Assembly: GCA_017470425.1 (NCBI GenBank) | Contig: JAFUYT010000032.1 | Span: 62,001 to 126,000 of the forward strand | Source of the DNA: Bacteroidaceae bacterium | Lineage (GTDB): Bacteria; Bacteroidota; Bacteroidia; Bacteroidales; Bacteroidaceae | Reading direction: 5' to 3' | Length of the DNA: 64,000 nucleotides | Part shown: positions 1-64,000 of the stretch, in pieces | How the letters are laid out: each line of letters starts with the position of its first letter | Position numbering within the stretch: position 1 is the first letter of the stretch | Program-made: the position numbers and the translations under genes | The notes under the pieces: generated by a model | What the model was told of the DNA's origin: nothing | What the model saw: the letters and a program-made list of their open reading frames with translations, nothing else | Databases searched by the model: none

Positions 1-50
1 GACAAGCTGCTGACGGCCAGGAGCACGCTCAGGAAACGTCGTAGTGTCAT
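1..50 (-). CDS. Secreted protein, N-terminus only
   Basis: The ATG is the reverse complement of 48-50 and the frame runs off the left edge. The 16 visible residues (MTLRRFLSVLLAVSSL) have two arginines and then a hydrophobic core, as in a signal peptide. It lies downstream of pycB on the same strand but behind a strong hairpin terminator, so it probably has its own transcript. Function cannot be told from this fragment. Confidence 0.55.
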   Translation of the reverse strand, partial: MTLRRFLSVLLAVSSL

Positions 51-127
51 ATCTCAGTTCTTTTTGTGGTATGTTATATGATAGAATACGAATCAGCGGC
101 CCGCATTACGTAAATAGGCAGAAACGA

Positions 128-163
128 ACAGCGGCTACCGTCGGGAATGATGGTAGCCGCTGT
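128..163 (-). terminator. Rho-independent-like terminator after pycB
   Basis: A perfect 12-bp stem pairs 128-139 with 152-163 around a 12-nt loop. Read on the minus strand it sits 14 nt past the pycB stop and is followed by a T-rich stretch. This is where the pycB transcript should end. Confidence 0.75.
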
Positions 164-177
164 CTGTCTTGCTAAGC

Positions 178-1962
178 CTATGCCTGGCGCTCCAGCCAGC
201 CGATGGCCTGGCCCTTGAGCACCTTCTGTCCTTGCTTGGCGGTGAGATCCACGAGCTTGCCGCCGAGGGCTGCGGGGATGGGCAGGAGCTGTCCCCACTG
301 CGTCTGGATGTAGCAGAAGGTCTGTCCTTCCTTGTACTCCGTGCCGATGACGGGCTCCGTGCAGCGTGTCACGCCGGCATCGCCGCTGACCTCGAAGAGC
401 ACCTGTCCGTTCTCGGGCGCCGCGATAGCGTCGGCCTTGGCGTGCTTGAAGGCGGAGAGCTCCTCCACGGAGAGCTTGGGTCCTCCGGCGCTCTGCAGCT
501 TGGCGAGCTTCGCCTTCTCGAGGTCGGCGAGGAAGTTCTTCTTGGCCTGTCCGCTCTTGTAGTTGCGGTACTGCTCGGGGTGCATGGCGAGCTCGTAGAG
601 CTCTTCGTCGTCCTGTCCGCGGTCCCATCCGTTCTCCTCCATCTCCTTGATGAAGTCAGGCAGGGCGTTCTTCAGTAGCGTGTGCGGGTCGGCGTCGGTG
701 AACTCGCGACCCTGCTTGGCAGCCAGTTCGCGGAGCTCGGGATCGATGGTGCCGGGGATCTTGCCGCTCTTGCCGAGGATCATGCCCCACATCGAGTCGT
801 CCATCATCACGAAGCGGCCCTTGCCCTGTGCCATCGTGAGGAGGTTCATCAGGGCGATGTTCTTGACGTACTGCGAGAAGGGGGTGACGAGTGGGGGATA
901 ACCCACGCGCGGCCACACGTAGGCTACCTCGTCGAAGAGCTTCACGAGGATGTCGTCCGTCGATAGTTCAGGTTCGCCCTTGGCCTTCAGCGTGTTGTTG
1001 ATGACGCCGTGGATGCCGGCCAGGTCGGCCATCATCGAGCCCATCATGCCGCCGGGCAGACCGCAGCCGAGGAGGAGCGACGACATGAGCTTGTTGCCCG
1101 GGTTGATGAAGTAGCCGAGCCAATCGTCGATGAACTCCTGTGTGAGGGCTCTCGCGCGCATGTACGCGTTCATATTTATCTCTTTCACCTCGAAGCCCTC
1201 GTTCTTGAGCATCGACTGCACGGAGATGATGTCCGGGTGCACCTTACCCCACGAGAGGGGCTCGATGGCGGTGTCGATGACGTCGGCGCCGTTGTTGCAG
1301 ACCTCGAGGATGGAGGCCATCGAGAGGCCGGGGCCGCTGTGGCCGTGGTACTGGATGATGATGTCGGGGTGCTTCGTCTTGATGGCCTTGGTGAGGGCGC
1401 CCAGGAGTGCGGGCTGCCCGATGCCGGCCATGTCCTTCAGACAGATCTCCTCGGCACCGGCGGCGATGACCTGGTCGGCAATCTCGCTGTAGTACTCTAC
1501 GGTGTGCACGGGCGAGGTGGTGATGCAGAGGGTGGCCTGCGGCGTCATGCCCGCCGCTTTCGCCCATTTCACCGAGGGAATGATGTTGCGGACGTCGTTG
1601 AGTCCGCAGAAGATGCGGGGAATATCCACGCCCTGGGCGTGCTTCACCTTGTACTGCAGCTCGCGGACATCGTCGGGCACGGGGTACATGCGCAGGGCGT
1701 TGAGGCCACGGTCGAGCATGTGTGTCTTGATGCCCACCTCATTGAAGGGCTTACAGAAAGCGCGCACGGCGGCGTTAGGGTTCTCGCCGGCGAGCAGGTT
1801 CACCTGTTCGAAGGCGCCGCCGTTGGTCTCTACACGGTCGAAGACCCCCATGTCGATGATGGCGGGTGCGATGCGTTCCAGCTGGTCCTTGCGGGGCTGG
1901 AACTTGCCTGAGCTCTGCCACATGTCGCGATAGACCAGGCTGAATTGGATTCTTTTCTTCAT
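178..1962 (-). CDS. pycB: Oxaloacetate decarboxylase alpha / pyruvate carboxylase subunit B-like carboxyltransferase
   Basis: This 594-residue protein belongs to the OadA/PycB carboxyltransferase family, which moves CO2 between carboxybiotin and pyruvate/oxaloacetate. Seen: the RDxxQS-like start (RDMWQS, residues 12-17), the catalytic-lysine segment CLKDMAGI (K176) and the metal-binding HGH (206-208) of the TIM barrel. The conserved PycB helical domain follows to about 500, and the last 75 residues look like a biotinyl hammerhead. Odd: where biotin carriers have AMKM, this protein reads TQWGQ, so no biotin-accepting lysine is present. It would need a separate biotin carrier, or is not biotin-dependent. 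The start at 1962 is the ATG of MKKRIQ, 31 nt after a TATATTTG box. Family membership is secure; the exact substrate (oxaloacetate or methylmalonyl-CoA) is inferred. Confidence 0.85.
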   Translation of the reverse strand: MKKRIQFSLVYRDMWQSSGKFQPRKDQLERIAPAIIDMGVFDRVETNGGAFEQVNLLAGENPNAAVRAFCKPFNEVGIKTHMLDRGLNALRMYPVPDDVRELQYKVKHAQGVDIPRIFCGLNDVRNIIPSVKWAKAAGMTPQATLCITTSPVHTVEYYSEIADQVIAAGAEEICLKDMAGIGQPALLGALTKAIKTKHPDIIIQYHGHSGPGLSMASILEVCNNGADVIDTAIEPLSWGKVHPDIISVQSMLKNEGFEVKEINMNAYMRARALTQEFIDDWLGYFINPGNKLMSSLLLGCGLPGGMMGSMMADLAGIHGVINNTLKAKGEPELSTDDILVKLFDEVAYVWPRVGYPPLVTPFSQYVKNIALMNLLTMAQGKGRFVMMDDSMWGMILGKSGKIPGTIDPELRELAAKQGREFTDADPHTLLKNALPDFIKEMEENGWDRGQDDEELYELAMHPEQYRNYKSGQAKKNFLADLEKAKLAKLQSAGGPKLSVEELSAFKHAKADAIAAPENGQVLFEVSGDAGVTRCTEPVIGTEYKEGQTFCYIQTQWGQLLPIPAALGGKLVDLTAKQGQKVLKGQAIGWLERQA

Positions 1963-1993
1963 GGAAAAAGTTGAATGTTACGTTTTCGTGCGG

Positions 1994-2001
1994 CAAATAT
2001 A
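1994..2001 (-). promoter_or_regulatory. Bacteroidota -7 box for pycB
   Basis: On the minus strand this reads TATATTTG, a full match to the TAnnTTTG -7 element of Bacteroidota sigma-ABfr promoters, 31 nt before the pycB ATG. Confidence 0.6.
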
Positions 2002-2082
2002 CGCAAAAAACTGCGTTCGGGAAGCATAAAAGAATAAATAAATCGGGAATGACGCTCACTTTTTTCCTGTGGGGGTGGTGAT

Positions 2083-2682
2083 TCAGTCGTTGCCCAGGAT
2101 GCGACGGGCACCGGCGAAGCGGCGCGTCCAGTAGGCATCGGTGGACGAGTCGATGCGTACGCCGCGCGATGTGCTGGCGTGGATGAAGGAGAAGGTGCCC
2201 TCGGAGGGATCCACATCCGTGACGATGCCGACGTGGTTGACCGTCCTGCCCTTCGTGCCGCCACGGCCGAAGAAGACGAGGTCGCCGGGCAGCATCTGGC
2301 TGATCTCCTGGATGGCAGCGCCCTGGCGGTGCTGCTCCTGCGAGGAGCGTTTCAGGCTGATGCCCAGACGCTCGAAGACGTAGCTCGTGAAACCGGAACA
2401 GTCGAAAGCCTTCGGGCCGCGGCTGCCGCGGCTGTAGCGCGCGCCGAGGTGGCGCTTGGCAGCCGTGATGAGGTCGGCGGCGATGGTCTTCGTGATGGGA
2501 TCTGCGAAAGACGCTTCCTGCAGCGCGAGGGTAGGGGGCACCACCATCTCAGCCATCAGGTACTGCGCCGTCGCCTGACTGACAAGGGAGTCGGGCGCGC
2601 AGACAGCCACGCGATGCCTCCGGGGAGTCTTGGCGAATCCCAGGCTGCTCAGGCATAACAAGATGATGATGAATTTCTTCAT
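2083..2682 (-). CDS. NlpC/P60 family cysteine hydrolase, secreted
   Basis: A 199-residue peptidoglycan endopeptidase of the NlpC/P60 family, which cuts stem-peptide bonds in the cell wall. An N-terminal signal sequence (residues 1-18, MKKFIIILLCLSSLGFA) exports it. The catalytic triad is visible: Cys95 in FDCSGF, His150 in VNHVGIV and His168 in FIHAS. The domain covers about 70-199 with roughly 50 unassigned residues before it. I start at the MKKF methionine (2682), not the in-frame ATG 21 nt upstream, because the signal peptide begins there and a TACCTTTG box lies 18 nt before it. It is the only cell-wall hydrolase in the window and seems to stand alone. Confidence 0.88.
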   Translation of the reverse strand: MKKFIIILLCLSSLGFAKTPRRHRVAVCAPDSLVSQATAQYLMAEMVVPPTLALQEASFADPITKTIAADLITAAKRHLGARYSRGSRGPKAFDCSGFTSYVFERLGISLKRSSQEQHRQGAAIQEISQMLPGDLVFFGRGGTKGRTVNHVGIVTDVDPSEGTFSFIHASTSRGVRIDSSTDAYWTRRFAGARRILGND

Positions 2683-2700
2683 ATATCCCAAAAATCGCCG

Positions 2701-2708
2701 CAAAGGTA
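2701..2708 (-). promoter_or_regulatory. Bacteroidota -7 box for the NlpC/P60 gene
   Basis: Minus-strand TACCTTTG, full match to TAnnTTTG, 18 nt before the ATG chosen above. This implies a very short 5' leader. Confidence 0.65.
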
Positions 2709-2717
2709 CGTATAAAA

Positions 2718-2796
2718 GATGAAGGGGCGACTGACCGTTGACATTAAATGTGTATTTTTAACACTTTAATTGTCTTATGTCAATCGTCCCTTCATC
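2718..2796. repeat. Large imperfect inverted repeat between cysS and the NlpC gene
   Basis: GATGAAGGGGCGA (2718-2730) pairs with TCGTCCCTTCATC (2784-2796) with one mismatch. Inside it TTGAC (2738-2742) pairs with GTCAA (2779-2783), and the centre is AT-rich. The whole 79-bp unit could fold as a bulged hairpin. It may be a small MITE-like element or a transcription stop for cysS. Confidence 0.55.
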
Positions 2797-2813
2797 AGGG
2801 ATTTATCGTTTCA

Positions 2814-2832
2814 GGCGCCGTCGGTCGGCGCC
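2814..2832 (-). terminator. GC-rich hairpin after cysS
   Basis: GGCGCCG, loop TCGGT, CGGCGCC: a 7-bp perfect stem 15 nt beyond the cysS stop. There is no strong T-run, so it may act only with the larger inverted repeat beside it. Confidence 0.4.
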
Positions 2833-2847
2833 CTCAGAGGGGCTCGT

Positions 2848-4383
2848 TTACTTGTTCAGCGTCCATGTGGCGCCGTCCTTGCCGTCCTTGATCTCGAAGC
2901 CGAGGGCGTTGAGGTCATTGCGAATCTTGTCGCTCGTGGCCCAGTCCTTGTTGGCCTTGGCGATGGCGCGCTGTTCGAGGAGCATATCCACGACGTGGCC
3001 GAAGGCTTCTTCGCGAAGCCCCTCTCTGCCTCCCCCCGTGGGGGGGAGTAAACCGAGGATGTCCTCAGCGAAGAGATGGATCGTCTCGCTCAGCTCTTTC
3101 AGATCCGCTTCAGAAATGCCCACAGCAACGGAGCCCTCCCCCCCACGGGGGGAGCGGGGAGAGGGGCCGGCTGTGAGGCGGTTGATGGTGCTTGCCGCCT
3201 CGAACAAATGGCTGATGACGGTGGGCGAGGCCAGGTCGTCGTTCATCGCGTCGTAGCACTTCTGGCGCAGCTCGCTGACGACCTTATGCGTCTCGGCGTC
3301 GCTCTCCTTAGTGGGCGTGATGCGCTTCAGGTCGGCGATGGCGTTCATGAGGCGTTGCAGACCCTTCTCGGCAGCCTGTAGGGCTTCGTTGGAGAAATCC
3401 ACGGTGGAGCGGTAGTGGGCCTGGAGGATGAAGAAGCGGATGGTCATGGGCGAATAGGCCTGCGACAGCTTCTCGTGCTCACCCGTGAAGAACTCGCCCA
3501 GCGTGATGAAGTTACCCAGTGACTTGCCCATTTTCTGACCGCCGATGGTCACCATATTGCAGTGCATCCAGTAGTTGACGATGTCGGAGCCCTGCGAGGC
3601 CACGGCCTGCGCGATCTCACACTCGTGGTGCGGGAACACGAGGTCCATGCCGCCGCCGTGGATGTCGAAGTGCGAGCCCAGGTACTTGCGGCCCATCGCC
3701 GTGCACTCGCAGTGCCAGCCGGGGAAGCCGTCGCTCCAAGGCGACGGCCACCGCATGATATGTTCGGGTTGTGCGGCCTTCCAGAGGGCGAAATCCACCT
3801 GGTTGTGCTTCTCGCTCTGTCCGTCCAGCTCGCGGCTGTTGTTGATGACGTCCGTCAGGTTGCGGCCGGAGAGGCGGCCGTAGTGGTACTTCTCGTTGTA
3901 TTTCTCCACGTCGAAATAGACGCTGCCCTGGCTCTCGTAGGCATAGCCGTTCTTGAGGATTTCCTTGACGAGCTCGATCTGCTCGATGATGTGCCCCGTG
4001 GCGTGCGGCTCTATCGAGGGCGGCAGGCAGTTGAGAGCGCGCATGGCGTCGTGGAAGCGGTTGGTGTAATATTGTGCCACCTCCATAGGCTCCAGCTGTT
4101 CCAGCCGTGCCTTCTTCGCTATCTTGTCCTCACCCTCATCGGCATCGTGCTCCAGATGCCCCACGTCGGTGATGTTGCGGACGTAGCGAACCTTGTAGCC
4201 GATGTGCTGCAGGTAGCGGAACAGGAGGTCGAAGGTGATGGCCGGCCGGGCATGACCCAGATGGGCGTCGCCATAAACCGTAGGGCCGCAGACGTACATA
4301 CCTACGCGGCCCTCGACAACGGGTTTGAACAGGACCTTTGTCCTACTCAACGTGTTATATATTAATAAATTTTGCTTGCTCAT
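2848..4383 (-). CDS. cysS: Cysteinyl-tRNA synthetase with repeat-derived insertion
   Basis: A class I aminoacyl-tRNA synthetase charging tRNA-Cys. The HIGH-type motif HLGH sits in [16 protein letters not shown] near residue 30-46, WHCECTAMG supplies zinc ligands, and KMGKS is the KMSKS equivalent. At 511 residues it is about 50 longer than the usual ~460. The excess lies in the C-terminal anticodon-binding region, where two in-frame GC-rich repeat units encode [12 protein letters not shown] and [12 protein letters not shown]. These flank about 27 residues that look native (ending FAEDILGL). The inserts are Pro/Gly-rich and predicted to be flexible surface loops. The gene follows ispG by 36 bp, with AT-rich repeats in between, and probably shares its transcript. 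Confidence 0.95.
3017..3168. repeat. Inverted pair of GC-rich repeat units inside cysS
   Basis: Unit a (3017-3048) and unit b (3131-3168) are inverted copies. Reading b in reverse gives the same order as a: GCCCCTCTC, a few variable bases, then CTCCCCCCGTGGGGGGGAG, itself a hairpin. They lie about 82 bp apart and both keep the cysS frame open. The same core recurs in mutA at 41384-41488. Confidence 0.85.
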
Positions 4384-4437
4384 ACTATTTCTTATTTATC
4401 ATTTCTTATTTCTTATTTATCATTTATCATTTGCATC
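4384..4437. repeat. AT-rich short tandem repeat between ispG and cysS
   Basis: Irregular copies of TTTCTTATTTATCA and ATTTATC run from just before the cysS ATG into the last codons of ispG. The final ispG residues ANDANDK are themselves written by this repeat, so it seems to have spread into the coding end. Confidence 0.6.
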
Positions 4438-5595
4438 ATTTGCTCGTCCTCTTCCATCCTCTTCGATAATGGAAAGAAGACGATTTGTTGCTTCTTCCTC
4501 CGGAATATTCTTTTCCACGCACTCCTTGCCGCGGTAGAGGCTGACCTTGCCGCGGGCGGCGCCGACGTAGCCGTAGTCGGCATCGGCCATCTCGCCCGGG
4601 CCGTTCACGATGCAGCCCATGATGCCGATCTTCAGACCCGTCAGGTGACTGGTGGCAGCCTTGATGTGCTGGATGGTGGCGGGCAGGTCATAGAGCGTGC
4701 GGCCGCAGCCGGGACAGGAGATGTACTCCGTCTTCGTCTGGCGCACACGGGCGGCCTGCAACAGGTTATAGGCCACGGGGATCTCGTTCTCGGGCGGCTC
4801 GCTGAGGCTGACGCGGATCGTGTCGCCGATGCCGTCGATGAGCAGGGCACCGATGCCCACGGCGCTCTTCAGGCGCCCGTCCTCGCCCTCGCCGGCCTCC
4901 GTCACGCCGAGGTGCAGCGGGAACGTCATGCCCTCGGCATCCATCGCCTGGCACAGCAGGCGCACGCTCTCCACCATCACCACCGTGTTCGAGGCCTTGA
5001 TCGAGACGACGACATTCATAAAATGTTCGCGCACGCACACGCGCAGGAACTCCATGCACGACTCCACGATGCCCGCCGGTGTGTCGCCGTAGCGCGACAT
5101 GATGCGGTCCGAGAGCGAGCCGTGGTTCACGCCGATGCGCACCGCCGTGCCGTGCTCGCGGCAGATGTTCAGGAAGGGGATGAGGCGCTCCTCGATCTTG
5201 CGGAGCTCCGCGGCATACTCCTCGTCGGTGTATTCCAGCTGCTTGAACTGGCGGGCGGCATCCACGTAGTTGCCCGGGTTGATGCGCACCTTCTCGCAGT
5301 AGCGCGCCGCCACGTCGGCTACGGCGGGGTTGAAATGCACGTCGGCCACGAGGGGCACCGTGCACCCTGCCGCGCGCACCCGCTCGCGGATCACCCTCAT
5401 GTTCTCCGCCTCGCGCACGCCCTGCGTGGTCAGACGGACGAGCTCGCCGCCCGCCGCCGCGATGGCCAGGATCTGGCGCACGCAGCCCTCGGTGTCCATC
5501 GTAGAGGTCGTGCACATCGACTGCACCCGCACCGGGTTGTCGCCCCCGATGCCGATGGTGCCCACGCGCACCTCTTGAGTCTTGCGTCGTTTCAT
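4420..5595 (-). CDS. ispG: 4-hydroxy-3-methylbut-2-enyl diphosphate synthase (short form)
   Basis: IspG/GcpE carries out the penultimate step of the MEP isoprenoid pathway, turning MEcPP into HMBPP with a 4Fe-4S cluster. The 391 residues contain the TIM barrel (1-270) and then the cluster domain. Cys294 and Cys297 lie in CPGCGRT, Cys328 in MGCIVNGPGE, and the fourth ligand is Glu335. The barrel runs straight into the cluster domain, so the large middle domain known from many Bacteroidota and plant enzymes is absent. The start is the ATG at 5595 (MKRRKT), 20 nt after a TACCTTTG box. The last residues derive from an AT-rich repeat. cysS follows and is probably cotranscribed. Confidence 0.95.
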   Translation of the reverse strand: MKRRKTQEVRVGTIGIGGDNPVRVQSMCTTSTMDTEGCVRQILAIAAAGGELVRLTTQGVREAENMRVIRERVRAAGCTVPLVADVHFNPAVADVAARYCEKVRINPGNYVDAARQFKQLEYTDEEYAAELRKIEERLIPFLNICREHGTAVRIGVNHGSLSDRIMSRYGDTPAGIVESCMEFLRVCVREHFMNVVVSIKASNTVVMVESVRLLCQAMDAEGMTFPLHLGVTEAGEGEDGRLKSAVGIGALLIDGIGDTIRVSLSEPPENEIPVAYNLLQAARVRQTKTEYISCPGCGRTLYDLPATIQHIKAATSHLTGLKIGIMGCIVNGPGEMADADYGYVGAARGKVSLYRGKECVEKNIPEEEATNRLLSIIEEDGRGRANDANDK

Positions 5596-5614
5596 TGTCG
5601 TCGTAATTTGGGTG

Positions 5615-5622
5615 CAAAGGTA
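5615..5622 (-). promoter_or_regulatory. Bacteroidota -7 box for ispG-cysS
   Basis: Minus-strand TACCTTTG, full match to TAnnTTTG, placed 20 nt before the ispG ATG. Confidence 0.65.
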
Positions 5623-5745
5623 CAACTTTTTTCTGGTTCCCCAATTTTTCTCCTCATTTTATGCATCACCCCGTGAAAATGTGCATCCGCCGTTGCATGA
5701 TGTAAAGTCCTTCATCCACGGGCCGCAAGTCCCGCCGCGTAAGTT

Positions 5746-5807
5746 TTTATCACGCGTGATAAACAGTTTTATCACCCATGATAAACGATTTTATCACGCG
5801 TGATAAA
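5746..5807. repeat. Repeat locus 1: three 18-bp palindromes at 22-bp period
   Basis: TTTATCACGCGTGATAAA occurs at 5746-5763 and 5790-5807 with TTTATCACCCATGATAAA at 5768-5785 between them. The 7-bp arms (TTTATCA/TGATAAA) are invariant, the 4-bp centre varies (CGCG, CCCA, CGCG), and starts are spaced exactly 22 bp, two helical turns. This looks like a set of operator-type sites on one DNA face. No ORF covers it. A sister array with other arms lies at 63015-63098. Confidence 0.9.
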
Positions 5808-5818
5808 AAACATAGGAA

Positions 5819-5861
5819 TCCTGAAGAACATCCTGCAGGTGTCCTGAAGAACATCCTGCAG
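5819..5861. repeat. Repeat locus 1: 20-bp direct repeat, two copies
   Basis: TCCTGAAGAACATCCTGCAG is present at 5819-5838 and 5842-5861, identical, with a 23-bp period. It starts 11 bp after the palindrome array and belongs to the same non-coding locus. Confidence 0.85.
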
Positions 5862-5917
5862 TTGCCGTTGGTGAAGGTGAAACGCATATTGTGTAAAACC
5901 CCGAATTTAGGCCATAA

Positions 5918-6011
5918 CCTACACCTTTTGAGCCTACCTACACCCGAATCTACACCCCATAACTCGATGATTTACAACATGCTTACTCAAAAGGTGTAGG
6001 AAGTGTAGGTA
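5918..6011. repeat. Repeat locus 1: inverted repeat with CCTACAC words
   Basis: CCTACACCTTTTGAG (5918-5932) is exactly inverted as CTCAAAAGGTGTAGG (5986-6000) across 53 bp. More copies of the word follow on each side: CCTACAC near 5936, CTACACC near 5950, GTGTAGG at 6003. The rest of 5626-6135 holds no gene that I can support. Confidence 0.85.
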
Positions 6012-6135
6012 AATTCTGTCAATCTTCTCGCCGGCTTTGGGACAGAAGTTCGTGGGGTTATGCCACGAACTGGCTCCGGGAGGAAATTAAATGTTAAAAA
6101 AGTAGAGAAAGTACATATATGTGGAACTATTTATA

Positions 6136-6143
6136 TACTTTTG
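6136..6143 (+). promoter_or_regulatory. Bacteroidota -7 box for the AlbA_2 gene
   Basis: TACTTTTG, full match to TAnnTTTG, 111 nt before the ATG at 6255. The leader it implies contains both copies of a 20-bp direct repeat. Confidence 0.5.
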
Positions 6144-6155
6144 CAGTCGGAAAGT

Positions 6156-6241
6156 TTATTTGACTGCCATTTGACTGGAGGGGCGAAAAAGTCTGGAGAA
6201 TGTTGTGCAGACGGCAGTTTCTTATTTGACTGACATTTGAC
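6156..6241 (+). promoter_or_regulatory. 20-bp direct repeat in the AlbA_2 leader
   Basis: TTATTTGACTGCCATTTGAC (6156-6175) and TTATTTGACTGACATTTGAC (6222-6241) differ at one base and lie 66 bp apart. Each holds two TTTGAC words. The second copy ends 13 nt before the ATG, so a bound factor could block transcription or translation. This could be self-regulation by the encoded protein, which is inference. Confidence 0.5.
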
Positions 6242-6254
6242 ATATCGTGATAAT

Positions 6255-7706
6255 ATGAAGCAACAGGAACTGATAGAACTACTGAAATACCTAATCTCGC
6301 TGCCCAAGGAGAACGAGTGGGTGGAGTTCAAGGTGGACAACGAAGATCCGATGATGATTGGGGAACGATTGTCTGCCTTGGCAGATAGTGCGTGCTTGGA
6401 GGATGAGCCTTTCGGGTATCTGGTGTATGGCGTGGTGGACGAGACGCACGAGGTGGTGGGGACAAAATTCAGGGCCAAGATAGCAAAAAAAGGGAACGAG
6501 GATCTGGAGATGTGGCTGCTGAACAGGCTGAACCCGAGGATAGACCTGCAGGTGTACGAGTTTGACTACGAGGAAGGGAAGCACATCTCGCTGTTTAAGA
6601 TTCCTGCTGCGGTGGACCGTCCGGTGAAGTTTCTGAACGTGGCTTATGTGCGGATCAACTCGTGCACGAGGAAGCTGATGGACTATCCGGAGAAGGAGGC
6701 GAAGATATGGCGGAACGTGCCCAAGGCGAAGTTCGAGGCGGGCATCGCGATGCGGGAGCTGAGGAGCGAGGAGGTGTTCTCGTACTTGTCAGCGCAGGAC
6801 TTCTTCGACCTGCTGGATATTCCTTTACCATCGACTAGAGACGCGATGCTGGAGAAGTTCGAGAGCGAGGCGGTGATTGTGCGGAGCGGTGCGATGTGGG
6901 ATATCACGAATCTGGGGGCGATGCTGTTTGCGAAGGACTTGAGTCAGTTCGGACCGCTGAAGCGAAAGATGATCAGGATTATTACGTACAAGGGCACGAA
7001 CAGGCTGGACACGTTGAAGGACGAGTTTTTCGCGAAGGGCTATGCGCTGTCGTTCGAGGATGCAATTAAGTGGATTGACAGTCAGACTCCGACGCCTGAG
7101 CGTATCGGCCCTGCACGACGGAATACGGAGCGGACGTATCCGGTGAAGTCGATTAGGGAGCTGTTCGGGAACATCGTGGTGCACCAGAATTTCGAGGAGG
7201 AAGGTTTCCCGACGGTGGAGATTTTTGAGGACCGGATAGAGTTCTCTAATCCGGGGACGCCACTGATAAGTGTGGACAGGTTTATTGATGAGTATAAGTC
7301 GCGGAACGACGTGCTGACGGACATCATGCGACGGATGGGTTTCTGCGAGGAGAAGGGAAGTGGTATGGACAAGGCGGTGATGTCGAACGAGAGTTTTGTA
7401 CTGCCTGCGATTGAGATCCGGGTGCAGGAGAACCGTACGGTGGTGATTCTGTTTGCGCGGAAGACGTGGGCGGAGACGAACCGCAGTGAGCGGCTGCTGG
7501 CGTGCTATCAGCATGCATGTATCAAGTATGTGAACCATCAGGTGATGTCGAACCAGAGCCTGCGGGAGCGGTTCAACATCGAGGAACAGAACGCGGCGAT
7601 GGTGTCGCGGGTGATTCGGGACGCGATTGACGAGGGCCTGGTGAGGGAAGAGAATCCAGACAATGCGTCGCGGAAGTTCAAGCGGTATATTCCGTATTGG
7701 GCATAG
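6255..7706 (+). CDS. AlbA_2 (Schlafen-type) domain ATP-binding regulator
   Basis: A 483-residue protein with the architecture often annotated as a putative DNA-binding regulator or RecG-related helicase. An N-terminal AlbA_2 domain (about 10-130, with NEWVEFK and YLVYGV) is followed by a middle region and an HATPase_c_4 domain (about 290-400, with FPTVEIFEDRIEFSNPG and the MGFCEEKGSGM loop). A C-terminal winged-helix-like tail follows. The start is the ATG of MKQQEL; the in-frame TTG 18 nt upstream overlaps the direct repeat and is less likely. It stands alone on the plus strand beside repeat locus 1 and is less GC-rich than its neighbours. Such proteins are accessory genes, often near mobile DNA, with no firm biochemical role. 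Confidence 0.75.
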   Translation: MKQQELIELLKYLISLPKENEWVEFKVDNEDPMMIGERLSALADSACLEDEPFGYLVYGVVDETHEVVGTKFRAKIAKKGNEDLEMWLLNRLNPRIDLQVYEFDYEEGKHISLFKIPAAVDRPVKFLNVAYVRINSCTRKLMDYPEKEAKIWRNVPKAKFEAGIAMRELRSEEVFSYLSAQDFFDLLDIPLPSTRDAMLEKFESEAVIVRSGAMWDITNLGAMLFAKDLSQFGPLKRKMIRIITYKGTNRLDTLKDEFFAKGYALSFEDAIKWIDSQTPTPERIGPARRNTERTYPVKSIRELFGNIVVHQNFEEEGFPTVEIFEDRIEFSNPGTPLISVDRFIDEYKSRNDVLTDIMRRMGFCEEKGSGMDKAVMSNESFVLPAIEIRVQENRTVVILFARKTWAETNRSERLLACYQHACIKYVNHQVMSNQSLRERFNIEEQNAAMVSRVIRDAIDEGLVREENPDNASRKFKRYIPYWA

Positions 7707-7775
7707 GATAGTTGGTTCAGACGACGCGCCAGCCCTGTAGCTGGTTGAAAGTTTACGTTTGTCCGCTGCAACGAA

Positions 7776-7805
7776 AATGTCCCGCGCTTCGCAGCGCAGG
7801 ACATT
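7776..7805. terminator. Hairpin after the AlbA_2 gene
   Basis: AATGTCC pairs with GGACATT and GCGC with GCGC around TTCGCA (stem 7+4 bp with one mismatch). There is no clear U-tract. It may end the AlbA_2 transcript from one side and the small-peptide transcript from the other. Confidence 0.45.
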
Positions 7806-7856
7806 CTAAACAATTATAACTAACAGCCAGGAGCCAAGCCCCTGGTGCGGGGTAAA

Positions 7857-7886
7857 GCTGCCCGCGGCGCTCCGCCGCCGGGCAGC
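7857..7886. terminator. GC-rich hairpin after small peptide 1
   Basis: GCTGCCCG pairs with CGGGCAGC and GGCG with CGCC around CTC, a nearly perfect 12-bp stem. It lies 18 nt past the stop of the peptide gene at 7904 on the minus strand and could stop or stabilise that mRNA. Confidence 0.5.
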
Positions 7887-7903
7887 TATCTCGATGACAG
7901 GGA

Positions 7904-8086
7904 TTACTCATCCCAGATGTTCCAGTCGCTGGACTTGGTGTCGGAAGCGCCGCCTCCGAAATCGCCTTCACCTTTCTCGACACCATCAAGGCCGGTTACA
8001 CTTCCTACGGAATTCTGCATGAGGTGACTTTCCAGCGTGATGGGCGTCACTTGCAGTACGGGCTCTATATATGCTTTCTTTTCCAT
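7904..8086 (-). CDS. Small peptide 1, C-terminal DTKSSDWNIW motif
   Basis: Sixty residues starting MEKKAYIEPVLQV, no cysteines, no obvious signal peptide. The centre is Gly/acidic and the end is SDTKSSDWNIWDE. It closely parallels the peptide at 12773-12946 in its start (M-x-K-x-Y-I-x-P) and its end (DTKSxDWxIW), while the middle differs. It lies 154 nt after the large secreted protein at 8241 on the same strand. I do not know a function. Lys-Tyr-x-x-Pro starts are common in unnamed short Bacteroidales proteins beside surface proteins (recollection, not checked). A cofactor, secretion chaperone or peptide signal are all open. Confidence 0.7.
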   Translation of the reverse strand: MEKKAYIEPVLQVTPITLESHLMQNSVGSVTGLDGVEKGEGDFGGGASDTKSSDWNIWDE

Positions 8087-8240
8087 TGTTGTCTGATACG
8101 TTTAATAATTTATGTTTAATTCATGATTTAATTTATGGTCAATTCATGTAGAATAAAACTACACGTATCAAGGTTTGTCATGTCTCTTTCTTACATGAAT
8201 TAACCACGAATTACGCCATCAATTTTTCACGAATTCTTGA

Positions 8241-11200
8241 TTACTTTACTAGAACCTTATGGCCGTTGATGATATTCACACCCTTCTGTGCCTTGTTGAG
8301 GCGCTGGCCAGCGAGGTTGTAGATGACGGCACTCTCTTGTGGTGCAGCTTCAATGCTCTCGATGGCCGTGGGCAGGTCATCCACGAAGAACGTGAGAGCC
8401 TTGGCTGGAGCATCCTGTGCAATCTGGATGTATGCGCGGTAGGGATTGATGGTTGCACCAGCCTCGCCCACAGAATAGATCTTGTTGCTGCTCAGCACGT
8501 AGTTCTTTTCTGCATTGGTGATATCCTTTGCGGTGTAAGCACCTTTCAGCGATGCCTCGCTCTTCACGGCATCCGTAACAGCGGCAGCAGCCACAGCCAC
8601 GTCGCTCAGCGTAATCTCTGACTTAGCAGAAGAAGAGCGCATCAGGAACGGTACGTTTGCCGTGCTGGCATCAACGGAAGTGAAGCCCAGGGCTCCCGTC
8701 TCAGCATCATAGCTGTCGAGCACTGCAATCTTATCCACGCCGCTCACAGCGAACGGATAGACTGCAGTTGCCCAGCGGTTAGCGGTCAGAGAGCGGGTAA
8801 TCTTCACAGAGGGATAGGTGCCGGGGGCATACTTCGCCATAGCGGCATCGTCGGCAAACTCGAGGTACTGGTTGGTGGCCTTCTTCAGCTCAACATCAGT
8901 GAACACGATGTTATTGGGGCTACTGATAGAGAAGATATAGTTGCCAGCTTCGCCAGTTACAAAGAGAATCTCCATAGAAGTCAGACCGGCAGTATTTGTG
9001 GCATTGCCTTTAATATCCTTGTCAGCCTTACCCAGACTGATTGAAGCCATTCCGTCGGAACTCTTCAGTACAGAAACATTGATGTTACCTCGTGTCTCGT
9101 TGTTCCAGCCTGCAACTTTCAAGCTCAACTTGTAAATGGTGTTAGCCTTCAGAGGTATTTCGTAGCCTTCATCGTTACCATAGGTTGCACCACCAGACCA
9201 TGCGAAGAGAGCTGTCTTATCAGTAGCGTCAGCAAGACCGGGGAACGTGGCCTCTGTCTTCAGAATCTGACGGATATTGTCACCTGACGTCCAACCTGGG
9301 ATCTTGGTGCCGTTTGTACTGGTCTCCTGGACTTCTCTCGTTGAGAAGGTGCCATCGTAGAAGGCGTTCAGCTCTTCATCATTGACATCCCAAACAATAG
9401 CCTCAAGTGCATCCTTCGTGCCATTGATCGCGGGCTTGGTCGTGGAGTTGGCGTAGGCGTTCTTGGCAGCATTCAAAGCTGCTATTCCTGCCACATTATT
9501 GTAAGGTGCATATTCGCCTGCTTCGAAACCAATCTTAGCCTCTACGGTATTGATGGCAGCAAGCAATGCGGCCTTCTCCTCTGCGGTAGCCTCTGCGGCA
9601 GCCTGCTTGGTATATTTCACATCGCGGAACATAATCCAGCTGGCATCGGTGCTTGCGGCTGCAATCTTGATGGTCAGGTTACCGCTTCCATCTGCCTCGC
9701 CCGTAGCTTCGAAGGAGCCTTCGAAGAAACGTGTTTCCTCAACGCGGGTGCCCGTGCAGTTCGTGGCATCGCCTTCACCCACTTGCAGAGTTACACCAGT
9801 GGGAGCAGTTGTAGCATCTTCGCCGTATGCGGTTGTGTTCTTTGCCATCGAGATGAAAGCAGATACCTTGTAGGTCTCATAGGGCTCAACGGCAACCGTG
9901 GCAGTCATCACCTTGTCGGCAAGGCCACTGGCATTATCGCCCCAGTATTCTATTGCAGGAACAACGAGGTTGGGATTACCAGAATCGCCAGTCGTTGACC
10001 AAGAGTTCACGTGGTAGCTATCCCAGTTGCGAGCAGCCACATCCCATGCGCTGATAAGGAAGTCATCCACGCTGGCAGTGGAGCGCCAGCCATTACCCAG
10101 CGTACTGGTGGCAAACGTTGTGGCCTCGCTGTCCGTCCAGGAGTTGTCGGCATACTTGCTTTCAGCAGCAGTGACAGCCGCGGAGAAAGTCGAATATGCC
10201 TCTGTCGTATAGACATTGGTCTTACTCATGATGTCGTTGGCCTTGTCAATGGCAGCCTTACCAGTCGTGTAAGCATTCTTGCTGGCGGTGGCATTATTAA
10301 TAGCTGTGCGTAGAGCGTTGTAAGTTGCTACAGTGTTTGCAGCCTCAAAGGCATCCTTGGCGGAAGCCTGAGCGGAAGCAACGTCTGCATTCATCTTGCC
10401 ATCAACGATTTCAGCGAGAATCGCAGTGGCCTCGGCAGAGGTAACAAAATTACCCTTATAGTAGAGGTGGAAGTCGTCGGCACCGGCCCATTTGTTACTA
10501 CCACATTCTGCATAGAAACCAAGACGAACGGCATCAGTGTTTGTCTTCTCAAAGGGAACTTCTGTCCAACTCCAGCCATTATCTAAAGTACCACCGCTAT
10601 TACCATCTTTATTGATGTTTGTGCTAGCAAGATTGGTGCCATTTTGGCTAACGTAGATATTAGCTGTGCCAAGCCCAGAGATACCGCGAGTTGCAGCGGT
10701 TACCAGATAGCGACCTGCGGGCAGATCCGAAATTTCTTGATACGCATTAATGTTTGCATTATACCTGTCAAAGTAGGTGTTATCGGGTGCGCCAGTATAT
10801 TGCTGTCCAGAATTGGTATTTCCGCCTGTCCAACCATCGGTGTTTGTCACAGCAGCATTGCTAATCTTGAACGTATAGTCAAACACATGATCCTCTGTGG
10901 GCTGTGCGCCGCTTGTAACGTATGTCTGGCGAGCTGACTCCAGCGTGTTGTAATCACTCGTCAGATCTTCTGCTGTCGTACGGGTTTCTATGTTAGTTGT
11001 AGCCATGCTGATAGCAGCCTCTATGTCGGTCTTTGTTCCTGTGGAATTGGTCTTCTCTGAAGTAACAAAAGTGATATGTGCTTTGACCTTAGCATATGCC
11101 TCTTTCGTCGCATTCGCATTCTCAATAGCAGTCTCCAGTGTACTTACAGCAGCCTCTAAAATAGTCTTTGTCTCAGGCGTAACAACTAAATCATCTAATG

Positions 11201-12677
11201 TACCTTGCAAAGAGGTCTTTACCGCTGTTGGAACTTCATCTCCATCGATAATAGCCTGCACGTCATCTTGTAAGTCGGAGATGTGGTTTTTCAGCGTAGA
11301 AGGGTCAAAGCCGAAATAACTCAGCGTCCAGTTGTCGCAAGCTATCCAGTTGGCATAGGTACCCAGAGATGTGCCACCATCTGTAGAACCAACACCCTTG
11401 AATCCCAGAGTTAAGCTTCCATTCTCGACTTTAACCGTTGTAGTCTTGTATTCTGCACCATCACCATCAAATGCGCCATTCTTTGTGTTTGCCCAAGCTT
11501 TTCCAGAGTTTTCACCAGAAGTTCCATAAAGCCATACACCCTTTTCATCATCGATATAATAGGGACCACCATGCTTCTTATTTGAGTAAGCCGTATTATT
11601 TGCTGAGAACGTTTCAGCAGAGCCCTGCATCACAGCAATGATGGCTGCTTTTATCGTGTATTCACCATTAGGAAGGCTTGAAAGGGTTTGGTAAACATCA
11701 AAGTTCTTCTGATTATATCCGCCATTCCAGCCGTTACGCCACTTCTCCAGGAACCCACCAGTAAAATTGGCTTGAGAAGAGGTTTGGCGTTGATATGCGT
11801 TGCCGTCACCACCTGTTGTTGTCCAACCACTAATATCGCTATCAAAATTGGGATTCGTAATTAGTGACGTGACATCCTGCGAGTTGGCATCCTTAAATGA
11901 ATGCATTGCTTCTTCCAATGCTACAATGGCTGCATTCTTGTCAGATATAGTTTCCTTACCTGTAGCTGCATTAATAGCAGCACTTAAATCGTCTAAACCA
12001 TTCTCAACCCAATCCTCATTATCATCGTATAGTGATTGTGCAGTGGTTAGAATCGTGCTATAATACGACGAACCGTCATAGGTCAACGTAAAGTCGTCAA
12101 TACCAAATTTAAAGTTATCAGCGGTACGTGATGCAGTAACCTCTATCGTCGCATAGGGAGTCGAGGCGGTTACAGTAAAGTTGATTGTATAATTTGTCCA
12201 ATCTGTATCAAGATTGCTGCCAACAGTAATACTCTGAGATTGTCCTGCTACAGACACAGAGGCTGTACCACCTGTTGCACCACTTGTGCTCGAGTATGCT
12301 GTAGCATAGAAAGACAATGTATAGGAACCAGGACGCAAATTTGACAACGTTTGGCGAAGATTTAACGTAGCATTTGCCCAGCGCATACGTGTGAAATATG
12401 CCTTTTCTCCTCCATGGGCTGACCATGTTTTGTTATCTTGCGTCATAGAACCAACGTATGTCATACCATTTTGGTCATTGGTTGCAGATTGCGTCCATTC
12501 TACACTCCAGCCATTGGGCTTTTCAACGCCACGGTCAGAATTGATATTAAGGAAGCGTTGGTACTCCCCTTCAAATCCGGCATTCGTCAGGTACGTGCTC
12601 GTCACATCCGTCTGTCCCCATAAGTTACCCCCCCCAATCACAAGACTGGCAAGGGCCATGAGTAATTTTCGTTTCAT
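8241..12677 (-). CDS. Giant secreted multi-module surface protein, paralogue B
   Basis: A 1478-residue protein with a signal peptide (MKRKLLMALASLVIGGGNLWGQ, about 1-21). Repeating modules follow: beta-sandwich domains of carbohydrate-binding type, opened by phrases such as NPNFDSDISGWTT and closed by YQTLSSLPNGEYTI, alternate with Ala-rich helical FIVAR-like spacers. The last 80 residues end in IYNLAGQRLNKAQKGVN and a short basic strand, like type A sorting tails of type IX secretion cargo. Start chosen at 12677 (MKRKLL): the longer frame to 12752 has no signal peptide and crosses a hairpin. It is the second of two paralogues, each with a small peptide gene behind it. Glycan binding is inferred from the fold pattern; no catalytic domain was recognised. 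Confidence 0.8.
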   Translation of the reverse strand: MKRKLLMALASLVIGGGNLWGQTDVTSTYLTNAGFEGEYQRFLNINSDRGVEKPNGWSVEWTQSATNDQNGMTYVGSMTQDNKTWSAHGGEKAYFTRMRWANATLNLRQTLSNLRPGSYTLSFYATAYSSTSGATGGTASVSVAGQSQSITVGSNLDTDWTNYTINFTVTASTPYATIEVTASRTADNFKFGIDDFTLTYDGSSYYSTILTTAQSLYDDNEDWVENGLDDLSAAINAATGKETISDKNAAIVALEEAMHSFKDANSQDVTSLITNPNFDSDISGWTTTGGDGNAYQRQTSSQANFTGGFLEKWRNGWNGGYNQKNFDVYQTLSSLPNGEYTIKAAIIAVMQGSAETFSANNTAYSNKKHGGPYYIDDEKGVWLYGTSGENSGKAWANTKNGAFDGDGAEYKTTTVKVENGSLTLGFKGVGSTDGGTSLGTYANWIACDNWTLSYFGFDPSTLKNHISDLQDDVQAIIDGDEVPTAVKTSLQGTLDDLVVTPETKTILEAAVSTLETAIENANATKEAYAKVKAHITFVTSEKTNSTGTKTDIEAAISMATTNIETRTTAEDLTSDYNTLESARQTYVTSGAQPTEDHVFDYTFKISNAAVTNTDGWTGGNTNSGQQYTGAPDNTYFDRYNANINAYQEISDLPAGRYLVTAATRGISGLGTANIYVSQNGTNLASTNINKDGNSGGTLDNGWSWTEVPFEKTNTDAVRLGFYAECGSNKWAGADDFHLYYKGNFVTSAEATAILAEIVDGKMNADVASAQASAKDAFEAANTVATYNALRTAINNATASKNAYTTGKAAIDKANDIMSKTNVYTTEAYSTFSAAVTAAESKYADNSWTDSEATTFATSTLGNGWRSTASVDDFLISAWDVAARNWDSYHVNSWSTTGDSGNPNLVVPAIEYWGDNASGLADKVMTATVAVEPYETYKVSAFISMAKNTTAYGEDATTAPTGVTLQVGEGDATNCTGTRVEETRFFEGSFEATGEADGSGNLTIKIAAASTDASWIMFRDVKYTKQAAAEATAEEKAALLAAINTVEAKIGFEAGEYAPYNNVAGIAALNAAKNAYANSTTKPAINGTKDALEAIVWDVNDEELNAFYDGTFSTREVQETSTNGTKIPGWTSGDNIRQILKTEATFPGLADATDKTALFAWSGGATYGNDEGYEIPLKANTIYKLSLKVAGWNNETRGNINVSVLKSSDGMASISLGKADKDIKGNATNTAGLTSMEILFVTGEAGNYIFSISSPNNIVFTDVELKKATNQYLEFADDAAMAKYAPGTYPSVKITRSLTANRWATAVYPFAVSGVDKIAVLDSYDAETGALGFTSVDASTANVPFLMRSSSAKSEITLSDVAVAAAAVTDAVKSEASLKGAYTAKDITNAEKNYVLSSNKIYSVGEAGATINPYRAYIQIAQDAPAKALTFFVDDLPTAIESIEAAPQESAVIYNLAGQRLNKAQKGVNIINGHKVLVK

Positions 12678-12728
12678 TTTCGTTGAATAAGTTATAATGA
12701 TTAGTATGATGTCTTGAAAAGGGATGGA

Positions 12729-12755
12729 CCTGTGTGCGTGAGGTACGCACACAGG
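12729..12755 (-). terminator. Perfect hairpin between small peptide 2 and paralogue B
   Basis: CCTGTGTGCGT, loop GAGGT, ACGCACACAGG: 11 bp, no mismatch. It lies 18 nt past the stop of the peptide at 12773 and 52 nt before the ATG of the large protein at 12677. The tract after it is CCCTTTTC rather than a long T-run, so it may be an attenuating or mRNA-stabilising hairpin. Confidence 0.6.
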
Positions 12756-12772
12756 CCCAAAAAGATTTGTGA

Positions 12773-12946
12773 TTACCAGATGTCCCAGTCGTTGGATTTG
12801 GTGTCTGAGTCCATTCCACCTTCGGATTTTCCTCCGTAGTTCACGTCTGTTACATCACCGCTGGTATGTGCTGAAGCATCTAATAGCTGCTCACGGGTAT
12901 TGAGCACCAGCATTTGTGTACTGGGATTGATATATGTCTTTTTCAT
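12773..12946 (-). CDS. Small peptide 2, C-terminal DTKSNDWDIW motif
   Basis: Fifty-seven residues starting MKKTYINPSTQMLVL and ending SDTKSNDWDIW. The ATG at 12946 lies 27 nt after the stop of the large secreted protein at 12974. It shares with the 7904 peptide both the Lys-x-Tyr-Ile-x-Pro start and the Trp-rich end, with a divergent centre, so the pair is a real family. The repeated gene order (large protein, small peptide, large protein, small peptide) makes a functional link likely. No function is known to me. Confidence 0.75.
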   Translation of the reverse strand: MKKTYINPSTQMLVLNTREQLLDASAHTSGDVTDVNYGGKSEGGMDSDTKSNDWDIW

Positions 12947-12973
12947 AATGCGAGTCTATTTATTCTCTTTTCT

Positions 12974-15900
12974 TTATTTAATAATTACTTTCTTCCCGTT
13001 CACGATGTTCACGCCCCTCTGAGCCTTGCTCATACGTTGACCGGCGAGGTTGTAGATGATAGATTCCTCAGCGACATGGCTATTTATTTCGCTGATATTT
13101 GTGGTTAGACCATCAATTATCAGGTTTGCTTTCACGGGTGCAACAGTTTTCTTCTGGAAATATGCACGGAAGGGCTTAGCAGAGTCTGTGCCATCGGACT
13201 CGAAGATTTTCTGAATACCTCCCTGAGTAGCCATGAAGTAGTCGCCATTAGCGAATGTGGTGTTGTCATAGACACCCACATAATCGAAGTTGGTACCAGT
13301 TACGGCAACGGCACTTGTGGGAGCCTCGATGCTTACGCCCTCGATAACTTTCTGCGTTGAAGCAACGGTGGCCTTCACCAAGACAGGGACATTGGCTGTG
13401 ATTGCACCAGAACTAATCGTAGTGAACGTCAAGTCAGCAGAATTTACGTCAGCAGAATTCTCGCTATATCCATATACAACAGACCCTGCTCCAAAGATGG
13501 ACTGGACTTGAACGGCTGTGAGGTCGAAGGGAACGACAACGGTATTGTAACCTGCCTTGATGGTACGCTTCCAAGTTACTGTAGCCAACTCGCCATCATT
13601 GTCGGAAATCTCGTCAGCCATGTTCGAAGCCTCATCTAGGGTTGTCTTCGTGGTCTTATCCTCGTCAGAAAGGAGTTCGGCATCTGCAAGGGATACCCAC
13701 TGGTATTTCTGTGCAGCAGCGGCAGAAATAGTCAGCGTCACGTCTCCTGCCTCGCTGACAGTGAAGGGCAGGAAGCGCCACTGCCAACCGGCACCCTTGT
13801 TGTCCTCTGTGCTCGCACCTGCACTCTTGCGGAAGGTGTCGCTGTCGCTCCAGCTGGCGTCACCACTGGTGGTAATACCACGTGTGTTATTGAATGCCGT
13901 AGGAAGGCCGACGGTATTAGCGGTAGCAGAAGAGGCAATGGAGCCTGTGATGCCTGCGGAGCCACGAGCAGCCAATTTCAGCACATAGTTGCCAGCGGGA
14001 AGATTGTTGGCAATTTTCTGATACTGTACCGTCCAAGCATCAGAGTCCCAACCAGCGGAAGCCTGCTCATAGTAGGTACGAGTGGTGTTACTCCAGTGCT
14101 CGCTGCTCAGAGTTTGAGCGGTTGCAGCATTGCCATTCACGGTAGCAGTGGGCGTCCAAGTGCTGAAGTCGCCAATCTTGGATGTTAGGGAGTAGATGTA
14201 ATTTGTTGCCACGTAGTCGGCGGTTGCTACGCGGATGGCGGGTTCGTCGGTTGTTGCCTTCGAAGCAGCCTCAGCAGCGGTGTTAGGTGATGTAATGCCT
14301 GCACCAGTATAAATGCTGGTAGCTAAGAGGTCTGCCTCTGCCTTTGCGGTTGTCACACCTGCGCGGCTGTTGGCATACGTGTTCCAACTGGCAACGCCAT
14401 TCTTAAAGGTAGTGGTCAGCGAAGTCAGGTTGGATGTTGCTGTCTCAAACTTCTCCTGCGATTCCTCTGTTTCTACTACGGATGTAGGATAAGTGGTCGT
14501 GACTGCTGTGCTCAGATTACTGCGGTCTGTTCCTGCAACATTGGTATAGGTTGCATCTGAGAGAGCATCAGTAGCAGCTTCTAAAGCGTTCTCATACTCC
14601 TCACGATATACCGCCAACGCATCATCGCCAAAGAATTTTATCTTGAAGTCACGGAAGATGGTCCACTTGTCGGTGGCTGTATCTTCGTTCTTGAAGCCAA
14701 TCCTTACGTCAGTCGGCTCATCTAAAGTAATCTTGATGGAATTCAAATACAAACCTGCGTTGAAGGAAGCTTCAGCTTGAGCTGTATTATTTTCACCGTT
14801 AGAAATAGGCAATACTTGAACCGTCTCGCTGTTCGCATAGAGATATGTATTATATGTTCCTGCACGGTGGAATGCGCTTACCTCAATGTTATAGTTACCT
14901 GAGGGGAGTTCAGGAGCTATCTGATAGAAATCAAAGTTTGCTTGGTAGAATTCAGAACAGTTATTTGCATATTTGGGATAAGAAGGATTGGTATTTGTGG
15001 CAATCGTCCATAAAGTCAAATCGCCACTATTGCGCATAGAAGCATTGTAGAGCATGGCATCTGTGAGGTCGAGGTATTGTCCTTTAATCAGAGAAATATT
15101 GCCTGCAAAGGTGGAGCCTGCTGTACGCAATTCTGTGATGGCGGCATTTACGCTCTCTATTGTAGTGGCAGCATTCAGGGAAACTTCCGCTGCGGCAACA
15201 TCGCTATCAAGCGTGCTGAAGGAAGAATCCCCCTCTCTGTCAGTGAACTTAGTCGTCTGCGATTTTAATGCAAGGACATTGGTCTTCACATCCATAAAGC
15301 GATTATACACTACACGTATTGCTTCTGCGTTTGCAATAGCATCATTCAGCGCATTAATGGCATCAGTATATTGTTTTGACTTAGTATATTCTGCGCTCTC
15401 TTTTTCTGAAGCTAAAGCAGTTAATGCAGACTTCACTGCTGTGGGAAGATCACTCAGTTCAGCCTCTGTGCGAGTATTAGATACTGCTGTCGCTAACAAT
15501 GGCGCATACGGTGAGAGATCTATTCCATAGAACTTCACCACAAAGTTGTCGGCACATATCCAGTTAGCTGTGGTGCTTACTGTTTTCAAACCGAAAGTTA
15601 CATCCACATCGCCAGGGCTGAGGAATTCTGTATCAAAATGCTTGGATACACCATTGCCAGTAGAAAGAGCTGCAGTATAGTCCACGCCACTAGCTGTAAT
15701 GTAGAGTAATGCACCCGTTGTTTCTGCAGAAGCATTACCCTGATTAACGGCAATAGCATCTGCCTCTAAGACGTACTTCCCTTCCGGTAGCCCAGATACA
15801 ATTTGATACAGTTGGCCATCGCCAAGAGCAGTGTTACCGCTCCTCCATGCTTCTATGAAGTTGCTTATCTTGACATTCTCATCTTCGTCTTTGTATTTAT

Positions 15901-17449
15901 TATTGTTTTGGAAACCAATATTTGTTGCTGTCTCTCCTTTAACAAATGTACATGTCCATCCGTCAATGTTGCTGCTCTCGAAGTCTGTGTTCTCCAAATA
16001 AATTCTTGTGATGTCGAAGTATTTGCCACTATTGACAGCTACGGAATTAAGGAATGTGGAAGCCGCATCTTTTAGCGTAGCAATAGCGACTTTTTCAGAG
16101 TCCACGGTTGTTGCAGCCTCGATGGCGGCATCTGCTGCTGCCACATCCACTGTCGCAGAACCTGTAAAGATGGTCGCATCGTCATCAAGAGCTATTACAT
16201 AAGGACGAATCGCATAATACTTAGCATAAAGAGCGGAAAGGCTGCTCACTTGTTCTTTTGCTGTACCCAAAGCGTCATCTACGGCTTTTGTAGCTGCTGC
16301 ATATTCTGCAATTGTCGAATAGTCTGTATTCTTTGCAGAAACTACACTTTGAAGATTGCTCTTCACAGCAGCAGGAACGCCTGTAATTGTAGCAGCATAA
16401 GCAGTAGCTGCGTCAACCGCACTCTTCAAAGTTGCCTTAGAAACGGTGAAGCTTGCATCTGTCGCACCATAGTATTTCAATACAAAGTTGTCGAAGATAC
16501 ACCATAATGCTGTGTTTGCTTCATTTCGGGCACCAACCGTCAGTTTCCCGCCTGAAACAATCACTTTCAATTCATCCACCGTGTAAGAGCCTGCCGTGAA
16601 AGAACTTGACGCATCGCTCATATTGCCTTCCGACCCAGATTTTACGGGGAAGGTTTTCTGCGACGAATTCGGATATTGAATAAAGAAATAAGGCAGGTTG
16701 GTTGCATCGCTGCCATCTTGGCGATAGAAACCTTGCGCAGTAAGGCCATATACACCATCGGGAACTGTCAAGGCACTTGTCTGTGACAGATAGAATGTGC
16801 TATGATAGGATTCTGCACAGTTGTTCGTGTTGTTACCTCCGGAAAGATTCTTGTTGCTGGCTTCCATTGTCCAAGAAGCTGCCACACGCTGGTCGTTACG
16901 TCCGAAGTTTGCACCTGAAAGAAGGAATGTAGCATTGATCGGATTTTCTGCTGTAGCATTTGCCAATGCTGCAATGCGGTCTGCCTTTGTTACCAATTTC
17001 CAGTAGGTGGAAGTGGTGCGACCAGCAGGGTCACCGACCATTTCAACATCATCCAAGGTCGCATTTGCCATGATATATTGGCCGTTGAAGATGATTTGAT
17101 AGACATTTGTTTCACCATCTACGGCACGGAAGGTCCAGTTTGTTGCTGTGCCATCACACCATGTGGATGAGTTGAGGTAATGCTCATTCTCGCCATTGCT
17201 GATTTGGGTCTCAATGGTATATACCCCATCACTTATTCGTGCTAATGTGACATCAAATTCTGACGTGGTTGTCAGGTAAGCATTGGTTCCCCAACCAGCA
17301 TTTGGATCACCAACATTCAGGAACTTGTCAGCACCCACATTATACAGGTAAAACGTACCTGCTGCAACGGCATTACCTGTCCACGTCTGTGCCCACGCTC
17401 CAGCCGCGCACAATAATGCCACGGCCATTGATAGTAGTTTTCGTTTCAT
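12974..17449 (-). CDS. Giant secreted multi-module surface protein, paralogue A
   Basis: A 1491-residue protein with signal peptide MKRKLLSMAVALLCAAGAWAQ (cleavage near 20). A first domain (about 25-150, TFYLYNVGADKFLNVG) resembles beta-trefoil-like openings of Bacteroidales surface proteins. Repeated beta-sandwich modules come next (closing motifs CIFDNFVLKYYG, ICADNFVVKFYG, IFRDFKIKFFG), separated by Ala-rich helical spacers. The tail ends IYNLAGQRMSKAQRGVN with a basic end, like paralogue B and like type IX sorting tails. It is read from a -7 box at 17722 through an unusually long leader. Probable cell-surface glycan-binding or scaffold protein; no enzyme domain seen. Confidence 0.8.
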   Translation of the reverse strand: MKRKLLSMAVALLCAAGAWAQTWTGNAVAAGTFYLYNVGADKFLNVGDPNAGWGTNAYLTTTSEFDVTLARISDGVYTIETQISNGENEHYLNSSTWCDGTATNWTFRAVDGETNVYQIIFNGQYIMANATLDDVEMVGDPAGRTTSTYWKLVTKADRIAALANATAENPINATFLLSGANFGRNDQRVAASWTMEASNKNLSGGNNTNNCAESYHSTFYLSQTSALTVPDGVYGLTAQGFYRQDGSDATNLPYFFIQYPNSSQKTFPVKSGSEGNMSDASSSFTAGSYTVDELKVIVSGGKLTVGARNEANTALWCIFDNFVLKYYGATDASFTVSKATLKSAVDAATAYAATITGVPAAVKSNLQSVVSAKNTDYSTIAEYAAATKAVDDALGTAKEQVSSLSALYAKYYAIRPYVIALDDDATIFTGSATVDVAAADAAIEAATTVDSEKVAIATLKDAASTFLNSVAVNSGKYFDITRIYLENTDFESSNIDGWTCTFVKGETATNIGFQNNNKYKDEDENVKISNFIEAWRSGNTALGDGQLYQIVSGLPEGKYVLEADAIAVNQGNASAETTGALLYITASGVDYTAALSTGNGVSKHFDTEFLSPGDVDVTFGLKTVSTTANWICADNFVVKFYGIDLSPYAPLLATAVSNTRTEAELSDLPTAVKSALTALASEKESAEYTKSKQYTDAINALNDAIANAEAIRVVYNRFMDVKTNVLALKSQTTKFTDREGDSSFSTLDSDVAAAEVSLNAATTIESVNAAITELRTAGSTFAGNISLIKGQYLDLTDAMLYNASMRNSGDLTLWTIATNTNPSYPKYANNCSEFYQANFDFYQIAPELPSGNYNIEVSAFHRAGTYNTYLYANSETVQVLPISNGENNTAQAEASFNAGLYLNSIKITLDEPTDVRIGFKNEDTATDKWTIFRDFKIKFFGDDALAVYREEYENALEAATDALSDATYTNVAGTDRSNLSTAVTTTYPTSVVETEESQEKFETATSNLTSLTTTFKNGVASWNTYANSRAGVTTAKAEADLLATSIYTGAGITSPNTAAEAASKATTDEPAIRVATADYVATNYIYSLTSKIGDFSTWTPTATVNGNAATAQTLSSEHWSNTTRTYYEQASAGWDSDAWTVQYQKIANNLPAGNYVLKLAARGSAGITGSIASSATANTVGLPTAFNNTRGITTSGDASWSDSDTFRKSAGASTEDNKGAGWQWRFLPFTVSEAGDVTLTISAAAAQKYQWVSLADAELLSDEDKTTKTTLDEASNMADEISDNDGELATVTWKRTIKAGYNTVVVPFDLTAVQVQSIFGAGSVVYGYSENSADVNSADLTFTTISSGAITANVPVLVKATVASTQKVIEGVSIEAPTSAVAVTGTNFDYVGVYDNTTFANGDYFMATQGGIQKIFESDGTDSAKPFRAYFQKKTVAPVKANLIIDGLTTNISEINSHVAEESIIYNLAGQRMSKAQRGVNIVNGKKVIIK

Positions 17450-17729
17450 TTGTTGTTAGTTATTTGTTAGTATTGATGTTAACCTCGGTTCAGTCAATGG
17501 GAGCCGGTGCTAACTTAACGCCATAAGAAAAGCGCAGACCCACCATATCTCTGCCAGGCCTACCACAGCCACATACACTTATGGGAAAGTCCACGCTCAA
17601 AGCGTGTGTTCCAATAGTGTATGTCATTGCTCGTAAATAACTCTTTTCGAGGTGGTAGTTCGGCAGAGAATTTGAGCAAATAAAACGAGTGCAAGGTGCC
17701 CAGTATGGGCAAAATGCGGGGCAAAAGTA
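17450..17729 (-). promoter_or_regulatory. Promoter and ~265-nt leader of paralogue A
   Basis: Minus-strand TACTTTTG at 17722-17729 fits TAnnTTTG and puts transcription start near 17715, leaving about 265 nt before the ATG. That is long for this genome, where several genes seem almost leaderless. The leader holds a small hairpin (CACGCT, CAA, AGCGTG, 17592-17606). It also has an open 45-codon frame (17490-17627, MTYTIGTHALSVDF start, ending LAPAPID) with CGCG in the middle. It could be a structured regulatory RNA or a leader peptide; I cannot name a known family. Nothing else is seen between 17450 and 17792. Confidence 0.45.
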
Positions 17730-17792
17730 TGGATTATCTATGAAAGCGCAAAGGAAATTCGGTACTTTTTCGTTTTCTGCCGCAAAAATCAC

Positions 17793-17800
17793 TACCTTTG
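17793..17800 (+). promoter_or_regulatory. Bacteroidota -7 box for thyA-folA
   Basis: TACCTTTG, full match to TAnnTTTG, 21 nt before the thyA ATG. Confidence 0.65.
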
Positions 17801-17821
17801 CGCCCGAAATCCTATCATCCG

Positions 17822-18616
17822 ATGAGACAGTATCTTGATTTGCTACAGCGCATCCTCGACGAGGGAGCGGTGAAGACGGATCGCACGGGGACGGGCACGA
17901 AGAGTGTGTTCGGGCACCAGATGCGGTTCCACATGGCCGACGGCTTCCCGCTGCTGACCACGAAGAAGCTGCACCTGCGCAGCATCATCCACGAACTGCT
18001 GTGGTTCCTGCGCGGCGACACGAACATCCAGTACCTGCACGACAACCGCGTGACCATCTGGGACGAGTGGGCCGACGAGAACGGCGACCTCGGACCGGTC
18101 TATGGGCATCAGTGGCGCTCGTGGCCTGACTACGACGGCGGCACGATCGACCAGATCGCGAACGTGATCGAGATGATCAAGCATCACCCCGACTCGCGAC
18201 GGATGCTGGTGTCGGCATGGAACGTGGCGGAGGTGGATCAGATGGCGCTTCCGCCCTGCCACTGTCTGTTCCAGTTCTATGTGGCCGACGGGCGGCTGAG
18301 CCTGCAGCTCTACCAGCGGTCGGCAGACACGTTTCTGGGCGTGCCGTTCAACATCGCGAGCTACGCGCTGCTGCTGCAGATGATGGCGCAGGTGACGGGG
18401 CTCGAAGCGGGTGATTTCGTTCACACCACGGGCGACACGCATCTCTACCTGAACCATATCGAACAGGCGCAGCTGCAGCTGACGCGTGAGCCGCGACCTC
18501 TGCCCCGCATGGTGCTGAACCCCGACGTGAAGGATCTCTTTGCCTTCCGCTACGAGGACTTCCAGTTGGAGGGCTATGACCCGCATCCACATATTAAAGC
18601 GGAGGTGGCGGTATGA
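17822..18616 (+). CDS. thyA: Thymidylate synthase
   Basis: Methylates dUMP to dTMP using methylenetetrahydrofolate, leaving dihydrofolate. At 264 residues it is the same length as the E. coli enzyme. The nucleophile Cys146 sits in [10 protein letters not shown], and the phosphate-binding RTGTGTKS loop (21-28) and the DTHLYLNH region are intact. The start is the ATG at 17822 (MRQYLDLL); the longer frame from 17798 adds eight unlikely residues on the promoter. Its stop overlaps the folA start (ATGA), so the two are translationally coupled. This fits their metabolism, since FolA recycles the dihydrofolate made here. Confidence 0.98.
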
Positions 18617-19104
18617 TTTCCATGATAGCAGCTGTGGCACGGAACGGTGCCATAGGATTCGAGAACAAGTTATTATATTGGCTGCCGAACGACTTGAAGC
18701 GGTTCAAGGCGCTGACGACGGGGCACACCATCGTGATGGGGCGCCGGACGTTTGAGTCGCTGCCGAAGGGGGCGCTGCCGAACCGGCGGAACGTGGTGCT
18801 GACGCGCAACACGTCCTTTGCGGCAGAGAACACCGAGGTGTTCCCCTCGCTCGAAGCGGCGCTGGCGAGCTGCCTGCCCGACGAGGAGGTGTTCGTCATC
18901 GGAGGCGCCAGCGTCTATGCCGAGGCGTTGCCGGTGGCTGACCGGCTCTGCCTGACGCTCGTGGAGGACACCCCCGCCCGCGCCGATGCCTTCTTCCCCT
19001 GGCTGAACCCTGCGGAGTGGCGCGTGGAGCACGAGGAGCACCACGGCACCGACGACCGCCACGCCTTCCCCTATACCTTTATAGATTACGTGCGCGCGCG
19101 ATAG
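18613..19104 (+). CDS. folA: Dihydrofolate reductase
   Basis: A 163-residue NADPH-dependent reductase restoring tetrahydrofolate. Typical segments are present: [20 protein letters not shown] at the start with the folate-site tryptophan region ([11 protein letters not shown]), [14 protein letters not shown] for NADPH binding, and [14 protein letters not shown]. The ATG overlaps the thyA stop by 4 nt. A 13-bp hairpin terminator follows at 19129. Confidence 0.97.
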
Positions 19105-19128
19105 AGCACGGTGTTGGATAAAACAGAA

Positions 19129-19163
19129 ACGAGGCTGTGTCAAAATGAAAGACACAGCCTCGT
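19129..19163. terminator. Bidirectional terminator between folA and the V-ATPase operon
   Basis: ACGAGGCTGTGTC (19129-19141) pairs perfectly with GACACAGCCTCGT (19151-19163) around a 9-nt A-rich loop. The two convergent operons end on either side, so one hairpin can serve both. Confidence 0.8.
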
Positions 19164-19204
19164 GGCTTCTTCAGTGAAGGTTGTTGTTTGCTTCGCTGCG
19201 TGAC

Positions 19205-21562
<2,358 letters not shown>

Positions 21563-21566
<4 letters not shown>

Positions 21567-22219
21567 GCGTTACCTCCTTTCTGGGTTCCGACGGGGAAAC
21601 CGTCGGAGGCGAGGGGTTCTTCCTCTGTGGCCTTGCGCTTTTCCTGCAGGGACTTGAGGATCTTCTGGGATGACTTGGAGAGGTTCTCTTCGTCCTCCAT
21701 GAATCGCTTGATCTTGCGCACCGCTTCCTGGAATCCCGGGATCTGAACCTTCTCGAAGAGGTTCACCTTCTGGGTGGTCTTGCGGCGGGCATGGTCGAGC
21801 AGGTCTTGCTTGGCGACGGCGAACTCGCGCTCGACGGCTGTCTTGGCGAGGCCATGAAGGAGGTTGATGCCGTCGAAGTACCATTTGGGGGCACTGAAGA
21901 TGCCGAAGGGCCGTGCCTCGAGACGGATGTTCTTAAGAATCGGAACGCGCACGCCCGCGATCTTCCTGACGTCCATCTCCACGTCCTTGAGCTCCACCAG
22001 CGAGGCATCGAACTCGCCCCAGAGTGCGTACATGCGCTCGTAGCCGGCGATTTGCTCTTGCAGCTTCGCCTCTAACGCGGCCACCTCCTCCTTGCAGCGC
22101 GTCACCTCGAGGCGCAGCGCGGTCTCCTTGTTCTTGATGATAGGCAAGGTGCGCTGTCGCATCTTCAGCTGTTTCTCGATCTGCTGGAGCGATGTCTTGT
22201 TGTATTGAAACTTAATCAT
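21563..22219 (-). CDS. atpD: V-type ATPase subunit D (central stalk)
   Basis: A 218-residue long antiparallel coiled-coil shaft that turns inside the A3B3 head. The N-terminal coil starts FQYNKTSLQQIEKQL and the C-terminal coil ends near LKSLQEKRKA. The last 20 or so residues (TEEEPLASDGFPVGTQKGG) do not belong to the coil and are written partly by a hairpin repeat at 21588-21606, suggesting a repeat-derived tail. The stop overlaps the atpI ATG. The start codon lies at the edge of an AT-rich element. Confidence 0.93.
21588..21606. repeat. In-frame hairpin in the atpD tail
   Basis: CCGACGG, loop GGAAA, CCGTCGG. In reverse complement it reads stem-GGTTTCCCC-stem, like the argB hairpin at 54924 (stem-GGTTTGTCC-stem), hinting at a second small palindrome family within coding ends. 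Confidence 0.5.
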
Positions 22220-22321
22220 AAATCATAATTCTTAATTCATAATTCATAATTGGCTGTGCTATAATGCCCAAACGCCGGAACGGCGTAATAATTATGAATT
22301 ATGAATTGTGCATTATGCATT
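22214..22321. repeat. AT-rich inverted-repeat element between atpD and atpB
   Basis: The left part has ATTCATAATT copies and the right part AATTATGAATT copies, so the ends are inverted. The core holds a short hairpin ACGCCG-GAA-CGGCGT (22271-22285). The element fills the whole spacer: its right edge supplies the TAA of atpB and its left edge reaches the atpD ATG. Confidence 0.75.
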
Positions 22322-23642
22322 AAACCCAATAGATGTCGGTGAATTCCTTCTTGATGTTAACCTCTTCGAGGCTGAAGTTTTCGCGGAAGAGCTGCCAGGT
22401 GACATCGAGCATCTCGGTGGTGTCCTTGTTGACATCGATGGCGAGGATGGCGGTTGCGTAGTCCTTCGCAAATTTCAGACAGCGGTTGTCGTAGTCGGTG
22501 AGGTCGAAACCGTTCTCGAGCTTGGTCTTGGCGTTGGCCGCGTCGGAGTACAGGCGGATGGCGGCGTTCATGACCTGCGAGTGGTCCTTGCGGGTCTTCT
22601 TTCCAGCCACGAGCTGCTTCAGACGGGACAGCGAACGGAAGGGATCGACGATGACCTTACCCACGTCGGAGTCGCGGCGGAGGTAGAGCTGACCCTCGGT
22701 GATGTAACCTGTGTTGTCAGGTACGGCGTGGGTGATGTCGCCGCCGGAGAGGGTGGTCACGGCGATGATGGTGATGCTGCCGCCACCGGCCTCCTCGGGG
22801 AACTGTACTGCCTTCTCGTAGATCTTCGCCAGGTCGGAGTAGAGGGAACCGGGCATGGAGTCCTTGGAGGGGATCTGGTCCATGCGGTTGGAGACGATGG
22901 CGAGGGAGTCGGCGTAGGAGGTCATGTCGGTGAGCAGGACGAGCACGGTCTCATGCTTCTCCACGGCGAAGTACTCGGCAGCTGTCAGTGCCATGTCGGG
23001 GACGAGCAGGCGCTCCACGGCGGGGTCCTCGGTGGTGTTCATGAATGAGATGATGCGGTCGAGGGCGCCGGCGTTGGAGAAGGTGTTCTTGAAGAAGTAG
23101 TAGTCGTCGTTGGTCATACCCATGCCACCGAGGATGATCTTATCGACCTTGGCGCGCAGGGCTACCATAGCCATGACCTCGTTGAAGGGCTGGTCGGGGT
23201 CGGCGAAGAAAGGAATCTTCTGACCGGAGACGAGGGTGTTGTTCAGGTCGATACCGGCGATACCCGTTGCGATGAGCTCGCTGGGCTGCTTGCGGCGCAC
23301 GGGGTTCACGCTGGGTCCGCCGATCTCCACTTCCTTGCCTTCGATGGCTGGTCCGCCGTCGATAGGCTGTCCGTAGGCGTTGAAGAAGCGGCCGGCGAGC
23401 TGCTCGCTGACTTTCAGCGTAGGCGCCTTGCCGAGGAAGACGACTTCGGCGTTGGTGGGGATGCCACCCGTGCCTTCGAACACCTGGAGCGTCACGTCGT
23501 CGCCATTGATTTTCACCACCTGGGCCAACTTGCCGTTGATGGTGGCCAGCTCGTCGTAGCCCACGCCCGTCGCTTTCAGCGAGCAGGTGGCTTTCGTGAT
23601 CTGGCTGATCTTAGTATAGATTTTTTGAAATGCAGTAGCCAT
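22320..23642 (-). CDS. atpB: V-type ATPase subunit B
   Basis: A 440-residue non-catalytic head subunit of the V1 sector, alternating with A. The start is the ATG of MATAFQKIY (23642); an in-frame TTG three codons earlier is unlikely. The nucleotide site lacks a Walker A lysine motif, as expected for B, and the GQKIPFFADPDQPFNE and VLVLLTDMTSYADSLA segments are typical. Both flanking spacers are AT-rich repeat elements, and the upstream one contains a TACCTTTG box that could give atpB-D-I-K an extra promoter. Confidence 0.97.
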   Translation of the reverse strand: MATAFQKIYTKISQITKATCSLKATGVGYDELATINGKLAQVVKINGDDVTLQVFEGTGGIPTNAEVVFLGKAPTLKVSEQLAGRFFNAYGQPIDGGPAIEGKEVEIGGPSVNPVRRKQPSELIATGIAGIDLNNTLVSGQKIPFFADPDQPFNEVMAMVALRAKVDKIILGGMGMTNDDYYFFKNTFSNAGALDRIISFMNTTEDPAVERLLVPDMALTAAEYFAVEKHETVLVLLTDMTSYADSLAIVSNRMDQIPSKDSMPGSLYSDLAKIYEKAVQFPEEAGGGSITIIAVTTLSGGDITHAVPDNTGYITEGQLYLRRDSDVGKVIVDPFRSLSRLKQLVAGKKTRKDHSQVMNAAIRLYSDAANAKTKLENGFDLTDYDNRCLKFAKDYATAILAIDVNKDTTEMLDVTWQLFRENFSLEEVNIKKEFTDIYWV

Positions 23643-23745
23643 ATTATTCAATTCATAATTTTTAATTCATAAATCATAATTATACTCTCAAAGGTAATTC
23701 ATATTCATCCTGCCAATTGTGCATTATGAATTATGAATTATGAAT
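23643..23745. repeat. AT-rich inverted-repeat element between atpB and atpA, with internal -7 box
   Basis: ATTCATAATT copies on the left face AATTATGAATT copies on the right. It writes the last two codons (Asn-Ser) and the TAA stop of atpA. Minus-strand TACCTTTG at 23689-23696 fits TAnnTTTG and could be an internal promoter carried by the element. Confidence 0.75.
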
Positions 23746-25480
23746 TGAGCAAGTCTCGGACTTGCTTTTTATAGTCATAGTACTGTTCGCTCTGGTAGGG
23801 CGAGTAGTTCATCTGCTTGCAGAGGTTGATGAGCTTGCGGAAGTATTCGGTGGCGTCCTCGAAGCGGTCGAAGTGGAAGTCATGCTGACAGATCTCGGTG
23901 ACGAGGTCAAGGATCTCCTCCTGACGGGTCAGCGGCGTGACGGCATCGACCTCATCGAAGGCATCCTGCTGGAGGATGACGTAGTCGATGATCTCGGACT
24001 TCCAGAAGGTCACGTGGTAATCTACGGGTACGCCGTCGTCGCCGAGGATGTTGATCTGCTCGGCAATCTCCTTACCGCGGAGCATACGGGTCTTCAGGTC
24101 GAGGACTTTCGGGATCCACTCCTCGTTGATGTGCTCCTTGATGTATGCAGCGAACTCAGGATACTCGAGGTACTTGGAGTAGGAGTCGATGGGGTTCACG
24201 GCGGGGTAGCGCTTCTTGTCGGCACGCTCCTGCTCCAGACCGTAGAAGCAGCGGGCCACCTTCTTGGTGCTCTCCGTGACGGGTTCCTTCAGGTTACCAC
24301 CGGCGGGCGACACCGTTCCGAGGAAGGTGATGGAACCGGTCTCGCCGTTGTTCAGATAGACGTAGCCGGCGCGGCCGTAGAAGTTGGAGATAAGGGCGGA
24401 GAGGTCCATCGGGAACGCATCGGGGCCAGGGAGCTCCTCCATGCGGTTGGACATCTCGCGCAGCGCCTGTGCCCAGCGGCTGGTGGAGTCTGCCATGAGC
24501 AGCACGCGCAGGCCCATCGAGCGGTAGTACTCGGCCATTGTCATGGCGGTATAGACCGAAGCCTCACGGGCGGCGACAGGCATGTTAGACGTGTTGGCGA
24601 TGATGATGGTGCGCTCCATCAGCTTGCGGCCCGTGTGGGGATCGACGAGCTCGGGGAATTCGGTGAAGATCTCCACGACCTCATTGGCGCGCTCACCGCA
24701 AGCGGCGATGATCACGATGTCGGCCTCGGCCTGCTTGGAGATGGCGTGCTGGAGCACCGTCTTACCCGTGCCGAAGGGGCCGGGGATGAAGCCCGTGCCG
24801 CCCTCCACGATGGGGTTGAAGGTGTCGATGGTGCGGACGCCTGTCTCCAGGAGCTTGAAGGGACGTGGCTTCTCGCGATAGTTCGTCATGGCGAACTTCA
24901 CGGGCCAGTGCTGGATCATGTTCACGTCGAGATCCGTGCCGTCTTCGAGGGTGAGGGTGGCGATGGTGTCCACGACCTTGTACTTGCCGGCGGGGGCGAT
25001 CTTCTTGACCGTGGCGGTGCCCTCCATCTGGAAGGGAGCCATGATCTTCAAGGGTTGGCTGTTCTCCTCGACCTTGCCGAGCCATGCGCTGGCCTCGACC
25101 TTGTCGCCGACCTTGGCGAGGGGCTCGAAGTCCCAGAGACGCTCGCGGTCGAGCGGGTCGGTATATTGTCCGCGACGGAGGAAGACACCCTCCATCTTGT
25201 CGAGGTCGTTCTGCAGACCGTCGAAGTTCTTACTGAGCATACCAGGGGCGAGCTGCACCTCCAGCTGGTGACCCGTGAACTCGGCGGTGGCGCCGACCTT
25301 CAGGCCGCGGGTGCTCTCGAACACCTGCACATAGACGTCCTGTCCGATGACCTTGATGACCTCGCTCATGAGGCGGTCACCGCCTGTCTCGATGTAGCAG
25401 ATTTCACCCTGCCGGACCGGACCATCTACTCGGAGCGTTACCATATTGGAGATAACGCCGCTTACTGTTCCTTTAGTCAT
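23738..25480 (-). CDS. atpA: V-type ATPase catalytic subunit A
   Basis: A 580-residue ATP-hydrolysing (or synthesising) head subunit. Walker A is GPFGTGKT (234-241, Lys240); the non-homologous insert typical of A subunits covers about 110-190. The DSTSRWAQALREMSNRMEE segment of Walker B and sensor is intact. The frame ends in Asn-Ser-stop written by an AT-rich element. A foreign four-helix-bundle gene separates it from the upstream DUF2764 gene. Confidence 0.98.
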   Translation of the reverse strand: MTKGTVSGVISNMVTLRVDGPVRQGEICYIETGGDRLMSEVIKVIGQDVYVQVFESTRGLKVGATAEFTGHQLEVQLAPGMLSKNFDGLQNDLDKMEGVFLRRGQYTDPLDRERLWDFEPLAKVGDKVEASAWLGKVEENSQPLKIMAPFQMEGTATVKKIAPAGKYKVVDTIATLTLEDGTDLDVNMIQHWPVKFAMTNYREKPRPFKLLETGVRTIDTFNPIVEGGTGFIPGPFGTGKTVLQHAISKQAEADIVIIAACGERANEVVEIFTEFPELVDPHTGRKLMERTIIIANTSNMPVAAREASVYTAMTMAEYYRSMGLRVLLMADSTSRWAQALREMSNRMEELPGPDAFPMDLSALISNFYGRAGYVYLNNGETGSITFLGTVSPAGGNLKEPVTESTKKVARCFYGLEQERADKKRYPAVNPIDSYSKYLEYPEFAAYIKEHINEEWIPKVLDLKTRMLRGKEIAEQINILGDDGVPVDYHVTFWKSEIIDYVILQQDAFDEVDAVTPLTRQEEILDLVTEICQHDFHFDRFEDATEYFRKLINLCKQMNYSPYQSEQYYDYKKQVRDLLNS

Positions 25481-25912
25481 ATTTTTGATAATTCATAATT
25501 ATAAATTCATAATGCATAATTAAGCTGTTGTCGGGTTGAACGTCGATTTCACGATGCTGGTTAACAGCTTAATCAATTCTCTACAGTCGGCCAAGAGGCT
25601 ATCCCCTTGTTCCCATGATATGTATTCTGTTTCTTGTAGTAACTCTATCCAATATTCGCTTTCACTGGCTTCTTTGAGGGCGGTGTTCATTTTTGAGCCA
25701 AAATCAGGACGTGTCTGACCACGAATGGCTTCTTTCACGTTTGCACCTATACTTGTGCCACTGCGCAGCAACTGCCGGGACAGATCTTCAGCAAGAAGGT
25801 ACTTTCTTAGGCGAACACATCTAATGGCAAACGCTTTGCTCTTCACAACGATAATATTGCCATCTGCTGGCTTCATAATTATGAATTGTGAATTATGATT
25901 TATGAATTACTT
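25481..25912. mobile_element. AT-rich cassette carrying a four-helix-bundle gene inside the V-ATPase operon
   Basis: Left edge 25489-25523 (ATTCATAATT orientation) and right edge 25873-25909 (AATTATGAATT orientation) are inverted relatives of the elements at 22214, 23643 and 62014. Between them lies one lower-GC gene. The right edge provides the ATG of that gene and the TAA of the upstream DUF2764 gene. Boundaries are approximate. It looks like a loaded version of the empty elements. Confidence 0.65.
25520..25876 (-). CDS. Four-helix-bundle protein (23S intervening-sequence family)
   Basis: A 118-residue protein of the TIGR02436/S23-type family, recognisable from IVVKSKAFAIRCVRL, the LLRSGTSIGANVKEA segment with its Gly-rich turn, and SEYWIELLQET. 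These proteins form pentameric bundles. Their role is unknown; they were first noticed in 23S rRNA intervening sequences. It has nothing to do with ATPases, has lower GC than its neighbours, is flanked by inverted AT-rich ends and sits between atpA and the DUF2764 gene, so I read it as an insertion. The ATG lies in the repeat edge. Confidence 0.85.
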   Translation of the reverse strand: MKPADGNIIVVKSKAFAIRCVRLRKYLLAEDLSRQLLRSGTSIGANVKEAIRGQTRPDFGSKMNTALKEASESEYWIELLQETEYISWEQGDSLLADCRELIKLLTSIVKSTFNPTTA

Positions 25913-26749
25913 CAAGAATTCTTCCGGTACCTTGGCAGTGCCTCGGAGGTTCTCGATGATCTCGGTGAAGCGTTCGCGCCCTTGCTCGGGGTCGAGGAGC
26001 GACCAGCGCTCGAGGATTTCCGTGCGGACGACGTAGGCGAAGAGGGCCGTGATGTCGAAGGGCTCGAAGAACGTCTTCTCGTCGAGCCATGTCCAGCGCA
26101 GTGCATCGATCTGGCGCTCCTTCTCCACCGGGTCGGTGGTCTCGGCGGCGCGCATGAGGTCCTGCATATAGTCCAGCTCGGCGCTGAGACCGAAGTCGGG
26201 CTGTGCGGCCTGCTTGAGGATGTTGGCTGCCACTTCGCCGTCGCCCTGCACATAGTCGGCCAGCGCCCAGCCCTGACGGCGGGCGATGAGAGCGGTGAGG
26301 ATGTTGAGGATGTTGAAGTTCAGCTCGTACCACTCAGCCATCATCGCGTTGGGGCACTCGCGGGCGTAGTTGTAATAGGCCAGCAGGGCGGCATCGCGCG
26401 GGAACCACTTGGCATCGGTTGCGCGGCGGTCATACTCGCGGACGAAGTCCGCCAGAAACGCCGGGAAACCCTTCACGGGACCTTCCGTGGCGCGGGCCTC
26501 TCCGATGAAGGTGACGAGCGCCTCGCGGTCGTAGTTGCCACGGGTGTCCACCTCCGCATCGGCATCGGTGAGCAGGGCGCACAGGCTCTCGCAGTCGAAG
26601 CGCAGGAAGTAACGCTCCATCAGACGGGCGTCCTTCGCGCTCAGCATCTCCGCCAGCTCCGCCTTCAGTGCCTGAAGGGTGTGCTGCGGGCGGGCGTCGC
26701 TGAGCCGGATGCCCTGGAGTCCTGTCATGAAACAATAGTAGTTTGCCAT
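25907..26749 (-). CDS. DUF2764 protein, probable V-ATPase subunit C counterpart
   Basis: A 280-residue, mostly helical, acidic soluble protein starting MANYYCFMTGLQ. I recognise it as DUF2764, a family tied to Bacteroidota V-ATPase operons. It stands where other organisms have subunit C, which couples the central stalk to the membrane ring, and no other C candidate is present. That role is inferred from position and size. It begins 1 nt after the atpE stop and is therefore coupled to it. Confidence 0.75.
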   Translation of the reverse strand: MANYYCFMTGLQGIRLSDARPQHTLQALKAELAEMLSAKDARLMERYFLRFDCESLCALLTDADAEVDTRGNYDREALVTFIGEARATEGPVKGFPAFLADFVREYDRRATDAKWFPRDAALLAYYNYARECPNAMMAEWYELNFNILNILTALIARRQGWALADYVQGDGEVAANILKQAAQPDFGLSAELDYMQDLMRAAETTDPVEKERQIDALRWTWLDEKTFFEPFDITALFAYVVRTEILERWSLLDPEQGRERFTEIIENLRGTAKVPEEFLK

Positions 26750-26750
26750 C

Positions 26751-27338
26751 TTAGAACAGCATCTCTATGAGTTGGGGACGCAGGAAGTTCTTGAAGTAGC
26801 TCTCCAGCTCCTCCTGACCGAAGTCAACGCGGTAGCTGCCGTCGGCAGGCTGGACACTGAAGAGAGCCTTCTGCCCGTTGACCTTCTCGATCTTCACGCC
26901 CTTGTCCAAGAGTGCCTTGGCCTCGCGGGCGAAGTAGGTCTTCAGGCTCTCGGCCTGCTCGGAGCTGATGACGATGTCACCCTGCTTGGCCCATTCTGTT
27001 GCCAGCGCCACGGTGAAGCGGCCCAGGAAGTCCTTGTCGTCGGTCAGTTTCTTCACACTCTCGGCCACGACGCGGTTGGTGACCACGTTGGTGATCTCGC
27101 TCTTCAGGGCGTTGACAGCCTGTCCCATGTAGAGCTTCAGCTCGCTCTTGGTGTTCTGATCCAGCTCGCTGGCGGCTTTTGTGGCCTGCTGGTTGATGGC
27201 AGCGGCCTGCGCCTTGGCATCAGCCACAATCTTGGCAGCCTGCTCTTTGGCCTGCGCTACGATCTGCGCGGCCTCGGCCTGCCCTTTCTCTACACCTTCG
27301 AGACGGATCTTCTCAGTGAGTTCTTGAATTTTTTCCAT
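26751..27338 (-). CDS. atpE: V-type ATPase subunit E (peripheral stalk)
   Basis: A 195-residue stator subunit. Residues 1-90 form a long Ala/Gln/Lys coiled coil (EAAQIVAQAKEQAAKI), and 100-195 form the globular head contacting A/B. It is the first gene of the operon. Its coiled-coil partner (subunit G/H) and central stalk F are not found in the operon, so they are elsewhere or missing. Confidence 0.9.
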   Translation of the reverse strand: MEKIQELTEKIRLEGVEKGQAEAAQIVAQAKEQAAKIVADAKAQAAAINQQATKAASELDQNTKSELKLYMGQAVNALKSEITNVVTNRVVAESVKKLTDDKDFLGRFTVALATEWAKQGDIVISSEQAESLKTYFAREAKALLDKGVKIEKVNGQKALFSVQPADGSYRVDFGQEELESYFKNFLRPQLIEMLF

Positions 27339-27381
27339 TATAAATGACGTCTTATATGATGAGTTTCTATAAATTTGCGCG

Positions 27382-27389
27382 CAAAAGTA
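27382..27389 (-). promoter_or_regulatory. Bacteroidota -7 box for the V-ATPase operon
   Basis: Minus-strand TACTTTTG, full match to TAnnTTTG, 43 nt before the atpE ATG. Confidence 0.6.
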
Positions 27390-27484
27390 AGAATAATTTA
27401 TCGTGTGGCAAAACTTTCCTCTTCCTTTTTACGGTGCGTCCCTCTCTTTTCAGAGAAGATAGGCGGGAAACAGGCCTTTCCGCT

Positions 27485-28333
<849 letters not shown>

Positions 28334-28347
28334 CGGAGGGGATGGGA

Positions 28348-30405
28348 TTATTCGGCGGGAGCGGCTTCGGGGGCTTCACCCTCGGCTGATGCCGTGGGCA
28401 CTGCGGCTTCGGGGCTGGCCTTGGGGGCACGCATCTCGGCGTCGAGGGCTTTGATTTTCTGGCTGAGGAGCTCCACTTCTTCGCGTAGTTTCTCAACCTT
28501 GTGGTTCATTTCGGCGACGAGGCTGTTGCCGCTCTTGCTGGTGGCGTTGAGGAAGTTGAGGTTGTTCTCGTAGGTCTGCACCTCGGCCTTGCGGGCCTCG
28601 AAGATGCGCTGGAGGCGTTCGCGCTCCCGGCTGAGGGTGCTCTCGCCCTTGGCTACGGCTTGGCGGACGCTCTTCTGGAACCCTTCCAGACGGCGGCGCA
28701 CCTGCGTAGCACCGAACTGCTTGTAGAGCACGTCGGCAGCAGCACGATATTCCTTGTAGAGGCGATCCTTGTCGCGGAAGGGTACGTGGCCAATCTCGTT
28801 CCACTGAGCCTGCAGCTCCTTCACCTTCTCGATGGTGGCGTCGGCGGCATCGGCAGCGAGCGCCTTGAGCTGCTCGATGATCTGCTGCTTGGCCTCCATG
28901 TTGGCGGTCTCCTCGGCGCGCTGGTCGGCACCGGCGGCGTTCTTGGCCTCGAAGAATTGGTCGCAGGCCTCGGTGAAACGTTTCCAGAGCTGCTCGCTGT
29001 ACTTGCGGGGAATGGGGCCGATTTCCTTCCAACGCTTCTGGAGCTCAATGAGCTTGTTGGCGGTCTTGCGCCACTCGGTGCTGTCCTTCAGGGCCTCGAC
29101 CTCTTCCACGAGCTTACGCTTCTGCTCGAGGTTCTCGTTCTGTTCGTCCTTGACGGCGCGGTAGTATTCCGCCTTGGCGGTGAAGAAGCGGTCGCAGGCG
29201 GTGCGGAAGCGGTCGAAGATGGCGCTGTTCTGCTTGTGGCCGGCAAAACCGATGTTCTTCCAGTCGGCCTGGAGGGCGATGACCTCCTTGGTCTTCTCCT
29301 CCCAGGCGGGGAAGGTGGTGAGCTCTTCGAGCTGAATGGCTTCGACCTGTTCGCAGAGGGCTTCTTTCTGGTGGAGTGCCTCGTCCTCGCGGGCCTTGAT
29401 GGCTTCGAAGTGCTCCTGATGGCGCTTGTTGATGACGGTGCTGGCGGCCTTGAAGCGGTTCCAGACATCCTCGCGGAGATCCTTGGCTACGGGGCCAATC
29501 TCCTTATATTCTGCGTGGAGGGCCTGTAGTTTGTTGAAGGCTGCGATGATGTCCTCTTCATCGACCAGCTTCTCGGCCAGCTCGATGAGGCGCTCCTTGG
29601 CGCTGAGGTTCTTCTTGAAGTCGTACTCGCGGGCCTCGCTGTTGAGCTTCAGCAGGTCGTAGAACTGCTCGACGTAGAGCTGGTAGTTCTTCCAGATTTC
29701 CGTGGCGCGCTCGGCGGGCACGACACCTGTTTCCTTCCATGCGGCCTGTAGCTGCTTGAACTCGTCGAAGTGCGCATTGGCTTCTTCGGGCGAGGTGGCG
29801 AGCTCCTTGATGCGGTCTATGATGGCGAGCTTGCGCTCGAGGTTCTCTGCCTTCTGCTTCTCCACTTCCTCCGCAATCTGCGCGCGGCGCTGGCGGATGG
29901 ATGCCATGATGGCGCGGAAGTTCTCCTCGGCGACATCTACTTCAGCGCGCCAGTCCTCGGGTGCGCCGCCTTGTTCTATGAATGCGTTGCGTGCGGCCAT
30001 CTGTGCGGCGCGGTGCAACTTATAAAATGCTTGCTTGAGCAGATCCAGCTCACTACGGTCGCCGCCGTTGTCTTCAGTCTGGATTTCGCGGAGACGGTCC
30101 ACCACTTGCTCCTTGGTCTCATAAACGGGGGCTTCGGGGATTTCGGGGGCTTCGGTGGCTTCACCCTCGGCTGATGCCGAGGGCACTGCGGCTTCGGGGG
30201 TGTTTTCTACGGCCTGCGTCTCTTCAGCGGGAGCTTCCTGCACGGGTTCTTCTGCGGTTGCCTGTACGGGTTCTTCAGCGGGTGTCTCCTGTTCGGGCGC
30301 CTGTGCGGTTGTTTCCTGTACGGGCTCCTCGGCGGGCGCGGGCGTTGCTTGTACTTCTGCGGCCTCGGTCTCGGGTGCGGGCTGCAGTTCGTTGGTTTCA
30401 GTCAT
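28348..30405 (-). CDS. DUF349 repeat protein
   Basis: A 685-residue soluble protein. Residues 1-95 are a low-complexity Pro/Ala/Glu segment with repeated AEEPVQ. Five DUF349 repeats follow, each with a W/Y-K-x-I/T-G turn: WKETGVVP, YKEIGPVA, WKNIGFAG, WKEIGPIP, WNEIGHVP. A final coiled coil (about 600-660) ends in a second acidic tail. DUF349 helical repeats are widespread and of unknown role. Both disordered tails contain a P(S/T)ASAEG stretch written by the same 20-bp palindrome. cysQ follows 14 nt later. Confidence 0.88.
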   Translation of the reverse strand: MTETNELQPAPETEAAEVQATPAPAEEPVQETTAQAPEQETPAEEPVQATAEEPVQEAPAEETQAVENTPEAAVPSASAEGEATEAPEIPEAPVYETKEQVVDRLREIQTEDNGGDRSELDLLKQAFYKLHRAAQMAARNAFIEQGGAPEDWRAEVDVAEENFRAIMASIRQRRAQIAEEVEKQKAENLERKLAIIDRIKELATSPEEANAHFDEFKQLQAAWKETGVVPAERATEIWKNYQLYVEQFYDLLKLNSEAREYDFKKNLSAKERLIELAEKLVDEEDIIAAFNKLQALHAEYKEIGPVAKDLREDVWNRFKAASTVINKRHQEHFEAIKAREDEALHQKEALCEQVEAIQLEELTTFPAWEEKTKEVIALQADWKNIGFAGHKQNSAIFDRFRTACDRFFTAKAEYYRAVKDEQNENLEQKRKLVEEVEALKDSTEWRKTANKLIELQKRWKEIGPIPRKYSEQLWKRFTEACDQFFEAKNAAGADQRAEETANMEAKQQIIEQLKALAADAADATIEKVKELQAQWNEIGHVPFRDKDRLYKEYRAAADVLYKQFGATQVRRRLEGFQKSVRQAVAKGESTLSRERERLQRIFEARKAEVQTYENNLNFLNATSKSGNSLVAEMNHKVEKLREEVELLSQKIKALDAEMRAPKASPEAAVPTASAEGEAPEAAPAE
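28379..28398. repeat. TGAY-loop palindrome, copy in the DUF349 C-terminal tail
   Basis: CCCTCGGCTGATGCCGTGGG, 8-bp stem with one mismatch around TGAT. On the minus strand it encodes PTASAEG. Confidence 0.75.
30164..30183. repeat. TGAY-loop palindrome, copy in the DUF349 N-terminal segment
   Basis: CCCTCGGCTGATGCCGAGGG, perfect 8-bp stem around TGAT, encoding PSASAEG in the gene frame. The 15 bases that follow match those after the 28379 copy. Confidence 0.8.
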
Positions 30406-30511
30406 TGTTTGCTTACGATTTAGTAGCTAAAAAGAGATAATTAGTGCCTAAGGGCCTGCAAATAAACGGAAAATAATCGATGTGACCTAACAAAATGACG
30501 AAAAATTTGCG

Positions 30512-31438
30512 TCAGAGCCATGCTTTCCGCTTGGAATACCACCAGAAGAGGGATGTCAGGAGGATGGAAAGGATGATGGCGAGCGGGAAACCGAGGACGT
30601 GTGTCTCCAATCCGTTGATGAGGTTCATGCCGAAGAAGCTGGCCACGAGCGTAGGCACCATCATGAACATGGTGATGACTGTCAGGGTCTTCATGACGGT
30701 GGACATGTTGTTGTTGATGATGTTGGCGTAGGTGTCCATCGTGGATTCCAGAATGTTGGAGTAGATGCCGGTGGTCTCACGCGCCTGATTCATCTCGATA
30801 CTGACGTCCTCGATGAGGTCGGCGTCGAGTTCATCGACGGGGAGCTTGAACTTCAGCTTGGAGAGTAGCGTCTCGTTGCCGCGGATGGAGGTAGCGAAGT
30901 AGGTGAGGCTGTCTTGAAGGCGCGAGAGGGCTATGAGGTCGGCGTTATCGACCTTGCGGTCGAGGTGTTGCTTGGCGCCCTCGATGCGGGCGTTGATCTG
31001 TTTCAGCCGCTTCAGGAACCACACGGCGGTGGAGAGGAAGAGGCGGAAGACCATATCGACGGAGTCGGTGAAACCCACGCCACGCTTCTGCTGATAAGTG
31101 ACGAAGTCAATCATCAGGTTCGTCTCGAAGTTGCAGACGGTGATGCAGACATCGCCTTTAAGGATGATGCCCAAGGGGATTGTGGTGAAGGGCGTGCGGG
31201 ATTTCACTTCCTTCACGTAGGGGATGCGCAGGATGATGAGGATCCAGCCATCGTCGTAGTCATAGCGGGCACGCTCTTCCGTGTCGGCGATGTCATCGAG
31301 AAAGTAGTCGGGGATGCCTAATTGCTGCTGTAGGAATTGTGCGTCGTCAGCGGTGGGGCAGGTGACTTGTACCCAGCAATTGGGCTGCCATTGGTCCAAC
31401 GTGTGCAGACCATGATTTGTGTTCCAATAGGTTCGCAT
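30512..31438 (-). CDS. corA: CorA-type magnesium/divalent cation transporter
   Basis: A 308-residue inner-membrane channel. A large N-terminal cytoplasmic domain and a long stalk helix end in two membrane segments, with the signature GMN in SFFGMNLING between them and a short basic tail (WYSKRKAWL). The start is the ATG at 31438 (MRTYWN); two codons upstream is only TTG. A TACTTTTG box at 31564 implies a leader of about 120 nt. Confidence 0.93.
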   Translation of the reverse strand: MRTYWNTNHGLHTLDQWQPNCWVQVTCPTADDAQFLQQQLGIPDYFLDDIADTEERARYDYDDGWILIILRIPYVKEVKSRTPFTTIPLGIILKGDVCITVCNFETNLMIDFVTYQQKRGVGFTDSVDMVFRLFLSTAVWFLKRLKQINARIEGAKQHLDRKVDNADLIALSRLQDSLTYFATSIRGNETLLSKLKFKLPVDELDADLIEDVSIEMNQARETTGIYSNILESTMDTYANIINNNMSTVMKTLTVITMFMMVPTLVASFFGMNLINGLETHVLGFPLAIILSILLTSLFWWYSKRKAWL

Positions 31439-31458
31439 CGGCAAAAAAGTGTTTAGGA

Positions 31459-31474
31459 GGGCCTGCAGAGGCCC
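31459..31474. repeat. Small hairpin in the corA leader
   Basis: GGGCCT, GCAG, AGGCCC, perfect 6-bp stem 21 nt before the corA ATG. It could affect translation start; no riboswitch was recognised in the leader. Confidence 0.35.
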
Positions 31475-31563
31475 GCTATGCGACGGCGAACCTCGGTCCT
31501 CAATTCATGTTGTAACGTTGATGATAATCGTCCATTTTTCGTTGAAAGAATGGTTAAGCGCGG

Positions 31564-31571
31564 CAAAAGTA
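31564..31571 (-). promoter_or_regulatory. Bacteroidota -7 box for corA
   Basis: Minus-strand TACTTTTG, full match to TAnnTTTG. It lies between the stop of the upstream porE-like gene and corA. Confidence 0.55.
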
Positions 31572-31630
31572 CTACTTTTTTGTCGAATGGCACACAAAAA
31601 ATAGTCCTTTTTTTACGTGACAACAAATTT

Positions 31631-33835
31631 TCAGTCTTCTTTCGTGGCTTCCTGGGCAGGTTGCTTTGACTGGAGGGAATCGAAGAGGCCATAGGTGGTG
31701 CGGAGCACGCGGAATTCGGTGCGGCGGTTGAGGGCGTTGCACGGCTCGCGCTGCTCCTCGGGGAGTGCGAGGATGAAGGCTTCGGTGAGGGTGTCCCCTT
31801 CGTGGAGGAAATCGTACTGTTCGGCGATGCGGCGTTTGACAACCTTCGGGCGGCTCTCGCCATAGCCCTTGGGCGTGAGGCGGTCGGCGGCGATGCCATG
31901 TGCAATCAGGTAGTTGACAACACTCTCGGCGCGACGCTGCGAAAGGCGCTCGTTGTACTGGTCGTTGCCGCGGTAGTCACAATGGGCACTGAGTTCGATC
32001 GTCACGTTGGGGTTCTCGTTCAGGAGGTTGACGAGGCTGTCGAGGGCGGCAGTGCTGTTCTCGGTGAGGGCGGCGCTGTCAAATTCGTAGAATACGTTGC
32101 GCACGAGGACAGGTGCTGAGATGCTGGCCAGCGGGAACTGGAGCACGAACTCGCGGCTGACGCTGGAGGTGTCAATGGACAGCTTCTCGACGTGGTTGAG
32201 GTAGCCCTTGCAGGTGCCGAGGAAGATGTAATCGACATGGGGCTGGATGACGGCCGTGAATGAGCCGTCGCCACGCACGCTAAGTTTCTGGTTGGTGCCG
32301 TCGTTGCCAATCATGTGAACGAGGCCAGCCGGGAGCTCGTAGCCGTCCTTCTCATAGACCCACCCCTTCACGGTCTGCAGCACCTCGGGGCACTCGAAGC
32401 TCATCAGGTGGTCCCAGCCGCGTGCATCACCGCGGCTGGTGCTGAAGAAGCCACGGTTGTGGACACCCTCAAAGGTCATGCCGAAGTCATCGCCTGCGGA
32501 ATTCATGGGGTAACCGAGGTTCTTGACGCTCCATGCGTGAGTCGCCGTGTCCTGCTGTGCTACGAAGAGGTCGAGGCCGCCCATGCCCGGATGGCCGTCG
32601 CTGGAGAAGTAGAGGTCTCCGTTGGGCCGGAAGGTGGGGAACACCTCATCGCCCGGCGTGTTGATGGGCGCACCGACGTTCTCCACACCTCCGAGGATGT
32701 TGGTCCCGCTGATGGCGATGCGCCAGATGTCCTTGCCACCGTGGCCGCCGGGCATGTCGCTCACGAAGTACAGCCATTCGCCATCGGGCGAGATGGCGGG
32801 GTGCGCGAAGCAGGAGAGGGTGTCCTTGCTGATCTTCACGAGCTGCGGCTTCGACCACGAGGCGTCGCTGCGGTTGGAGGTGTAGATCTGTGCGAAGCGC
32901 GGGTAGTCGGGGTCTGCGGCGCAGTAGGTGAAGAACATTGCCTTGCCGTCAGGGGTGAAGCAGCAAGCACCCTCATCGAGTTCCGTGTTGAGGTCGCCCT
33001 CCACCTTCTCTGGCGAGCTCCACTTGCCTTTGTCGTCCTTCTTCGACCAGAAGATGTCGGCATACTTCGTACCGGTGATGCCGGAGAGGTCGTCGCCCGT
33101 GGCCTGTGGCCGTGTGGTGGTCCAGTAAAGCTGATCCCAGTCATCGCCGAAGAGTGCGGGGGAGAAGTCGGCGCGGCGCGAGTTGAGAAGCGGCTCTTTC
33201 TTGATGGTGTGGAGCGTGGGTTTCTGCTTCATCAATGTGGCCTGACGCGCGCCGATGAGGCCGTTTGTGGCGAGGGTGTCGTTCTGCGGGGTGCAGATGG
33301 TGGGGTGCATAGGGTAGAGTTCCTTGCTGTCTTCGAGGAAGCGGCTGTAGTTCTTGATGGCTTCCTTGTAGTCGCCATTCTTATGCTGGAGGCGTGCCAG
33401 ACGGAGGGTGGCTTCGAGGATGCGTGCCTGGGCGAGGGAGTCTTCGGGGGAGGGGGAGAGGCCCTCGGCTGATGCCGAGGGAGTGGTGGCTTTCTGGCGA
33501 CCGGCCATTGCTTTCTGGCGGTCGGCCATTGCTTTCTCCGTGTAGCGGATACCGTTCTGGTAGGCGCCGATGGCTTTGGCGGTGTAGTTGATGCGGGCGT
33601 AGCAGTCGGCCATTTTCAGAGCACGTTCGCCGCGCTTCTCGCGCATCTTCGTGGCAGTCTTGGAGTAGGCCGCCTTGTATTCTGCCGCTGCATCGTAGTA
33701 CTCGCCGAGGGCGTAGTACTGATCGCCTTTCTTCATGCTGTTCTCGGCATTGCAGGAGGAGAAAAAGATCGAAAGATTGAGGGATTGAAGGATGGAAAAG
33801 CAGCACACAAGGCTGCGAATCACAACCTTGTACAT
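31631..33835 (-). CDS. porE: PorE-like OmpA-family lipoprotein (TPR, beta-propeller, OmpA)
   Basis: A 734-residue envelope protein. A hydrophobic leader ends at the lipobox FFSSC, making Cys28 the lipidated residue. TPR-like helices follow (about 30-190), then PD40-type propeller blades (ISPDGEWLYFVSD, FRPNGDLYFSSD). A carboxypeptidase-regulatory-like domain (about 500-570) and a C-terminal OmpA domain (FYEFDSAALTENS to NRRTEFRV) bind peptidoglycan. This order matches PorE, a type IX secretion component. Near residue 120 the linker TTPSASAEGL is written by a palindrome also found in DUF349. Start at 33835 (MYKVVI), behind AGGAAAGGA. It follows topB. Confidence 0.8.
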   Translation of the reverse strand: MYKVVIRSLVCCFSILQSLNLSIFFSSCNAENSMKKGDQYYALGEYYDAAAEYKAAYSKTATKMREKRGERALKMADCYARINYTAKAIGAYQNGIRYTEKAMADRQKAMAGRQKATTPSASAEGLSPSPEDSLAQARILEATLRLARLQHKNGDYKEAIKNYSRFLEDSKELYPMHPTICTPQNDTLATNGLIGARQATLMKQKPTLHTIKKEPLLNSRRADFSPALFGDDWDQLYWTTTRPQATGDDLSGITGTKYADIFWSKKDDKGKWSSPEKVEGDLNTELDEGACCFTPDGKAMFFTYCAADPDYPRFAQIYTSNRSDASWSKPQLVKISKDTLSCFAHPAISPDGEWLYFVSDMPGGHGGKDIWRIAISGTNILGGVENVGAPINTPGDEVFPTFRPNGDLYFSSDGHPGMGGLDLFVAQQDTATHAWSVKNLGYPMNSAGDDFGMTFEGVHNRGFFSTSRGDARGWDHLMSFECPEVLQTVKGWVYEKDGYELPAGLVHMIGNDGTNQKLSVRGDGSFTAVIQPHVDYIFLGTCKGYLNHVEKLSIDTSSVSREFVLQFPLASISAPVLVRNVFYEFDSAALTENSTAALDSLVNLLNENPNVTIELSAHCDYRGNDQYNERLSQRRAESVVNYLIAHGIAADRLTPKGYGESRPKVVKRRIAEQYDFLHEGDTLTEAFILALPEEQREPCNALNRRTEFRVLRTTYGLFDSLQSKQPAQEATKED
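33462..33481. repeat. TGAY-loop palindrome inside the porE-like gene
   Basis: CCCTCGGCTGATGCCGAGGG, identical to the 30164 copy, in the frame that encodes PSASAEG between the TPR region and the propeller. Confidence 0.8.
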
Positions 33836-33897
33836 GAATCCTTTCCTATGTCTTAAACAATTCTTCAATGTTCCATTTATATAACGCGCGTACCTAT

Positions 33898-35829
33898 TTA
33901 TTTATTGCCTTCTGCGGAGGTGACGTGGCGGTTGCTGTTGTCGTTGAGGACTGCCAAGACGATGTCGGAGACCATCTGCTTCAGCTCTTCGATGAAGGTT
34001 TTGGCATCGTATTCATGACGCTCAATCTGTCGGAGCTTCTTCTCCCATAGTCCCGTGAGTTCTGCGCTCTTCAGGAGCTCTTCATGGATGAGGCTGATGA
34101 GCTCGATGCCGGTGGGGGTGGGCGCGATGCTCTTGCCCTTGCGACGGATGTAGTCGCGCTTGAAGAGCGTCTCGATAATGGCAGCTCGTGTGGAGGGCCG
34201 TCCGATGCCGTTCTCCTTGAGGGCATCACGCAGCTCATCGTTCTCTACCAGCTTACCGGCCGTTTCCATTGCACGCAGGAGGGTTGCCTCGGTATAGGGC
34301 TTGGGCGGTGTGGTCTGCTTCTCGGCCAGGTTGGGCTCGTGGGGACCACTCTCACCTTTCTTGAAGGCGGGGAGGGAGCGCTCGACGGAGTCAGGGCTCT
34401 CAGGGTTGTCGTCTGCTTGACCCTCGGGTGACTCCGAGGGCACTGTGGCCGTGGAGGGGGAGGGAGTGGCGGGCTTCTTTTTCTCCCAGAGGATGTGCCA
34501 GGCGGGGTCGGTAATGCGCTTGCCGGTGGCTTTGAAAGGGATGACATCGTCGAAGGTGCCAGCCTTCAGACCCTCGCTGCGTACCTCTCCCAGTACGGTC
34601 GTCTGTTCAAACTTACATTCGGGGTAGAAGACACCGATGAAGCGGCGGGCAATGAGGTCATAGACGTGCTTCTCAAAGTTCGTGAGGCCGACGGAGGTGA
34701 CGGGCACGGGCGTCGGGATGATGGCATGGTGGTCGGTGACCTTGGAGTTGTCGAAGACCTTCTTGCTCTTGGGCAGGGGCTTACCTGAGGCTGTGAGCGG
34801 TTGTATGAAGCCTGCATAGGGCGTCATGGCTGCCAGAATCTGCGGGCATTTCGGATAGACATCATCGGGCAGGAAGGTGGTATCGACACGTGGGTAGGTG
34901 GCCACTTTCTTCTCGTAGAGGCTCTGGATGAGTTGTAAGGTCTGCTCGGCACTGTAGCCGAAGCGCTTGTTGCACTCCACCTGTAGCGAGGTGAGGTCGA
35001 AGAGGCGCGGTGGCGCTTCCTTGCCAGCTTTCTTTTCTACGCTGGTGACGGTGAAGGGTAGTTCGCGGATGGCGTCGAGGGCCTTCTGTCCTTCCTCTTG
35101 GCTCTTGAAGCCGCGGTCGCCCTCTTCCATCACCGCGGAGAACACGGTGTCGCGGTACTTCGTTGTCAGCACCCAGTAGGTCTCAGGCTTGAAGTTGTCG
35201 ATCTCGTGCTGGCGGTTGACGATGAGGGCAAGGGTGGGCGTCTGCACACGTCCGATGCTGAGGACCTGCCGATTCCGCCCGTTCTGTCCGTATTTCAGGG
35301 TGTAGAGACGCGTGGCATTCATGCCGAGTGTCCAGTCGCCGATGGCGCGACAGAGTCCTGCCTCATACAGGCTTTGGTATTCGCGCTGGTCCTTCAGCGT
35401 CTGGAAGCCTTCGCGGATGGCCTCCTCCGTCAATGAAGAAATCCACAGGCGTTGCACGGGGCACTTGGCTCCCGCCTTCTGCATGACCCATCGTTGGATG
35501 AGCTCACCCTCTTGTCCGGCATCGCCGCAGTTGATGATGCTGTCAGCCGCTTGCATCAATTGCTCAATGGTGGCAAACTGCTTCTCGATCCCTTTGTCTT
35601 CCTTCAGCTTGATGCCGAAGCGTGGGGGAATCATGGGAAGCTGCGCGAGGCTCCATTGTTTCCACAGGGGCGAATACTCATGCGGTTCCTTCAGCTCGCA
35701 GAGATGTCCGAAGGTCCACGTCACCTGATAGCCGTTACCCTCCATGAAGCCGCCCCGCTCATGCGTAGCCCCAAGGACCTTGGCGATGTCGCGGGCAACG
35801 GATGGTTTTTCCGCTATGCAAACAACCAT
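33898..35829 (-). CDS. topB: DNA topoisomerase III
   Basis: A 643-residue type IA topoisomerase that decatenates DNA. The N-terminal Toprim domain has MVVCIAEKPSVARDIAKVLG and the acidic NCGDAGQEGE. The active tyrosine is Tyr312 in ATYPRVDTTFL. Near residues 460-515 a low-complexity linker (ATPSPSTATVPSESPEGQAD) interrupts the fold; part of it is written by the palindrome at 34421. No C-terminal zinc fingers. It begins 27 nt after the BNR gene stop and is followed by porE-like, so the three may share a transcript. Confidence 0.95.
   Translation of the reverse strand: MVVCIAEKPSVARDIAKVLGATHERGGFMEGNGYQVTWTFGHLCELKEPHEYSPLWKQWSLAQLPMIPPRFGIKLKEDKGIEKQFATIEQLMQAADSIINCGDAGQEGELIQRWVMQKAGAKCPVQRLWISSLTEEAIREGFQTLKDQREYQSLYEAGLCRAIGDWTLGMNATRLYTLKYGQNGRNRQVLSIGRVQTPTLALIVNRQHEIDNFKPETYWVLTTKYRDTVFSAVMEEGDRGFKSQEEGQKALDAIRELPFTVTSVEKKAGKEAPPRLFDLTSLQVECNKRFGYSAEQTLQLIQSLYEKKVATYPRVDTTFLPDDVYPKCPQILAAMTPYAGFIQPLTASGKPLPKSKKVFDNSKVTDHHAIIPTPVPVTSVGLTNFEKHVYDLIARRFIGVFYPECKFEQTTVLGEVRSEGLKAGTFDDVIPFKATGKRITDPAWHILWEKKKPATPSPSTATVPSESPEGQADDNPESPDSVERSLPAFKKGESGPHEPNLAEKQTTPPKPYTEATLLRAMETAGKLVENDELRDALKENGIGRPSTRAAIIETLFKRDYIRRKGKSIAPTPTGIELISLIHEELLKSAELTGLWEKKLRQIERHEYDAKTFIEELKQMVSDIVLAVLNDNSNRHVTSAEGNK
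34421..34440. repeat. TGAY-loop palindrome inside topB
   Basis: CCCTCGGGTGACTCCGAGGG, a variant with a 7-bp stem and a loop containing TGAC. It encodes PSESPEG in the topB linker, the same frame as the other copies. Confidence 0.75.
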
Positions 35830-35856
35830 AGATTGATTGTACGATTTGACAATTTA

Positions 35857-38800
35857 CTATTTGACGATTTTTCGAGTGCCATGTATATAGATTCCTTTCT
35901 GTGTGGAAGCTGAATGTATTTGCCGGCCGCTCAGGTCATACCAATTCCCGTCGTCCTTTGGCGAGAGTGTGAGGCTTTTGATGCGCACCGACTCATCTTT
36001 GGTAAGCACGAAATTATCGAAGCCGCAGATGAACTCATTGGCTTTATGGTCGGACTTAGCTCCGATGGCGATGGGGGTGGTGCCGTCGGCCTCGAAGTCG
36101 ATGGTGACGGTTTGCCATTGGTTGGTGGCTGACACGGTGCGTGTGGCGCCTCCGACGTAGATGGACGCTGTGTTGTTGGCAGAATTGTCGGTGGCGAAGA
36201 TGTTGGCGGTGAGCTGGTACTTACCTTCCTCCAGTTTCACCTCTTGATAGAAGTTGAGGATGCTGGCTCCCCAGCGCTGGCGGATCCAGAGGGTGTGCTC
36301 TCCACCATTGCTGTTCTGTGGCTTGGAGGCGAAGAAACTGCTATACTGCTTGTCAGCAGCGGCGAAAGCGTTGAAGTCGTTGGCATCACGTGGCGCATAG
36401 TCCACCGTCCATCCCTCGGGCACATAAATGGCGCGGTCGTTGGTGACGCCGCTGCCGCTCAGGACGTTGTAGGCGCCCTCAAAGTCGCCATTGACGAAGG
36501 TGGTGGGGTATTCTTTTTCCTCGTAGGGGATATCCTGCAACTCGCAGATCTCCTTCTGCGTGAGGCAGATGTCGTAGAAACGGAAGCCGTCGATGGTGCC
36601 GCAGAAATCCTGGTTATCTGCTGCATAGGAACCATCCCACCACTGTGTGCGACCGATGTAGTTGCGCGTGTCGGTCGCCACCTCTGCCAGCTGGTAGCCT
36701 TCTGCCTGATTGGCAGTGCCGCTGACATCTTCTATACCATTAATATATATAATGGTCTTGCGCGAGGCGGCATCGTAGGTGACGGCGAGTTTATAGTCCT
36801 TGCCAGCTTCGAGCTTGGTGGTGCTGTTGATCATCGTGGTCGTTCCGCCATTGTATTTCACGCCTGCAGAGAGGGCGTCGGCGCGCAGGAAGAGGCTGTT
36901 GCCGCTACCGCTGCCGAAGTCGTAGAGGCGCGGCTGCTTGGTCATCGTTTTGACGTTGGCGGTGAGCAGGACGGTGTAGGAGCGCAGGCCGCTGAGCATA
37001 CCTTCGGGTGCGAGACCATATTTGTTGGTAGAGAAGCCGGCAGCTGTGTTCTTGGTCATATCAAGCGCCTCGGGTAGCTCATAGCGCAGGTTCTGTGTGA
37101 TGTCGCGGGCTAAGGCTTTCACCTCGAAGGTGCGGAAATCGTCGCCGATGGTAGCCGTGAGGGTGACAGGCGTGTCTTTGGTTGTGGCAAAGAGTACGCC
37201 GTTATTGCTCATTACTTGTTCGTTGCTGCTCGTCCAGGTGATGTTGAGGCCCAGCTTGGAGGCGGGCAGTACGAGGTCGGTGCGTGTCTCAGCGGGGAGG
37301 TCCAGCATCAGCAGGGCGTTCTTGGCTGCTTCGCGGTCGAGCTGCTCCTGCATATTCTTAACGAACGTCTGCACGGTGATGGGTGAGGCGCAGGCGTAGT
37401 AGTCATTCTGCATCAACAACGTGTGGGGGTAGTCGTCGCCAAAAGCCTCAGCCGTGCCGCCTTCCAGAGTCGTTGTCTCTATCACCTGATCTACGAGACC
37501 ATTGCGGTAGGTGGTCAGCACCTTGCCGTCGTATGTCAGCGAGAGAACCCAGGTGGTGACCTTCGTCGGGTGGTTGTCGCCGCTGGTGCCTGTGGAGTTG
37601 GTGGCCCAGTCATCGGAGGTCAGCAGGCGGTTCTGGCTGCGATAACTCTGCTCGCCAATGGTAACAACCGGATAGTTGTCGGCATTGATGGTATAAGTCA
37701 TATTGCCCAGAGTGAAGAGCTTGCTGTCAGCATACTTCGCGGTGTTCATGGCGAAGGCCAGGTTGAGCGTCTTGTTCACGGCAAGGCACCAGCAGTCGGT
37801 ACGATCCATGGAATCATCCTCAGGCGTCATATCCTCTTCCCACGCATAATCCACCCGGATGTCCGTGGGGTAGCCCTTCGGGTAGCTCTTCTGCACCATC
37901 CAATAATAATAGTCGCCATTCATCCAGGCCATGCGCATGGGCGAGTTTCCGGAACCGGGGATGATGAAAGGGCGGACGTTGTTCTTGGCGGAGTTGCGGG
38001 TGATCTGCTCGCTGCCAGCCACCTTGCCTTCGTCGTCGATGGTGTATTTCCATATTTCATAGACGCCGTCCTTGTTGTAGGCCCCGTCCTTGGTGGGGAT
38101 GGAGAGATAGAGGTCGTTGATATGTTCGGGATCCACGGCCATGCCGCCGCTGTAGCAGCGCTCGGTGGAGTTCCAGTTCTGGTGGAAGGCGTGTCCGGCA
38201 TACTGCACCCACGTGCGGCGCCACTCACTGCCCGTCCATCGAGCATACCAATAAACATGTGTCGTCTTGGCATCATCGATATGAGGATAGGCGATAACGG
38301 GATTCTCGTCCTTGTCTAAGGTGATCTGCCACACCCAGTTGCGGATGTTCGCCGAGTTATCCACCACGGCGGCGGGGTGGGCGGTAGCATAGCTACTCTG
38401 CTTGTTGACGTTATGCACGCCGTTAGCGATGATGGAGAGCTGGTTGCCCTTCAGGTCACGCAGGATGGGGCCATTGCCCTTGTTGATGTCGATGACGTTG
38501 AAGTAGAGCCAGTTGGGCTGCTCGTTGTCGGGGTGACCGGTGGTGTAGCTGAGGTAGATCTTATCCTTGCCGTTGCTCTGGTACTTGGCGTAGGGGCGTG
38601 CGCCGGTGCTCTGCACGATCTGCTTGGGGCCGAAGTCGAACTTACAGTTGTCGCTGGCATCAGGCATCGTCAGGCGGGCAATCGTCGGATGCCAGTTGAT
38701 GCCGCGCCAGCAGAGATAGATGTGGTTGGGGTCATCGCTCAGGATGAAGGGCGATGGGTAGGTTGTGTTATTTTCTGTTGCCAGATATTTCTCCTCGCCA

Positions 38801-39198
38801 AGCGCAGTGATGTCACCGGGTTTCTGCGAGATGCGGTACCAGATCTTGGCCTCGTCGGTGTGGCGGGTGTAGAAAATCATCACGCGTTCGTCGGGCAGCA
38901 CCACAAAGGTCGGGTTGTTGTGGTCGTCGGGCTGGAAGTAGCTGCGGATGAGCACGTCGGTCTTGCGCTTGGCTATCCAGTCGTACTGCGTAGCCTTCAC
39001 GTTGCCGTGGACATCAATATAACCGAGGTAGGTGGCGTTGATGTTGCCTGCCTCATTCTCATAGTGCAGTGCGCGCGGGTCAGCGAACCAACACCAGGCT
39101 CCTTCTTCGGCGACAACAGTTCCGCTGTAACTCTCTTGTGCAGCTGCCGACATGGTGGCAGTGATTGCCATGCAAAGTGCAAAAAATAACCTTTTCAT
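35857..39198 (-). CDS. Secreted BNR_4 / LamG-type protein with type IX tail
   Basis: A 1113-residue exported protein. Signal peptide MKRLFFALCMAITATMSAAAQ. Residues about 25-430 form a BNR_4-type beta-propeller (CWFADPRALHYE, FYTRHTDEAKIWYRIS, YPSPFILSDDPNHIYLCWRG), a family seen in polysaccharide lyases and glycosidases. About 730-900 is a LamG/concanavalin-like sandwich (IIYINGIEDVSG, YIGRTQWWDGS). A third sandwich of carbohydrate-binding type covers about 920-1070, and the end WYDLSGRQIH plus KGIYIHGTRKIVK is a type A sorting tail. I infer a surface polysaccharide-degrading or -binding role. The start at 39198 follows a TACCTTTG box by 36 nt. Confidence 0.82.
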   Translation of the reverse strand: MKRLFFALCMAITATMSAAAQESYSGTVVAEEGAWCWFADPRALHYENEAGNINATYLGYIDVHGNVKATQYDWIAKRKTDVLIRSYFQPDDHNNPTFVVLPDERVMIFYTRHTDEAKIWYRISQKPGDITALGEEKYLATENNTTYPSPFILSDDPNHIYLCWRGINWHPTIARLTMPDASDNCKFDFGPKQIVQSTGARPYAKYQSNGKDKIYLSYTTGHPDNEQPNWLYFNVIDINKGNGPILRDLKGNQLSIIANGVHNVNKQSSYATAHPAAVVDNSANIRNWVWQITLDKDENPVIAYPHIDDAKTTHVYWYARWTGSEWRRTWVQYAGHAFHQNWNSTERCYSGGMAVDPEHINDLYLSIPTKDGAYNKDGVYEIWKYTIDDEGKVAGSEQITRNSAKNNVRPFIIPGSGNSPMRMAWMNGDYYYWMVQKSYPKGYPTDIRVDYAWEEDMTPEDDSMDRTDCWCLAVNKTLNLAFAMNTAKYADSKLFTLGNMTYTINADNYPVVTIGEQSYRSQNRLLTSDDWATNSTGTSGDNHPTKVTTWVLSLTYDGKVLTTYRNGLVDQVIETTTLEGGTAEAFGDDYPHTLLMQNDYYACASPITVQTFVKNMQEQLDREAAKNALLMLDLPAETRTDLVLPASKLGLNITWTSSNEQVMSNNGVLFATTKDTPVTLTATIGDDFRTFEVKALARDITQNLRYELPEALDMTKNTAAGFSTNKYGLAPEGMLSGLRSYTVLLTANVKTMTKQPRLYDFGSGSGNSLFLRADALSAGVKYNGGTTTMINSTTKLEAGKDYKLAVTYDAASRKTIIYINGIEDVSGTANQAEGYQLAEVATDTRNYIGRTQWWDGSYAADNQDFCGTIDGFRFYDICLTQKEICELQDIPYEEKEYPTTFVNGDFEGAYNVLSGSGVTNDRAIYVPEGWTVDYAPRDANDFNAFAAADKQYSSFFASKPQNSNGGEHTLWIRQRWGASILNFYQEVKLEEGKYQLTANIFATDNSANNTASIYVGGATRTVSATNQWQTVTIDFEADGTTPIAIGAKSDHKANEFICGFDNFVLTKDESVRIKSLTLSPKDDGNWYDLSGRQIHSASTQKGIYIHGTRKIVK

Positions 39199-39234
39199 CG
39201 TTGCGTATATATGTTTGTTTCGTTCAATTGGGGG

Positions 39235-39242
39235 CAAAGGTA
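39235..39242 (-). promoter_or_regulatory. Bacteroidota -7 box for the BNR/LamG gene
   Basis: Minus-strand TACCTTTG, full match to TAnnTTTG. It diverges from the yfcE box at 39317. Confidence 0.65.
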
Positions 39243-39316
39243 GTAAAAAGTTGAAAGTTGGAGGCTGAAAGCTGAAAGTTTTTGCATTTCTATGCGACAT
39301 TTTATCAAATAATCCT

Positions 39317-39324
39317 TACCTTTG
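39317..39324 (+). promoter_or_regulatory. Bacteroidota -7 box overlapping the yfcE start region
   Basis: TACCTTTG ends only 5 nt before the yfcE ATG, so transcription would begin at or next to the start codon: a leaderless or nearly leaderless mRNA. Confidence 0.55.
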
Positions 39325-39329
39325 CCACC

Positions 39330-39833
39330 ATGAAACGCATAGGAATCCTTTCCGACACCCATTCCTATTGGGATGACAAGTATGTAGATTATTTCGAGCA
39401 GTGCGATGAGATTTGGCATGCCGGTGACATCGGTAGCACAGAGCTGGCCGACCGTCTGGCAGCCTTTCGCCCGCTGCGTGCCGTCGTCGGCAATTGCGAT
39501 GGCGGTGACCTGCGCCGTATGTTCCCTAAGCTCCTGCGGTGGAACTGCGAGGGTGCCGATGTGCTGATGACCCATATCGGCGGTTACCCCGGGCGTTATG
39601 ACTGGAGCATCCGTAACCTGCTCTACACCCGCCCTCCCAAGCTTTTCATCTGCGGTCACAGCCATATTCTGAAGGTGCAGTACGACAAACAACTGGGGCT
39701 CCTCCATATTAATCCTGGTGCTGCCGGGCTGCAAGGCTGGCATCAGGTGCGTACGCTCGTGCGTTTCACCGTCGAAGATGCTTCTTTCCACGACTTGGAG
39801 GTCATAGAAATCCCCCGTCAAGAGCCTATATAG
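39330..39833 (+). CDS. yfcE: YfcE/MJ0936-type metallophosphoesterase
   Basis: A 167-residue calcineurin-like phosphodiesterase. All metal motifs are present: SDTHSY (8-13), HAGDIG, VVGNCDG, MTHIGG and CGHSHIL. The natural substrate of this family is unclear. The start is the ATG at 39330 (MKRIGILSDTHS); the longer frame upstream would run across the promoter box. Confidence 0.93.
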   Translation: MKRIGILSDTHSYWDDKYVDYFEQCDEIWHAGDIGSTELADRLAAFRPLRAVVGNCDGGDLRRMFPKLLRWNCEGADVLMTHIGGYPGRYDWSIRNLLYTRPPKLFICGHSHILKVQYDKQLGLLHINPGAAGLQGWHQVRTLVRFTVEDASFHDLEVIEIPRQEPI

Positions 39834-39897
39834 TCGAAAAAAGACCTTTGAGACGCAGTTTTCTGCTTCCAAATTTGGCCGCTCCGCCAAACTTTGC

Positions 39898-39905
39898 TAC
39901 TTTTG
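39898..39905 (+). promoter_or_regulatory. Bacteroidota promoter for mutA
   Basis: TACTTTTG fits TAnnTTTG, with a -33-type TTTG at 39874-39877 and a 20-bp spacer. It lies 54 nt before the mutA ATG. Confidence 0.65.
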
Positions 39906-39958
39906 TCCGCTTTTAGGACGAAAATACACCTTATATATTCTATTTTATTTCAAAATTT

Positions 39959-41944
39959 ATGGCAGATAGTAAAGAAAAACTCTTCGCGGACTTCACCGCC
40001 CCGACCCGCCAGGAATGGCGTGACAAGATTGAGGTCGATCTCAAGGGCGCTGACTACGAGAAGAAAATGGTATGGCGAACCAACGAAGGTTTCTCCATGC
40101 AACCCTTCTATCGTAAGGAGGATGTGGACCAGCTGGCCACCGTCAACGCCCTCCCGGGCGAGTTCCCTTACGTAAGAGGCAACAAGAAGGACAACAACCA
40201 GTGGTTTGTCCGTCAGAACATTGAGGAGACCGATGCCAAGGCGGCCAATGCCAAGGCGCTGGACATCCTGAACAAGGGCGTCAACAGCCTCGGTTTCCAT
40301 GTGCCTGTCGACCAGTGCAACAAGGAGTATCTGGCCGCCCTGCTCGATGGTATCTATGCCGACTGCGTGGAACTGAACTTCCGTACGTGTCAGCGTCATT
40401 GTGTGGAGCTGGCTGAGGCTCTCGTGGCTTACTTCACCGAGAAGGGCTACGACCTTGCAAAACTGCAGGGCAGCATCAACTACGACCCCATCTCGAAGAT
40501 GCTGAAGAAAGGTAAGGACACCACTCCCGCCCTCCAGTTCGCAAAGCCCCTCATCGAAGCACTGGCCCAGTTGCCGCAGTACCGTTGCATCGCTGTCAAC
40601 GCCGACCTGCTCAACAACGCCGGTGCTTATGTGTATCAGGAGCTCGGCTACGCCCTCGCTTGGGGCGGCGAGTACCTCGACGAACTCGTTGAGGCTGGTG
40701 TTCCCGCTGAGGAAGCCGCCCGTCGCATCAAGTTCAACTTCGGCATCAGCGGCGTCTATTTCATGGAGATTGCCAAGTTCCGCGCAGCCCGTATGCTCTG
40801 GGCTGAGATCGTGAAGCAATATCTGGCCCCCTATAATCCCCCGGTGGGGGATGAAAAGAGTGGCTGCCAAACGCCCCCCGCCGGGGGGCCATGGGAGGCT
40901 GCCAAGATGCGCGTCAACGCCACCACCAGCTCCTACAACCTCACCCTCTTCGACAGCTATGTCAACATGCTGCGCACGCAGACCGAGACCATGTCCGCTG
41001 CCATCGCCAATGTCGACTCCATCGTGGTCACGCCCTTCGATGTGCCCTGCGAGCAGCCCACCGAGTTCGCCGAGCGCATCGCCCGCAACCAACAGTTGCT
41101 GCTGAAGGAAGAGTGCCACTTCGACAAGCTCGTGGACGTCAGCGGCGGCAGCTACTTCGTGGAAGAACTGACCGTGGCCATCGCCCAGCAGGCTTGGAAG
41201 CTGTTCCTCGCTGTGGAGGAAGAAGGTGGTTTCCTCGCTGCCGCCAAGGCCGGCACCATTCAGAAGGCCATCAACGACACCGATGCTGCCCGCCACGCCA
41301 ACGTCGGCAAGCGCAAGGAGTTCCTCCTCGGCACCAACCAGTTCCCCAACTTCACCGAGAAGAGCGAAGGCAAGGAGCCCATCAACCCCTCTCCCTGCTC
41401 CCCCCGTGGGGGGGAGGGCTGCAAATGCTCTGGAAACGTAAATAGTAACGAGGCTCTCCCCCCCACGGGGGGAGTTGGAGAGGGGCTTATCCCCGCCCTG
41501 AAGACCAGCCGCCTCGCTTCCGACTTTGAGACCCTGCGCCTCACCACCGAGAAGGCCGCCAAGCAGCCCATCGCTTTCATGCTGACCATTGGTAACCTGG
41601 CCATGCGCCAGGCTCGTGCCCAGTTCTCCTGCAACTTCCTCGCCGCTGCCGGCTACAAGGTGGTTGATAACCTCGGCTTCCCGACCGTAGAAGAAGGTGT
41701 GCAGGCTGCCGTCAAGGCCGGTGCCGACATCGTGGTGCTCTGCTCCTCCGATGACGAGTATGCCGACTATGGCGTTCCCGCTTTCGAAGCCCTCAAGGCT
41801 GCCGACCCGAAGGCCATCTTCATCATCGCTGGCGCTCCCGCCTGCTCCGAAGACCTCAAGGCCGCCGGCATCGAGAACTTCATCCACGTGCGTGTCGACC
41901 AGCTCAAGACACTGAAAGAGTTGAATGCTAAACTTGGAATATAG
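39959..41944 (+). CDS. mutA: Methylmalonyl-CoA mutase small subunit with repeat-derived insertions
   Basis: A 661-residue non-catalytic partner of MutB; the heterodimer interconverts succinyl-CoA and methylmalonyl-CoA on the way to propionate. The TIM-barrel half (to about 470) and a flavodoxin-like cobalamin-type domain (about 535-661) are visible. The DxHxxG cobalamin motif is absent, as is normal for this subunit. The protein is about 45 residues longer than I would expect. Two insertions explain this: NPPVGDEKSGCQTPPAGGPW near residue 298, and NPSPCSPRGGEGC to EALPPTGGVGEGL near 475-505. Both are written by inverted GC-rich repeat units; the second falls in the inter-domain linker. mutB follows after the DUF559 cassette. 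Confidence 0.95.
   Translation: MADSKEKLFADFTAPTRQEWRDKIEVDLKGADYEKKMVWRTNEGFSMQPFYRKEDVDQLATVNALPGEFPYVRGNKKDNNQWFVRQNIEETDAKAANAKALDILNKGVNSLGFHVPVDQCNKEYLAALLDGIYADCVELNFRTCQRHCVELAEALVAYFTEKGYDLAKLQGSINYDPISKMLKKGKDTTPALQFAKPLIEALAQLPQYRCIAVNADLLNNAGAYVYQELGYALAWGGEYLDELVEAGVPAEEAARRIKFNFGISGVYFMEIAKFRAARMLWAEIVKQYLAPYNPPVGDEKSGCQTPPAGGPWEAAKMRVNATTSSYNLTLFDSYVNMLRTQTETMSAAIANVDSIVVTPFDVPCEQPTEFAERIARNQQLLLKEECHFDKLVDVSGGSYFVEELTVAIAQQAWKLFLAVEEEGGFLAAAKAGTIQKAINDTDAARHANVGKRKEFLLGTNQFPNFTEKSEGKEPINPSPCSPRGGEGCKCSGNVNSNEALPPTGGVGEGLIPALKTSRLASDFETLRLTTEKAAKQPIAFMLTIGNLAMRQARAQFSCNFLAAAGYKVVDNLGFPTVEEGVQAAVKAGADIVVLCSSDDEYADYGVPAFEALKAADPKAIFIIAGAPACSEDLKAAGIENFIHVRVDQLKTLKELNAKLGI
40836..40889. 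repeat. Two short GC palindromes inside mutA
   Basis: ATCCCCCGGTGGGGGAT (40836-40852) and GCCCCCCGCCGGGGGGC (40873-40889), each a perfect hairpin, 20 bp apart, in frame. They look like degenerate or minimal forms of the CTCCCCCCGTGGGGGGGAG core. Confidence 0.7.
41384..41488. repeat. Inverted pair of GC-rich repeat units inside mutA
   Basis: Unit a (41384-41420) and unit b (41451-41488) are inverted copies: CCCCTCTCC, three or four variable bases, CTCCCCCCGTGGGGGGGAG. They are separated by 30 bp and encode SPRGGEG and LPPTGGVGEGL, the same residues as the pair in cysS. Confidence 0.88.
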
Positions 41945-41945
41945 C

Positions 41946-42455
41946 AGCCTCACCCCCAACCCCTCTCCCAAAGAGAGGGGAGTAGATACTTTCAGATAAT
42001 GGCTTACCATTATGAAACAGCGGCTCCTGACAGGTATGATTTGTTGAAGCAATTCGCGAAGGTTAACCGTAGGGAAATGACAGAAAGTGAGGCTATTCTT
42101 TGGAATACACTCCGAAAACTGCAATGTGGCTATCATTTTAGGCGTCAACACCCAATAGGTGACTATATAGCGGATTTCATCTGTATCAAGAAGAATCTCG
42201 TGATAGAAGTCGATGGTGAGTACCACAACGAGCCAGCCCAACAGCAGGATGATCAGTTCCGGACCGAAAGTATCAACGCAAGAGGTTATTCAGTCATTCG
42301 TTTTACCAACGATGAAATTCAAACAGACCTACCCAAGGTTATAGAAACCATAAAGAAGTATTTGTTTAACGAATAAAATGCAAACCCCGTCCTCTTTCCT
42401 ATAGAATAAGGTATATACGCCCCTCTCCTTGGGAGAGGGGACGGGGGTGAGGCTT
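41946..42455. mobile_element. DUF559 cassette with ~36-bp terminal inverted repeats, between mutA and mutB
   Basis: The left end (41946-41982) and the right end (42420-42455) are inverted copies differing at about four positions. Each reads AGCCTCACCCCC, two bases, CCCCTCTCCCAA, one base, GAGAGGGG. The left end begins 2 nt after the mutA stop and the right end abuts the mutB ATG, so the 510-bp unit exactly fills the operon spacer. The single gene inside has lower GC than mutA and mutB. No target-site duplication is obvious. Confidence 0.75.
41999..42376 (+). CDS. DUF559 protein (Vsr/PD-(D/E)XK nuclease-like)
   Basis: A 125-residue protein of the DUF559 family, related in fold to very-short-patch repair endonucleases. 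Seen: the helix REMTESEAILWNTLR, then FRRQHPIGDYIADFIC with the Asp, and LVIEVDGEYH with the E-x-D pair, completing a restriction-like active site. The C-terminal segment ends GYSVIRFTNDEIQTDLPKVI. It has no metabolic link to methylmalonyl-CoA mutase. Its lower GC and flanking inverted repeats mark it as an inserted cassette. I infer possible self-mobilising or repeat-processing nuclease activity; no biochemical role is established. Confidence 0.88.
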   Translation: MAYHYETAAPDRYDLLKQFAKVNRREMTESEAILWNTLRKLQCGYHFRRQHPIGDYIADFICIKKNLVIEVDGEYHNEPAQQQDDQFRTESINARGYSVIRFTNDEIQTDLPKVIETIKKYLFNE

Positions 42456-44621
<2,166 letters not shown>

Positions 44622-44683
44622 TCCACCTTCCGCCATTACGTTTTCCGTAATTATCCATTTTGAAATCGTGCGGAAATCCCTAT

Positions 44684-44720
44684 GCGCCCTACGCAGATAT
44701 AACCGTTCTGCGTAGGGCGC
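44684..44720 (+). terminator. Terminator after mutB
   Basis: GCGCCCTACGCAGA (44684-44697) pairs perfectly with TCTGCGTAGGGCGC (44707-44720), 14 bp, followed by a T-rich tract. Confidence 0.85.
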
Positions 44721-44754
44721 GTTTCGTTTTGATACATTTTTTAGCTCGGTTTTC

Positions 44755-44785
44755 TTTGCCTTTTTACAGAAAAGCCTTACCTTTG
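44755..44785 (+). promoter_or_regulatory. Bacteroidota promoter for fumarase
   Basis: TTTG at 44755-44758 and TACCTTTG at 44778-44785 with a 19-bp spacer, a full match to the TTTG/TAnnTTTG pattern. The leader to the ATG is about 80 nt. Confidence 0.65.
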
Positions 44786-44873
44786 TCGCGATTCTTGGAA
44801 GATCACGGCAATCGCTGCGCTTTCAATGGTCTTTGCTACCCGCTACGTGCCAACTCTAAATTTTCAACACAAT

Positions 44874-46520
44874 ATGGCAACAACACCCGATTTCAAGTAC
44901 GCTCCGATGTTCCAGCTCGGAGAAGACAAGACCCAGTACCGCCTCCTAACGAAGGAAGGCGTCACCACCGCTACCTTCGAGGGCAAGGAGATTGTGAAGG
45001 TCTCTCCCGAAGCATTGACGCTGCTGGCCCAGCAGGCGTTCCACGACGTGGAGTTCATGCTGCGCCGCGAGCACAATGAGCAAGTGGCCGCCATCCTCAC
45101 CGACCCCGAAGCCACGGAGAACGACAAGTACGTGGCCCTGCAGTTCCTGCGCAACGCCGAAACGGCAGCCAAGGGAATCCTCCCCTTCTGCCAGGACACA
45201 GGCACCGCCATTATCCACGGCGAGAAAGGTCAGCAGGTGTGGACGGGCTTCGAGGACGAAGAGGCTTTGAGCCGCGGCGTCTATAACACCTTCACGCAGG
45301 ACAACCTGCGCTACTCGCAGAACGCTCCGCTGAACATGTACGACGAGGTGAACACGCGCTGCAACCTGCCCGCACAGATTGACATCGAGGCCACCGAGGG
45401 CGCTGAGTACCGCTTCGTGATGGTGGCCAAGGGCGGCGGCTCCGCCAACAAGACCTACTTCTACCCGATGACCAAGGCCACCATCCAGAACGAGGGTACG
45501 CTCATCCCCTTCCTCGTGGAGAAGATGAAGAGCCTCGGCACCGCTGCCTGCCCGCCCTACCACATCGCCTTCGTCATTGGCGGCACGTCTGCCGAGAAGA
45601 ACCTGCTGACCGTGAAGCTCGCCAGCATCAAGTACTACGACAGCCTGCCCACCACGGGCGACGAGACGGGCCGCGCCTTCCGTGACATCGACTTGGAAAA
45701 GAAGTTGTTGAAGGAGGCTCACAATATCGGCCTCGGCGCCCAGTTCGGCGGCAAGTACATGGCGCACGACATCCGTGTCGTCCGTCTGCCGCGCCACGGC
45801 GCCAGCTGCCCCATCGGCATGGGCGTCAGCTGCTCCGCCGACCGCAATATCAAAGCTAAGATCAACCGCGACGGCATCTGGCTCGAAGTCATGGACAGCA
45901 ACCCCACCGAGTTGATTCCCGAGGCGCTGCGTCGCCCGGGCGAAGGCGCGAAGGGCATCGAGATCGACCTCAACCAGGGCATCGACGCCGTGCGCGCCGA
46001 GCTGACGAAGTACCCGGTTTCCACGCGCGTGAACCTTAAAGGTACTATCATCGTGGCGCGCGACATCGCCCACGCCAAGCTGAAGGCCCGCATCGACGCC
46101 GGTGAACCCATGCCCGACTACTTCAAGGACTACCCTGTCCTCTATGCCGGTCCCGCCAAGACGCCCGAAGGCTACCCCTGCGGTTCTATGGGTCCGACCA
46201 CGGCCAACCGCATGGATCCCTATGTGGATGAGTTCCAGAGCCTGGGCGCTTCGCTCGTGATGATTGCCAAGGGCAACCGCTCGCAGCAGGTCACCGACGC
46301 CTGCCAGAAGCACGGCGGCTTCTACCTGGGCACCATCGGCGGCGTGGCAGCCGTCCTCTCGCAGTCGAGCATCAAGAGCATCGAGTGCGTGGAATATCCC
46401 GAACTCGGCATGGAAGCCATCTGGAAGATTGAGGTCGAGGACTTCCCCGCCTTCATCCTCGTGGATGACAAGGGCAACGACTTCTTCAAGCAGCTGAAAC
46501 CCCTCTGCTGCAAGAACTGA
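44874..46520 (+). CDS. fumA: Fumarate hydratase, class I (iron-sulfur)
   Basis: A 548-residue oxygen-sensitive 4Fe-4S enzyme interconverting malate and fumarate in the reductive branch to succinate. The cluster cysteines fit E. coli FumA (105, 224, 318): Cys106 in FCQDTGTAI, Cys226 in AACPPYH and Cys320 in MGVSCSADR. The beta-barrel C-terminal domain with [11 protein letters not shown] is complete. The start is the ATG at 44874 (MATTPDFKY); the longer frame from 44826 is leader sequence. It is the only class I fumarase in the window. Confidence 0.96.
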
Positions 46521-46564
46521 TAATCATAGGACACAATTCACAAACAGCTTAATCAGGAAACACA

Positions 46565-47464
46565 ATGAAAAAGATTCGTGCAGCCGTAGTGGGTTACGGC
46601 AATATTGGGAAATATACGGTGGAGGCTCTTCTGGAGGCTCCGGACTTCGAGATTGCGGGCATCGTGCGCCGTCGCGGTGCGGAGGACTGCCCCAAGGAGT
46701 TAGAGGGCTTCAAGGTGGTGAAGGATATCCGCGAGCTGGAGGGCGTTGATGTGGCCATTCTGGCCACGCCGACGCGTAGCGTAGAGGCATACGCCAAGGA
46801 CATCCTGGCACTGGGCATTAACACGGTGGATTCGTTTGACATCCACACGCAGATTGTGTCGCTGCGCCGCTCTCTCGACGCTGCCGCCAAAGCGGGCAAC
46901 GCCGTGAGCATCATCAGTGCAGGATGGGATCCGGGTTCGGATAGCATCGTGCGCACGCTCATGGAGAGTCTGGCACCAAAGGGTATCACCTACACGAACT
47001 TCGGTCCCGGTCGCTCCATGGGGCATAGCGTTTGCGTCCGTTCCAAGGCAGGAGTCAAGGACGCTTTGTCCATGACGATTCCTGTGGGGCAGGGCATCCA
47101 TCGCCGTATGGTATATGTGGAGTTGGAAGAGGGTGCTGATTTGGACGAGGTCACGGCAGCCATCAAGGCCGACCCCTATTTCGCTTCCGACGAGACCCAT
47201 GTGTTCCAGGTCGAAAGCGTGGATGCGCTGAACGATGTGGGGCATGGCGTGAACCTCGTTCGCAAGGGCGTTTCAGGTCAGACCCATAATCAGCTCTTTG
47301 AGTTCAATATGAAAATTAACAACCCCGCCCTCACAGCGCAGGTGCTGGTGAACGTGGCCCGTGCCTCGATGCGCCAGCAACCCGGTTGCTACACGATGAT
47401 AGAGATTCCCGTCATCGATCTGCTGCCCGGCGACCGTGAGGCGATAGTGGGGCATTTAGTGTAA
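46565..47464 (+). CDS. ddh: meso-Diaminopimelate dehydrogenase
   Basis: A 299-residue NADPH-dependent enzyme making meso-diaminopimelate in one step from tetrahydrodipicolinate, for lysine and peptidoglycan. Rossmann motif VGYGNIGKYT (9-18), the SAGWDPGSDS active-site segment and the NFGPGRSMGHS loop are present. Its stop overlaps the ribF start by one base (TAATG), so the two are coupled. Confidence 0.96.
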   Translation: MKKIRAAVVGYGNIGKYTVEALLEAPDFEIAGIVRRRGAEDCPKELEGFKVVKDIRELEGVDVAILATPTRSVEAYAKDILALGINTVDSFDIHTQIVSLRRSLDAAAKAGNAVSIISAGWDPGSDSIVRTLMESLAPKGITYTNFGPGRSMGHSVCVRSKAGVKDALSMTIPVGQGIHRRMVYVELEEGADLDEVTAAIKADPYFASDETHVFQVESVDALNDVGHGVNLVRKGVSGQTHNQLFEFNMKINNPALTAQVLVNVARASMRQQPGCYTMIEIPVIDLLPGDREAIVGHLV

Positions 47465-48450
47465 TGGTCTGCACCATCGGCTTCTTCGATGGCGTGCATC
47501 GCGGCCATCAGTGCCTCATCCGGCAAGTGCGGGATGAGGCACTGCGGCGTGGTGCGCGTTCGCTGCTCATTACCTTTGACCGCCATCCGCGTTCGGTGTT
47601 TGCCCCAGAGAGTGTGCCGCAGCTGCTGACAACGGCCTCGGAGAAGCAGGCATTGCTGCGTGCTACGGGGGTGGATGACATCTTCGTCCTGCCCTTTGAC
47701 CGCGCTATGGCTGCGCTCACGGCGCGGGAGTTCATGCAGCGGGTGCTGAAGGAACAGCTGGGCGTCGATGTCTTGGTCATCGGTTATGATCATCGCTTTG
47801 GGAGACCTCTCTCCAATTCCCGCAGTGAGGGATTCCCAGAGTATCAGGCGTATGGGAAGGAGCTCGGCATCGAAGTGGTGCAGGCGCGGGAGCTGGAAGG
47901 CGAGCATGTCAGCAGCTCTGCCATTCGGCGGGCGCTGGCGGACGGCGATGTGGCGACGGCAGCGCGGTTGCTGGGGCGTCCTTATGAATGGAGGGGGCGT
48001 GTCGTACATGGGCACGCCGTCGGCCGCCGACTGGGCTTTCCTACGGCGAATCTCGAGGCTGTGGAGCCAGGAAAGGTGCGACCGGCGAGGGGGGTGTATG
48101 CGGCGAAGGTGCTGTTACCCGCAACTGACGTTGCGGGCACGGCGGCTGGGAGAGCAAGGGGGACCGCAACTGACGTTGCGGGCACGGCTGCTGCGGACAC
48201 GGCTGCTGCGGGCACGGGGGCTGTAGCGATGCTCAATATAGGGCATCGGCCTACGTTGGATAACGGCAGTGAACTGAGTATCGAGGCGAACCTCTTGGAT
48301 TTCTGCGGCGACCTCTACGGACAGACTCTCACCTTATTCTTTATCGCGCGCCTGCGCGAGGAACGGCAGTTCCGCAGTGAAGCAGAGCTGGCAGAACAGC
48401 TACAGCGCGATCGCGCAGCAGCTCTTGCAGCCTGCAATTCTACTCTTTAA
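47464..48450 (+). CDS. ribF: Bifunctional riboflavin kinase / FAD synthetase with palindrome insertion
   Basis: A 328-residue enzyme making FMN and FAD. The FAD synthetase domain (1-185) has TIGFFDGVHRGHQ and the SSSAIRRAL motif. The riboflavin kinase domain (about 190-320) has GRRLGFPTANL. Between the PTAN strand and the NIGHRPT strand the kinase domain carries about 35 extra residues (TDVAGTAAG and TDVAGTAAADTAAAGTG). These are written by two TGAY-loop palindromes and a GGCACGGCTGCTGC tandem repeat. The kinase core is otherwise intact, so the loop is probably tolerated. Confidence 0.93.
   Translation: MVCTIGFFDGVHRGHQCLIRQVRDEALRRGARSLLITFDRHPRSVFAPESVPQLLTTASEKQALLRATGVDDIFVLPFDRAMAALTAREFMQRVLKEQLGVDVLVIGYDHRFGRPLSNSRSEGFPEYQAYGKELGIEVVQARELEGEHVSSSAIRRALADGDVATAARLLGRPYEWRGRVVHGHAVGRRLGFPTANLEAVEPGKVRPARGVYAAKVLLPATDVAGTAAGRARGTATDVAGTAAADTAAAGTGAVAMLNIGHRPTLDNGSELSIEANLLDFCGDLYGQTLTLFFIARLREERQFRSEAELAEQLQRDRAAALAACNSTL
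48118..48226. repeat. TGAY-loop palindromes and tandem repeat inside ribF
   Basis: CCCGCAACTGACGTTGCGGG (48118-48137) and CCGCAACTGACGTTGCGG (48164-48181), each followed by GCACGG. A degenerate tandem of CACGGCTGCTGCGG follows to about 48226. The stem differs from the CCCTCGGC family but the TGAC loop and CCC/GGG ends match. Confidence 0.8.
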
Positions 48451-48468
48451 CGTATCTTTCCTACGCCT

Positions 48469-49272
48469 ATGTCAACTTTCCGCACCCACCTCCGCCAACA
48501 TCCCTTCTGGGTCTATATCCTGCTCTTCCTGTTCTGTCAGCTGGCTTCCGTGCCCGTGGGTCTGTTGATGGCGCGCTGGCTGGGGTACGACCAGATGCTG
48601 GTGGGTACACTGCTTTTCGCCAATGCGTTGGCGATCATCCTATTCCTCCTCTATCGCCCTGCGACGGTCACCTGGCAGAGTACCCTCGGCGGCGTACGGG
48701 GGCGCGGTGGCCGGCGCTCTGCTCTCGTATTCCTCTTGGCGCTGCCGACCATCCTCTTGGTGAACCTCGGTCAGGAGGCGTTTTTCCCCGATATCCCCGA
48801 CCTCGTGGGGGAAGAGACCTTGCAGGCACTGATGTACCACCCGTTGGGGCTGCTGACCATTGCCGTGTTGGGGCCGCTCAGCGAGGAACTGCTCTTTCGT
48901 GGCGGCGTGCAGTCCGACCTCTACCGCCACACTGCCCAACAGGGTACATGGGTGGCCATCGCCTTGAGTGCAGCCATCTTTGCACTCATCCACATGAACC
49001 CCGCCCAGATGCCGGCAGCCTTCCTCCTCGGGATCTTGCTCGGCTTAGCCTACTGGTGGACGGGCTCGCTGGTGGCTTCCGTCTGCATCCATGTCTTCAA
49101 CAATTCCTTTGCCTGCGTGCTTTCCCTCTTGTCGCCCGATGATGACAGCCTGATCAACTTCCTGGGCGGGTCAACGTCTGCCGGACTCACGGCTCTGATT
49201 TGTCTCTTTGCGCTCCTCTTAACCCTCCGTGCAGTGCGAAAAGAGGGTCTAAAAAGTACGGAAGAAGGCTAA
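48469..49272 (+). CDS. CPBP-family intramembrane metalloprotease
   Basis: A 267-residue membrane protein of the CAAX-protease/bacteriocin-processing (Abi) family. The motifs sit in membrane segments: SEELLFRGG (Glu139, Glu140, Arg144), FALIHMNP (His175) and CIHVFNNS (His208, Asn212). About six to seven hydrophobic segments. Roles in this family range from protein maturation to bacteriocin immunity and the substrate here is unknown. It follows ribF by 18 nt and is probably in the same operon. Confidence 0.9.
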   Translation: MSTFRTHLRQHPFWVYILLFLFCQLASVPVGLLMARWLGYDQMLVGTLLFANALAIILFLLYRPATVTWQSTLGGVRGRGGRRSALVFLLALPTILLVNLGQEAFFPDIPDLVGEETLQALMYHPLGLLTIAVLGPLSEELLFRGGVQSDLYRHTAQQGTWVAIALSAAIFALIHMNPAQMPAAFLLGILLGLAYWWTGSLVASVCIHVFNNSFACVLSLLSPDDDSLINFLGGSTSAGLTALICLFALLLTLRAVRKEGLKSTEEG

Positions 49273-49320
49273 AAAATGTTTTTTTCTATATATAATAAGG
49301 TGTAGTTCGCTTTTTTTGTG

Positions 49321-49328
49321 TAGTTTTG
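49321..49328 (+). promoter_or_regulatory. Bacteroidota -7 box for topA
   Basis: TAGTTTTG, full match to TAnnTTTG, 29 nt before the topA ATG. Confidence 0.55.
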
Positions 49329-49357
49329 CGCCCACATTTGCAAAAAGCACAAGAACT

Positions 49358-51709
49358 ATGTCTAAGAATCTTGTTATCGTAGAGTCCCCTGCCAAGGCTA
49401 AGACCATTGAGAAATTCCTTGGTAAAGACTATAAGGTGATGTCGTCGTATGGTCATATCCGTGACCTGAAGAAGAAAGACTTCAGCATCGACACCGCCTC
49501 TTTCCAACCCGAGTACGAGGTGCCAGCCGACAAGGTGCACATCGTCAGCCAGCTGAAGCAGAACGCCAAGAAATCCGATGTCATCTGGCTCGCGTCCGAT
49601 GAGGACCGCGAGGGAGAGGCTATCTCATGGCATTTGCAAGAGGTTCTGAAGCTGGATCCGAAGACCACGCGCCGCATCGTGTTCCACGAAATCACCAAGC
49701 CAGCCATCCTGGAGGCGATTGAGCATCCGCGCCACGTGGATATGGCGCTTGTAGATGCACAGCAGGCGCGCCGTGTGCTGGACCGCATCGTAGGCTTCAA
49801 GCTCTCGCCCGTGTTGTGGCGCAAGGTGAAGCCTTCGCTCAGTGCCGGTCGTGTGCAGAGCGTTGCCGTGCGCTTGATTGTGGAGCGCGAGCGCGAGGTG
49901 CAGGCTTTCAAGAGCGAAGCCACATTCCGCGTGACAGCTCTTCTGGCGCTGCCCGATGGCAACCAGCTGAAGGCTGCACTGAACCGCCACTTCCAGACAC
50001 GCGCTGAGGCGGAGGCCTTCCTTGCTTCCCTGAAGGATGCCACGCTTACCATTGAAGATATCCAGACACGCCCCGTCCGTCGCACACCGGCACCTCCCTT
50101 CACGACGAGTACCCTGCAACAGGAGGCTGCCCATAAGCTGGGCTTCCCCGTCACGCAGACGATGCTCGTAGCGCAGCATCTCTATGAGAACGGTTTCATC
50201 ACCTATATGCGTACGGACAGCGTGAACCTCTCGAAGCTCGCTCTTGGCACCAGCCGCTCCGTCATCACGGAGCTGATGGGCGAGGCCTACGTGAAGACGC
50301 GGCAGTACCACACCTCTTCGAAGGGTGCCCAGGAGGCGCACGAGGCAATCCGTCCCACCTACATGGACCGCACGGAGCTGACCTCTGCCAATCAGCAGGA
50401 GCGCCGCCTCTATGACCTCATCTGGAAACGCACCATCGCCAGCCAGATGGCTGATGCTGAGATGGAGAAGACTACCGCCACCATCCGCATCAGCGGTCGC
50501 GATGAACAGTTCGTAGCGACGGGTGAGGTCATCAAGTTCGACGGCTTCCTGAAGGTCTATCGCGAGACCGTCGAGAATGTTGACGGCGCAGAGGACAGTG
50601 CCGAGAGCTCTGCCATCCTGCCGCCGCTCACTGTCGGGGAGACTCTCAGCCGCATTGAGGTGCAGGCTACCGAACGCTTCATGCAGCATCCCCCTCGCTA
50701 CAATGAAGCCAGCCTTGTGCGCAAGCTCGAAGAGCTGGGCATCGGGCGCCCTTCCACCTACGCTCCTACCATTTCCACGATCCAGCAGCGCGAGTACGTC
50801 GTGCGCGGCGATAAGGCTGGCGAGGAACATCCTTACACGGTGCTGTCGCTGACCGGCGCCGACATCCGCGAGGAACAGCGCAGTGCCATCCTCGGCGCCG
50901 AGCGCGGACGCCTGCTCCCCACCGACACGGGCATCGTCGTCAACGATTTCCTCATGGAGAACTTCCCCTCTATCATGGATTATAACTTCACCGCCGACGT
51001 GGAGAAGGAGTTCGACGCCATCGCTGAGGGCAAGGAGGAGTGGACCGAGATGCTACAACACTTCTGGCGCGAGTTCGAGCCGCAGGTGGAGCAGTCCATC
51101 CAGACGAAGACGGAGCTCCGCGTGGGCGAACGTGTGCTGGGTACGGATCCCGAGAGCGGTCGCACCGTGAGCGTGAAGATTGGGCGCTTCGGTCCCGTGG
51201 CACAGATTGGCACTTCCGAGGACAAGGAGAAACCTCGCTTCGCGCAGCTCAAGAAAGGGCAGAGCATCGAGACGCTGACGCTCGACGAGGCGCTGGAACT
51301 CTTCCGCCTGCCGCGCACGCTGGGCGACTATGAGGGCAAGACCGTCACTGTGGGTACAGGTCGCTACGGCAACTACGTCCTCCATGATAAGGTCTTCGTG
51401 AGTATCCCCGCCGCGACCGATCCGCTGGCCATCACCCTCGATGACGCTGTCCGCCTCATCGAGGAGAAGAAGCAGAGTGAAGCTGCCCGCCACCTGAAGA
51501 CCTTCGCTGAGGACGCGAAGCTCGAGGTTCTGAACGGCCGCTACGGTGCTTATCTGGCCTACGACGGCAACAACTACCGTCTTACGAAGGCGCAGCAGGA
51601 ACACGCTACGGAGCTGACCTACGACGAGTGTATGGCCATCGTCAAGGAACAGGACGAGAAGCCTCGTAGCACAGGCGGCAAGCGCCACTTCGGCAAGAAG
51701 AAATCATAA
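49358..51709 (+). CDS. topA: DNA topoisomerase I
   Basis: A 783-residue type IA topoisomerase that relaxes negative supercoils. N-terminal Toprim LVIVESPAKAKTIEKFLG and ASDEDREGEAISWH; active Tyr283 in GFITYMRTDSVNLS. The C-terminal part has no cysteine zinc fingers. It carries repeated topoisomerase C-terminal modules of the GRYGNYV/GRYGAYL type and ends in a Lys-rich tail (GGKRHFGKKKS). The start is the ATG at 49358 (MSKNLVIVES). Confidence 0.97.
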   Translation: MSKNLVIVESPAKAKTIEKFLGKDYKVMSSYGHIRDLKKKDFSIDTASFQPEYEVPADKVHIVSQLKQNAKKSDVIWLASDEDREGEAISWHLQEVLKLDPKTTRRIVFHEITKPAILEAIEHPRHVDMALVDAQQARRVLDRIVGFKLSPVLWRKVKPSLSAGRVQSVAVRLIVEREREVQAFKSEATFRVTALLALPDGNQLKAALNRHFQTRAEAEAFLASLKDATLTIEDIQTRPVRRTPAPPFTTSTLQQEAAHKLGFPVTQTMLVAQHLYENGFITYMRTDSVNLSKLALGTSRSVITELMGEAYVKTRQYHTSSKGAQEAHEAIRPTYMDRTELTSANQQERRLYDLIWKRTIASQMADAEMEKTTATIRISGRDEQFVATGEVIKFDGFLKVYRETVENVDGAEDSAESSAILPPLTVGETLSRIEVQATERFMQHPPRYNEASLVRKLEELGIGRPSTYAPTISTIQQREYVVRGDKAGEEHPYTVLSLTGADIREEQRSAILGAERGRLLPTDTGIVVNDFLMENFPSIMDYNFTADVEKEFDAIAEGKEEWTEMLQHFWREFEPQVEQSIQTKTELRVGERVLGTDPESGRTVSVKIGRFGPVAQIGTSEDKEKPRFAQLKKGQSIETLTLDEALELFRLPRTLGDYEGKTVTVGTGRYGNYVLHDKVFVSIPAATDPLAITLDDAVRLIEEKKQSEAARHLKTFAEDAKLEVLNGRYGAYLAYDGNNYRLTKAQQEHATELTYDECMAIVKEQDEKPRSTGGKRHFGKKKS

Positions 51710-51737
51710 TTTTAAACTCTCAACTTTCAATTCCTCC

Positions 51738-52265
51738 GTGGTTCGCATCATCCTTATCGGTTACATGGGCGCTGGCAAGACGACTGTCGGCAAGGCACTG
51801 GCAGCAGAGCTCGGTGTGCCCTTCTACGACCTCGACTGGTATATCACCACCCGCTATCGCCGCACCATCCCCGAGATCTTCGCCCAGCAGGGCGAGGAGG
51901 GCTTCCGGGAGCTGGAGCGCAAGATGCTCCATGAAGCTGCAGAGTTCGAGGACATCGTCCTCAGCTGCGGCGGCGGCACACCGTGCTTCTTCGACAACAT
52001 GGAGTACATGAACTCTCTCGCCGACACCATCTACCTGAAGGCTGAGCCCGAGATCCTGGCGCAACATCTGAAGATGGGCAAGGGCAAACGCCCCCTCATT
52101 GAAGGTAAGACGCCCGAGGAACTGGAGGCTTACATTCAGGAGTCCCTGCAGGCGCGCGAGCCGTTCTACTCTCAGGCGAAATACACCCTCGACATCTCAC
52201 TCCTCGACACGTTCTCCAAGATCGATGAGTGCGTGAAAATCATCAAGGACATGCTAAAGGTTTAA
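51738..52265 (+). CDS. aroK: Shikimate kinase
   Basis: A 175-residue P-loop kinase phosphorylating shikimate in the aromatic pathway. Walker A is GYMGAGKTTVG (8-18), and the shikimate-binding region DLDWYI, the GEEGFRELE helix and CGGGTP loop are present. The start appears to be GTG (51738), with no ATG in a sensible place. speA begins 3 nt after the stop. Confidence 0.95.
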   Translation: MVRIILIGYMGAGKTTVGKALAAELGVPFYDLDWYITTRYRRTIPEIFAQQGEEGFRELERKMLHEAAEFEDIVLSCGGGTPCFFDNMEYMNSLADTIYLKAEPEILAQHLKMGKGKRPLIEGKTPEELEAYIQESLQAREPFYSQAKYTLDISLLDTFSKIDECVKIIKDMLKV

Positions 52266-52268
52266 GAC

Positions 52269-54161
52269 ATGAAAAAGTGGCGCATTGAAGACTCCGAGGA
52301 GCTCTATAACATCAAAGGATGGGGAGTCAGCTATTTCGGTATCAACGAGAAAGGGCACGTTTATGTGACGCCCAAGAAGAACAGCGTACAGGTGGACCTC
52401 AAGGAGGTCATCGACGAACTGGCCACGCGCCATGTCACGGCGCCCGTGCTGCTGCGCTTCCCCGACATTCTTGACAACCGCATTGAGAAGACCGACGAGT
52501 GCTTCCGCAAGGCGGCCAAGGAGTACGACTACCAGGCAGAGCACTTCATCATCTTCCCCATCAAGGTGAACCAGATGCGCCCCGTCGTGGAGGAGATCAT
52601 CAGCCACGGCAAGCGCTACAACCTCGGACTGGAAGCCGGCTCCAAGCCTGAGCTCCATGCCGTGTTGGCCACGAACATGGACAGTGACAGCCTCATCATC
52701 TGCAATGGTCACAAAGACCAGAACTTCATCGAGCTGGCGCTGCTGGCGCAGAAGATGGGCAAGCGTGTGTTCCTCGTCATTGAGAAGCTGCCCGAGCTGC
52801 AGATCATCGCCGAGACCGCCAAGCGGCTGGGCGTGCGCCCCAACCTGGGCATCCGCATCAAGCTCGCCGCCAACGGCAGCGGCAAGTGGAGCGAGAGCGG
52901 CGGCGACGCCTCGAAGTTCGGCCTCAACAGCTCCGAGCTGCTCATGGCGCTGCAACTGCTCGACGAGATGGGTCTGCGCGACTGCCTGAAGCTCCTCCAC
53001 TTCCACATCGGCAGCCAGATCACCAAGATCCGCCGCATCTCAACCGCCCTGCGTGAAGCCGCACAGTTCTATGTGCAGCTCCATGCGATGGGCTTCGGCA
53101 TCGAGTTCATCGACTGCGGTGGCGGACTCGGTGTGGATTACGACGGCACTCGTTCCAGCAACAGCGAGTCCAGCGTGAACTATAGCATCCAGGAGTACGT
53201 CAACGACTGCGTCTATACGCTTGTGGAAGCGGCCAACGCCAACGGCATCCCGCACCCCAATATCATCACCGAGGGCGGTCGCTCGCTGACGGCTCACCAC
53301 AGCGTCCTCATCGTGGATGTGATGGAGAGCGTCACGGCGCCCCAGATGCCGGAGGATTTCGAGCCCGGTGAGCACGACCATAAGCTCGTCCACGACCTCA
53401 CGGAGATCTGGGACAAGCTCTCCACACGCTCGCTCCTTGAGGACTGGCACGACGCTGAGGACATCCGCGAGGAGGCCCTTGACCTGTTCCGCCACGGCAT
53501 CATCGACCTGCGCACCCGCGCTCAGATAGAATCCCTCTACTGGGCTGTCAGCCATGAGGTCGCTGAACTGGCGCACCATCAGAAGCACGTCCCCGACGAG
53601 CTTCGCGCGCTGGACAAGCAGATGGCCGACAAGTACTTCTGCAACTTCTCCCTCTTCCAGTCGATGCCCGATTCGTGGGCCCTCGACCAGCTCTTCCCCA
53701 TCATGCCCATCGCCCGCCTTGGTGAGCAGCCTACGCGCAGCGCCACCCTGCAGGACATCACTTGCGACTCGGATGGCAAGATCACGACCTACGTCAACGG
53801 CGGTCACCAGACCAACTACATCCCCCTGCACCCCGTGAAGGCGGATGAGCACTACTACATCGGCGTCTTCCTCGTGGGAGCCTATCAGGAGATTCTCGGC
53901 AACATGCACAACCTCTTCGGCGACACCAACGCCGTCCACATCACCGTCAACCGCGACAACTACGAGATCGAGCAGATTATTGACGGCGAGACAGTGGCCG
54001 ATGTCCTCGAATATGTCCAGTACGACCCCAAGAAGCTTGTGCGCCGGCTGGAGATCTGGGTCAGCCGTGCCGTCAAGGACGGCAAGATTACCGAGGCAGA
54101 GGGCAAGGAATTCATCAGCAACTACCGTGCGGGGCTCTATGGTTACACCTATTTAGAGTGA
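52269..54161 (+). CDS. speA: Biosynthetic arginine decarboxylase
   Basis: A 630-residue PLP enzyme of alanine-racemase fold (class III) that converts arginine to agmatine for polyamines. The PLP lysine is Lys99 in FPIKVNQ; the phosphate-binding DCGGGLGVDYDG and the EGGRSLTAHHS segment are present. It starts 3 nt after aroK. The 34-bp repeat unit at 54167 follows its stop by only 5 nt. Confidence 0.97.
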   Translation: MKKWRIEDSEELYNIKGWGVSYFGINEKGHVYVTPKKNSVQVDLKEVIDELATRHVTAPVLLRFPDILDNRIEKTDECFRKAAKEYDYQAEHFIIFPIKVNQMRPVVEEIISHGKRYNLGLEAGSKPELHAVLATNMDSDSLIICNGHKDQNFIELALLAQKMGKRVFLVIEKLPELQIIAETAKRLGVRPNLGIRIKLAANGSGKWSESGGDASKFGLNSSELLMALQLLDEMGLRDCLKLLHFHIGSQITKIRRISTALREAAQFYVQLHAMGFGIEFIDCGGGLGVDYDGTRSSNSESSVNYSIQEYVNDCVYTLVEAANANGIPHPNIITEGGRSLTAHHSVLIVDVMESVTAPQMPEDFEPGEHDHKLVHDLTEIWDKLSTRSLLEDWHDAEDIREEALDLFRHGIIDLRTRAQIESLYWAVSHEVAELAHHQKHVPDELRALDKQMADKYFCNFSLFQSMPDSWALDQLFPIMPIARLGEQPTRSATLQDITCDSDGKITTYVNGGHQTNYIPLHPVKADEHYYIGVFLVGAYQEILGNMHNLFGDTNAVHITVNRDNYEIEQIIDGETVADVLEYVQYDPKKLVRRLEIWVSRAVKDGKITEAEGKEFISNYRAGLYGYTYLE

Positions 54162-54166
54162 GGCGA

Positions 54167-54317
54167 CCCCACCCCCCTGCCCCTCCCGAGGGAGGGGAGT
54201 AATTACTGTTCAAGAATTGTATATTTATTATAGACATTTATAGTTTTCTACACAATGGAAAATCTCTTAGTCAATCACATACAACTCCCCTCCCTCGGGA
54301 GGGGCAGGGGGGTGGGG
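54167..54317. mobile_element. Empty 34-bp inverted pair between speA and argB
   Basis: A 34-bp unit (54167-54200; CCCCACCCCCCTGCCCCTCC, GAGGGAGGGGAGT) is perfectly inverted at 54284-54317, with 83 AT-rich bp between that hold no gene of their own. It is related in design to the ends of the DUF559 cassette (CCCACCCCC, then a CCCCTC/GAGGGG hairpin). The right unit is translated as part of the argB N-terminus if the ATG at 54255 is used. Confidence 0.85.
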
Positions 54318-55178
54318 GCACCTCGGGAGGTGAAAGGTGGAGGGGTCATTGTCATCAAGGTCGGCGGCGCCGTCGTCGAAGATCCTGCGCAGCTCGCCAT
54401 CCTGCTGGATGAGTTCGTGCGGCTGGAAGGTCCGAAGGTGCTGGTGCACGGTGGCGGACGTACCGCCACCAACTTGGCGAAGCAGCTGGGCATCGAGAGC
54501 CAGATGGTGGGCGGACGCCGCATCACCGATGCCGAGATGCTGCGTGTTGTCACGATGGTCTATGGTGGCCTCGTCAACAAGAATATCGTGGCACAGCTGC
54601 AGGCCCGCGGCGTCAACGCCCTCGGCCTCACGGGCGCCGACATGAACCTGATCCGCGCCCATCGCCGTCCCGTCACCCCCGAAGGTATCGACTTCGGCTT
54701 TGTCGGCGATGTGGATTGTGCCGACGGTGCCCGCCTCGCCGAGCTCCTCGCCAGTGGCATCACCCCCGTCATCGCCCCCCTCACCCACGATGGCGAAGGC
54801 CACCTGCTGAATACCAACGCCGACACTATGGCACAAACCGTTGCCACCGCCCTCGCCGCCAGCGTCTCCCCCCCTTCTCCCTCTTCCGCCTCCTCTCCCT
54901 CTTTCCCCTCCCTTGGCAGTGTGGCCGGCGGTTTGTCCGCCGGCGTCTCCCTCACCTTCTGCTTCGAGCTCCCCGGCGTCCTCCGCGACCCTGCCGACCC
55001 TGCGAGCCTCATCCCCCGCATCACCGAATCCGACTTCCGCGCCCTCGTGGCCGACGGCGTCATCAGCGGCGGCATGATTCCTAAGCTCGAGAACGCCTTC
55101 TCCGCCCTCCGCGACGGTGTCTCCAGTGTCCGTATCACCCACATCTCCGCCCTTCAGGGAGGAACTTTGATTATGTAA
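54255..55178 (+). CDS. argB: Acetylglutamate kinase, altered N-terminus and internal insertion
   Basis: Phosphorylates N-acetylglutamate in arginine synthesis. The kinase core begins at VIVIKVGGAVVED and includes VHGGGRTATNLAKQLG, the INTNADTMAQTVA-type nucleotide region and GGMIPKLENAF. It is 307 residues against about 260 normally. The first 35 residues (IQLPSLGRGRGVGAP and on) are written by a GC-rich repeat unit; a GTG at 54330 would skip most of it. A second insert of about 25 residues (SPPSPSSASSPSFPSLG and on) includes a hairpin at 54924. The stop overlaps the sigma factor start (TAATG). The start is uncertain. Confidence 0.88.
   Translation: MENLLVNHIQLPSLGRGRGVGAPREVKGGGVIVIKVGGAVVEDPAQLAILLDEFVRLEGPKVLVHGGGRTATNLAKQLGIESQMVGGRRITDAEMLRVVTMVYGGLVNKNIVAQLQARGVNALGLTGADMNLIRAHRRPVTPEGIDFGFVGDVDCADGARLAELLASGITPVIAPLTHDGEGHLLNTNADTMAQTVATALAASVSPPSPSSASSPSFPSLGSVAGGLSAGVSLTFCFELPGVLRDPADPASLIPRITESDFRALVADGVISGGMIPKLENAFSALRDGVSSVRITHISALQGGTLIM
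54924..54944. repeat. Hairpin inside argB
   Basis: GCCGGCGG, loop TTTGT, CCGCCGGC, perfect 8-bp stem, encoding AGGLSAG in frame. The reversed atpD hairpin (21588) shows the same GGTTT-x-x-CC loop design. Confidence 0.55.
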
Positions 55179-55696
55179 TGGACTTCCGTGCCGACATCCT
55201 CTCCCATCGCGACCGCCTCTACCGTCAGGCTCTCAGCATCCTCGCCGATGCGGCCGAGGCCGAGGATGTGGTGCAGGATGTGATGCTGCGAGCGTGGGAG
55301 CATCGTGGCGAGTGGGATCAGATTGAGAATATGCAGGCGTGGCTTGCGCAGGTGTGCAAGCGCCTCGCCCTCGACAAGCGCAAGCACGCCGCCCTCCTCC
55401 GTCGCACACCCCTCTCCGATGATACCCTGGATGCTGCACGCCACACGTCGCTCTCCGGGCACGCCTCCGACATGGAGAGGCACGAGACCCTCCATCTCCT
55501 TTGCGACCTCATTGCCGACCTCCCTTCCCCCTTGGACGACCTCGTGCGGTTGCGCGATATTGAAGGTATGAGCTATCGCGACATCGCCCTGCAGCTCAGC
55601 CTCAGCGAAGACCAGGTCCGCGTCTATCTCCACCGTGCCCGTGGCAAGCTCCGCGAACGCTATCTGAAGCTCCACCGTGCCGGGCTGAACCCGTAG
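55178..55696 (+). CDS. ECF-type RNA polymerase sigma factor
   Basis: A 172-residue sigma-70 family protein with region 2 (YRQALSILADAAEAEDVVQDVMLRAWEH, about 15-45) and region 4 (about 110-160, YRDIALQLSLSEDQVRVYLHRARGKL); no regions 1 or 3. It starts within the argB stop codon, so its translation is tied to argB. The likely anti-sigma protein is the membrane protein at 55849. The regulon is unknown. Confidence 0.92.
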   Translation: MDFRADILSHRDRLYRQALSILADAAEAEDVVQDVMLRAWEHRGEWDQIENMQAWLAQVCKRLALDKRKHAALLRRTPLSDDTLDAARHTSLSGHASDMERHETLHLLCDLIADLPSPLDDLVRLRDIEGMSYRDIALQLSLSEDQVRVYLHRARGKLRERYLKLHRAGLNP

Positions 55697-55848
55697 TACG
55701 TGTACCCAACAGTACGCTACAATGCACTATAGTGTGCTCAATGGCGAGATGATTCGGGGAAAAGCAAAAAGAATGTTAAAAACGGGGAAGGGGCTGTAAC
55801 TTTTCGCCTGTTCGCTCGTCTTCCCTACAGAAACGCATCCGACGCAGT

Positions 55849-56307
55849 ATGGACTACAAGTACATCGAACAGCTCATCGACCGCTATTTTGAGGGTGAGA
55901 CCACTCTCGAAGAAGAGCAGATTCTGCGCAAGTTCTTTGCTCAGGAAGAACTGCCGGAACACCTGCAGCAGTGGAAGCCGCTCTTCCGAGCCGAGCAGGA
56001 AATTGCTGTCGCTCACCTCGACGAGTCGTTCGACGAGCGCATCCTGGCGCTCACGGGCGAGTACCACGTCAAGGCGCAGCCCATCCCCCTCCGTGTACGC
56101 CTTCGTCCCCTCTACCGCGTGGCAGCTTTCCTGGCTTTCGCCATCGTCATTGGTACGGCTGTGGAACACTCTGCCACCCCTGCTGCCGACGCGCCCCGCG
56201 AGCCCATCGCCGTGCAGGGACAGGACGAGCTGGATGCCGACGAGACCACACCACTTGACATCCGTTCAGCGGAGCTGATGGAGAGTGATTCCCTCATGAT
56301 TCAATGA
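55849..56307 (+). CDS. Single-pass membrane protein, probable anti-sigma factor
   Basis: A 152-residue protein. The N-terminal cytoplasmic part (MDYKYIEQLIDRYFEGETTLEEEQILRKFF) resembles short zinc-free anti-sigma-like domains of Bacteroidota. One membrane helix follows near 91-105 (VAAFLAFAIVIGTAV), then an acidic periplasmic tail. Its position 152 nt after an ECF sigma gene supports an anti-sigma role, which is inferred. It lacks the FecR domain of SusCD-linked regulators. Confidence 0.65.
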   Translation: MDYKYIEQLIDRYFEGETTLEEEQILRKFFAQEELPEHLQQWKPLFRAEQEIAVAHLDESFDERILALTGEYHVKAQPIPLRVRLRPLYRVAAFLAFAIVIGTAVEHSATPAADAPREPIAVQGQDELDADETTPLDIRSAELMESDSLMIQ

Positions 56308-56436
56308 TTCATTTTTGCTTTTTCGATATAAACAGTTAGTGCTTAAAACACCCTTTGCAGTTCTGCTGCAATATGAAGCTGTGAAGCTTCACCTCCGTTC
56401 TTAGAATAACTTAATACTGTAGAACACTAACGATGG

Positions 56437-56466
56437 AAAGAGGCGACCGCGAAGGCCGCCTCTTTT
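56437..56466. terminator. Bidirectional terminator between the anti-sigma gene and yifB
   Basis: AAAGAGGCG pairs with CGCCTCTTT around an 11-12-nt loop, followed by TTTTC on the plus strand. Both convergent genes end on either side. The rest of 56308-56519 shows nothing coding. Confidence 0.7.
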
Positions 56467-56519
56467 CAATTTACTGCCATCAATGGGGTGCGCCGTATAT
56501 GACTTCGCACGGCATACAG

Positions 56520-58073
56520 CTATTCGCCCCACGACTCGCGGTCGAGGTTGCGGTAGCCGACGGCTTCGGCGAGGTGGTGGGTCTGGATGGTGGGGGCACC
56601 TTCGAGGTCGGCGATGGTGCGGGCCAGGCGCAGGATGCGGTCATAGGCTCGGGCGCTGAGCTGCAGGCGGTTGATGACTTCGCGCAGCATCGCCATGTCC
56701 TGTGGCGCGGGCGTGGCGTACTGGCGCATGAGGGCGGGTGTCATCTGTGCGTTGCAGTGGATGCCGGGGTGTGCGCGGTAGCGTTCCTCCTGGATCTGGC
56801 GTGCTCGGATGACGCGCTCGCGAATGACGGCCGACGGCTCGCCGGGCTGGGTGCGGCTGAGGTCGTTGAAGGAGAGGGGCGTGATCTCAATCTGAATGTC
56901 GATGCGGTCGAGGAGGGGACCGCTGATCTTGTTGAGGTACTTGTGGATCTGTCCGGGCGTGCACTGGCAGGGCTTGGTGGGGTGGTTGTAGTAGCCGCAG
57001 GGGCAGGGGTTCATGGATGCCACGAACATGACGTTGCAGGGGTAGTCGATGCTGTATTTGGCGCGTGAGACGGTGATCTTGCGGTCTTCCAGCGGCTGCC
57101 GCAGCACCTCCAGGCAGGCACGCGGGAACTCCGGCAGCTCATCGAGGAAGAGGACGCCGTTGTGGGCCAGCGACAGCTCGCCCGGCATGGGGTTGGCGCC
57201 GCCGCCGACGAGGGCGACCTGCGAGACGGTGTGGTGCGGTGCCTGGAAGGGGCGTTCGGTGATGAGGCCGGTGCCGCCCTTGAGCTTGCCGGCGACGGAA
57301 TGGATCTGCGTGGTCTCCAGGCTCTCGGCCAGCGAGAGCGGCGGCAGGATGGAGGGCAGGCGGCGCGCCATCATGCTCTTGCCCGCGCCCGGCGGTCCCA
57401 CCATGATGAGGTTGTGGCCTCCAGCGGCTGCTACCTCGAAGGCTCGTTTGACATTCTCCTGTCCTTTGACATCGGCGAAGTCCAGCGGGAAGTCGTTCTG
57501 GTGGGCAAAGAACTCGGCGCGTGTGTCGATGTCCAAGGGCTGCAGCACATCCATCTTCCCCGACAGGAAGTCCTTGATCTCGAGGACGTTCTCGGCACCA
57601 TACACCTTCAGGCGGTTGACGACAGCCGCCTCGTGGGCGTTTTCGCGGGGCACGATGAGCCCTTCGTAGCCCAGCTCGCGCGCCTTGATGGCAATGGGGA
57701 GCGCGCCTCGGATGGGCTGCAGGTGACCGTCGAGGCTGAGCTCGCCCACGAGCATGAAGCGCTCGGAGAAGGTCGTGGTCACGATGGCGTTAGCCATGAG
57801 GATGCCCAAGGCGATGGGTAGGTCGAAGCCGGTGCCCTCCTTGCGGATGTCGCCGGGGGCGAGGTTGATGGTGACGTTTTCGTTCGGCAGCTTGATGCCG
57901 CTGTTGGCGAGTGCCGCCGCGACGCGGCTGTAGCTCTCTTTGACGCTGCTGTCCGGCAGCCCGACAATCACCATTCGGCCGCTACCCTGTTGAATGGGCT
58001 GGACGTTCACTTCGATGGTGACGGGGATGGCGGTGATGCCGTCAACGGTCGCGCTGTAGGTCTTGGCTAACAT
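56520..58073 (-). CDS. YifB/ComM-family magnesium-chelatase-like AAA ATPase
   Basis: A 517-residue protein. An N-terminal Lon-like ChlI domain (1-170, VIVGLPDSSVKESYSRV) is followed by an AAA core with Walker A VGPPGAGKSMMARRLPSI near 225 and VLFLDELPEF as Walker B. The MNPCPCGYYNHP cysteine motif and a C-terminal helical domain follow. ComM is a hexameric helicase that extends branch migration during natural transformation, so this may serve recombination, which fits recG next door. It starts at MLAKTYSA. Confidence 0.92.
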   Translation of the reverse strand: MLAKTYSATVDGITAIPVTIEVNVQPIQQGSGRMVIVGLPDSSVKESYSRVAAALANSGIKLPNENVTINLAPGDIRKEGTGFDLPIALGILMANAIVTTTFSERFMLVGELSLDGHLQPIRGALPIAIKARELGYEGLIVPRENAHEAAVVNRLKVYGAENVLEIKDFLSGKMDVLQPLDIDTRAEFFAHQNDFPLDFADVKGQENVKRAFEVAAAGGHNLIMVGPPGAGKSMMARRLPSILPPLSLAESLETTQIHSVAGKLKGGTGLITERPFQAPHHTVSQVALVGGGANPMPGELSLAHNGVLFLDELPEFPRACLEVLRQPLEDRKITVSRAKYSIDYPCNVMFVASMNPCPCGYYNHPTKPCQCTPGQIHKYLNKISGPLLDRIDIQIEITPLSFNDLSRTQPGEPSAVIRERVIRARQIQEERYRAHPGIHCNAQMTPALMRQYATPAPQDMAMLREVINRLQLSARAYDRILRLARTIADLEGAPTIQTHHLAEAVGYRNLDRESWGE

Positions 58074-58091
58074 ACGTGTATGGTCTTTTAT

Positions 58092-60206
58092 TCAACTGAT
58101 ATTGCTCCAGTCGATGGTATTACGGTTGAGCTCGCGCAGGTGCGTCCACATACGGGCGTTCTCCGGCAGGCACTGGTCGGGGTCCTCGTCGAGGATGCGG
58201 TTGGCGGTATCGCGGGCGAGCTGCACGAGTTGTCCGTCGCGGGCGATGTTGGCGATGTGGAGGTCGAAGGCCATGCCGCTCTGCTGGGTGCCTTCGAGGT
58301 CGCCCGGGCCGCGGAACTTCAGGTCGGCTTCGGCGATCTCGAAGCCGTCGTTGGTCTCGCACATGATCTCAATGCGCTTGCGGGTGTCCTGCGATAGCTT
58401 GTACTTGGTCACGAGGATGCAGTAGCTCTGCTCGGCACCGCGCCCCACGCGGCCGCGAAGCTGGTGGAGCTGTGCCAGCCCGAAGCGCTCGGCGTTCTGG
58501 ATGATCATCACGGAGGCGTTCGGCACGTTGACGCCCACCTCAATGACGGTCGTGGCCACCAGCATCTGCGTCTCCCCGCGCACAAAGCGCTCCATCTCGG
58601 CATCTTTCTCGACGGCCTTCATCTGGCCGTGGACCTTGGAGATGCGGAGGTCGGGGAAGGCGTGGCAGAGAGCCTCGTAGCCGTTCTCGAGATCCTGGAT
58701 GTCCATCTTCTCGCTTTCCTTGATGAGCGGATAGACGACATAGACCTGCCGCCCCTTCGCGATCTCGGCGCGGATGCCGCTGTAGAGGCTCTCCGTGCGC
58801 TCCTCCCAGAAGTGGCGTGTCTCGATGGGCTTGCGGCCGGGCGGCAGCTCGTCGATGACGCTGACGTCGAGGTCGCCGTAGAGGGTCATGGCGAGTGTGC
58901 GGGGGATGGGCGTGGCGGTCATGACCAGGACGTGGGGAGGGATTTCATTCTTTTTCCAGAGACGGGCGCGCTGTGCCACACCGAAGCGGTGCTGCTCGTC
59001 GATGACCACGAGGCCGAGGTTGCGGAACTCCACGGTGTCCTCCAGCACGGCGTGGGTGCCGATGAGGATGTGCACGTCGCCCGTGCGCGTACCTTCTAAT
59101 ATAGGGTCGCGCCGTTTCTTGCCTTTTACGTTGCCGGTGAGCAGTTCCACGCGCACCGGCATCCCCGCGAGCATCTCGCAGAAGGTGGCATAGTGCTGCT
59201 CGGCCAGGATCTCGGTGGGTGCCATCAGGCAGGCCTGGTAGCCGTTGTCGAGGGCGATGAGCATCGTCATCAGCGCCACGAGAGTCTTGCCCGAGCCCAC
59301 GTCGCCCTGCAGGAGGCGGTTCATCTGGCGGCCGCTGCCCATGTCGCGCCGCATCTCGCGGATGACGCGTTTCTGGGCGCCCGTGAGCTCAAAGGGCAGG
59401 AAGTGGTGGTAGAAGGTGTTGAAATGGTCGCCCACGTGGGCAAAGACGTGTCCGGAGACCTGCTGCTGGCGCTGCCGCGCGAAGCGCAGGATGCCCAGCT
59501 GGATGAAGAACAGCTCCTCGAACTTCTGGCGGTAGGTGGCGCGCCGCAGTGCGTCGGCGGAGGCGGGGTAGTGGAGGTCGTGGAGCGACTGTCCGCGCGG
59601 CACGAGGGCGAGCTGCCGGATGAGCGCATCGGGCAGCGTCTCGGGGAGCACAAAGGGCGAGGGCTCCTTCTCCCATTTCTCCATCAGGGTGGAGGTGAAG
59701 CGCTCCATGCTGCGGCTGTTCAGACCGCTCTTCTTCATGCGGTCGGTCGTGTGGTAGTAGGGCTGGAGCCCCATCTTGCCCAGCTGAAGGGTGTCGGCGG
59801 GGTCGATGTCGGGGTGAGGGATGTTGATGCGCCCGCCAAAGACATTGGGGCGCCCGAAGACGATGTAGAGCTTTCCGATCAGGTAGTTCTTCTTGATCCA
59901 CTTGAACGTGCCCGCCTGGAACCAGATGAGGTCGATGATGCCGCGGCCGTCGGTGAAATGTGCGATGAGGCGGCGCTTACGACCCTGCCCCTCCTCCTCG
60001 AAACTCAGGATCTCACCCTTCACCTGCACGAACGGCATGTCGGCCGTCAGCTCATGGATGTAGTAGAGGCGTGTGCGGTCGATGTGCTTGTAGGGGAAGT
60101 AATAGAGCAGGTCGCGGAACGTCGTGATGCCGAGTTCCGTCTCCAGCAGCTTCGCGCGTTGCGGGCCTACGCCGGGCAGATAGGTGATGGGAGTGGAGAG
60201 GTCGAT
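58092..60206 (-). CDS. recG: ATP-dependent DNA helicase RecG, no canonical start codon
   Basis: Branch-migration helicase with the wedge domain (YLPGVGPQRAKLLE, then the OB fold), Walker A GDVGSGKT, DEQHRFG (DEAH box), TATPIPRTLAM and the C-terminal helicase half with GRVGRGAEQSYC. By homology the protein should begin at D-L-S-T-P-I-T-Y-L. No ATG or GTG is found there; the codon at 60204-60206 is ATC. The only in-frame TTG (60257) overlaps the -7 box and cannot lie in the mRNA. I therefore mark the homology-based start, giving about 704 residues. A non-AUG (ATC) start is the simplest reading. Confidence 0.9.
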   Translation of the reverse strand: MDLSTPITYLPGVGPQRAKLLETELGITTFRDLLYYFPYKHIDRTRLYYIHELTADMPFVQVKGEILSFEEEGQGRKRRLIAHFTDGRGIIDLIWFQAGTFKWIKKNYLIGKLYIVFGRPNVFGGRINIPHPDIDPADTLQLGKMGLQPYYHTTDRMKKSGLNSRSMERFTSTLMEKWEKEPSPFVLPETLPDALIRQLALVPRGQSLHDLHYPASADALRRATYRQKFEELFFIQLGILRFARQRQQQVSGHVFAHVGDHFNTFYHHFLPFELTGAQKRVIREMRRDMGSGRQMNRLLQGDVGSGKTLVALMTMLIALDNGYQACLMAPTEILAEQHYATFCEMLAGMPVRVELLTGNVKGKKRRDPILEGTRTGDVHILIGTHAVLEDTVEFRNLGLVVIDEQHRFGVAQRARLWKKNEIPPHVLVMTATPIPRTLAMTLYGDLDVSVIDELPPGRKPIETRHFWEERTESLYSGIRAEIAKGRQVYVVYPLIKESEKMDIQDLENGYEALCHAFPDLRISKVHGQMKAVEKDAEMERFVRGETQMLVATTVIEVGVNVPNASVMIIQNAERFGLAQLHQLRGRVGRGAEQSYCILVTKYKLSQDTRKRIEIMCETNDGFEIAEADLKFRGPGDLEGTQQSGMAFDLHIANIARDGQLVQLARDTANRILDEDPDQCLPENARMWTHLRELNRNTIDWSNIS

Positions 60207-60254
60207 GTTTTTTGAGTTTATAGTTAAGAGTTGAAAGTTGAATGATTGACGATG

Positions 60255-60262
60255 CAAAGGTA
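60255..60262 (-). promoter_or_regulatory. Bacteroidota -7 box for recG
   Basis: Minus-strand TACCTTTG, full match to TAnnTTTG, about 48 nt before the predicted ATC start. Confidence 0.6.
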
Positions 60263-60304
60263 GTGATTATTTCGTGAATGTCGCCAAGAAGTTGCAAAAA
60301 AAAG

Positions 60305-60333
60305 GTGAGGACGCTCCTCGGGAGCGCCCTCAC
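60305..60333 (-). terminator. Terminator after groEL
   Basis: GTGAGG-A-CGCTCC pairs with GGAGCG-C-CCTCAC, followed on the minus strand by CTTTTTTTGC. This is a clear Rho-independent stop 43 nt past the groEL end. Confidence 0.8.
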
Positions 60334-60375
60334 GGCTTCATTCTTCTCGTGGTTGATAATAATGTTTCTTGGGGA

Positions 60376-62013
<1,638 letters not shown>

Positions 62014-62300
62014 TTAATTCATAATTCACAATTCATAATTCATAATTGCAGAATGAATTGCGAGGTTAAACGTATAAATGATTCTTTGTTGTTAATTCAA
62101 GATGATGATTCATAACTCACATTTTATCATTGAGCCGGAGGCGTAATTATGAATTCTCACAATTTGTGAATTGGAGCCAAAGGCGTAATTATGATTCTCA
62201 CAATTTGTGAATTGAACCGGAGGCGTAATTATGAATTCTCACAATTTGTGAATTGGAGCCGGAGGCGTAATTATGAATTGTGAATTATGAATTATGCATT
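62014..62300. repeat. AT-rich inverted-repeat element with 41-bp tandem array between groES and groEL
   Basis: The edges (ATTCATAATT copies at 62014-62047, AATTATGAATT copies at 62266-62299) are inverted and match the V-ATPase spacer elements. Inside, a 41-42-bp unit repeats about 3.5 times from 62132 (starts about 62132, 62174, 62215, 62256). It reads GAGCCGGAGGCGTAATTATG, then AATTCTCACAATTTGTGAATTG. Each unit contains the small hairpin TCACAA-T-TTGTGA. No gene. Confidence 0.85.
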
Positions 62301-62301
62301 G

Positions 62302-62574
62302 CTACTGGAGCACCGCCACCACGTCGCTCTGACGCATGATGAGGTACTTCTGTCCTTCGTGCTCCAGCTCAGTGCCGGCATACTTGCCATACAGCACAGT
62401 GTCGCCAGCCTTCAGCACCATCTCTTCGTCCTTGGTGCCTTTGCCAACGGCCACGACCTTGCCCTGGAGGGGCTTCTCTTTAGCGGTGTCGGGGATGATG
62501 ATACCGCCGATTGTCTTTTCTTCGGCTGCAGCCGGTTCAATCAGAACGCGGTCTGCTAACGGTTGAATCTTCAT
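62302..62574 (-). CDS. groS: Co-chaperonin GroES (Hsp10)
   Basis: A 90-residue lid of the GroEL chamber. It starts [19 protein letters not shown], has the mobile-loop region [17 protein letters not shown] and ends [13 protein letters not shown]. No CIRCE operator (inverted TTAGCACTC) was found upstream, so HrcA-type control is not supported. Confidence 0.98.
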
Positions 62575-62771
62575 AGTTGTTTGCTTTTATAAGTTGATGA
62601 ATTGTTGAATATCAGAGATGCTGCGTGGAGCAGCACTTGTGGGTTAGCGAAAATCGTGCCAAAACGGCGTGGGCTGTCAACTTGTCAGTGTCATTCGCCT
62701 CTCTTGTCTGCCGTCTGCTCCCTAAGGCATCGACAATGCCGTTCCTGGCGTACATTCTTATATATTTTTCT

Positions 62772-62877
62772 TCAAAAAACCGTCAAACCCTCACTTTTTG
62801 TTGTATCTTTATGATTATAAGATGATTCTGAAGTGATGGTTCGGGTGAGGGTAGGTGAGAGTAGTGACGGTTTTTGA
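62772..62877. repeat. Repeat locus 2: outer inverted repeat with GTCA/TCAC words
   Basis: TCAAAAAACCGTCA (62772-62785) faces TGACGGTTTTTGA (62865-62877), 13 bp with one extra A on the left. Inside are CCTCAC on the left and GGTGAGGGT, GGTGAGAG and AGTGACGG on the right, all forms of one word. Between the groES start (62575) and here I see only a small hairpin TGCTGC-GTGGA-GCAGCA near 62620 and no gene. Confidence 0.75.
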
Positions 62878-62935
62878 GTGATTTACGTGCATATTATGTC
62901 GGAAACTCCTTACTGTGGAACCCCACTACAGACCG

Positions 62936-63001
62936 CATCACGGAGGCATACTACTTACGTCACGAAGGAATACTACTTACATCACGGAGGAAAACAACTT
63001 C
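62936..63001. repeat. Repeat locus 2: three direct repeats at 22-bp period
   Basis: CATCACGGAGGCATACTACTTA (62936), CGTCACGAAGGAATACTACTTA (62958) and CATCACGGAGGAAAACAACTT (62980) start exactly 22 bp apart. Confidence 0.8.
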
Positions 63002-63013
63002 CCGAGAGATTGA

Positions 63014-63098
63014 GTGTCTCATGCATGAGACACAGCTGTCTCACCTGTGAGACACAGCTGTCTCACCTGTGAGACACGATTGTCTCACGCATGAGACA
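63014..63098. repeat. Repeat locus 2: four 18-bp palindromes at 22-bp period
   Basis: TGTCTCATGCATGAGACA (63015), TGTCTCACCTGTGAGACA (63037 and 63059) and TGTCTCACGCATGAGACA (63081). Arms TGTCTCA/TGAGACA are invariant, centres vary (TGCA, CCTG, CCTG, CGCA) and starts are exactly 22 bp apart. Design and period match locus 1 (5746-5807), but the arm sequence differs. Two further 21-bp direct repeats (GACACCCTCCC, start 63095 and 63116) follow. Confidence 0.9.
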
Positions 63099-63212
63099 CC
63101 CTCCCGCAACGGCAAGACACCCTCCCACAACAGCATCATGGCGGTCTCCTCTCAACGGCAAAATCCCGAAAAGGCTATTGTCTGCGACAAAATAAGACCC
63201 TAATTGAGGGAT

Positions 63213-63313
63213 AAACCGTCACTTTTGTCACCTGCCATCACCCTAACCGTCACCATTTAACGCATTGAAAACCAATCGGACGCACGGAAAAGTGACGGTT
63301 TGACGGTTTTTCG
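63213..63313. repeat. Repeat locus 2: inner inverted repeat with CCGTCAC words
   Basis: AAACCGTCACTTTT (63213-63226) is exactly inverted as AAAAGTGACGGTTT (63288-63301) across 61 bp. Further words lie on the left (CCATCACCC at 63235, CCGTCACC at 63247) and on the right (GACGGTTTTTC). It parallels 5918-6011 of locus 1, with CCGTCAC in place of CCTACAC. No gene from 62575 to 63336. Confidence 0.85.
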
Positions 63314-63336
63314 GAGAAAAATCATGAGTATGCGGG

Positions 63337-63789
63337 CTAATCTGCCTGACGGTCGATGTCGATCTTGCGGACGAAGAACTTCACCTTGGCGCAGATCTCG
63401 TCGTAGGACTGATCCAGCGCCATCACGCGGCGTTGCTGGAGGTAGTAGGCGTCGTTGGTGTGACCGTCGATGCGGGGCGGCATCTGCGCGAAGCTGTCGC
63501 GGGCGGCTTGCAGGCGCTGCTCGCAGGCGGCGGCGCTGTCGCGCGCTTCCATGAGTTCTACGCTGTCGAGGGTGAGGATGGCGGCGCGGCGTGCGTCCAG
63601 CGCCGTGGGGTGCTGTCGGCGGAGGCTGAGGATGGTGTCGCGCGCGGCGCTGTAGTCGCGCACGGCGAGCAACTGGCGAGCCTCGTCGAGCATGGCTGCG
63701 GCGGGGGCTTCATCGTTGGCGGGTGCCTGCTGACAGGAGATGATGGCAAGGGCTGCTACAGGCAGAAGGAGAAAGTCTTTTGTCTTCAT
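63337..63789 (-). CDS. Small lipoprotein, helical, unknown function
   Basis: A 150-residue protein with signal MKTKDFLLLPVAALAIISC, where Cys19 is the lipobox cysteine. A mostly helical, Ala/Arg/Gln-rich body follows, suggesting TPR-like or coiled-coil helices (EARQLLAVRDYSAARDTILSLRRQ). The start at 63789 is chosen for the lipobox; the longer frame to 63903 has no signal and crosses the divergent promoters. The -7 box at 63798 implies almost no leader. Confidence 0.75.
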   Translation of the reverse strand: MKTKDFLLLPVAALAIISCQQAPANDEAPAAAMLDEARQLLAVRDYSAARDTILSLRRQHPTALDARRAAILTLDSVELMEARDSAAACEQRLQAARDSFAQMPPRIDGHTNDAYYLQQRRVMALDQSYDEICAKVKFFVRKIDIDRQAD

Positions 63790-63797
63790 TGCGAGAG

Positions 63798-63805
63798 CAA
63801 AAGTA
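63798..63805 (-). promoter_or_regulatory. Bacteroidota -7 box next to the lipoprotein start
   Basis: Minus-strand TACTTTTG ends 8 nt before the ATG, predicting a leaderless or nearly leaderless mRNA. Confidence 0.5.
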
Positions 63806-63858
63806 GCCCTTTTCTGCAAAAACTGCTCACTTTCCACGTCCAACTTTAAACTTTTTAT

Positions 63859-63866
63859 TACCTTTG
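63859..63866 (+). promoter_or_regulatory. Bacteroidota -7 box for the CCA-adding enzyme gene
   Basis: TACCTTTG, full match to TAnnTTTG, 38 nt before the ATG at 63905, divergent from the lipoprotein promoter. Confidence 0.6.
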
Positions 63867-63904
63867 CGGCCGTTTTAACACCCTTCAACGTATTTTTTGC
63901 CATT

Positions 63905-64000
63905 ATGAGACACCTTGACCGCCCTCAACTCACTGCTCTGCTCGACCAACCCATCTTCCACACCATCGGCGACGCTGCCGACGAGATGGGCGTGGAGTGT
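63905..64000 (+). CDS. CCA tRNA nucleotidyltransferase / polyA-polymerase family, N-terminus only
   Basis: Thirty-two residues before the window ends, starting MRHLDRPQLTALLDQPIF and then HTIGDAADEMGVEC. This opening is typical of Bacteroidales CCA-adding enzymes, where the nucleotidyltransferase motif GGxVRD would come next. Identification rests on the N-terminal helix only. Confidence 0.65.
   Translation, partial: MRHLDRPQLTALLDQPIFHTIGDAADEMGVEC

What the first reader, a model, noticed from the sequence alone, without database searches (positions are those of the whole stretch)
5746..5807. Exact 22-bp-period palindrome array (locus 1), sister to one at 63 kb
Three 18-bp palindromes with invariant arms TTTATCA/TGATAAA and variable 4-bp centres start exactly every 22 bp. 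A second array 57 kb away (63015-63098) has the same 7+4+7 layout and the same 22-bp step but other arms (TGTCTCA/TGAGACA). Arms in both end in TCA/TGA. Same architecture in different words suggests two members of one system, each with its own binding protein: operators, replication iterons, or ends of a small integrative element.
Basis: partly seen in the sequence, partly recalled or inferred. Interest (0 to 1): 0.87.

Follow-up and report, generated by a model that had tools for sequence, protein, structure and literature searches.

The report
DUF6078 binding-site arrays in element relics
The two palindrome arrays look like rows of docking sites, each in its own DNA word, for two versions of an unstudied protein (DUF6078) that belongs to a family of small transposon-like elements in gut Bacteroidota; protein letters and DNA letters appear to change together, which would make a new protein-DNA recognition code testable.

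Summary
Both arrays are relics of two sister elements that survive intact elsewhere in the same genome (contigs C10 and C23): inverted end, DUF6078 gene (A), array, BT4734_N/VapE gene (B), inverted end. Locus 1 keeps the array, gene-B fragments and the right end; locus 2 keeps both ends, the end of gene A and the array. A tandem palindrome array follows DUF6078 in 103 of 139 copies (99% shuffle threshold), with period 22 in 78 of these; the same scan rang after 24 of 281 other ORFs. Words differ widely. In the 26 of 115 copies that passed my filter, the residue at DUF6078 position 98 predicts half-site base N5 every time (A/P with T; S/T/R with C), as no other DUF6078 column does; it fails in three distant copies. 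Best reading: DUF6078 binds the array as DNA, and the array is a cis site of a small mobile element. Binding is inferred from covariation; the complex's function and mobility itself are less certain. No held paper mentions DUF6078.

The parts
5746..5763 (.). palindrome 1 of array 1 (TTTATCA CGCG TGATAAA)
5768..5785 (.). palindrome 2 of array 1 (centre CCCA)
5790..5807 (.). palindrome 3 of array 1 (centre CGCG)
5741..5814 (+). block homologous to the array region of the intact element on contig C10 (L014 11556-11629, 94.6%)
5814..5885 (+). remnant of gene B (VapE-like part, L014 13278-13326), with a 23-bp tandem duplication
5883..5957 (+). last codons of gene B and inner half of the right end (L014 13794-13868, 93.3%)
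5918..6012 (+). right end of element 1, words CCTACACC ... GTGTAGGAAGTGTAGGTAA (inverted 15-bp arms 5918-5932 / 5986-6000)
62755..62905 (+). left end of element 2, words CCGTCAAA/CCCTCAC (L015 603-754, 76%)
62918..63014 (+). remnant of the 3' end of gene A (DUF6078); a 22-bp piece of it stands in three copies at 62936-63003
63015..63098 (.). array 2: four palindromes TGTCTCA-N4-TGAGACA at 22-bp steps
62980..63136 (+). block homologous to gene A end + array + leader of gene B of the intact element on C23 (L015 1247-1404, 84.8%)
63212..63325 (+). right end of element 2, outer part GTGACGGTTTGACGGTTTT (L015 3612-3726, 70.6%)

Best explanation
Each array is a row of DNA binding sites for the DUF6078 protein of one element family. 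An intact element (about 3.1 kb, C10 and C23) is: inverted end, DUF6078 gene (A), array, BT4734_N+VapE+DUF3874 gene (B), inverted end. Inferred mechanism: A binds each palindrome as a dimer and reads the half-sites with residues just before its YYRYR motif. The 22-bp step, about two helical turns, puts the dimers on one face of the DNA, so they can assemble side by side. The A-array complex then acts in cis for the element, most likely as the assembly site where B (a VapE-like helicase) is loaded to copy or mobilise it between the inverted ends. The window's two loci are internal-deletion derivatives that kept the array and one or two ends. Shown: homology of the window loci to intact elements, position and periodicity of the arrays, covariation with DUF6078. 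Inferred: DNA binding, dimers, same-face packing, helicase loading, mobility.
For: Homologous blocks with two intact elements. Array follows DUF6078 in 103 of 139 copies, period 22 in 78 of those; control downstream of 281 other ORFs: 24 above the same threshold, 7 of them at period 22, including known dispersed arrays of this genome. Downstream rather than upstream: 53 of 65 against 8 of 65. Seen in 6 of 6 further copies, 4 of them outside the family, and in 5 of 6 plasmid/phage-collection records examined, one of the 5 borderline. Column 98 of DUF6078 predicts N5 in 26 of 26, next best column 22 of 26; best gene-B column 15 of 18 where DUF6078 column 98 has 18 of 18. Consensus N2 = G with R/H at column 97 in 15 of 15, N2 = T with C/Q/V/S/T in 10 of 10. 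N5 and column 98 each change 6 times on the gene-B tree; the 5 independent pairs on supported branches all agree. Arm mismatches show no G-U excess: 11 G-U, 15 A-C, 27 other of 567 cells, so DNA rather than RNA hairpins. In the own genome, outer ends searched without regard to arrays lie beside arrays or intact elements at 7 of 8 places (CCGTCACC class) and at every place found of the CTACACC class.
Against: No binding data, no structure (prediction switched off), no solved relative of DUF6078. The N5 rule fails in distant copies L288, L289 (S with N5=T) and L295 (R with T), read by eye. L182 and L200 (word TGTGACA, N5=A) were dropped by the N5 filter and do not fit a two-state code. The sign test on supported branches is only p=0.0625, and column 98 was first picked by eye in the same data. 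Few DUF6078 loci outside the close clade have gene B within the downstream stretch searched, up to 1.5 kb (7 of 31 and 11 of 68 loci, some redundant), so helicase loading cannot be the only role. One record with genes A and B (L323) scored no array. No target-site duplication and no exact empty site was found; one clean element boundary only (L149/L150). Gene B's AEP motif I and its Walker A look altered. Pattern searches for ends missed some known ends, such as that of locus 1.
Confidence: 0.7

Rival explanations
1. Plain transcriptional operators: DUF6078 represses or activates gene B (and host genes next to dispersed copies) through the array; mobility is due to something else.
For: Array lies between A and B, upstream of B; some dispersed arrays lie upstream of host genes, e.g. 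locus 1 about 150 bp before ispG.
Against: The array follows DUF6078 in groups where gene B is seldom near and is rarely before the DUF6078 gene (8 of 65). The window derivatives that lost working A and B kept the array.
Confidence: 0.3
2. REPtron-like pair: DUF6078 is itself the mobiliser of the palindromes, as TnpA-REP is for REPs, and solo arrays are its products.
For: Arrays beside the gene plus dispersed arrays with the same word, some without visible ends (L008, L151, L153, L155, L157); DUF6078+array loci where I saw no gene B (L158, L159).
Against: No histidine is invariant in the DUF6078 alignment, so no HUH motif (motif recalled). Solo arrays may be decayed copies.
Confidence: 0.2
3. 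RNA-level array: tandem hairpins in the A-B transcript (processing, attenuation, or RNA ligand of a toxin).
For: Array lies in a putative A-B operon; hairpins of 7 bp with variable 4-nt loops would tolerate loop change.
Against: 42 of 53 arm mismatches are not G-U compatible, and G-U pairs are no commoner than their strand mirror A-C; the fixed 22-bp step and the residue covariation point to DNA.
Confidence: 0.06
4. Chance or slippage repeats without function.
For: Other slippage-like repeats lie next to both arrays.
Against: 0 arrays in 20 shuffles; the array is kept after DUF6078 across families while words change, far above the control after other ORFs.
Confidence: 0.02

Closest known systems
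REP/RAYT systems (REPtrons, REPINs; PMC8266576 passages read, PMC3116915 search listing only)
   Same: Protein gene with its own palindromes beside it and dispersed palindromes of the same word in the genome
   Different: There the protein is an HUH transposase acting on REP hairpins tagged with GTAG; DUF6078 matches no transposase family in Pfam, and here palindromes stand in a fixed 22-bp array
VapE/primase replicons with iteron-like origins (SaPI type; recalled)
   Same: Gene B is related by sequence to a solved VapE (7pds, E 5e-11); row of binding sites next to a helicase-like gene
   Different: No further gene recognised between the ends of the intact elements; sites are palindromic; the residues that covary with the word are in DUF6078, not in gene B
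BT4734-like AEP family (PMC5862659 passages read; PF08800)
   Same: Gene B N-terminus matches PF08800
   Different: Motif I hhhDhD/E is altered in most copies (by eye); an element with DUF6078, array and inverted ends is not in the passages read
BrickBuilt MITE of Porphyromonas gingivalis (PMC4596501 passages read)
   Same: MITE with a tandem array inside, period 23
   Different: Its ends resemble ISPg1/ISPg9 ends; the word palindrom does not occur in the text; link to DUF6078 not tested
PINSR 188-bp repeat of Prevotella intermedia (PMC4755523 outline and passages read)
   Same: Intergenic high-copy repeat in Prevotella
   Different: Its sequence is in a figure that is not held; relation could not be tested

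Membership tests
DUF6078 (PF19555), gene A | Score above Pfam cut-off | tested here: met
   122 (L014) and 113.4 bits (L015) against cut-off 27
BT4734_N / VapE-like (PF08800, PF05272), gene B | Score above Pfam cut-off | tested here: met
   VapE 106/105.2 bits (cut-off 25), BT4734_N 61.7/81.5 bits (cut-off 22.4) for L014/L015
Catalytic AEP primase | Motif I hhhDhD/E | tested here: not met
   Second acidic residue missing in most of 35 aligned copies, present e.g. in L146 and L105 (by eye; motif from PMC5862659 passage); motifs II and III not examined
REPtron / RAYT | HUH Y1 transposase | tested here: not met
   Only DUF6078 found in gene A by Pfam; no invariant His in 29 aligned copies
REPtron / RAYT | Dispersed palindromes with the word found beside the gene | tested here: met
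   11 loci in the genome, words of or near those of the two resident genes
Transposable element with MITEs | Terminal inverted repeats | tested here: met
   Long inverted ends in e.g. L014, L015, L110, L111, L113, L115; weak in L112 and L114 (whose output was cut in the middle)
Transposable element with MITEs | Same element at unrelated sites | tested here: met
   L149/L150 90.7% identical over 356 bp to within 4 bp of the end word, left flank without match; this is the only clean boundary
Transposable element with MITEs | Target-site duplication or empty site | tested here: inconclusive
   No duplication seen by eye; 29 relatives show no such array in 420 nt before ispG, but are too diverged for an exact empty site
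Transposable element with MITEs | Recombinase or transposase | tested here: inconclusive
   None recognised in genes A and B by Pfam or NCBIfam
Iteron replication origin | Autonomous replication | not testable with these tools
   needs a plasmid assay

The most novel reading that the evidence does not exclude
DUF6078 is a new family of DNA readers with a short amino-acid-to-base code (residues 97-99 against half-site bases N2-N5 in the window's clade), usually coupled to a 22-bp array of its own sites; together with a primase/helicase-derived protein and without any recognised recombinase it forms a new kind of mobile element whose array word and end word change independently.
Probability: 0.4. 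Interest if true: 0.92.

Novelty: categorically new. Interest (0 to 1): 0.8.

Why it matters
DUF6078 turned up in no paper of the library searched and has no solved relative by sequence, yet occurs in 169 of 399 sampled genomes of the family. The arrays supply its likely ligand, and the many natural words supply ready-made protein/site pairs, so the recognition code can be tested directly by gel shift. If confirmed it gives a compact DNA reader with changeable specificity, an explanation for a class of intergenic repeats in gut Bacteroidota, and a lead to a transposon-like element in which no known recombinase was recognised.

Tried and rejected
Chance: rejected. RNA hairpins: no G-U excess. 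Arrays as element ends: ends are elsewhere. Array word fixed to end word: rejected by inspection; TTTATCA occurs with CCTACACC (L014) and CTGCCACC (L117), TGTCTCA with CCGTCACC (L015) and CTGTCACC (L129). BrickBuilt and PINSR as the same repeat: could not be shown. Exact empty site near ispG: relatives too far; found instead that purE lies within the fetched flank of ispG in 22 of 29 relatives and is on another contig here. The viral-contig search with the DUF6078 alignment did not run. Hits at periods 14, 33, 33, 25 and 26 were kept in the counts as 'other'. Of 9 plasmid/phage-collection records with a DUF6078 hit (4, 5) I examined 6 for an array: L325-L329 (above threshold, L325 borderline) and L323 (none); three phage-collection records were not looked at. 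Paper searches; passages read in PMC4596501, PMC5862659, PMC4755523 (plus outline), PMC8266576, PMC5771137; no paper was read whole.

Full report
1. The observation. The three palindromes at 5746, 5768 and 5790 and the four at 63015, 63037, 63059 and 63081 are exact, with 7+4+7 layout and 22-bp steps. No repeated identical 7-bp palindrome within 60 bp arose in 20 Markov shuffles of the window; the real window holds, besides the two arrays, only two two-copy pairs. The window lies in a 2.4-Mb, 36-contig genome, 72% complete (C5:62001-126000); three TCA-N4-TGA units at 22-bp steps occur there at 11 loci, reversed control 0.

2. What the arrays belong to. Two of the 11 loci are intact elements, on C10 (L014) and C23 (L015). 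Order: left end, gene A (L014 11093-11548; L015 834-1280), array, gene B (L014 11701-13821; L015 1474-3603), right end. Gene A is DUF6078 (PF19555); gene B has BT4734_N, VapE-like and DUF3874 domains and is related to a solved VapE (7pds). The ends are imperfect inverted repeats made of 8-bp words: CCTACACC in L014, CCGTCACC in L015. Outside the words come an A run and often a TTTTTC-like stretch, and in six ends a CGCGCG run.

3. The window loci are derivatives of these two. Locus 1 matches L014 in the array block (5741-5814, 94.6%), in an inner piece of gene B (5842-5885, 90.9%, and again 5814-5841) and in the last codons of gene B plus the right end (5883-5957, 93.3%). Locus 2 matches L015 in the left end (62755-62905, 76.0%), the end of gene A (62918-62946), gene A end + array + leader (62980-63136, 84.8%) and the right end (63212-63325, 70.6%). 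The 22-bp direct repeat at 62936-63000 resembles the end of gene A in three copies. By my reading the other loci of this genome are: C9 with both ends; C2, C12, C25 and C23:66 kb with the right end; C27 with the left end; C18 with neither (C12 and C25 match identically).

4. The array goes with gene A. In 42 loci (40 fetched around gene-B relatives plus L014 and L015), 28 have at least one palindrome of the strict form between A and B; spacings were 22 (33 times), 11 (8, the dyads between palindromes) and 44 (1); shuffled regions gave 0.275 palindromes per set and no spacing. The 42 include truncated contigs and three distant relatives beside an lpxD-like gene without a gene A hit. A scan without assumed period or loop on 139 distinct DUF6078 genes found an array above the 99% shuffle level in 103: period 22 in 78, 23 in 14, 21 in 6, other in 5. 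After 281 other ORFs the same scan rang 24 times, 7 at period 22, among them known dispersed arrays. In 65 genes with enough flank, arrays are downstream in 53 and upstream in 8; they start a median of 19 nt after the stop codon. Six further DUF6078 genes, two of the window's family and four of two other families, all score (L298 weakly). Of six plasmid/phage-collection records examined five score, among them a Treponema saccharophilum plasmid (borderline, 15), and L323 does not. In the phylum DUF6078 was found in 5 of 395 sampled genomes, in the family in 169 of 399.

5. The words and the code. The words differ (TTTATCA, TGTCTCA, TTTACCA, TTTGCCA, TGTGCCA, GTCCCA, GTTCCA, GTACCA and others). 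Under a fixed rule (core CA-N4-TG, N5 C or T, at least two units in register or one perfect unit) 26 of 115 copies had a readable array; 89 were dropped, most of them distant. In these 26, DUF6078 column 98 is A or P with N5 = T in 13 of 13, and S, T or R with N5 = C in 13 of 13; column 97 is R or H with consensus N2 = G in 15 of 15, and C, Q, V, S or T with N2 = T in 10 of 10; one K goes with G. Among dropped close copies L114, L115, L124, L126 and L143 also agree for N5 by eye, while L182 and L200 (TGTGACA, N5 = A) lie outside a two-state rule. Column 98 is the only DUF6078 column with 26 of 26 in leave-one-out (next 22); for N2 the best are column 91 (25) and column 97 (24); N4 is not well predicted (best 19). 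On 18 elements with both genes column 98 has 18 of 18 and the best gene-B column 15. On the gene-B tree both traits change six times; five independent pairs on supported branches agree (sign test p 0.0625); on the short gene-A tree both change seven times but only two such pairs are on supported branches. Column 98 was spotted by eye before the scan, in the same data.

6. Test on new copies. The rule was written down before 24 new copies were read. A machine call gave a word in five: four right for N5 and N2 (L272, L274, L275, L280); L282 did not match, though reads it as TGCCA at period 23, which would agree. By eye, L261, L276, L278, L279 and L283 agree for N5; L288, L289 and L295 disagree; the others have no clear array or a residue outside the rule. 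Several agreeing copies are likely close kin of earlier ones. So the code holds in the clade of the window's elements and not family-wide.

7. DNA, not RNA. Of 567 arm cells 53 are mismatched: 11 G-U compatible, 15 A-C, 27 other; 30 of 53 lie at the outermost arm position.

8. Mobility. In G055 two copies (L149, L150) are 90.7% identical over 356 bp, to within 4 bp of the end word, without matching left flanks; the right end of L150 is not seen because its contig begins in the array. L149 and L156 are 92.6% identical over 665 bp but share some flank. By eye, 29 relatives show no such array in 420 nt before ispG. Outer ends searched without regard to arrays lie next to arrays or intact elements in 7 of 8 places (CCGTCACC class) and in all places found of the CTACACC class; the patterns missed some known ends. 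No target duplication was found. Mobility is therefore likely but not proven.

9. Mechanism. Best supported: DUF6078 reads the array as DNA, probably as a dimer per palindrome, side by side on one face at about two turns. What the complex does is inferred: the window derivatives lost working copies of both genes but kept the array, so it is probably a cis site of the element; with gene B it may load the helicase. Many DUF6078-array pairs have no gene B near by (7 of 31 and 11 of 68 loci with one), so a regulatory or REPtron-like role of the pair alone is open.

10. Literature. No paper with DUF6078 or PF19555 in the library searched; searches for similar arrays gave BrickBuilt, PINSR and REP work. 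Only open-licence PubMed Central papers are held there, so subscription papers were not seen.

Noticed in passing
L146, L147, L148 (G000:C31, G002:C12, G042:C8): Gene-B relatives (about 34-36% identity) with a QGCGKST Walker A, no gene A hit and no array in the stretch fetched, each directly followed by an lpxD-like gene (recognised from recall): looks like a vertically kept copy.
   Followed up: partly
window 62132-62279: 42-bp tandem repeat (3.6 copies, GAGCCGGAGGCGTAATTATGAATTCTCACAATTTGTGAATTG) between the groEL-like and groES-like genes (names recalled).
   Followed up: no
window 4420-5625 and L014 9382-9888: purE lies within the fetched flank of ispG, same strand, in 22 of 29 relatives but is on another contig here; ispG sits beside relic 1 and purE near the intact element of the same class, as if a rearrangement had used two copies.
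   Followed up: partly
window 6156-6241 and gene 6237-7706: 20-bp direct repeats TTATTTGACTGCCATTTGAC 66 bp apart just before a Schlafen-AlbA_2/HATPase_c_4 gene.
   Followed up: no
L014, L110, L111, L113, L129 left ends, upstream side of L005; right side of L007: CGCGCG run about 20-40 bp outside the outermost end word.
   Followed up: no
L140-L145: Short gene-B forms that begin at about residue 320 of gene B; L142-L145 still have gene A, and L142, L143, L145 have CCCTCA end words.
   Followed up: partly
L039, L041, L043, L044, L045 (G008, G036, G034, G005, G052): Other 22-bp-step arrays with words such as TTCACGTGTGAA and TTCATTAATGAA; link to DUF6078 not examined.
   Followed up: no
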